DNA from: an uncultured Clostridia bacterium
Lineage (GTDB): Bacteria; Bacillota; Clostridia; TANB77; CAG-508
Direction of reading: 5' to 3'
Assembly (NCBI GenBank): GCA_904384205.1
Contig: CAJFJY010000018.1
Location: 1-41,130 of the forward strand
DNA: 41,130 nucleotides
In this document: in pieces, positions 1-41,130 of the stretch
Position numbering within the stretch: position 1 is the stretch's first letter
How the letters are laid out: the number at the start of each line of letters is the position of its first letter
Translations under genes and position numbers: made by a program
The notes under the pieces: model-generated
Told to the model about the DNA's origin: nothing
Seen by the model: only the letters and a program-made list of their open reading frames with translations
Database searches by the model: none

Positions 1-123
1 GAGTGGGCTGTTATAGGAACTATATGGCATGCATTTGAATGGGTATTTTTTAAAGTTGCACCAATTATGGTTATACTAATTACTTCAATATTAGGGATAC
101 TATTTATAAAAAGGAATAAATAA
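1..123 (+). CDS. C-terminal end of a membrane protein (partial, runs off the window start)
   Basis: Frame 1 is open from base 1 (EWAVIGTIWHAFEWVFFKVAPIMVILITSILGILFIKRNK*); hydrophobic helix with basic tail; stop TAA at 121-123. Confidence 0.6.
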   Translation, partial: EWAVIGTIWHAFEWVFFKVAPIMVILITSILGILFIKRNK

Positions 124-1869
124 CAAATTACAATTTATACGGAGAATATTAAAATACTAATATTCTCTATTTTTTATCAAAACAGAAGAAAAAAGAAGGG
201 AAGAGGGGGAGTAGCTAATTTTCTAGAACAATAAAATAATTATAAATAAAATTTACACTAATGATATAATATTAATTAAAAATAAACAAAACTGTAAAAC
301 AATTATTAGAAAGAATATTCTAAATATAAAATCAAATTAAAATAGTAAATAAAAAATAAATTAATTATAAAACAAAAATTATTATAATAAAATAAATTGT
401 GAAATAATTTTGTGCAATGTTTAAATTATAAATTTTTTATAGCAAACATTAAAATTTCAAAACGAACATTTGAACAGTTTGAAATAATTAAAAATTTTTT
501 TATCGGTTTTAAAAATAATTTATATTAATAATATGTAATTTATCTTTATAATAAAAAGACTAAAATTAAATATAATAAAATAAATTTAATAATAAAAAAT
601 CATTTATAAAAAGTTAATTGGATTTGCTAATATAATTATAATTAATTAAGCTTTAGAATCGTTTTTAAGACATTTATATTATAAACTTAACAAGCTAAAT
701 GTCTAAATTATATAAAATGTTACAACTGATGTATATATAATATATAGAAATACTTAGAAATAGCTAAAAATCAATACTTTGAAAAAATCTCTAAAAATTG
801 CTAAAAAAGGTGACACACGAGAATCGATTTTAAGCCGTTTTTATTTTTTAGGTATATAGTTTGTTGTCCGAAAATAAGGCAAATATGGAGAAATAGGCAT
901 TATGGAGATTTTTGAAAAGATCTTCATAATAAAAATAATAATTAATATAATGAATAAAAATTTTATAGATACAAATTAAAATAATAGATAAAAAATGAAT
1001 TAGATAACAAATTATACAAGTAAAATAAAAAAATGCCTTAAAATTGATTTTAATGAGTCATAAGAATAATTAATATAACAGTAATACAAATAATGAATAT
1101 AATATAGATATAATAAGAAAATAAAGATATATAAATGAATATTAGTATGTATAAAACTACTAAAAGCCTTGAATTAGTAAAAGTAGATGTTTATGGTTAT
1201 TTTATATTTTTCTCCTACCTCTATTTGCACAAAACTTTGATTTTGTGCAATGTTATATATTGATAAATTACATGATCTTTTACCTCCCTCTATACTTCTC
1301 TACAAAAGTTATTTATATCTATATTTAATAAAATACTATTCCCTATTATTTCTATTATTAAATATTTTTATTTTAAAACAAATTTTTATTTTTATATTAT
1401 TATTATCACTATACTTAATCTTTTTCTATTTTTATATTTATTACCTCATATTACAATTAATGAATATTAAGAATTACTTTGACTAATTAAATCCAAAGTA
1501 TAAATTATTTTATTTATATCTCTCCTCTTCCCTTTAAGTATTCTTACAATAATTTACAAAATTAACAAAATATAGTAAAATAATTTAAACAAGCAAATAT
1601 AAAATTGCTTAGAATACCTATACAAGACTTCTATAATTTAGAAAATTTAAAATCAAAAATTAAAAAAGCTTGTAAGTCACTATTTTCAATGGTTTTGAAA
1701 CGCGACGCGTGAAAATCAATTTTAAGACGTTTTTATATTTTAGGTATGTAACTTTATTACTAAAAATATCAAAAATTAAATTAATTTGCAATAATTTTAT
1801 ACTTTTCATTGAATTTGTATATAATGTATCATATAATATATAAAATATATATCAAAGAGGTGTTAGACA

Positions 1870-3261
1870 ATGGAAAAAGTTTTAGTAAAAGATCTATTTA
1901 AAGATACAAAAAAATATATCGAAAAAGATATCATTCTCGAAGGATGGATTCGTACAATAAGAGACTCTAAAAATTTTGGTTTCATTGAATTAAATGATGG
2001 AAGCTTTTTTTATAATGTACAAATTGTATTCAGTAACAATTTGTCAAACTTTGAAGAAATTTGCAAGTTATCAATTAGTTCTACAATCAAAGTCGAAGGT
2101 AAATTCATATTAACTGAAAATGCAAAACAACCATTTGAAATTCAAGCCCAAAATATTGAAATAGAATCTTTATCAGAGAATGATTATCCTTTACAAAAAA
2201 AGAGGCACTCTTTTGAATATTTAAGAACAATTGCTCACTTACGTCCAAGAAGTAATACATTTAATGCTGTATTTCGTGTTAGAAGTGCTTTGGCATATGC
2301 AATTCATAAATTTTTCCAAGAAAAAGGCTTTGTATATGTTAATACTCCATTAATTACAGCAAGCGACGCAGAAGGTGCAGGAGAAATGTTTAATGTAAAT
2401 GCATTTGATTTTAATAATCTTCCAAAAGATAAAAATGGTAATATCGATTTCTCTAAAGATTTTTTTGGAAAACCTGCTCATTTGACAGTTAGTGGACAAT
2501 TAAACGCTGAAACTTTTGCCGAAGCTTTTAGAAATGTATATACATTTGGTCCAACATTTCGTGCTGAAGATTCTAATACAGTAAAACATGCTGCAGAATT
2601 TTGGATGGTAGAACCTGAAATATGTTTTGCTGATCTAGAAGATGACATGAATTTAGCAGAAGAAATGATTAAATATATTTTCAAATATGTTATTGATAAT
2701 TATCCAGAAGAAATGAAATTCTTCAATGATTTTATAGACAAAAGTTTATTAAATAGATTAGATAATGTTATTAACTCAAAATTTGTTAGAATTACTTATA
2801 CTGATGCAATAGCTGAACTCGAAAAACATAATAATGAATTTGAATATAAAGTTAGTTGGGGTGTTGACTTACAAACTGAACATGAACGATATTTATGTGA
2901 AAAAATATTTCAAAAACCTGTATTTGTAACTGATTATCCTAAAGAAATTAAAGCTTTCTATATGAAGTTAAATGATGATGGAAAAACTGTTGCTGCTACT
3001 GACCTATTAGCTCCAGGAATTGGAGAAATTATTGGTGGTAGTCAAAGAGAAGATGATTACAATAAATTACTTGATAGAATTAAAGATCTGAATATGCCAA
3101 TAGAAAACTATGATTGGTATTTAGATTTAAGAAAATATGGTAGTTGCAAACATGCCGGATTTGGCTTAGGATTTGAAAGAGCTATTATGTATTTAACAGG
3201 AATGCAAAATATTCGTGATGTAATACCTTTTCCTAGAACCCCAAACAATTGTGAATTTTAA
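1870..3261 (+). CDS. asnS: Asparaginyl-tRNA synthetase
   Basis: 463 aa class II aaRS; OB-fold N-terminus ([24 protein letters not shown]), [13 protein letters not shown] motif 2, C-terminal [46 protein letters not shown] upstream. Confidence 0.96.
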
Positions 3262-3265
3262 AATT

Positions 3266-3305
3266 AATATCCCCTACTCTTTTATTAATCAGGAGAGGGG
3301 ATATT
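3266..3305 (+). terminator. Probable terminator downstream of asnS
   Basis: Inverted repeat AATATCCCCT...AGGGGATATT just after the asnS stop. Confidence 0.6.
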
Positions 3306-3352
3306 TATTATATAGGAAAATAGATTTTTTAATGATCTTTCAATACAAAATT

Positions 3353-4711
3353 CTATTTAAATCTTTCAATATATTTATCTATTTTATTTATGAAATCCTC
3401 ATTATTTCTAGATTGTGCCATTAAACTAATTACTTGTTCAGTAACATCTGCAACAGGTAAGCTATTCATGGCTTTTCTTAATGCAAAAACAGTTTCTAAT
3501 TCTTTCTGTGTTAAAAGTAAATCTTCCCTTCTTGTTCCAGATTTATTAATATCTATTGCTGGGAATATACGTTTTTCAGATAATTTCCTGTCTAAATGAA
3601 CTTCCATATTACCTGTACCTTTGAATTCTTCAAATATTACATCATCCATTCTACTTCCAGTATCTACTAAAGCAGTTGCTAAGATTGTCAAACTACCACC
3701 ATTTTCGATATTTCTTGCTGCACCAAAGAATTTTTTAGGTTTATGTAATGCTGCTGGATCAATACCACCTGATAATGTTCTTCCAGAAGAAGGGATAACT
3801 AAGTTATATGCTCTTGTAAGCCTTGTAATACTATCTAACAATATAACTACATCTTTTCCCTGCTCTACTAATCTTTTAGCTCTTTCTAGAACCATTTCAG
3901 CAACTTTTACATGATGCTCTGGTAGCTCGTCAAATGTTGAATGAATTACTTGTCCTTTTATTGATCTTTTCATATCTGTAACTTCTTCAGGTCTTTCATC
4001 TATTAGTAATACTATTAATTCAATTTCTGGGTTATTTCTAGATATACTATTTGCAACTTTTTTTAGTAATGTTGTTTTACCTACCTTAGGTTGTGCTACT
4101 ATCATTCCTCTTTGCCCCTTACCTATTGGACACATTAAATCTATAATTCTCATTGCAATTTCATTTGGAGTAGTTTCTAATTTCAATTTTTCGTTTGGAA
4201 ATATTGGAATTAATTCATCAAATCTTTTTCTTTTTAATGCTTTTTCAGGATGTTCTCCATTTACTTCACCTACGAAAATAAGAGATGGAAATTTTTCACC
4301 TTCACGATAACGAGAAATACCTTTAATCATATCTCCAGTATCTAATTTAAATCTTTTTATTTGCACCATAGAAATATATACATCTTTTGGAGTTGATAAG
4401 AAGTTATCCCCTCTTAAAAAACCATAACCATCAGGTAATATGTCTAATATTCCTTCTACTATTTCGTCTCCTTCATTAGTTAATTTATAATCAATTATTG
4501 GCTGACCATTTGCATCATATTGTGTTGGATTTTTAACTTCTTCTTGTTCTTCATTATTATTTGTTTTATTATTATGATGTTTTTCTTCTGATATTATTTG
4601 ATTTAAAACTGTTATTAAATCTTCCTTTTTTAATTTTGAAATATTTTTAATATTATTTTCCTTTGCTAAATTGCGTAGTTCAACTAATGTCATATCTTGT
4701 AAATTTGACAT
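3353..4711 (-). CDS. rho: Transcription termination factor Rho
   Basis: 452 aa; Rho N-terminal region, GYGFLRG RNA-binding motif, Walker A ([17 protein letters not shown]), [13 protein letters not shown]. Confidence 0.97.
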
Positions 4712-4834
4712 AAATACCTCCTTATATTTTGTTTTAATTATAAAATTGGGAATAAAACGATACTAATAAATAATAATATATAATATTATAGCACATTTTT
4801 TGGAAAAAGTAACCATTTTTTGAAAAATATGTAA

Positions 4835-4878
4835 AAAAGATTAAAGCTAAATTCGTAAGAAAATAACCTTAATCTTTT
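4835..4878 (-). terminator. Hairpin terminator downstream of the divIC-like gene
   Basis: On the minus strand AAAAGATTAA...TTAATCTTTTTT, 10-bp stem followed by a T-run. Confidence 0.5.
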
Positions 4879-4887
4879 ATGCTTAAG

Positions 4888-5163
4888 TTACATTCCTGTA
4901 TCAATATAAACTTTTTCATTTGGTAAATACATATCTAATTTTTCTCTTGCTGCATCTTCAATGAATTCATCTGAATTTATATCTTCTTGTTTTTTTGCTA
5001 ATTCATCTTTATATTCTTTTTCTTGTTCTATTTGTGATGCTAAATCTTTACTTGTACTAACATATTGATTTATAACATTTTGTTGTTTTATTAAAGTAAA
5101 AACAGCATAAATTAAAGCTAATATGATAATTATATTTCTAATTAATTTTTTTTTGTTTTTCAT
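4888..5163 (-). CDS. Septum formation initiator (DivIC/FtsB family)
   Basis: 91 aa; one TM helix, coiled coil, typical C-terminus EFIEDAAREKLDMYLPNEKVYID. Confidence 0.85.
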   Translation of the reverse strand: MKNKKKLIRNIIIILALIYAVFTLIKQQNVINQYVSTSKDLASQIEQEKEYKDELAKKQEDINSDEFIEDAAREKLDMYLPNEKVYIDTGM

Positions 5164-5302
5164 AAGTATCTCTCCACTTCAAATGTATATTGAATATATT
5201 AACTATACACATATATATTTTTCTACTTTTTTTATAAAAATCCTTCTTTATTTTGACAAAAATTTTAAAAAGTTACAATTTTTGCAATTATAATTATATA
5301 TA

Positions 5303-5806
5303 TTAGGTCTTTTTTGTAGTAAATGTCTTTTTGTGTTGAGAAACTTTGAATATTCTTTTTATTTTTTCTCCTATATTTTTAAAAATTTTTTTGACATTAA
5401 TTATTATAAAAGAAACAGGCTTGAAAAATATCTTTTTAAATAAGTTAATAATAAAAATTATAGGTTTAAATATGATTTCAACTATTTTTTTAAATATTTT
5501 TATTGTTTGATTTAATATTTTAACACTTATATTTATTATGAATTTACTTAATAAAATCATATATATAATACATCCTAGAACTATTGCCAAAAACATATAT
5601 AATCTGATTTCGCCATTATTAAATGTAAATATAGCATATAACATTATAAAACCAGCTATAATCCAAAATATTACATCTTCTATATATGTTACAATATCAG
5701 GAGTGTTAAATGTTTTTCTCAATATTCTAAAAATGTCGAATAAAAATCCTATTATTATTCCTATAAGTATAAAAATCAAAAAAAGTATAGCTTGATTTGT
5801 GACCAT
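5303..5806 (-). CDS. yabQ: Spore cortex biosynthesis protein YabQ
   Basis: N-terminal TM-rich segment with GFLFDIFRILRK, next to yabP and divIC in the usual order. Confidence 0.85.
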   Translation of the reverse strand: MVTNQAILFLIFILIGIIIGFLFDIFRILRKTFNTPDIVTYIEDVIFWIIAGFIMLYAIFTFNNGEIRLYMFLAIVLGCIIYMILLSKFIINISVKILNQTIKIFKKIVEIIFKPIIFIINLFKKIFFKPVSFIIINVKKIFKNIGEKIKRIFKVSQHKKTFTTKKT

Positions 5807-5820
5807 ATATAATCCTCCTG

Positions 5821-6126
5821 TTATTTAAAAATTTTACTTATCAAACTTCCTCCTTTTACTTTATCTCGCTCTTTATCACTATATGCTAAATATGATATTT
5901 CTCCCTCAACAATCACTTCTGAAGTATCAAGACTTAGTTTATTAATTCTAATATTCTCTCCTTTTACAGTTAATAAACCAAGCTCTGTTTCTACCATTAC
6001 TACTTGGTCATCAAAACTCAATACATCCTTAACACCTGATATACTTAGCTTTTCCCTATTTTCTAATATAAGATTTTGGATTACTCCTATCCCATTATTA
6101 ACTGTTTTTCTTTCATCAATTGTCAT
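5821..6126 (-). CDS. yabP: Sporulation protein YabP
   Basis: 101 aa; NLILENREKLSISGVKDVLSFDDQVVMVETELGLLTVKGENIRINKLSLDTSEVIVEGEI is characteristic of YabP. Confidence 0.92.
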   Translation of the reverse strand: MTIDERKTVNNGIGVIQNLILENREKLSISGVKDVLSFDDQVVMVETELGLLTVKGENIRINKLSLDTSEVIVEGEISYLAYSDKERDKVKGGSLISKIFK

Positions 6127-6317
6127 AGCATTACCTCCTTTTTTTCTATATCTAACCTTATCCTTATTTATATATATTCAGGGTTTGTCTTAATTAGAAC
6201 AAAAAAATATATTATTTTTAAAATTTATGTTGACTTTTTCCAATATATGATATAATATTTACATAACAAATTGTATAAAAAGTCAAAAGTGTATTTTGAC
6301 TAAAAGGAGGAAATAAT

Positions 6318-7760
6318 ATGAAACCAGATGATTTATACGCACATTTATATGGACGGCATAATGGAGTAACAGGCACATCTTTTTTATTAAGTTCACACTT
6401 TCCCGATAAAAGAAACATACGTTGCTTAATTGATTGTGGTAATTTTCAAGGAAATGATAATAATGGTTATTTAGATTTAAATGATGTCATTCCCTTTGAT
6501 GCCAAAAAAATTGATTTTGTGTTAATTACACATAATCATATAGACCACATTGGTTTATTGCCATTACTTATACATCAAGGATATAAAGGACCTATTTACT
6601 TGTCCAAGCCAGGATATTCATTAATTGATATTCCTATTAATGAAGCATGGAAAGTAAATTGCAAAAACAAAGCATATCCGAGTTATACTAGAGAAGATGT
6701 AGAACAATTATTTAAACAATTAATAGGTATTTCTTTCAACCAGAAAATTTTCCCTAAGAAAAATGTTGAAGTCACTTTCTTACCAAATGGTCATATTGTG
6801 GGAGCTTCTTTAATAGAAATTAAACTTTCATATGATAATAAAGAAAGTATAAAAATATTATTCACAGGGGATTACAATAATAAGAATTTATTTTTTGATG
6901 TGGAAGAACTTCCTATTGAGCATCGGGAATCACCCTATTCACTTGTAGTGTGTGAATCTACATATGGAGATGTAGATTCAACAAGTTCACGTTTTAAACC
7001 AGTATTGTTTGATGCTATAAAAAATGCAATTGAACAAAAAAAGAAAGTTATAATCCCTACCTTTGCTATGGGCAGAACACAAGAAATTTTATATTTTATA
7101 AAAGTTATGCAAGATAAAGGATTACTTTCTAAAGAAATACCAATATGGCAAGGTGGAACTTCAGCACGTGAGATAACAAATAGATTTCATTATGATAGCT
7201 TAGGATTACGCTCTGAAATGAAAAATTTTTTACCAAAAAATTTTCATTTTGTTTCAAGCAAAGAAATAAATAGTATTTGTAAAACTTTGTTAGATAATGA
7301 CGAACCTTCTATTATTATTTCACCATCTGGAATGGCATCATATGGTGCTATTAAGAGTTTTATTTCAAAGGCTATTAATCGAGAAGATGTATTAATTGCT
7401 TTTCCAGGACATTGTACAGCAGACTCAAAAGGAAGTGAACTTATTAATACGCCTAAAGGTTCTAATATCAGTTATGGTGGAGATATCCACACTCGCTATT
7501 GCGATATAATTGTAAGTGGAGAAGTGTCTGCACATGCTAAGCGAGATGAATTACTGTATTTACTTAAAGAAGAACTATGTTCTCCAAAATCTATTCTGGT
7601 AAACCATGGTGAACAAGATGTAAGAGAGAAATTTGTAGAATATCTCCGAGAAAACTTTTCACTAAATACAATTATAGAAAATTTTAGTCCTGATTATGGA
7701 TATGAAATTACTTTTAATGGTTTATCAAAAATATTTTTATCAAAGTTTCAGTTATTTTAA
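6318..7760 (+). CDS. MBL-fold RNase/exonuclease-like protein (beta-CASP family)
   Basis: 480 aa; ITHNHIDHIGLLP (HxHxDH), FTGDYN, VCESTYGD, GRTQE, ISPSGM, VNHGEQ motifs; strong RBS AAAGGAGG. Confidence 0.9.
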   Translation: MKPDDLYAHLYGRHNGVTGTSFLLSSHFPDKRNIRCLIDCGNFQGNDNNGYLDLNDVIPFDAKKIDFVLITHNHIDHIGLLPLLIHQGYKGPIYLSKPGYSLIDIPINEAWKVNCKNKAYPSYTREDVEQLFKQLIGISFNQKIFPKKNVEVTFLPNGHIVGASLIEIKLSYDNKESIKILFTGDYNNKNLFFDVEELPIEHRESPYSLVVCESTYGDVDSTSSRFKPVLFDAIKNAIEQKKKVIIPTFAMGRTQEILYFIKVMQDKGLLSKEIPIWQGGTSAREITNRFHYDSLGLRSEMKNFLPKNFHFVSSKEINSICKTLLDNDEPSIIISPSGMASYGAIKSFISKAINREDVLIAFPGHCTADSKGSELINTPKGSNISYGGDIHTRYCDIIVSGEVSAHAKRDELLYLLKEELCSPKSILVNHGEQDVREKFVEYLRENFSLNTIIENFSPDYGYEITFNGLSKIFLSKFQLF

Positions 7761-7899
7761 TTTAAAAGTATTTCTTTTAAAAAATTGAATGCTTAAATTA
7801 ACAATTGTTAATTAGGAAAGGGGTTTGTTTATGTTTGAATCCGAATCACGGTATAAAAATCAAATAGTCATTAAAGGCTATAACAAAATTAAGCAATAT

Positions 7900-7929
7900 A
7901 ATGAGGAAAGTTTTTTAACTTTCCTCATT
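7900..7929. terminator. Perfect 13-bp hairpin overlapping the 3' end of the aspartate kinase gene
   Basis: AATGAGGAAAGTT-TTTT-AACTTTCCTCATT; contains the minus-strand stop codon. Neither side has a strong T-tract, so terminator function is tentative. Confidence 0.5.
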
Positions 7930-8886
7930 AATTAATAATCTATGCATTTCTTCTAAATATTTATTTTCTACAATATTTTTAAAACAAATTGATACTTTAT
8001 TTTCATCTATATCAATATTAGAAACTTCTAATTTGTTTTTTTCTAAAAAGTCTAATATCTTTCTTAAGTTTTCAAAGTTCCTAATTATTCCATTACCTAT
8101 AATAGAAATTTTTGAAACATCTTTTTGTACAATACTTTTTACTGTATTTTCCTCAATTATATCAGAAATCATTGTTCCTGCTTTATTGTTAAATGTACAT
8201 TTTGTTATTATTGGGATTTTAAATTTTTCTCCTATTTCTACACATCTATTATGAAGAACTTTGGCACCTTCATTAGAAATCTCTAGCATTTCTTCGTACG
8301 ATAAAGCACTTAATTTTTTAGCATCAGGCAACTTATTGGGATCTGCGGTATAAACTCCATCAACATCAGAAAAAATGTAACAATTCTTAGCATTTAAAGC
8401 TGCTGCAATGGCCACAGCAGATGTATCTGAGCCTCCCCTCCCTATAGTTGTTATATCCATATTTTCATTTATCCCTTGAAAACCTGTTACTATTACGATT
8501 TTATTTTCTTCTAATTCTTTTAGAATTCTTGAAACATCAATATTTTCAATTATTGCATTTTTATTTGTATTATTTGTATAAACTCCTGCCTGCCATCCTG
8601 TAAGAGATATTGCCTTATATCCCATATGATTTAGCAATATACTTAATTTTGCTACCGATATTTGTTCTCCTGTACTTAATAGAACATCTAATTCCCTATC
8701 CTCAATATCTTCTGACAATTCTTTAGCTTCTTTAATCAATTTATCTGTTGTTTTACCTTGTGCAGATAATACAACTACAATTCTATGTCCTTTATTATAT
8801 AAATCAATTATTTTATTAGCTACTTGTTTTAATTTTTCGTTATCGGCTACTGAACTTCCTCCAAATTTTAATACTATTGTGTCCAT
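7915..8886 (-). CDS. Aspartate kinase with an apparently shortened regulatory region
   Basis: MDTIVLKFGGSSVAD, LSTGEQISVAKLS, TGWQAGVYT, TIGRGGSDTSAVAIAAALNA. Start placed at 8886; the ORF-track start at 8982 extends into a palindromic element. Confidence 0.92.
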   Translation of the reverse strand: MDTIVLKFGGSSVADNEKLKQVANKIIDLYNKGHRIVVVLSAQGKTTDKLIKEAKELSEDIEDRELDVLLSTGEQISVAKLSILLNHMGYKAISLTGWQAGVYTNNTNKNAIIENIDVSRILKELEENKIVIVTGFQGINENMDITTIGRGGSDTSAVAIAAALNAKNCYIFSDVDGVYTADPNKLPDAKKLSALSYEEMLEISNEGAKVLHNRCVEIGEKFKIPIITKCTFNNKAGTMISDIIEENTVKSIVQKDVSKISIIGNGIIRNFENLRKILDFLEKNKLEVSNIDIDENKVSICFKNIVENKYLEEMHRLLINEES

Positions 8887-8920
8887 AAATACTATCATTC
8901 CTTTCCTAAGACACAAATCC

Positions 8921-9043
8921 GGTTGGAAAAGAATTAAATTTTGGCTGGGCAAACAAATTTGAAATTTATGAGGCGTACTCATGTACGTTGATTAAATTTC
9001 AAATGAAGTTTAACGACGCCAAAATTGTAATTATTTTTCAACC
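8921..9043. repeat. Long imperfect palindrome (REP/MITE-like) upstream of the aspartate kinase gene
   Basis: Arms GGTTGGAAAAGAATTAAATTTTGGC... and the reverse complement of ...GCCAAAATTGTAATTATTTTTCAACC; central GCGTACtcatGTACG; further matching segments AAATTTGAAATTTA / TTAAATTTCAAAT. Confidence 0.75.
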
Positions 9044-9166
9044 TTAACACCTCTTATTTAATATATGTAACAATTTTTAATTAAAAATTATTACTTTACA
9101 TTATATGATATGCTTGTTTACTTTAGTAGTTGATTAAATTTTTCTCTAATTTACTAAATATATTCT

Positions 9167-10274
9167 TTATTTAATAATATTAGATTTTAAATAACTTTCC
9201 ATAAATCCATCTATATCTCCATCCATTACTGCCTCTACATTTCCAACTTCATAGTTTGTTCTGTGGTCTTTAACCATAGTGTAAGGGCAAAAAACATATG
9301 AACGTATTTGACTTCCCCATGCAATATCTTTTTGGTCACCTTTCAAATCCTCAATTTTATCTTTCTGTTCTTTTTCTTTTAAATCTAATAATTTTGATTT
9401 TAACATTTTCATTGCTGTTTCTCTATTTTGAATTTGAGATCGTTCAGATTGGCATGCAACAACTGTATTTGTTGGAATATGTGTAATTCTTACAGCAGAT
9501 GATGTTTTATTAATATGTTGTCCACCTGCTCCTGATGCCCTATATGTATCTACTCGCAAATCCTCAGGATTTATCTCTATTTCTATATCATCAGTTATTT
9601 CTGGTAAAACTTCTACTGATGCAAATGAAGTATGCCTTCTTCCTCCACTATCAAAAGGAGAAATTCTAACTAACCTATGAACTCCTTTTTCACATTTCAT
9701 ATATCCATATGCATATTCTCCTATTATTTCAAATGTAACACTTTTTAAACCTGCTTCTTCTCCTTCTAGATAATCTAATTCTTTTACTTGATACTCATTC
9801 TTCATAGCCCATCTTGCATACATTCTATATAACATTTCTGCCCAATCTTGTGATTCTGTTCCTCCTGCACCAGGATGTATTGTAACTATTGCATTATTAC
9901 TATCGTATTTTCCTGATAATAATGTTTCGATTTCAAATTTTTCTAAATCTTTTTCTGCTTTACCCGTTCCTTTTATGATCTCTTTAGATATTTCTTCATC
10001 TGCTTCAATATTTACTAATTCTGTCAATTCTTTTAGATTTTTTAGTTCACTTTTTAGTTCATTATATTTACTAATTTTTCTTTTTAAGATTTTTATATTC
10101 CCTAATATTTTTTGAGAATTTTTCTGGTCATTCCAAAATTCTGGATCAATAGTTTCTTTTTCTAAGTTATTTAATTCTTCCTCTTGTTTTGGTATGTCAA
10201 AGAGACTCACCTAATTCTTTTAACTTGACTTCTAGTTCTTCTAGAAGCTTCGTGTTTTCTTCTAATTCGAACAT
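9167..10274 (-). CDS. prfB: Peptide chain release factor 2, expressed by programmed +1 frameshift
   Basis: Contains GGQHINKTSSAVRITHIPT and the Ser-Pro-Phe specificity tripeptide (RISPFDSGGRRHTSFASVEV). Zero-frame ORF from ATG 10274 (MFELEENTKLLEELEVKLKELGESL) ends at codon 26 UGA in CTT TGA C, and reading continues in +1 as DIPKQEEELNNLE. RBS AGGAGAG precedes the ATG. Confidence 0.95.
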
Positions 10275-10383
10275 TCTATCACTCTCCTAAAAATTTTATT
10301 TTGTTTACAAATGATTTCATTTTATAAAATATACATTTATTTTACACAAAGATTAACAAAAAATCAATTCTTCTACTTAAACT

Positions 10384-11791
10384 TTATCTATAATCTCCTA
10401 AATCTTCATTCCTATTTTCTACTGACTTATTTTGGCTTAATAAAGCTTGTACTTTTCCATTAAACTCTTTAAAAATAAGATCCATTACATCATATCTTAA
10501 TTTTTGTTCGTGTTCTTTATCATCTGATTTTTTTAACTTTCTCATAACAGATAAACTTGCTTTAGATACATTATGTGCTAATTCATTTACCTTTAATAAA
10601 TATTCAAATGCACCTAGATTTGATTTCATCAAATTTGTATAGTTTCCTTTTATATCTCCATAAGGACCAATTGGATTTCCTCCCATACCAGATAATTCTA
10701 TTAAAATATTTCCTGGGTAGATTAATCTATTATAATCATTTGATGTAGAAATTGAATTTTCCCCCTTTAATACCATATAATGCGTATTTTCTTTATCATT
10801 ATCATTTTTATATGTTTTTTCTGAATAAAGTCTTGATAATAAATAATTAGTTATAGTATTTTCTTCAGCACTTAATTCTAAATTGTTATCCTTTAATAAA
10901 TCACTTGGAATATTAGCCGGTCTTTGATATATTAATCCTCCTGTGGAATGATAATTTAAATATGCTTCCAAATTTCCTGTCTTATTTAGCTCTTCTAATA
11001 AACTATCTAATGCTTTATTTTCTTTTGTTTTTTCAAATCCGCTTTTTTACATCATATGGACAATTTAAGGGACCTGGCATAGATGAGATAATATTGCTAT
11101 ACCTTCTTTCTAAATATATTTTTTCACCATTTTCTATTCTATCTAAATTTCTATTATATTTACTATTTGCTTGCATATCTATTCCATCACCATTTGCACT
11201 CCATACCTGCATTGTACCATTAGGGATATTTCCACTCTCATATAATTTTCTGATGTTTTCTCTTAAATCATTATATTTAGCTGGTATTGCTGTATAATCT
11301 ACATTGCTAAACATTTCTTGATGATGTTTCATTGTTTTCCTGTCTGGTTCTAGTCCCTCGTCTCTTCTTTTTTGTGCTTCAGCATCATCTTGCTTATATG
11401 CTTTATAATATTCTTTGCATATTTTTTCTGCTTCTTCTAAATTCATTTCTCTTGGTATTATTTTTCTTACTGCTGATGTTGAAATTAAATATCCTTCTGG
11501 GTTTAGTATAGGTATAAAATGAAGTGTATAATCATTCATATTTATATCTTTACCATCTTTTTGTATTTGTTGCATTAATCTTAGTACAAAATCAGTAGTT
11601 ATTATTTCACTACCGTGTGCTGCGCCTGTTATTACAATATGTCTTTTGCCCCTACCACATAGAAAATGTCTTATTGGTAAACCATATTTAGTTTCTCCTA
11701 GAATTTCTTGTTCTTTTATGTTTTTCCCTTGTCGTTTTATTTCATTCAATTTTTCCATCACTTGCTCATAATCTAAAATTAAATTATTCAT
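10384..11791 (-). pseudogene. M14-family zinc carboxypeptidase split by a frameshift
   Basis: ORFs 11033..11791 (GAAHGSEIITTDFVLRL, HFIPILNPEGY, NLDRIENGEK) and 10384..10971 (LEAYLNYHSTGGLIYQRPAN, NELAHNVSK) are consecutive halves of one protein. Removing one A from the A6 tract gives ...CPYDVKSGFEKTKENKALDSLLEELNKTGNLEAYLNYHSTGG. Confidence 0.85.
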
Positions 11792-11865
11792 ATATTTACT
11801 CTCCTAATCTTTTACTTTTTGATTTTATTAATTTTATCATAAATTCTATAAAAATCCAACATTAC

Positions 11866-11909
11866 AATAACTAAAAGCTAACACATTTTATATGTTAGCT
11901 TTAGTTATT
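11866..11909. terminator. Strong hairpin downstream of secA
   Basis: AATAACTAAAAGCTAACA...TGTTAGCTTTAGTTATT, 17-18 bp near-perfect stem. Confidence 0.6.
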
Positions 11910-11957
11910 GATTATTTTTATTATTCTTTATTTTTTAAATACCTGTACCTATTCATA

Positions 11958-14705
11958 TTATTGGTTTCTTCCATGGCAATTCTTATATTTCTTTCCACTT
12001 CCACATGGGCATGGGTCATTTCTTCCTATTTTTGGTCCTTCATTTACAACTGTTCTATTTTCTTTTGCCTCAATTGTTTTACCATTATCTACACTATTTA
12101 TTGCTTGTAAAGCCGCATTTGTTATTTTAGCAGTTTCTTGACGTCTAACTTCTCCTTGTTTTCTAATGTTCATCAAAATTTTAACTACATCAACTTTAAT
12201 ATTTGCAGTCATTTCTTCGAACATATCCATGCCTTCCATTCTGTACTTAACAACAGGATCTTGTTGACCATATGCACGAAGACCAATACCATTCTTTAAT
12301 TCGTCCATACTGTCTATATGGTTCATCCATTTTTCATCAACAACTTTTAATAGAACAATTCTTTCAAGCTCTCTCATTTCTTCAGAACCAATTTCTTGTT
12401 CTTTTTCTTCATATTTTTTATTAGCTTCATTTACAAGTTCTTCTTTAACTGCATTTACATCTTTTTGATGTCCTTTTATAAATTCTGCCATATCAATTCC
12501 AAAAGTATTTAATATTTCAGAACTTAAAGATTCCATATTTAAAGAATTGTGATCTTCACCTTCTACAAACATTTCTACTGTTTCTTCTGCTATAGAATTA
12601 ATCATATTTTTGATATTGTCATGCATATTCTCTCCGTCTAAAACTTCTCTTCTTTGTTTATAGATAATTTCTCTTTGAACATTCATAACATCATCATATT
12701 TTAATACATTCTTTCTTATTGTGAAATTTCTACCTTCTACTTTCTTTTGAGCATTTTCTACTGCTTTTGAAATTAATTTTGCTTGTATTGGCATATTTTC
12801 ATCTGCACCTAGAGTATTGTATACCTTTGTAATTGCATCTCCACCAAAGATTTTCATTAAATCATCATCTAGGCTTATATAGAATTGTGATTCTCCTATG
12901 TCTCCTTGACGTCCAGAACGACCTCTTAACTGATTATCAATTCTTCTTGATTCATGCCTTTCTGTACCAATTATTTTTAATCCACCAGCATCAATTACTT
13001 TTTGTTTTTCATCTTTTATTTGTTCATCATATTTTTTTACTAATGTATTAAATTGCTCCCTTGCCCTTAATATATCTTGGTCACCTGTTTCATAATATGT
13101 GTTAGATTCCTCAATTAAATTATCTGGAACTTTTTTCTTTCTCATTTCTTCTTTTGCTAAATATTCACTGTTACCTCCAAGCATAATGTCAGTACCACGA
13201 CCAGCCATGTTTGTTGCTATTGTAACTGCTCCAAATTTACCTGCTTGTGCGATAATCATAGCCTCTTTTTCATGTGATTTAGCATTTAATACTTCATGTG
13301 GTATTCTTTCTTTTTGTAATAATTTACTTAATTTTTCAGATTTTTCAATAGATACTGTACCTATTAATACTGGTTGACCTTTTGCATGACTTTCTTTTAC
13401 GTCATTTACTACTGCTCTAAATTTTGCATCTTGGTTTTTGTAAATAACATCATTTTTATCATTACGTATCATTGGTTTGTTTGTAGGAATGCTAACTACA
13501 TCTAAGTTATATATTTCTTCAAATTCTGCTTCTTCTGTCATAGCTGTACCTGTCATACCAGATAATTTATCATACATCCTAAAATAATTTTGGAATGTGA
13601 TTGTTGCAAGTGTTTTTGATTCATCTGCTATTTTTACGTGTTCTTTTGCTTCTATTGCTTGATGTAATCCATTGTTGTATCTTCTACCATACATTATACG
13701 ACCTGTGAATTCATCAACTATTAATACTTCTCCATCTTTTACGATATAATCAATATCTTTTTTCATAATTCCATGAGCACGCAATGCTTGATTTACGTGA
13801 TGTACTAATGTTGAGTTTTCTAAGTCATTGAAGTTTTCTAGTTTGAAGTATTCTTCTGCTTTTTTAATACCTTTTTGTGTTAATGATGCAGATTTTGCTT
13901 TTAAGTCAACTATATAGTCATACTTTTCATTATCCTCTGCCTGTTCGAAATCTTTTACATCTTCTTCAACTATAACTTTTGGTTCCAAAGTTCTTACAAA
14001 ACTATCTGCTTTTTTGTACAAATCTGATGACTCGTTTGCACGACCTGAAATTATAAGTGGTGTACGTGCTTCATCTATTAAAATACTATCAATCTCATCT
14101 ATGATTGCATAGTGTAAATCTCTTTGTACTAATTGATTTTTATAAATTGCCATATTATCTCTTAGATAATCAAATCCAAATTCATTGTTTGTGCCATAAG
14201 TAATATCTGCTGCATATGCTTTTTGCTTTTGAGCAGGTTCCATTCCAGCAATTACTAGACCAACTGATAAACCTAAGAATTTATATAATTTTCCCATCCA
14301 TTCGCTGTCTCTTTTTGCTAAGTAATCATTAACAGTAATTACATGAACTCCTTTTCCCTCTAACGCATTTAAATAAACTGGTAAAGTAGCAACCAATGTT
14401 TTACCTTCACCTGTTTTCATTTCTGCAATTCTACCTTGATGTAAGATTATACCACCTATTAATTGAACATCAAAATGTCTCATACCTAATGCTCTCTTTG
14501 ATGCTTCTCTTACCACTGCAAATGCTTCTGGTAATATATCATCAAGCGTTTTTCCATTAGCTAATTCTTGTTTAAAATAATCTGTTTTTTGTCTTAATTC
14601 ATGATCACTTAATTTAGACATTTCGTCTTCCATGCCATTTATTTTCTGTACTATTGGCATTACTCTTTTAACTTCTTTTTCACTATATGTTTTAAATAAT
14701 CCCAT
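11958..14705 (-). CDS. secA: Preprotein translocase subunit SecA
   Basis: 915 aa; [49 protein letters not shown]-terminal zinc-binding tail [18 protein letters not shown]. Confidence 0.99.
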
Positions 14706-14861
14706 TTTGTTTTGATTCCTCCTAAGTTTATTTTTTTACTCTGTTACTATATCACTAAATCACTAATTTAGCAAGTATTTTAGGTAAATTGATTATAAAA
14801 TATAGTAATAAAAAATTAATTGTTGAATAAGATTAGAAAAAACATATAAAGGAGTTAAATT

Positions 14862-15407
14862 ATGTTTATATATAATGTGAAAATAAATGGAAGTAAAGTT
14901 TTTAAATACTTTTTTACAGGAGTTATTATATTAATAATTTGTATCTTGTGTATTGTCTTATTTAGAATTTTTAGTGGTGCTGGAAATGCTAATGATTCTA
15001 GTTGTTTGCCTCAAAACGATGTTTTTGAAATATCTTCAAAAAATTATACTAATGTTCTAAAAACTGTTCATGATGATATTGATACATATGTTGGAATGAA
15101 AATTAAATTTACTGGATATGTATATAGAGTTTCAGATTTAACCGATAACCAATTTGTTTTAGCAAGAGATATGATAATATCTTCCGATTATCAATCTGTT
15201 ATTGTTGGCTTTCTATGCGAATGTGATAATGCTAAAGATTTTGATGATGAAGTTTGGGTTCAAGTTACAGGTGAAATTACAAAAGGAAATTATCATGGAG
15301 ATATGCCTATTCTAAATGTTCAAGAAATTCAAAAAGTTAGCACTCCATCAGAAGAATATGTTTATCCTCCAGATGAAGATTATGTGCCAACAAGTGCAGG
15401 CTTATAA
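14862..15407 (+). CDS. Membrane-anchored protein resembling the C-terminal domain of TIGR03943/YcgQ-type proteins
   Basis: N-terminal TM helix; YVGMKIKFTGYVYRVSDLTDNQFVLARDMIISS ... WVQVTGEI resembles an OB-like domain; RBS AAAGGAG. Confidence 0.55.
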   Translation: MFIYNVKINGSKVFKYFFTGVIILIICILCIVLFRIFSGAGNANDSSCLPQNDVFEISSKNYTNVLKTVHDDIDTYVGMKIKFTGYVYRVSDLTDNQFVLARDMIISSDYQSVIVGFLCECDNAKDFDDEVWVQVTGEITKGNYHGDMPILNVQEIQKVSTPSEEYVYPPDEDYVPTSAGL

Positions 15408-15430
15408 AACAATATTATACTTATTCTAAT

Positions 15431-15459
15431 TTGATAAATTATGTTAATTATGTTATAAT
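15431..15459 (+). promoter_or_regulatory. Putative vegetative promoter for the 15495 gene
   Basis: TTGATA-17 nt-TATAAT, about 35 bp upstream of the start codon. Confidence 0.55.
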
Positions 15460-15494
15460 TTATATATAAACAATTGATTAAGGAGGGTACATTT

Positions 15495-15899
15495 ATGGCT
15501 AAATTTAATTGCCTGACATATGCATTGAAAATTGAGGGAATTCTCCCTCCTCACACTATTGTTGAAGATTTGGAGTGGTACAGAACACCTCTTCAAGCCT
15601 TGCAAATTTTTGGGCGGAAATATTTATTAGATTTTAGAGAAATCTCGCCCAATGATCCTATGAGTGACAACGAGTGGTTAGTAGCCTTTTTTGGATTTGT
15701 CCCATGTGAATGGGATTATGAAAGAAGGGTTACTCGGCGGGACTATCATCTCGTACTATACGAAAATGGTATTTGGACTCACAGGATGACATGGGGTGCC
15801 GATTCTACGGAAGCAAATTTCGACGAATTGGTAACAGCTTATTCATCAGCTGGATACCCGCCTCACTACTTTGCTGTCAAGCGGAATGCGGAAAAGTAA
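15495..15899 (+). CDS. Small protein of unknown function with Cys/His peptidase-like motifs
   Basis: RBS AAGGAGGG before ATG 15495. FNCLTYALK near the N-terminus and RDYHLVLYENGIWTHRMTWGADS later; clearly higher GC than its neighbours. Confidence 0.7.
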   Translation: MAKFNCLTYALKIEGILPPHTIVEDLEWYRTPLQALQIFGRKYLLDFREISPNDPMSDNEWLVAFFGFVPCEWDYERRVTRRDYHLVLYENGIWTHRMTWGADSTEANFDELVTAYSSAGYPPHYFAVKRNAEK

Positions 15900-15913
15900 T
15901 ACTTTTCCGCATT
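15885..15913 (+). terminator. Perfect 13-bp hairpin containing the stop codon of the 15495 gene
   Basis: AATGCGGAAAAGT-AAT-ACTTTTCCGCATT followed by TTCTTT. Confidence 0.8.
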
Positions 15914-15975
15914 TTCTTTACTTTTTTAATATTTTATGATACAATTTTTGTATATTATTTGTGGAGGTAAAAAAA

Positions 15976-17514
15976 TTGGAAAATAATGAATTAATTTTAA
16001 TTTTGGATTTTGGTGGACAATATAACCAATTAATCGCAAGAAGAGTTAGAGAATGTAATGTTTATTCAGAAGTAGTACCTTACAACATATCTATTGAAAA
16101 AATAAAAGAAAAAAATCCTAAAGGAATAATATTTACAGGAGGACCAGCAAGTGTATTTGGTGAAAATTCCCCAAAATGTGCAGATGGTATATTTGATTTA
16201 GGAATTCCTGTGCTTGGAATTTGTTATGGAATGCAACTTATGACATATACTCTAGGAGGAAAGGTTCAAAAAGCTGATAAAAGAGAATATGGAACAACTA
16301 AAGTAGAAATTGATAATACTTCTCCCCTATTTCAAGGATTTGACACAACAAATGATTTTCTAATGAGCCATACAGATTTCGTATCTGAAGTTCCATCTGG
16401 ATTTAGAAATATTGGAAAAACTGAACATTGTCCTAATGCAGCTATGGAAAATTTAGAAAGAAACTTATATGGTATTCAATTTCATCCTGAAGTTAATTTG
16501 TCAGTCAATGGAACTAAAGTTATAAAGAATTTCTTATTTAATATTTGTAAGTGCTCAGGAGATTGGCAGATTTCGTCCTTTGTAGAAGAAAGCATTAAAA
16601 ATTTGAAAGAAAAAATTGGAGATAAAAAAGCTTTATGCGCTTTATCTGGAGGAGTAGATTCATCAGTTGCTGCTGTTTTACTACATAAAGCGATTGGAAA
16701 AAATTTAACTTGTATTTTTGTTGACCATGGTCTTCTTCGTAAAAATGAGGGTGATGAAGTTGAGCATGTTTTTAGAAATCAATTTGATATAAATTTAATT
16801 AGAGTAAATGCAAAAGATAGATTTTTATCAAAACTTGCTGGTGTAACAGACCCTGAAAGAAAAAGAAAAATTATCGGAGAAGAATTTATCAGAGTTTTTG
16901 AAGAAGAAGCTAAAAAGATTGGTACAGTAGATTTTTTGGTACAAGGTACTATTTATCCTGATGTTATAGAAAGTGGATTAGGAAAAAGTTCTGTTATAAA
17001 AAGTCATCATAATGTCGGAGGATTACCTGACTATGTTGATTTTAAAGAAATCGTTGAACCACTAAGAAACTTATTTAAAGACGAAGTTCGTCAAACTGGT
17101 TTAGAGTTAGGAATACCTGAAAATTTAGTATTTAGACAACCTTTCCCTGGTCCAGGTTTAGCTATTAGAATTATTGGCGACATTACTGAAGATAAATTAA
17201 ATATCTTAAAAGATGCTGATAGCATTTTTAGAGAAGAAATTGCAAATGCCGGACTTCATAAATCTATAAATCAATATTTTGCAGTTTTAACAAATTTAAA
17301 ATCTGTTGGTGTTATGGGTGATGAAAGAACTTATGATTATACTATTGCACTTCGTGCAGTAGAAACTACCGATTTTATGACTGGTGTTTGGAGTAAAATT
17401 CCATATTCAGTTTTAGAAAAAGTTTCTTCTAGAATTGTAAATGAAGTAAAACATGTAAATAGGGTTGTCTATGATATAACTTCCAAACCACCAGCAACAA
17501 TTGAATGGGAATAA
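15976..17514 (+). CDS. guaA: GMP synthase (glutamine-hydrolysing)
   Basis: GATase ([16 protein letters not shown]) and ATP-PPase ([11 protein letters not shown]) motifs; C-terminus [17 protein letters not shown] suggests a TTG start at 15976 rather than GTG 15961. Confidence 0.98.
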
Positions 17515-17529
17515 TATTAAACAAAATTT

Positions 17530-17554
17530 TAGGGCTGTAAAAAACACAGCCCTA
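17530..17554. terminator. Hairpin terminator downstream of guaA
   Basis: TAGGGCTGT-AAAAAAC-ACAGCCCTA followed by a T-rich run. Confidence 0.75.
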
Positions 17555-17565
17555 TCTTTCTTTAA

Positions 17566-17937
17566 TCAAACAGAATTTGAAGAAAGTTCTCCTAAAATCG
17601 TTAATTTTGCATCAGACTTTTTTTGTATGATACTATCATACTTATCAACATAATATACTGTTCCAATAGCAGTATATTCTTCTGGAAATGTCAATAATAT
17701 ATTCGTATCATCCAAGTTGAATGTTACATTTATTTCTGATACATATTCCATATCATCAAAATCAAATACGCTTTTTATATTATGATAAATACATTCAACA
17801 TGCAAAATTAACTTTTTACCTACTATATTGCCAGTAACTGAATCCTTTGTTAAAATTCCATTAAGTTTATTGTCATGAACATTTATAAAGCCATCATTAT
17901 AATATTTGTCCACCCGAAATTTTACTTTGAACTTCAT
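17566..17937 (-). CDS. Hypothetical protein
   Basis: 123 aa intact ORF; RBS AAGGAGG upstream; no family recognised. Confidence 0.65.
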   Translation of the reverse strand: MKFKVKFRVDKYYNDGFINVHDNKLNGILTKDSVTGNIVGKKLILHVECIYHNIKSVFDFDDMEYVSEINVTFNLDDTNILLTFPEEYTAIGTVYYVDKYDSIIQKKSDAKLTILGELSSNSV

Positions 17938-18080
17938 TATTTCCTCCTTTTTATTTTTGATTAAAGTTTAATTATTGATATCTATTAATATATTAGCACA
18001 ATTTTATGTCAATTTCAACAAATTAAGTTATAATAAAAAATCTTCTATTTATATTTTTAGTATTTCTAAAATATTATCCT

Positions 18081-19178
18081 TTAATTCTTATCAAATATAG
18101 TCTTCATTACCCCCTGATCAATTAAAGTTGCAAAAACATTTTTAATAATAATCAAAATAATAGGACCAATAAGTAATCCCATTATGCCGATAAGTTTAAA
18201 ACCTGTATACATAGCAATCAATGTAAAAATCGGATGAACACCTATATTTTTACTAACCAATCTGGGTTCTAAAAATTGCCTTACAACAGACATTATAATA
18301 AATAAAATCAGAATTGCTATTCCCAAATTCAAATCTCCGTTTAAAGCACAAATAATTGCCCAAGGAACCATAACTGTTCCTGAACCAAGAATAGGAAGTG
18401 CATCAACAAAAGCTATACCAATTGCAATTAGCAATGGGAACTCTATTTTAAAACCTGCAAATTGTAAAATATACAATCCTATTATTGAAATAATAAAAGA
18501 CACTAATATTAATGTCGCTTCAGCTTTTAAATAACTCCCTAAAGTTTTTATTAAATCCCTCATATGATTGCCTAATCTCATAACCCAAGTTCGTGGAAGA
18601 TGATGTTCAATTTGGTCCAAAATATATATTTTATCAACACATATAAAATATAAAGCCATAACTGTTATCGCAAAATATATTGCAATAGTAGGAATTGAAG
18701 TTACTGCCTGTATCAAATTATTTAAGAAATTTCTAACCCAATCAGATATAGTATTTATCATTCCCCCTGTTGAATTTTGCACTATCGTAGTCAATTCTTC
18801 TGGCAAATGAATTTTTTCCAAACTAAAATTATTTGTAAAATCTTTAAATAAATCATAAGCCTTGTCCATGTAAAAATTCAAATCATCTAATAAATTAGAA
18901 GCCTCAGAAAATAAAGTTATAATTCCCCAAGTTAAACTTCCTAAAATTATTAAAGATACTATTATAAAAATTATAATAGAACTAAATCGCCTACTTAATT
19001 TAAATTTTTTCATAATAAAGCGAATTGCTGGTTCCATTATTAGTGAAATTATAAAAGCTATTAAAAAAGGCATAAAAAACACAGATAGCTTAAATGCCAA
19101 ATATAACCCAAGCAATATAAAAACTACATATAAAATTCTTTTACCAACTCTTGTCCAATAAGAAACATCTAAAATCAT
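18081..19178 (-). CDS. AI-2E family / YtvI-like sporulation integral membrane protein
   Basis: Multi-TM; MILDVSYWTRVGKRILYVVF, FPLLIAIGIAFVDALPILGSGTVMVPWAI, FLEPRLVSKNIGVHPI. RBS AGGGGAG supports a start at 19178 rather than 19226. Confidence 0.88.
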   Translation of the reverse strand: MILDVSYWTRVGKRILYVVFILLGLYLAFKLSVFFMPFLIAFIISLIMEPAIRFIMKKFKLSRRFSSIIIFIIVSLIILGSLTWGIITLFSEASNLLDDLNFYMDKAYDLFKDFTNNFSLEKIHLPEELTTIVQNSTGGMINTISDWVRNFLNNLIQAVTSIPTIAIYFAITVMALYFICVDKIYILDQIEHHLPRTWVMRLGNHMRDLIKTLGSYLKAEATLILVSFIISIIGLYILQFAGFKIEFPLLIAIGIAFVDALPILGSGTVMVPWAIICALNGDLNLGIAILILFIIMSVVRQFLEPRLVSKNIGVHPIFTLIAMYTGFKLIGIMGLLIGPIILIIIKNVFATLIDQGVMKTIFDKN

Positions 19179-19227
19179 ATGTAAATCTCCCCTATTAGTA
19201 TATGCAATAAAATTAAAATTATCCATT

Positions 19228-19319
19228 TAGGGACGTATCAAATTGACCAAAAAATGTCCAAAAGGGACAGACAGACCTGTCCCTTTTGTTTAAATTTTGT
19301 TCGATTTGCTACGTCCCTA
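19228..19319. repeat. Palindromic GGGACGT-ended element
   Basis: Arms TAGGGACGTATCAAATTGACC...AAAAGGGACAG and reverse complement TAGGGACGTAGCAAATCGAAC...AAAAGGGACAG. Confidence 0.8.
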
Positions 19320-19778
19320 CTCTGCATTTTTAGCTTGTACATTGCAATCACATATATCACTTATAGTTTCGCAAACGTTTTGTTTTCCTAATAATTGATC
19401 ATTTTGAGCTAAATCACCTATTGATAAAAATCCTATAACATTTCTATTTTCATCACAAACTGGTAATCTTCTGACTTGATTTTGAGCCATAGTTCTTTCT
19501 GCATCTTTTACATCATCATCTTTTTTACAAGTAAAGACATTAGTTGTCATTATGCTACTTACTGGTGTTTGATGAACATCTTTGTCGCACGCTATACTTC
19601 TTAAGATTATATCTCTATCTGTAACAATTCCACATAAGCAATTGTTATTATCACACACCGCAACTGATCCAACATGATTATTTGCCATGATTTTAGCGAC
19701 TTCACATATACTTGTTTCAGGTTTTACACAAAAACTTTCATCACACATACATTCTTTTACTTTCATAAAAATTCCCAC
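19317..19778 (-). CDS. CBS-domain pair protein, cysteine-rich
   Basis: Two CBS repeats (NNHVGSVAVCD..CGIVTDRDIILRS; MAQNQVRRLPVCDENRNVIGFLSIGDLA); 13 Cys in about 150 aa. Confidence 0.88.
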   Translation of the reverse strand: MGIFMKVKECMCDESFCVKPETSICEVAKIMANNHVGSVAVCDNNNCLCGIVTDRDIILRSIACDKDVHQTPVSSIMTTNVFTCKKDDDVKDAERTMAQNQVRRLPVCDENRNVIGFLSIGDLAQNDQLLGKQNVCETISDICDCNVQAKNAE

Positions 19779-19932
19779 CTTTCAAAATTTGTTCAAAAAT
19801 ATTTTTTGTAAAATCGCAAAAAATATACAAACTTGTTTTTGAAAAAGTGGAAATTTTTACAAATTTTTAAATTCAAATTTCGTTTTTAACTCTGTGTTAG
19901 TTTAAAGAATATATAATTTTTCAAATCGATTT

Positions 19933-20496
19933 TTAAATATAATCTTCATATATTCTTGGTCTCATTGGGGGTCTTCCATTACCTGGAAAAGGTGGCCTTG
20001 GTCTTGGTGGTGGCATTGGTGGTCTATGCTTATTTCTTAATAACTCTCTTAAAATCAAAATTTTTATTAAATCTCTAATTCCTGGATTTCTGCTTTCTCT
20101 ACTTTCTTTTAGTGGTGCAGTATTTTCTATTTTACTTGTACTATTTCTATTATTTTGATTAATTTCTTTAGATTCATTCCTGTTTTCTTGATTTGTTTCT
20201 TCTCCAACTTCTATTGCAGAATATATTTCATCAACCATATTTTCTAATATTTCTCTGTTTACGTTTCCTCTATTATTGTTGCAAACTTTCTTAACCATAG
20301 GATAAACAATTTTATATATTTCTGGATAATATTGTTCTAATTCATCATTTTGTCTATATGTGTTGTTATAATCATTTTGATATGTTGTATTTGTCATATT
20401 ATTCATGTTATATGATGTATACGGCGTTTCTCTGTCTATTTCATTGTTATACCCTAAAATACTTCTTATGTATTCTTCATAATCTTGATTATACAT
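19933..20496 (-). CDS. Hypothetical protein with Asn-rich middle and Pro/Arg-rich C-terminus
   Basis: MYNQDYEEYIRSILGYN N-terminus; HRPPMPPPRPRPPFPGNGRPPMRPRIYEDYI tail; RBS AAGGAGG. Confidence 0.7.
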   Translation of the reverse strand: MYNQDYEEYIRSILGYNNEIDRETPYTSYNMNNMTNTTYQNDYNNTYRQNDELEQYYPEIYKIVYPMVKKVCNNNRGNVNREILENMVDEIYSAIEVGEETNQENRNESKEINQNNRNSTSKIENTAPLKESRESRNPGIRDLIKILILRELLRNKHRPPMPPPRPRPPFPGNGRPPMRPRIYEDYI

Positions 20497-20599
20497 AATT
20501 TAACCTCCTTACTTTTAATATATTATGATAAAAATAAGGAGGTCGTGAATAATTTCAATTAATCAAATTTTCGTCACTTCATTTTAAGATATACTTTAA

Positions 20600-22001
20600 T
20601 TACAAATTGTTTACCATTTTTTTAAACTGACGTCCCCTATCTGCAAAATCTTTAAACTGATCAAAACTAGCACTAGCTGGAGAAAATAAAACTATTTGAC
20701 CAGATTTAGATAATTTTTTTGCTAGAGTTACACTATCCTGTAAATTATTACATAAATGTATATCTAAATTTTTATTTTCTTTATCCAATTCTTTCTTTAC
20801 TGCTTCAAAAATCTTTCCAGAAGTTTGACCAAATAGAATCAAAGTTTTAACTTTATCTATTATTGGTTTAGCAATTGGAGTATAATCTAAATTTTTATCA
20901 TATCCTCCAGCTATTAAAACAATATCTTCGTGAAAAGCATTTAATCCTGAAATTGTCCTAGTTGGGCTAGAACTTGCAGAATCATTATACCATTTTACAT
21001 TATCTAATTCTCTTACAAATTCTATTCTATGTTCGACTGGTTTAAATGTTTTAATGGCTCTTACAGCTGTATCTAAATTTACTAGACTTTCTGTTGCAGC
21101 AATTGCTGTAGCTATATTTTGATAATTATGATTTCCTCTTAAGATTATTTCATCTGTATTTAATATATGCAATCTTACGCCATCTTCACATTTTTTTATA
21201 ATATTTCCATCTACAATATATCCATTTGAAAGCTTTTCTTTGCTACTGAAAAATACTACTTTTCCTTTTGCTTCTTTTGCACAATTTCGAGTGATTTCAT
21301 TATCATAATTTAATATTAATGTATCATTTGTTGATTGATATTTAAATATATTTTTCTTTGATTCAATATATTCTTCATAATCTTTATGTATATTTAAATG
21401 ATTTGGAGTAATATTAGTAATAACAGAGATATTAGGACTTACTTCCATTCCCATTAGTTGAAAACTACTTAGTTCTAATACTAATATGTCATTTGGTTCT
21501 ATTTCAGGCAATTTTGTAAATAATGGTGTTCCTATATTTCCCCCAAGATGTGTTTTATATCCACCTTCTTTTAAAATTGCATTTATTAGACTTGTTGTAG
21601 TAGTTTTTCCGTCACTTCCAGTTACTCCTACAATTTTACAAGGACACATTTTCATTAAAAGTTCTACTTCTGTTGTAACTATTGCTCCTCTATTGCTTTC
21701 TTCCAATAAATATTGATTTGTTGGTAAAACACTTGGTGACCTAAATATTAAATTGAAATTTTTCAAATTTTCAAATGAATTTTCTCCGAAAAAAATAGTT
21801 AAAGTTATAATTATCTATTTTATTTAGTATTTCATTTGAAATTTTATCTTTTTCTTTATTATCAAAAATTGTAACTTTTGCTTCTTTTTCATATAAATAA
21901 TCAATTAATGGAAGATTGCTTACTCCTAATCCTATTATTGCTACTTTTTTTCCCTTTATGTATTTGTTAAATTCTTCTAATTTAGTATTAAAAAAACTCA
22001 T
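20600..22001 (-). pseudogene. murD: UDP-N-acetylmuramoylalanine--D-glutamate ligase interrupted by a +1 frameshift (possible sequencing error)
   Basis: ORF 21771..22001 (KKVAIIGLGVSNLPLIDYL) and ORF 20600..21766 (VGVTGSDGKTTTTSLINAIL, NDSASSSPTRTISGLNAF, GGYDKNLDY, FSPASASFDQFKDFADRG) form one MurD. Deleting one T from a T7 tract gives ...NYFFGENSFENLKNFNLIFRSPSV. Confidence 0.9.
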
Positions 22002-22185
22002 ATTGTACCTCCTTTAGAAATGTAATAATTTATTACATTTCTTTATTATCTTATTTTATGAACTTTTTCTTTTTTTGCTATTATATATCAAATGATATAA
22101 TCTATCAAGTTTTGAAAAAATTTTGAATATTTTTTCTGTTTTTAGGTAAAATAATTTTAAATATCTGAATTGGAGGTGCTTTAAT

Positions 22186-22260
22186 ATGGCAAAGAAAAAT
22201 AAGGAAAAGAAAAATAATAACAACAATAATAATCAAAACAATGATAATTCTTCTAAATAG
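22186..22260 (+). CDS. Asn/Lys-rich 24-aa peptide
   Basis: GGAGGTG RBS 7 nt before ATG; MAKKNKEKKNNNNNNNNQNNDNSSK*; followed by a hairpin. Confidence 0.5.
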   Translation: MAKKNKEKKNNNNNNNQNNDNSSK

Positions 22261-22274
22261 TTGAAAAAAATAAT

Positions 22275-22313
22275 AAAGCCTAAGCATTTTATAATATAAA
22301 TTGTTTAGGCTTT
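22275..22313 (+). terminator. Hairpin terminator after the small Asn-rich ORF
   Basis: AAAGCCTAA...TTAGGCTTTT. Confidence 0.6.
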
Positions 22314-22351
22314 TAGTTATTGTAGTCTAGCACAATTAAAACTTAAATAGT

Positions 22352-22452
22352 GCGAGGATATAATAATTTATTAATTTTGTAGGGACTTGTGGGGACCGTT
22401 CAACAATTCTCAAAAGTTTGAAAAACTTTTGTTAGAATTGTTAGAATGGGTT
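22352..22452. repeat. Dispersed repeat, copy 1 (truncated on the right)
   Basis: About 101 bp identical to 27749..27849: GCGAGGATATAATAATTTATTAATTTTGTAGGGACTTGTGGGGACCG...GAATGGGTT. Confidence 0.9.
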
Positions 22453-22479
22453 TTTTTCAAGTGCTGGACTATAACAATT

Positions 22480-24219
22480 TCATATATTATATTTTTCTCT
22501 TTTAGCATATTTGGTATGTAAAAGTTTTTCTGCTCTATAACCACCTGGTTTTTCAAGATATTCTTCGTAAATTTTTTTCAATATTGGATTTTCATGAGAT
22601 TTTCTTATTGTGCTTTTCTCATCTATTGAATATAGACTATCCGCTCTTAATTTCCTTACATCTACTTCTGATCTTATCTTAGAATTTTTTATAGGTTGAC
22701 CTCCTCCCATTATGCATCCACCTAGGCAGGCCATTATTTCTACAAATTGATAATTAGATTTTCCAGATTTTATTTCTTCCATTATTTTTCGTGCATTTGA
22801 TAAACCGCTTGCTGCTACAACACTTATAGGCTGGCCAGCAATATTTATTGTAGCCCTTTTAATACCTTCTCCTCCTCTTACTTGTTCAAAATTTATTTTA
22901 GGTAAATCCTTTCCTGTTAAGATGTCCTGCGCTGTCCTTAAAGCTGCTTCCATAACTCCACCAGTTGTTCCAAAAATAGCTCCAGCACCAGTTGCCTCTC
23001 CCATAGGACTATCAAATGTACCATCTTCTAACTTTTCAAAATCAATATTTGCCTGTTTAATCATTCTTGCTAATTCTCTAGTAGTAATTACATTATCTAC
23101 ATCATATAATCCATTTTCTTTCATTTCTGGTCTTTGTCTTTCGAACTTTTTAGCAATACATGGCATTACTGAAACAACATATATTTTTTCTGGATCTATA
23201 TTTTCTTTTTTAGCATAATATGTTTTTAATATTGCCCCAAACATTTGATGTGGAGATTTACAGCTAGATAGATGAGATAACAATTCAGGATATTCCATTT
23301 CTATAAATTTAACCCATGCAGGACAACATGATGTAAGCATTGGTAAATTATCATGATTTTTGAATCTTTCTACAAATTCATTTGCCTCTTCCATTATAGT
23401 AAAGTCAGCACCTGTATTTGTATCAAATACCTTATAAAATCCTAGTCTCTTTAATGCTGTTATCATTTTCCCTACTACATTTGTTCCTATTGGCATTCCA
23501 AACTCTTCTCCAAGTGCAACTCTTGTTGCTGGTGCAGTTTGGACTAATACAACCGTTTCTGGATCTTTCAATTTAACCCAAACATCATTAATTGTTTCTT
23601 TTTCATGTAATGCTCCAGTAGGACAAGATTCTATACATTGACCACAAAAAGTACAATCAACATCATTTAAACTATGGTCTCCAACTGTTGATATACAAGA
23701 CTCAAAACCACGATTGACACAGTCTATCGCTCCTATTTCTTGTACATTTTTACATGTTGCAACACATCTTCTACATAAAATACATTTATTAAAATCTCTT
23801 ACTATTGATGGTGATGAATCATCAATCTTATGTTTGTTCATTTCCCCAGGAAATTCTATATCTAATACGTTAAATTTAGTTGCTAATGCCTGTAACTCAC
23901 AATTTCCTGAACGAGTACATGTTAAACAGTCTTTTGCATGATTTGATATTATTAAATCTAATATCACATGCCTTGCTTCTAATACATTTGGAGTATGTGT
24001 ATGTACTACCATTCCTTCTTCTACCTGTTGTATACAAGAAGTTGCAAAGCCTTTTCTCCCTTCAACTTCTACTATACACATTCTACAATCTCCAACTTCA
24101 TTTATTTCTTTTAAAAAACAAAGTGTTGGAATATCTATTCCTGCTTGTTTTGCAGCATTTAATATTGTTGTTCCTTCTGGCACAGTTATTTTTTGACCAT
24201 CTATTGTTAAATTAATCAT
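22480..24219 (-). CDS. hydA: [FeFe]-hydrogenase catalytic subunit (HydA of a HydABC-type complex)
   Basis: H-cluster motifs TSCCPAW, MPCIAKKFE, EIMACLGGCIMGGGQP; N-terminal 2Fe-2S, His-Cys and 2x4Fe-4S domains. Confidence 0.95.
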   Translation of the reverse strand: MINLTIDGQKITVPEGTTILNAAKQAGIDIPTLCFLKEINEVGDCRMCIVEVEGRKGFATSCIQQVEEGMVVHTHTPNVLEARHVILDLIISNHAKDCLTCTRSGNCELQALATKFNVLDIEFPGEMNKHKIDDSSPSIVRDFNKCILCRRCVATCKNVQEIGAIDCVNRGFESCISTVGDHSLNDVDCTFCGQCIESCPTGALHEKETINDVWVKLKDPETVVLVQTAPATRVALGEEFGMPIGTNVVGKMITALKRLGFYKVFDTNTGADFTIMEEANEFVERFKNHDNLPMLTSCCPAWVKFIEMEYPELLSHLSSCKSPHQMFGAILKTYYAKKENIDPEKIYVVSVMPCIAKKFERQRPEMKENGLYDVDNVITTRELARMIKQANIDFEKLEDGTFDSPMGEATGAGAIFGTTGGVMEAALRTAQDILTGKDLPKINFEQVRGGEGIKRATINIAGQPISVVAASGLSNARKIMEEIKSGKSNYQFVEIMACLGGCIMGGGQPIKNSKIRSEVDVRKLRADSLYSIDEKSTIRKSHENPILKKIYEEYLEKPGGYRAEKLLHTKYAKREKYNI

Positions 24220-24251
24220 ATTTTTCTTTCCTTTCTTAAGGTTTTTTTAAG

Positions 24252-24299
24252 ATCCGTCCCCAAAATCCCTATATATAGGGATTTTGAGATACGTCCCTA
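24252..24299. repeat. Palindromic GGGACGT-type element between hydB and hydA
   Basis: Perfect AAAATCCCTATATATAGGGATTTT core; on the minus strand flanked by TAGGGACGTATCTC and GGGGACGGATCTT. Confidence 0.75.
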
Positions 24300-26155
24300 A
24301 TTCCCTATTGCGTGGAATGGGCATGTCATTATACATGTACCACATTTTATGCATTTGTCTTGATTTATAACTCTTTTTTCTCTGCCTTCTCCTTCTATTG
24401 CATCTACTGGACAATGTTTTTGGCAAAGTCCGCATCCTTTGCATTTTTCTTCATCAATAGTTATTTGTGATAATGATTTACATTCTAATGATTTACATTC
24501 TTTTTGGATTGCATGTTGTCTAAATTCTTCTCTAAAATATTTTAATGTACTTATAACTGGGTTTGGCGCACTCTGTCCTAAACCACATATGCTTGATTTC
24601 TGTATGTTTGCTGCAAGTTTTTCTAATTTGTATATGTCATATTCTTCTCCTTCTCCTGAACATAACTTTTCTAATATTTCTAACATTCTTTTTGTTCCTA
24701 TTCTACAAGGAGTACATTTACCACAGCTTTCACTTACAGTAAATTGTAAATAGAATTTTGCTAAACTTACCATACATTTTGTGTCATCCATTACGATTAA
24801 GCCACCTGAGCCCATCATTGAGCCTATTTGTTTTAATGATTCATAATCTATTGGTGTGTCTAAATGTTCTTTTGGTATACATCCACCTGAAGGTCCACCT
24901 GTTTGTGCTGCTTTAAAATCTCTACCATTTGGAATTCCTCCACCTATGTCATATACTATCTCTCTTAAAGTTGTTCCCATCGGAACTTCTACTAATCCTA
25001 TATTATTTACGTTTCCTCCTAATGCAAATACTTTTGTTCCCTTAGAATTTTCTGTACCTATAGAAGAAAACCAATCCGAACCTTTTAAAATTATTTGTGC
25101 TATATTTGCATATGTTTCAACATTATTTATTAGTGTTGGTTTTCCCCATAATCCTGCTGTTGCTGGATATGGCGGTTTTACTCTTGGTTGACCTCTTTTT
25201 CCTTCAATTGATTCTAATAATGCTGTTTCTTCTCCACAGACAAATGCTCCTGCACCTAATCTAATTTCTATATCAAAATTGAATCCTGTTCCAAATATAT
25301 TTTTTCCTAATATTCCGTAATTTCTTGCTTGTTCTATTGCTATTTTTAACCTATGTACAGCAATTGGATATTCTGCTCTTACATATATAAATCCTCTGTC
25401 TGCACCAATTGCATATCCTGCTATTTCCATTGCCTCTAATACTGCATGTGGGTCTCCTTCTAATATGCTTCTATCCATAAAAGCTCCTGGATCTCCCTCA
25501 TCAGCATTACAAACAACATATTTTTGTTTTCCTTCTGAAGCCTTTGTAAGTTCCCATTTCTTACCTGTTGGGAATCCTGCTCCTCCTCTACCACGAAGTC
25601 CGGATTTTTTAATTATATCTATAACTTCATCTTGAGTATATTCTCTTAAAACTCTTTCTAGAGCTTCATATCCATTAAATGCGATGTATTCGTCAATGTC
25701 TTCGGGATTTATTACTCCACAATTTTTTAATGCAATTCTTTTTTGTTTTTTATAAAAATTAAGTTCATCTAGACTATTTACTATTTTTCCATCTATATCT
25801 TTGCAAAGTAATCTTTCAACTCTTTTCCCTTCAACAATATGTGTTTGAATAATTTCTTCACAATCTTCAGGTGTGACCATAGCATAAAATGCATCTTCCG
25901 GCCTTATAATAACAATTGGACCTTTAGCACAAAGCCCAAAACATCCTGTCATAATAACTCTAACATTATCTATATTCTTTTCCTTTAAAATTCTTCTAAA
26001 ATTCTCTAAAATTTGAGGTGATTTTGATGATGTACACCCAGTACCATGACACACCAAAATGTGTTTTTCTCTACAATCAGCATTTGTATTTACTCTTAAA
26101 TCTAATTCTTTTCTTTTTTCTTCTCTTATTTTATGAAGTTCTTGCAATGATTTCA
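24297..26155 (-). CDS. hydB: NADH-binding hydrogenase subunit (HydB/NuoF-like)
   Basis: Thioredoxin-like 2Fe-2S N-terminus, GLRGRGGAGFPTGKKW, CGEETALLESIEGKRGQPR, SCGKCTPCRIGT, two C-terminal 4Fe-4S motifs. Start taken at MKSLQELHK (26155); the ORF track extends to 26198. Confidence 0.95.
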
Positions 26156-26175
26156 TAACTTTACTCCTTTCTTTT

Positions 26176-26220
26176 TGGGGACGTAGCAAATTGGTCAAAT
26201 TTTGTCCAAAAGGGACAGAC
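26176..26220. repeat. GGGACGT-type element between hydC and hydB
   Basis: GGGGACGTAGCAAATTGGTCAAATTTTGTCCAAAAGGGACAGACC, closely similar to one arm of 19228..19319; internal imperfect palindrome TTGGTCAAATTTTGTCCAA. Confidence 0.7.
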
Positions 26221-26742
26221 CTATTTCATTTCTTTGCTTTCTTTAGCCACTAATTCATCTAGCACTTGATCCAATTTTTGTACTGTTGCTTTTCCATATA
26301 CTTCTCCGTTTACAGTAAATACTGGTGCTAATCCACAAGCTCCAACACATCTTGTTTCATCAATTGAAAATAATCCATCTTTTGTTGTTTCTCCTGATTC
26401 TATTTTTAATCTATCTTTTAATCTATCCATTATTTTTTGAGACCCTTTTACAAAACATGCTGTTCCTAAACATACTGATATTGCATATTTTCCTTTTGGT
26501 TTTAATGTAAAACGAGAATAAAAAGTGATTACTCCATATATTTCTGCCATTGGAATTTTTAAAAATTCTGATACTTCTTTTTGTGCTTCTAATGGTATGT
26601 ATCCAAATTTTTCTTGTATCTCTTCTAATATTGGTATTAAGTTATCTTTTTCTTCTTTATATGTTTTTTCTATTTCTTGCATAAATTCATGAACTTTATT
26701 ACAATTACATTTTATTTTTTCTTGCTCTGCCATTTTTACCAC
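26221..26742 (-). CDS. hydC: 2Fe-2S hydrogenase subunit (HydC/NuoE-like)
   Basis: GVITFYSRFTLKPKGKYAISVCLGTACFVKGSQKI, ETRCVGACGLAPVFTVNGEVYG. Confidence 0.95.
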   Translation of the reverse strand: MVKMAEQEKIKCNCNKVHEFMQEIEKTYKEEKDNLIPILEEIQEKFGYIPLEAQKEVSEFLKIPMAEIYGVITFYSRFTLKPKGKYAISVCLGTACFVKGSQKIMDRLKDRLKIESGETTKDGLFSIDETRCVGACGLAPVFTVNGEVYGKATVQKLDQVLDELVAKESKEMK

Positions 26743-26793
26743 ATTCCTTTTTTAAAATTTAGATTTTTAAAGGAGTAAATCTATAAACCTAAC

Positions 26794-27108
26794 TTATTCT
26801 AAATAATTTTCGTTATATGTTTCTTCTATAGTTAATAATCCTTGTTCAATACTAACAGGAAAATATTTTGGTCCAATAATACAACTATAATTTTGATTGT
26901 TTTTATCTTTAAAAGTAATTAAATAATCTTCATGATATTTACTCCACTCTATATTAACATATTCTAATTGCATTTCAGGATAATTGTTTTGCATATAGTT
27001 AGTAGCATAAATTTTAGCTATTTGAGTTGGAATAATTCCACTAAACCATAATACTATAAGCAGTAAAATTACAACTATTGCAGATATAATAATCTTTTTC
27101 CTTTTCAT
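26794..27108 (-). CDS. Small membrane-anchored hypothetical protein (possibly DUF3139-like)
   Basis: 104 aa; N-terminal TM helix, YSCIIGPKYFPVSIEQGLL. Confidence 0.6.
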   Translation of the reverse strand: MKRKKIIISAIVVILLLIVLWFSGIIPTQIAKIYATNYMQNNYPEMQLEYVNIEWSKYHEDYLITFKDKNNQNYSCIIGPKYFPVSIEQGLLTIEETYNENYLE

Positions 27109-27225
27109 TATAATCTCCTAAAAAAATATATTCTTAATATTTTAGATTATATCAAAAGCATATATTTTTATCTAGTGTTATTGACAAAAAAATCGAAAAA
27201 TGTCAAAATTATTTTGGTGATATAA

Positions 27226-27699
27226 TTGATAGAAAAAATTGAATCATATTTTAATACTATACCTGCATTTTTACATAGTATTACAGGCATTGATATAAAT
27301 ATTTTAGAAACTTCAACTAATATTGTTTTTCATGGATTAATATACTTTTTCTTTATAGCAATATTATTACGAATTATAGCCTTTTGGAAAATTTTCTTAA
27401 AATGCGGTGAAAAAGGTTGGAAAGCTATTATTCCGATATATAATTTGATAATATTTTATAAAATATCAGGACTCTCTCCTTGGTTTATTTTGATATTTTT
27501 AATTTATCCAATATCTTTTAATGTGGCTTTTATTGTTCAATTCTTATTTTCAACATATTTGTATACTATGCTTGCTAGAAAATTTGACAAAGGTGTTGGA
27601 TTCACAATTGGTTTGATTTTATTACCTTCAATATTTTTATTAATACTTGCTTTTGGTAAATCAAAATATGAATTTAATAAGTTAGATTTAAAAAATTGA
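27226..27699 (+). CDS. Multi-TM protein of DUF5684-like type
   Basis: KCGEKGWKAIIPIYNLIIFYKISGLSPWFILIFL; TTG start likely. Confidence 0.65.
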   Translation: MIEKIESYFNTIPAFLHSITGIDINILETSTNIVFHGLIYFFFIAILLRIIAFWKIFLKCGEKGWKAIIPIYNLIIFYKISGLSPWFILIFLIYPISFNVAFIVQFLFSTYLYTMLARKFDKGVGFTIGLILLPSIFLLILAFGKSKYEFNKLDLKN

Positions 27700-27710
27700 T
27701 ATGAATTTTA

Positions 27711-27932
27711 AATTGCAACATTTTAATACTTTTTAATATTAGAATAGCGCGAGGATATAATAATTTATTAATTTTGTAGGGACTTGTGGGGACCGTTCAA
27801 CAATTCTCAAAAGTTTGAAAAACTTTTGTTAGAATTGTTAGAATGGGTTGTTAGAATGGGGAGACGGAAAAATTAATAAATTATTATATCCGGGAGCGTT
27901 CTGTATTTTTATAGTATTAAAATGTTGCAATT
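27711..27932. mobile_element. MITE-like element with long inverted terminal repeats (contains repeat copy 2)
   Basis: 20-bp perfect ends AATTGCAACATTTTAATACT / AGTATTAAAATGTTGCAATT, inner 23-bp match GGATATAATAATTTATTAATTTT, nested stem AACAATTCT...AGAATTGTT, 13-bp tandem TTGTTAGAATGGG x2. Confidence 0.8.
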
Positions 27933-27933
27933 T

Positions 27934-30762
27934 TCAATTTTCAAGATATTTTGCCAAAAATTTTCCAGTATAACTTCTTTCATTTTTACAAATTTGTTCA
28001 GGAGTTCCAACTGCAATTACTTCTCCTCCTGCATCTCCGCCTTCTGGTCCTAAGTCTATAATATAATCGCAAGTTTTTATTAGATCCAAATTGTGTTCTA
28101 TTACAACAATACTATTCCCAGAGTCTACTAATCTTTGTAATATACCTATCAATTTATGAACATCTGCAATGTGTAATCCTGTTGTTGGTTCATCTAAGAT
28201 GTATAATGTCTTTCCTGTTGCTCTTTTTGATAATTCAGTTGCAAGTTTAACTCTTTGTGCTTCTCCTCCAGATAATGTTGTAGAAGGTTGTCCAAGTTTA
28301 ATATAGCCAAGACCTACATCATATAAAGTTTGAATTTTTTGCTTTATTTTTGGTATTTTATCAAAAAATTCTAATGCTTCTTCGACTGTCATATCTAATA
28401 CATCTGCAATATTTTTTCCTTTATATTTTACTTCTAGAGTTTCATGATTATATCTTTTTCCTTTACAAACTTCGCAAGGTACATATACATCTGGTAAGAA
28501 ATGCATTTCTATTTTATGAACTCCATCTCCATTACAGCTTTCACATCTTCCACCAGGAACGTTAAAACTAAATCTACCTTTTTGATATCCACGCATTTTT
28601 GCTTCATTTGTACCTGCAAATATATCTCTTATTAAATCAAATACTCCTGTATAAGTTGCTGGGTTTGACCTTGGTGTTCTTCCTATTGGAGATTGATCAA
28701 TATTTATTATTTTATCTATTTGATCTAAACCTTTTACACCTTTGCATTTACCTGGTTTCTCATTTGAACCATTTAATTCTTTTGCTATTGTTTTATACAA
28801 CACTTCATTTACCAAAGTAGATTTTCCTGAACCTGATACTCCTGTAACACATGTAAATACGCCAAGTGGAAATTTAACACTTATATTTTTTAAATTATTT
28901 TCTGTTGCTCCTTGTACCTCTATTACTTTATTTTTTAACGCTTTTCTTCTCTTTTTCGGTACTTCTATTTTCTTTCTTCCACTTAAATATTGTCCAGTTA
29001 TTGAATCTTTTACCTGTTTAACCTCTTCAGCAGTTCCCTGCGCCATCACATAACCACCATGTGCACCTGCTCCTGGCCCTATATCTATAATTTGATCTGC
29101 TGCATACATTGTATCTTCATCATGTTCTACAACTATTAGAGTATTTCCTAAATCTCTTAATTTCTTAAGTGTAGCAAGAAGCCTATCATTATCTCTCTGA
29201 TGAAGTCCTATACTTGGTTCGTCTAATATATATAATACTCCTGTTAAACCTGAACCAATTTGAGTTGCTAAACGAATTCTTTGTGCTTCTCCTCCTGATA
29301 ATGTTCCTGCACTTCTTGATAATGTTAAATATTCTAAACCAACATCTATTAAAAATTGAAGTCTTTTATCTATTTCTTTTAAAATCATATCTGCAATCAT
29401 TGCTTCTGTTTTTGTTAACTCTAAATTATTTAAATATGATTTTATTTGAATAATTGACATATCTGTTAATTCATTAATGTTTTTATCTCCAATTTTTATT
29501 GACAAGATTTCTTTTCTTAATCTTGCACCTTTACATGTAGGACATTCTGATTCACTCATATACATTTCATAAAAATCTCTCATTCCTTGAGATTTTGTTT
29601 CACTATGTCTTCTTTCTAAAGTTGGTAAAACTCCTTCAAATGGTGCTGTAAATTTTCTCACTCCGGCTGATGATTCATATTCAAAATCTATTTTTTCATC
29701 TCCTGTACCATATAGGATTTTTTCCATAAATTCTTTAGGCAATTTTTTAATAGGTTTTGATATATCTACTCCATAATGTCTTCCTATACTTTCAAAATAC
29801 ATTTTTGCCATAGTATCGGCTCTTTTCATTACACTAGAGCCAAATGCTTTTACTCCATCATATAAAGTTTTATTTTTATCTGGTATTATTAAGTCTTCAT
29901 CCATTTTCATTAAATATCCTATACCCATACAAGTTGGACATGCTCCAAATGGGTTATTGAATGAGAACATTCTCGGTGTTAATTCTGGAAAACTGAATCC
30001 GCAATCTGGGCAAGCATAATTTGAACTATACAATACTTCATCTTTTCCTACAACATCTATTAAAACTAGGTTTTCTGCATTTTTAAGAGCTGTTTCAACT
30101 GATTCTGTTAATCTACTTCTTATATCTGGTTTTATTATTAATCTATCTACCACTAGTTCAATATTATGCTTTTTCTTTCTGTCTAAGTTTATATCATCTG
30201 ATAATTCATAAATTTCTCCATCTATTCTGACTCTTACAAATCCCTCTTTTTGGAATCCTTCTAATAATTTTGTATATTCTCCTTTTCTCCCTCTTACTAC
30301 TGGTGCTAATACTTGTATTCTAGTTCCTTCTTCTAGGCTTAATATATTATCTATTATTTGGTCTATTGATTGTTTTTCTATTTTTTTACCACAATTTGGA
30401 CAATACGGAATACCTATTCTGGCATATAAAAGTCTGATATAGTCGTATATTTCTGTGACTGTTCCTACTGTTGAACGAGGATTTTTTGACGTAGTTTTTT
30501 GATCTATTGATATTGCTGGTGATAATCCTTCAATTGATTCTACAACAGGTTTTTCCATTAATCCTAAGAATTGCCTTGCATATGATGACAGACTTTCTAC
30601 ATATCTTCTTTGTCCTTCTGCATATAATGTATCAAATGCCAGTGAAGATTTTCCCGAACCTGAAAGCCCTGTTATTACTACTAATTTGTCTCTTGGTATT
30701 TCTAGACTTATATTTTTTAAATTATGCTCTTTTGCTCCTTTTATTACTATTTTGTCATTCAT
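27934..30762 (-). CDS. uvrA: Excinuclease ABC subunit A
   Basis: 942 aa; [38 protein letters not shown], zinc motifs, two ABC signature motifs. Confidence 0.99.
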
Positions 30763-30819
30763 AATATCCCTCCAATGATGATATTATACTATATTATTTT
30801 TTTAAAAACAAGAGTTTGC

Positions 30820-31350
30820 TTAAAAATTATTGATTATTCTGCCAGGTATTCCAACAACAGTTCTATCATCTGAAATATTTTTTAATACAACTGCATTTGC
30901 ACCTATTTTTACATTATTTCCAATTTTTATAGGTCCCAAAATTTTAGCCCCTGCTCCAACCATAACATTATTACCTAAGTCTGGATGCCTTTTATCTTTA
31001 TCTTTTCCAGTTCCGCCTAATGTCGCACCATGATATATTGTACAATCATCACCAATCGTAGCTGTCTCCCCTATTACTATACCCATACCGTGATCAATAA
31101 ATAATCTTCTACCGATTTTAGCTCCTGGATGTATTTCTATTCCAGTAAAAAATCTTCCTAATTGTGATATAAGTCTTGCAATAAAAAATAATTTATGCAC
31201 ATACATGAAATGTGCTACTCTATAAAACACTAAAATATGAAATCCAGGATATAATATTATTACTTCTAATACATTTCTAGAAGCAGGATCTTTACTTAAT
31301 ATATTTTTTGCATCAGCATATAAATCTCTTAGTACATGCATAAACATCAC
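30820..31350 (-). CDS. cysE: Serine O-acetyltransferase
   Basis: Hexapeptide repeats, [52 protein letters not shown]. Confidence 0.93.
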
Positions 31351-31505
31351 CTTATATATAATATGATTTTAAAAAAATTCGTTTACTTTTTTTACCAATT
31401 ACAAGTTTCGACAAATTTTTCACCAAAACTTTGCTATATTGTTTTTGCTGTACTTTTCATTTTTGTTTACTACATTTTTTACTAAAGAAAGTGAGGCTGG
31501 TTAAT

Positions 31506-31700
31506 ATGTTTCCTTTACATTATTTGTATAGTAAGGTTTGTGAAGCCAAGCAAGACATCATTTCTTTGATTTTATCTAAAGAAGGAATTGATTTTCTTAA
31601 ATCTAATAATATTCCTTTTGATGAAAAAGAATGTGATGATGGTGTTACAAGAATTTTCTTGAGTTCTAATCTTCTAAAATCAAGATTTTGTTATACATAA
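31506..31700 (+). CDS. Hypothetical small protein
   Basis: MFPLHYLYSKVCEAKQDIISLILSKEGIDFLKSNNIPFDEKECDDGVTRIFLSSNLLKSRFCYT; purine-rich GAAAGTGAGG upstream. Confidence 0.5.
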   Translation: MFPLHYLYSKVCEAKQDIISLILSKEGIDFLKSNNIPFDEKECDDGVTRIFLSSNLLKSRFCYT

Positions 31701-31782
31701 TTATGGTTTGAAGATTATGTTCTTTTGGAAAAAGTAAGTTTCAGTAGCTCGTAGTTATTTTTAAAATGTGGTAAACAAAAAG

Positions 31783-31802
31783 GCCTTGCTCTGTTGCAAG
31801 GC
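31783..31802. terminator. Bidirectional hairpin terminator between the 31506 ORF and uvrB
   Basis: GCCTTGC-TCTGTT-GCAAGGC flanked by A-run and T-run. Confidence 0.8.
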
Positions 31803-31808
31803 TATTTT

Positions 31809-33767
31809 TTAATCTAACAATTTTTCCAATTCTTTTATTTTATCTCTTATTTCTGCTGCCTTTTCAAATTCCATGTCAGCTGCATATTTTAACATTTCGT
31901 CTGTTAATTTAGAAATTGTATCTTTAATATCCTCTTTACTTTCCATTTTATATGCTACTTCAATATCTTCTTGTTTTGTAATACTTATAGTATCTCTAAT
32001 AGATTTATTGATTGTTTTTGGTGTTATATGATGTTTTATATTATATTCTTCTTGTATTTTTCTTCTACGATTTGTTTCAGAAACAGCCTTTTCAATAGAA
32101 TCTGTTAATTCGTCAGCATACATGATAACTGTACCATCTGTATTTCTAGCTGCTCTACCTATTGTTTGTATCAAAGACCTTTCTGAACGCAAAAATCCTT
32201 CTTTATCTGCATCTAATATTGCAACTAAGGAAACTTCTGGAATGTCTAATCCTTCTCTTAATAGATTTATTCCAACTAAAACATCAAATTCTCCTAATCT
32301 CAATTCTCTAATAATTTTCATTCTTTCTAATGCTTTTATATCTGAATGCATATAATTTACTTTGATATCTAGACTTTTTAGATATGATGTTAAATCTTCA
32401 GCCATTTTTTTAGTTAGGGTTGTTACTAATACTCTCTCATTTTTTTCTACTCTTAATCTTATTTGTTCTATTAGGTTATCTATCTGGTTAGTTACTGGTC
32501 TAATTTCTATTTTAGGGTCTAATAGTCCAGTAGGTCTTATAATTTGTTCTACAACATTATCTTTGCTATGTTCTTTTTCATATTCTGCTGGGGTTGCACT
32601 AACAAATATTGCCTGATTTATTTTCTTTTCAAATTCTTCAAACTTCAAAGGTCTATTATCATATGCTGATGGTAATCTAAAACCATATTTTACTAATGAA
32701 TCTTTTCTCGCTTTATCTCCATTATACATAGCTCTTACTTGTGGTATAGTTGCATGTGATTCATCTATTAATAGTAAGAAATCTTTTGGCATATAATCAA
32801 ATAATGTGAATGGTGCTGAACCAGGAGCTCTGCCACTGATGTGTCTTGAATAATTCTCAATTCCTTGGCAAAATCCTGTTTCTTTCATCATTTCTATGTC
32901 AAAATTTGTTCTTTCTTCGATTCTTTGAGCTTCTATTAATTTTCCTTGGTCTTTAAAATATTTAATTCTTTCTTGCAATTCTTCTTCAATGGTTTGAATT
33001 GCTCTATCCATTTTATCTTTTGTTGTTACATAGTGTGAATTTGGAAATATCATTACATGTGTTCTTTCTGCTATAGCTTTTCCTGTTAATGGGTTTATTT
33101 CTTGAACTTTTTCTATTTCATCTCCCCAAAATTCTACTCTTATTGCAGATTCATTTTGATCAGATGGATATATTTCTACAATATCTCCTTTTGCTCTAAA
33201 AGTTCCTCTTTTAAAGTCTATTTCATTTCTTGTATATTGCATATTAATTAGTTTTTTAAGTACTTTTTCTCTTGATTTTTTCATTCCTGATCTTAATGAT
33301 ACTATCATGTTTTCATAGTCTATTGGGTCTCCTAATCCATATATACAAGATACTGACGCAACTATAATTACATCTCTTGTTTCAAAAAGTGCGGCTGTTG
33401 CTGAATGTCTTAATTTATCTATTTCGTCATTTATTGATGCGTCTTTTTCTATATAAGTATCTGATTGTGGAATATAACTTTCTGGTTGATAATAGTCATA
33501 GTATGACACAAAGTACTCAACATTATTTTCTGGAAAAAATTCTTTGAATTCACTATATAATTGTCCCGCTAGTGTTTTATTATGTGCTAATACTAATGTT
33601 GGTTTTTGTACATTTTGAATTACATTTGCCATTGTGAATGTTTTTCCAGAACCTGTTACTCCTAACAAAGTTTGATATTTTTTCCCTTCTTTTATTCCAT
33701 TACTTAAATATTCTATTGCTTTTGGTTGGTCTCCTGTTGGTTTATATTCTGAATGTAATTTAAACAT
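31809..33767 (-). CDS. uvrB: Excinuclease ABC subunit B
   Basis: 652 aa; [43 protein letters not shown] motif at the C-terminus. Confidence 0.99.
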
Positions 33768-33859
33768 CTTACAGTCATCCTTTACTTTAATTTTTAATAT
33801 CTTCGCCTAAGATTCTTAAATATTCTTTCTCTGCTTTTGTTAGATGATTTTACTTATAC

Positions 33860-34240
33860 TTATTCTACATCCTTTTTCCAAAGACCATGTTTGTTACAAT
33901 ATGCATATAAGCAAGAACCTTTGATATAAGGAAAACGACATTCTGCATTTTGTTCAGGATATAGACTAACAAAATACTCTTTATTATCAGCTACAAGAGC
34001 TATCCATTCTATATAATGTTCTTTTTCCATTACGTGATTTACCTTAACAAAAATCTCATCTTCTACTTTTTCATAAGTTGGAACATGTTTTTCAACTGCT
34101 GCATCAACTGAATTTGGAACTAGTTTTTCCATTGGCTCCCCACAACAAACAATTCCGCATCCTTCACAATTACAATCTTCAATTACTTTTACTATTGCTC
34201 CACATGATTTACATTTTTTAATTACTAATTCATTTTTCAT
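33860..34240 (-). CDS. Desulfoferrodoxin / superoxide reductase family protein
   Basis: N-terminal CxxC desulforedoxin-like segment, KHVPTYEKVEDEIFVKVNHVMEKEHYIEWIALV, C-terminal AYCNKHGLWKK. Confidence 0.92.
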   Translation of the reverse strand: MKNELVIKKCKSCGAIVKVIEDCNCEGCGIVCCGEPMEKLVPNSVDAAVEKHVPTYEKVEDEIFVKVNHVMEKEHYIEWIALVADNKEYFVSLYPEQNAECRFPYIKGSCLYAYCNKHGLWKKDVE

Positions 34241-34253
34241 AATTTAAAACCTC

Positions 34254-35207
34254 CTATTCGTTATTTAAAAAATTCATTACTAAATCTATAATTACTTCCT
34301 TTTCTTTTGGATTAGATTCAGCTATTAATAATGTTAATGCAGTTAGTGTATTATTGTCAATAGTTTGCTCGCCATTTTTATATAGAATACCATAAAAATT
34401 TAAGAAATATATAAATAATGTTGCTGCTATTCTTTTATTTCCATCTGCAAAAACATGATTTTTAACTATTAAATATAAAAAGTTTGCTGCTTTTTCTTCT
34501 ATACTTTTATATACATCTTGTCCTCCAAAACTTTGGTAAATATTACCGATTATAGATTCTAAACCTCTATTTCTTTCTACTGCAAATAATGAACTTTCTT
34601 CATTAAATCTAAGTTTATTAATTATATTTATACATTCACTATATTCTATTTTTCTTTCATCTATATTTCCTTTAACTTTCTTTAAAGTCCTGTGATCATA
34701 ATCATCTAATAAGTCTAATGCTTTTGAATATTCACCAATTACTTTTAATATTTCTTTTGCATCATTATTTTCTAATCTATCATCTATGCGATTTGCAATA
34801 TCTATTAATTTAATTGTTTTTTCCAGATATTCTAATCTTCTCTGATTTACAGCATATCCTTTTAACATATAATCTTTTAAAACTTTAGTAGCCCATTTTC
34901 TGAAAATAATACCTCTTTTACTATTTACTCTATATCCAATTGAAATTATCATATCTAAATTATAATATTGGACTTTATATTTCTTACCATCTTCTGCAGT
35001 ATGCTCAAAAAATGAGCATACTGATTCTTCTTCTAATTCTCCGTCCTTATATATATTTTGAATATGTCTTGTTATTGTTCTTCTGTCTTTATCAAACAAT
35101 TCTGCCATTTGCTTTTGTGTAAGCCACACTGTTTCATCTTTTAAATTTACTTCTAATTTTACTCCTTGATTTTCAAATAAGATAATTTCATTGTTTTTTT
35201 CTTCCAT
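34254..35207 (-). CDS. RhuM-like protein with C-terminal Fic/Doc-type domain
   Basis: ETVWLTQKQMAELFDKDRRTITRHIQNIYKDGEL (RhuM N-terminus), HVFADGNKRIAATLFIYFL (Fic/Doc HxFxDGNKR). Confidence 0.9.
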   Translation of the reverse strand: MEEKNNEIILFENQGVKLEVNLKDETVWLTQKQMAELFDKDRRTITRHIQNIYKDGELEEESVCSFFEHTAEDGKKYKVQYYNLDMIISIGYRVNSKRGIIFRKWATKVLKDYMLKGYAVNQRRLEYLEKTIKLIDIANRIDDRLENNDAKEILKVIGEYSKALDLLDDYDHRTLKKVKGNIDERKIEYSECINIINKLRFNEESSLFAVERNRGLESIIGNIYQSFGGQDVYKSIEEKAANFLYLIVKNHVFADGNKRIAATLFIYFLNFYGILYKNGEQTIDNNTLTALTLLIAESNPKEKEVIIDLVMNFLNNE

Positions 35208-35317
35208 AAAATCACATCCTTTAAAAAATCAGTTTGCTACAAATATATATTTATTTATATATATGCAGCCCCTTACAAACTGTTGTTTGTATTATATATT
35301 ACATTTGTGATTTTGTC

Positions 35318-35382
35318 AATACTAAAAAACAAAATAGACTAATTTTTTTAATAAAATATCGTCTATTTTGTTTCTTAGTATT
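35318..35382. terminator. Long hairpin between the aldo/keto reductase and RhuM/Fic genes
   Basis: AATACTAAAAAACAAAATAGAC ... GTCTATTTTGTTTCTTAGTATT, 21 of 22 bp pair. Confidence 0.7.
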
Positions 35383-35422
35383 TTGAAGAAAGTAAAATTA
35401 TATTTTAAGCTGCTCCAGAACC

Positions 35423-36268
35423 TTAAACATCTGCTTCAGGATTTAATTCCATCTTTGCATAACTAGCTGTTAATTCAGGGTTTGGTATATAATATCTTTT
35501 GTTTTTATTAATTCCTGCGATTTCTTTCATTTCTTCGTCAGTTAATTCAAAATCAAATATATTTGTATTTTCTTTAATATGCTCTGGATTTTTACTTCCT
35601 GGAATAATTATATTTTCTTGTTGAATATGCCATCTTAAGATAATTTGTGCATTTGATTTTCCATATTTTTGTGCTAGCTTTGTAAATACATGTTCTTCTA
35701 TTAAAGCTTTATCTCCATGTCCTAGTGGATACCAAGCTTGAATATGAATGTTTTCTTTATTAATTCTCTCTTTAAGTTCATTTTGTGGATAATATGGATG
35801 TGCCTCAACTTGAATTACTGTTGGTTTTATTTCACAAATACTAAGTATTTTTTCAAGTGGTTCTCCTTCAAAGTTAGATAATCCTATTGCTTTAACTTTT
35901 TCTTCTTTTACTGCTTTTTCCATAGCTTTGTATCCTGCTATATAATCTCCTGCTGGTTGATGTAAAAGTAGTAAATCTACATAATTTGTATCTAATCTTT
36001 CTAACATTTCGTCAACTGCTGTTTCCTTTGTGTATACTGTTGGCCATAATTTTGACTCTAAAAATATTTCTTCTCTTGGAATACCACTTTTTTTAATCCC
36101 TCTACCTACTGCTCTTTCATTCATATAAGCATTTGCAGTATCTATAAGTCTGTATCCGCATTTTAATGCATTATATACTGCTTCCTCCGCTTCTGCTGGT
36201 TTCATCATAAATGTTCCTAATCCTATTGCTGGCATTTCAATTCCATTGTTTAATTTTACTGTTTTCAT
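35423..36268 (-). CDS. Aldo/keto reductase
   Basis: 281 aa; GLGTFMMKPAEAEEAVYNALKCGYRLIDTANAYMNERAVGRGIK, AIGLSNFEGE, IIPGSKNPEHIKEN. Confidence 0.95.
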   Translation of the reverse strand: MKTVKLNNGIEMPAIGLGTFMMKPAEAEEAVYNALKCGYRLIDTANAYMNERAVGRGIKKSGIPREEIFLESKLWPTVYTKETAVDEMLERLDTNYVDLLLLHQPAGDYIAGYKAMEKAVKEEKVKAIGLSNFEGEPLEKILSICEIKPTVIQVEAHPYYPQNELKERINKENIHIQAWYPLGHGDKALIEEHVFTKLAQKYGKSNAQIILRWHIQQENIIIPGSKNPEHIKENTNIFDFELTDEEMKEIAGINKNKRYYIPNPELTASYAKMELNPEADV

Positions 36269-36375
36269 AACTCTTTCTTCCTTTCTTTTTTGTTATTTAT
36301 TATAATAATTATACCTAAAAAATATTTCAAAATTCATGAAATTTCGATTGCTTTAAATATTGTGTATAATTTATA

Positions 36376-36735
36376 TTATAATCTTGTTTTGCCAAATACC
36401 CAATTCATAACATCTTCATCATAAGCAAAAAGTCCTAATCCTGCATGCTCATCTGTAACTCCTTGTGAAGTAAAATATGAATGGTCTTTTACATCTAAAA
36501 CTAATATGTCATCTATTTGTTTGTCACTTAAGCCTTGTTGTTTATAGATTTCATATAGGTTGTTATAAGCATTTTTTGCCTTTTCAGATCCATAATAACT
36601 GTCGTTTTCACCAATTACCATATATAATGGTGTTCTTGCATTTGCTAAAACATTTAAATCTCCGTCCCATTGGCTACTTATAAATAATGCAGATGTAAAT
36701 AGTTCTGGATTTTTTCCTAAAACTATTGATAACGT
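36376..36735 (-). pseudogene. C-terminal remnant of an alpha/beta-hydrolase-type protein
   Basis: Open frame continues upstream of the called M: RTLSIVLGKNPELFTSALFISSQWDGDLNVLANARTPLYMVIGENDSYYG...; it begins right after the flavodoxin stop, with no N-terminal half. Confidence 0.7.
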
Positions 36736-36744
36736 ACGCCTTTC

Positions 36745-37446
36745 TTATTGTAAACTATTTGTCCATTCATCAATTTCAGAATCTGATGGATTAGATCTAA
36801 AACGATGTCCTTCTAACCAATTTCCACCATTTGCTTCTTCTGCTAATAATTCTCCACTTTGTCCTAAACCTGATGAAGATGATGTACAGAATGGAATAAC
36901 TGTTTTTCCATTAAAATCATTTGCTTTTACAAATGTATCAACAGGCCATGCTGCAATTCCCCACCATATAGGATATCCTATTAATACTGTATCATAGCTG
37001 TCCCAATTTTCAACAGTTGCAGAAGTTAATTCTACGTTTCTTAAAGATTCATCTTCATATTCTCTTGTTACTCTTGAATTATCGTCATTCCAATTTAAAT
37101 CTGCTGATGTGTATTCGTCTACTGGTGTTATCTCAAAGATGTCTGCATTTAAGTTTTCAGCTATTCTTTGTGCAACAGCTTCTGTATGATTTTGAGCTGA
37201 GAAGTAAACAATTAATGTTTTACCTGTTTCAGTATTTGTGTTTTCTTCTGGTGTTTCTGTTGTTTCTTGTGATTCTGTTTGGCTTGAATTTGTTTCATTA
37301 GCAGTAACATTTTCCCTACTGCTATTTGTTGTTTGATTTTGATTTTCTTGATTGTTATTATTTGTTGCAAAATATACAACACATCCTATAATAACTAATA
37401 ATATTATTATAACAATTGCTATAATTGCTTTCTTATTCATTTTCAT
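36745..37446 (-). CDS. Membrane-anchored flavodoxin
   Basis: N-terminal TM helix, Asn/Thr/Ser/Glu-rich linker, flavodoxin domain KTLIVYFSAQNHTEAVAQRIAENLNADIFEITP ... GYPIWWGIAAWPVDTFV. Confidence 0.88.
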   Translation of the reverse strand: MKMNKKAIIAIVIIILLVIIGCVVYFATNNNNQENQNQTTNSSRENVTANETNSSQTESQETTETPEENTNTETGKTLIVYFSAQNHTEAVAQRIAENLNADIFEITPVDEYTSADLNWNDDNSRVTREYEDESLRNVELTSATVENWDSYDTVLIGYPIWWGIAAWPVDTFVKANDFNGKTVIPFCTSSSSGLGQSGELLAEEANGGNWLEGHRFRSNPSDSEIDEWTNSLQ

Positions 37447-37460
37447 CTTCCTTTCTTATA

Positions 37461-37755
37461 CTATAATTTTTCTATCCAATCGTCTATATCCTTTATAGAT
37501 GTTAACATTTCATCTCTCTTTCCAGTTTCTGCTGAAAATACTAAATCAAGTTCTCCTTTGATATTTGAATTTGGTAATAGTTCTCTATAATCTTTAAAAC
37601 AATGTCCGATCCATCCTGCATTTGAACTTGCAACTATTATATCTTTTCCAGATAAGTCATATTCTTTTAAGAATTTTTTCATTACAGGTGTACTTCATCA
37701 TAATCACTTGAAAAAGGTACTTCTGGTTCAAGCTTCATCATGTGATCATTGTTTC
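37461..37755 (-). pseudogene. Flavodoxin with internal deletion
   Basis: N-side fragment MMKLEPEVPFSSDYDEV is followed after about 10 nt, in another frame, by STPVMKKFLKEYDLSGKDIIVASSNAGWIGHCF...; middle of the domain and the FMN-binding N-terminus missing. Confidence 0.65.
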
Positions 37756-37809
37756 TGTCCTCCTTTTGGTGTTTTTTGCCCTGTACCAAAAAACAGTAAA
37801 AACAGCATT

Positions 37810-39047
37810 TTATGTTTTTCTATTATTTCTGCTTCTAGTTAAAGTTGTCCATAATTTTAAATTTTCTTTTGGGATTATATTTTCCCCTTTACATGTTTCT
37901 GGCAAATTATCTTCTGTAAAAATTTCTGTATATGTGTTTCTGCATCTTGATGTTGCAAGACCTCCTGTTCTACTACACACCTTTCTTTCCACTATTCCTT
38001 CTGGTCTTTCAAATGTCGCATCTGGTAAGCCTTCATGTATGTCTGTCATAACTGCATCCCATATCTGTCCTGCTGGATTTCCACTATATACCACAGGCTC
38101 ACTATTATCATATCCATACCATGTTGCTGCAGAATAATATGGTGTAAATCCACAAAGCCATCTGTCATATACATTATCTGTTGTTCCTGTTTTTGCTGCT
38201 ACATCTATACCTGGAATTCTACAGTATGTTGCTGTTCCTCCTGAATTTACTGGTTCTTGTATTATTGTTTTTGCAATATATGCATTTTGCTTTGAGAAAA
38301 CTTGTCTTGTTTCTTGGTTTGGTGTCAATACTACATTTCCATCAGAGTCTGTTACTTGTGTATAAAATGTTGGCTCTATGTATACTCCGTCATTTGCAAT
38401 TGTTCCATATGCTGCCGCCATCTCCAATGGGCTTACACCACTTGTCATTCCTCCCAATGCTAGACTAAGTACGTTATCTGTGTTTGGGGCAAGAGATGTT
38501 ATTCCCATATTCATTAGATATTCTAGAGATTTTTCTGGAGTTAATTCTGTCATTATTTTTACTGCTGGTATATTTTGTGAAGTTCTAATAAAGCTTCTAA
38601 TGCTATATATGCTTTGGGTAAATAATCTGCCATTTCATCTAATGATATAATTTTTCTTTTTTCGTCTCCACTTAAATCTGCAAGTATATTTCCATCTTTA
38701 TCTACAACCACTGAATTTGATACTTTAATACTTAAGTCTTCTTTGCTTATATCTATATTATTTCCAAACCAACCCAAAAGTAAACCTGCAAATAACCACA
38801 TACCTGATATTGCTAATAACATGAGTAAAATAATCATTATTAATATAAATTTTAAGAATAGATGTCTTTTTGTTTTTTTCTTCTTTTTTCTTTTTTTATT
38901 TTCATTTACTACAATTAAAGATGTTTCTTCCTTATTTTGTTTTTGATTATTCTTACTTTTTTCTACTTTTATATCTTTATTATCTATATTATTTTGCTCT
39001 ATTACATTGATATTATCTTTGTTTTTACTTTTATTGCTTTTTTTCAT
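37810..39047 (-). pseudogene. Class A penicillin-binding protein (PBP1A-like) with large internal deletion
   Basis: N-terminal ORF 38559..39047 reaches LPKAYIALEA then shifts; next frame reads SFIRTSQNIPAVKIMTELTPEKSLEYL ... AAKTGTTDNVYDRW. Most of the glycosyltransferase domain and the SxxK part of the transpeptidase are absent. Confidence 0.85.
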
Positions 39048-39276
39048 ATATTGACCTCCTTTTGCATCCCCATAATTATTTAACAGTAATTATATCATAA
39101 GGTCAATGGTTTTAGTGGTCAATTTTTGATAATTATATAGTACGGTAGTAACTACCGGTCAATACTTTTTTCGAATTTTTTTAAATTTATTATTAGGTAT
39201 GTTTTTTACTATCTATGTTCACTTTTTCAATTTTTATCACTCTCCTTTCTTTGATATATAATTTTAATTTAATTTA

Positions 39277-39517
39277 TTATTCAATCCATTTTCTTAATTT
39301 TTCTTCATCAATTATTGCTCCATGTATATCTATGCCTTTTTCTACTTTGATATTTGGACATAATCTTTTTATATCTTCTTCACTTTTTCCTAATCCACTT
39401 CCTTCATGTGAACAAAATGATTTTATAGTTTTGTTTATTTCCTATGTCCAAGTTTTTTATCCCTCCATTTACATAGTTATTTCCTGCTCTTGAATAATAG
39501 ATAACAATACTTTTCAT
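39277..39517 (-). pseudogene. Flavodoxin with internal deletion and frameshift
   Basis: RBS AGGAGG, MKSIVIYYSRAGNNYVNGGIKNLDIGN then in another frame NKTIKSFCSHEGSGLGKSEEDIKRLCPNIKVEKGIDIHGAIIDEEKLRKWIE*. Confidence 0.8.
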
Positions 39518-39628
39518 ATGTATTCCTCCTTTGCTATTCTACTGAATTATAGCATCAAAAATATTGACAAGGAAGAATAAAAAAGTTACAATAGTATAAA
39601 CTAAAAGTTTAAGCAAAGGTGGTGCCTT

Positions 39629-40522
39629 ATGTATAATAAATATTTGGAAATTTTTATTGAAGTTGCAGATACTGGTAGTTTTTCTAAAGCTGCGGAAAAG
39701 CTCTATATTTCTTCTACTGCTATTATGAAACAAATGAATTTGATGGAACAAGAACTTGGCTTATCTTTGTTAATTAGAACAAATCACGGTGTTTCTCTTA
39801 CAGAAGCGGGAAAAGAAATTTATAAAGATGCTAAAATGATTATTGATTATACAAATAGATCTATTAAAAAGGCTAAGAAATTGCAAAATAAAAACACTCA
39901 TTTTGTAACAATTGGTACTTCTTTGATATGCCCTTGTAAGCCTTTGTTAGATATTTGGTATCAAATTAATGATAGATACCCTGATTTTAAGATAAAAATT
40001 CTTCCTTTTGAAGAAAATCATACAAATATTTTAAATACATTAAATAGTAATGGTACTCCTTTAGATTTTATCGTTTCTCCTTGTGATTCACTTGAATGGC
40101 TTAAAAATTTTGATTTTTTGAAATTGGGAGATTATAAATTTTGTATTGCTGTACCTATTTCACATCCTTTGGCTAAGAAAGATTCTATTTCTTTTGAAGA
40201 TTTATCTGGAGAGAAAGTTACAGCTATAACTACTGGAGATAGTAAACAAAATCAAGATATTTTAAATAAAATTAAAACAATTTGCAAAGATGTTGAAATA
40301 TTTGATGCTCCTTTCTTTTATGATATAGATGTTTTCAATAGATGTGAAGAAAGTGGAAGTTTCCTTGTTACTTTGGAATGTTGGAAAGATGTACACCCTG
40401 CTTTTAAAACTATTCCTCTTTCTTCTGGTGAAACAATACCTTATGGAATTTTATATTCTAAAACTCCTACTGATGATGCTTCAAAATTTTTGAATATAAT
40501 TAAAGAAGTTGTCAATAAATAA
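39629..40522 (+). CDS. LysR-family transcriptional regulator
   Basis: 297 aa; N-terminal HTH (YLEIFIEVADTGSFSKAAEKLYISSTAIMKQMNLMEQELGLSLLIRTNHGVSLTEAGK), C-terminal effector domain. Confidence 0.95.
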   Translation: MYNKYLEIFIEVADTGSFSKAAEKLYISSTAIMKQMNLMEQELGLSLLIRTNHGVSLTEAGKEIYKDAKMIIDYTNRSIKKAKKLQNKNTHFVTIGTSLICPCKPLLDIWYQINDRYPDFKIKILPFEENHTNILNTLNSNGTPLDFIVSPCDSLEWLKNFDFLKLGDYKFCIAVPISHPLAKKDSISFEDLSGEKVTAITTGDSKQNQDILNKIKTICKDVEIFDAPFFYDIDVFNRCEESGSFLVTLECWKDVHPAFKTIPLSSGETIPYGILYSKTPTDDASKFLNIIKEVVNK

Positions 40523-40524
40523 TA

Positions 40525-40545
40525 AATAACAGACGATCTGTTATT
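40525..40545. terminator. Terminator downstream of the lysR gene
   Basis: AATAACAGA-CGA-TCTGTTATT followed by TTTTT. Confidence 0.65.
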
Positions 40546-40549
40546 TTTT

Positions 40550-40717
40550 CTATTCTGTAAATCTACTTTTAAATACTAAAATTGCTTTTGCTGTTCCTGT
40601 AATTGACATAGTAATTAGTTCATACCCATCTTGTAACATTTCATTTGCTTTTTCTTCTACCTTTTGTGCCATATCATTTGCTTTTGGTGAATACTCTATA
40701 ACAATGGTTTTATACAT
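40550..40717 (-). CDS. Short hypothetical protein (55 aa), absent from the ORF track
   Basis: MYKTIVIEYSPKANDMAQKVEEKANEMLQDGYELITMSITGTAKAILVFKSRFTE*; RBS AGGGGGTG upstream. Confidence 0.6.
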   Translation of the reverse strand: MYKTIVIEYSPKANDMAQKVEEKANEMLQDGYELITMSITGTAKAILVFKSRFTE

Positions 40718-40776
40718 TTTAACACCCCCTAACTTGTGAAACTTGTCTAATCAAATAATAATGGTATTTCCACAAA

Positions 40777-40992
40777 TTATTTATCTTTTTTTTCGCTTTT
40801 TTGATATTTAACTATTGTAAATAATAATAACACAATTCCTATTATTTTTATACCAATTGATAAACCTAGTAAAATCCCAGAAGTAAACTCTGAAAAACTG
40901 CTATTATCACTATTTGAAAAATATGAGAATATCCAAAATAAAGCTTCTCCTATAATTATTAGTAATGCACTTTCTTTCAATTTTCTTAACAT
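40777..40992 (-). CDS. Small two-TM hypothetical membrane protein
   Basis: 71 aa; two hydrophobic helices and Lys-rich tail; RBS AAAGGAGATG upstream. Confidence 0.55.
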   Translation of the reverse strand: MLRKLKESALLIIIGEALFWIFSYFSNSDNSSFSEFTSGILLGLSIGIKIIGIVLLLFTIVKYQKSEKKDK

Positions 40993-41130
40993 TTTTCACA
41001 TCTCCTTTTATAATTTAACTGTTTTTATAAAAATTGTAATTTGTCTTTATTTTTGTATTTCATTAGTTATCTTATCTAAACTAGAAAAATCAATAAAATT
41101 AACCTTTTTGTTATAAGTTTCTATCATTGC

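Follow-up and report, generated by a model that had tools for sequence, protein, structure and literature searches.

The gene at positions 15495–15899 of the window (the whole 41 130-nucleotide stretch of DNA analysed, in which features lie on the plus strand unless stated otherwise) encodes a 134-residue protein, P0001, and forms a single transcription unit inserted upstream of guaA. The best overall explanation, which is considered likely, is that of an acquired one-gene cassette encoding a small stand-alone cytosolic enzyme of the papain-like type, possibly for use in conflict. P0001 belongs to a divergent family in which a cysteine and a histidine are conserved in nearly every member.

The gene is defined by the open-reading-frame call, its translation and a match to the family profile (E = 1.1 × 10−42, with P0001 itself included in the building of the profile). 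The reading frame extends from an ATG at 15495 to a TAA stop codon at 15897–15899. A Shine–Dalgarno sequence (AGGAGG, 15481–15486) is found 8 nt 5′ of the ATG and is preceded by a sigma-70-type promoter (TTGATA-17-TATAAT, 15431–15459), assigned by consensus match only, with 11 of 12 consensus bases and an extended −10 TG. Promoter-like sites occur in this region in close to the number expected by chance (four versus 3.0); what sets this one apart is its quality and position alone. Repeat search and folding identify an intrinsic terminator hairpin at 15885–15913, the arms of which, AATGCGGAAAAGT (15885–15897) and ACTTTTCCGCATT (15901–15913), form 13 perfect pairs enclosing an AAT loop and are followed on the 3′ side by a T-rich tail. 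The stop codon falls within this structure, with its T forming the last pair and its AA lying in the loop. The hairpin has a folding energy of −20.7 kcal/mol (z = −5.9), which none of 200 shuffled sequences equalled. Terminators that overlap the stop codon are rare in the genome of the window (7 of 356 reading frames). Elsewhere in the window, a minus-strand reading frame of 355 residues and ordinary GC content (7915–8982) also has its stop codon in a hairpin loop, that of a terminator with a 14-bp stem. An Rfam search of positions 14700–16100 gave no match.

The gene also stands out in composition. Against a background of 357 reading frames of at least 90 residues, collected across the window and some 370 kb more of the same genome, its GC content of 0.416 ranks first (background 0.275 ± 0.033; z = 4.3) and its GC3 of 0.383 ranks second (background 0.142 ± 0.036; z = 6.7). 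The initial annotation of this DNA had described a gene richer in GC than its neighbours, with its own promoter and a perfect 13-bp terminator hairpin holding the TAA in the loop, and had pointed to the peptides NCLTYA, RDYHLVLY and GIWTHR; all of these were recovered here, as was its suggestion of a self-contained cassette before guaA, which the empty sites described below bear out.

The gene upstream (14862–15407), which lies outside the cassette, encodes a DUF1980_C/TIGR03943-like protein (Pfam E = 2.7 × 10−28) with a hydrophobic N-terminal stretch. Downstream lies guaA (15976–17514), which encodes GMP synthase; matches to it were found in 46 of the 59 genomes searched in the genus, most with 79–94% identity. 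In other members of the genus, the gap between these two genes is only 64–68 bp (L115 and L109) or 92–95 bp (L093 and L096), whereas in the window it measures 571 bp. The additional segment of about 500 bp runs from just past the stop codon of the DUF1980_C gene to the guaA promoter and constitutes one transcription unit (promoter, ribosome site, reading frame and terminator; 15408–15915, bounds approximate). It abuts a promoter-like site of guaA that was found by promoter scan (TTTACT-17-TACAAT, 15917–15945); the sequence TTTACTTT...TATGATA also occurs 5′ of guaA in relatives. The segment was thus probably acquired horizontally as a one-gene cassette. No transposase or recombinase gene was seen adjoining it in the window. 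An integron cassette was considered because the P0001 stop codon lies in an inverted repeat, and was ruled out: a T-rich run follows the repeat, which is the pattern of a terminator, and the unit lacks flanking direct repeats.

The gap between DUF1980_C and guaA is a variable spot, the content of which differs from species to species: another gene is present in L092, small GC-rich reading frames in L110 and a 98-residue GC-rich reading frame on the opposite strand in L099. The last of these (L099, 3211–3507) and a reading frame adjoining guaA in another species (L172, 1137–1457) are unrelated, small and GC-rich (0.39–0.41), and gave no match in a Pfam search; they are possibly other cassettes at the same spot. 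In L116 the gap is 369 bp long and lacks an obvious reading frame; inverted repeats and another promoter-like stretch are present there, which may represent a small RNA or a decayed insert.

Searches with P0001 alone produced no matches in Pfam, NCBIfam, PHROGs, the PADLOC models of anti-phage defence systems or the PDB sequences, and none by tblastn or pattern searches in phages, plasmids, and viral and genome contigs. A tblastn search of related genomes with P0001 gave faint relatives, from which an alignment (A1) and a profile were built; of the 243 genomes searched in the bacterial family, 46 gave hits to the profile. No stretch in alignments A1–A3 was conserved enough for a pattern scan, and the full DNA pattern of the family was scanned against viral contigs only. 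The final alignment comprises 50 members from the one bacterial family, to which six were added from viral contigs and one MAG (56 rows). A match of one relative to DpdH in PADLOC (E = 1.7 × 10−4) was taken as chance.

The family signature is N-C-x-x-[YFH]-[AS] ... [DG]-[FYW]-H-[FWL]-x-R ... G-x-W-x-[HE]-K. Cys6 of the NC motif (codon 15510–15512), the predicted nucleophile, is a cysteine in all 56 rows and is preceded by asparagine in 53. His85 of the DYH motif (codon 15747–15749), the predicted catalytic base, is conserved in 55 rows. Loss of either residue among homologs had been set in advance as grounds for rejecting a catalytic pair, and both proved to be conserved. His96 of the GIWTH motif (codon 15780–15782) is, from the alignment and models, a possible third catalytic residue; this position holds His in 34 rows, Glu in 17, Gln in three and Asn in one (55 of 56 in total), and the signature tryptophan (Trp94 in P0001) is present in 53. 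P0001 deviates from the family at three positions that are otherwise strongly conserved (Arg88 to Leu, Lys97 to Arg and Gly99 to Thr), has only four residues before the NC motif and sits on a long branch of the tree. A second member in the genome of the window (L061, 1554–1991 of contig C36) is flanked by tsf and pyrH within the ancient operon rpsB-tsf-pyrH-frr-uppS; its stop codon, too, falls in the loop of a terminator hairpin of its own.

Features of the cassette recur across the family. Members are richer in GC than their flanks at 47 of 50 loci (Wilcoxon P = 4 × 10−13). A terminator is found at the stop codon in 24 of 49 members versus 28 of 356 background reading frames, and overlaps the stop codon in 18 of 49 versus 7 of 356 (Fisher P = 3 × 10−13), with the background drawn from one genome and the members from many, and with the higher GC content of the members itself possibly favouring stems. 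The survey of genomic context that had been proposed for the homologs showed the members to be solitary, with household genes as neighbours that differ from locus to locus and no recurrent partner seen at any of the 50 loci.

The fold was approached through a relative, L087, for which an AF2 model built from an alignment of nine sequences reached a pTM of 0.78. In this model a helix (residues 24–28) begins at Cys24 and is followed by a long helix, and strands are formed by residues 86–91, 102–110, 113–119 (which includes His115) and 125–128. The model of P0001 itself, from an alignment with one relative, is of such low quality (pLDDT 48) that it cannot be relied on; it shows a helix at 6–13 and strands at 61–66, 83–90 and 93–99, in the same order as in L087. 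Position 96 falls on or beside the strand after the histidine strand in both the L087 model and the weak P0001 model. In papain-like families the core helix invariably begins at the cysteine, any of N, Q, D, E, S or H may occupy the third position, and catalytic dyads also occur (PMC10318531). The cysteine stands at the start of the core helix in the L087 model, and likewise in the weak P0001 model, and the conserved histidine follows it on the sheet (55 of 56 rows; strand 113–119 of L087). A Foldseek search of the PDB with the L087 model gave the C39 domains of PCAT1 and ComA as best matches, with USPs, coronavirus PLpro, MepS and AvrRpt2 making up most of those that came next, all of them papain-like; the best E value was 0.017, with TM-scores of about 0.3. 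In the viral library three proteins had E values below 0.001, one of them a giant-virus protein (Hokovirus) with a similar predicted fold.

The initial annotation had proposed a papain/NlpC-like Cys-His active site, to be examined by structure prediction and fold search. Its papain-like part is favoured by the conservation, the L087 model, with Cys at the helix start and His on a later strand, and the mostly papain-fold PDB neighbours, whereas no PDB match reached E < 0.001, the P0001 model is poor, and Pfam and profile comparisons give no support to NlpC/P60 membership. Because of the Cys/His conservation, the modelled fold of L087 and its papain-type neighbours, P0001 is likely to be a papain-like Cys-His enzyme. 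A papain-like fold for the family is highly probable from these data, and from sequence and models P0001 would rather be expected to be active than inactive.

The resemblance to NlpC/P60 (PF00877) is one of layout: the cysteine starts a helix, the histidine is on the sheet and a second histidine follows about a dozen residues later on the next strand; the best local profile alignment covers this His-strand-His hairpin. The P0001 family differs in lacking the DCSG and GHVGIY motifs and a Pfam match, and hhalign of its profile against NlpC/P60 (represented by only five sequences) gave a nonsignificant probability of 0.1%. P0001 is therefore not filed in NlpC/P60, and from its sequence it is described as NlpC-like in layout (C-H-H) rather than as a member. 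The nearest named family is DUF7689 (PF24738), to which seven of 15 central relatives match at E values of up to 1 (best 3.9 × 10−8); one relative scores above the curated cut-off in the genome survey and the other paralog of the window's genome matches at 8 × 10−4, but P0001 itself gave no match in the Pfam search and falls short of the curated cut-off. DUF7689 has no described function, and a literature search found no paper naming it. The C39 peptidase domains of PCAT1 and ComA, the top fold matches of the L087 model (probability up to 0.84), share only about 10% identity with it at E = 0.017, and no ABC transporter or leader-peptide system adjoins the P0001 gene. Tox-PL1 (PMC3482391) is likewise papain-like, with NC followed by H in its signature and a related placement ending the RHS protein L084, but its full signature is NC-H-DxQ; DxQ is not seen in P0001, which has no Pfam match and is encoded by a stand-alone gene.

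The domain also occurs more widely. Among the viral contigs, the DNA-pattern scan located it in some that resemble giant viruses or phages, and also as the C-terminal part of an RHS-repeat protein (L084), these labels being read from the sequences and not from annotation. A variant of the pattern with one codon fewer between the Arg and the Gly picked up a secreted relative of correspondingly shorter spacing in a Eubacteriales genome (L081). In a gut phage (PV036447.1; L198, 2024–4222) the domain ends a 732-residue protein, encoded two genes past the holin, that probably starts with a signal sequence and weakly matches a trypsin-like domain.

The gene, its cassette, the family and the conserved Cys/His pair are shown by the data, the fold of P0001 itself, its catalysis and its role being inferred. 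In the proposed mechanism, the segment would have arrived horizontally as a one-gene cassette, and its product would be a small cytosolic enzyme built on a trimmed papain-like fold. Cys6, opening the core helix, would act as nucleophile, His85 on the following sheet as base and His96 on the next strand as the likely orienting residue, giving a C-H-H arrangement as in NlpC/P60 enzymes. P0001 would most likely hydrolyse or transfer an amide or acyl bond of an intracellular target, as a peptidase, amidase or deamidase, and would serve conflict (defence, counter-defence or competition) and not housekeeping. A role in conflict is suggested because the gene moves as a single unit under its own promoter and terminator, shows a patchy distribution and evolves fast, and because the domain also ends an RHS-repeat protein and a secreted phage protein and occurs in giant-virus-like contigs. 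The argument is circumstantial, with no PADLOC match for P0001 and household genes as neighbours, and this role is put forward tentatively, as a possibility somewhat short of an even chance.

Immediately 5′ of guaA there are four members, two on its own strand (P0001 and L114) and two divergent ones in other genera (L003 and L147/L173). L114 (953–1429), from the same genus, has a promoter, a GC-rich reading frame (0.40) and its stop codon in the terminator loop, and is flush with the guaA promoter. In the tree L003 and L147 are firmly joined, P0001 joins them weakly and L114 is placed elsewhere; there were therefore probably at least two separate arrivals at guaA. The recurrence in at least two tree lineages might reflect a functional partnership with GuaA, such as acting on or being co-regulated with GMP synthase. 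Most members, however, adjoin other genes (tsf-pyrH and many others), and a member precedes guaA at only two of 30 loci in the genus, the spot otherwise holding unrelated small GC-rich reading frames (L099 and L110) or nothing. This distribution fits an insertion hotspot on the 5′ side of guaA, a functional link being a minor and very unlikely rival. In related genera guaA itself is patchy (five of 31 genomes in g19 and two of four in g12, some of them incomplete) and seems to have been gained or lost often.

The same cassette could also carry a protein that no longer works. The three changed positions, short N-terminus and long branch mean that P0001 could be a decayed or inactive member, retained for binding or simply drifting; yet its reading frame, promoter, ribosome site and terminator are intact, and Cys6, His85, His96, Trp94 and the asparagine before the cysteine are all retained, so that a dead remnant is unlikely. 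The cysteine and histidine might instead serve metal binding or structure in a non-papain fold, as neither sequence nor fold comparison gave a significant match to a solved structure. This too is unlikely: both residues come in the order, and sit on the secondary-structure elements, expected of a papain core, and papain-like peptidases are strongly over-represented among the weak fold matches. Equally doubtful is a delivered effector of the polymorphic-toxin type acting in other cells. Papain-like domains are well known as toxin domains (PMC3482391) and the same domain ends the RHS-repeat protein L084, but such toxins are C-terminal domains of delivered proteins accompanied by an immunity gene, whereas P0001 is a stand-alone protein of 134 residues in which neither a delivery domain nor a signal peptide is visible, and the 50 loci show no recurring neighbour as a candidate immunity gene.

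A small papain-like enzyme on an acquired cassette, the preferred reading, would tie a barely described DUF to a well-known catalytic fold, with a clear prediction for Cys6, His85 and His96. The build shared by the cassettes, with no adjoining mobility gene in the window, invites one to ask by what route single genes pass from one gap among household genes to another in small AT-rich genomes. A broader scheme, in which mobile one-gene cassettes of shared build (a GC-rich reading frame with its stop codon in its own terminator) drop into gaps between household genes, preferring the 5′ side of guaA, and carry unrecognized solo papain-like enzymes for defence or conflict, is speculative and has a low likelihood as a whole. 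If the role of P0001 is indeed in defence or conflict, the family would represent a small solo system that present libraries miss.
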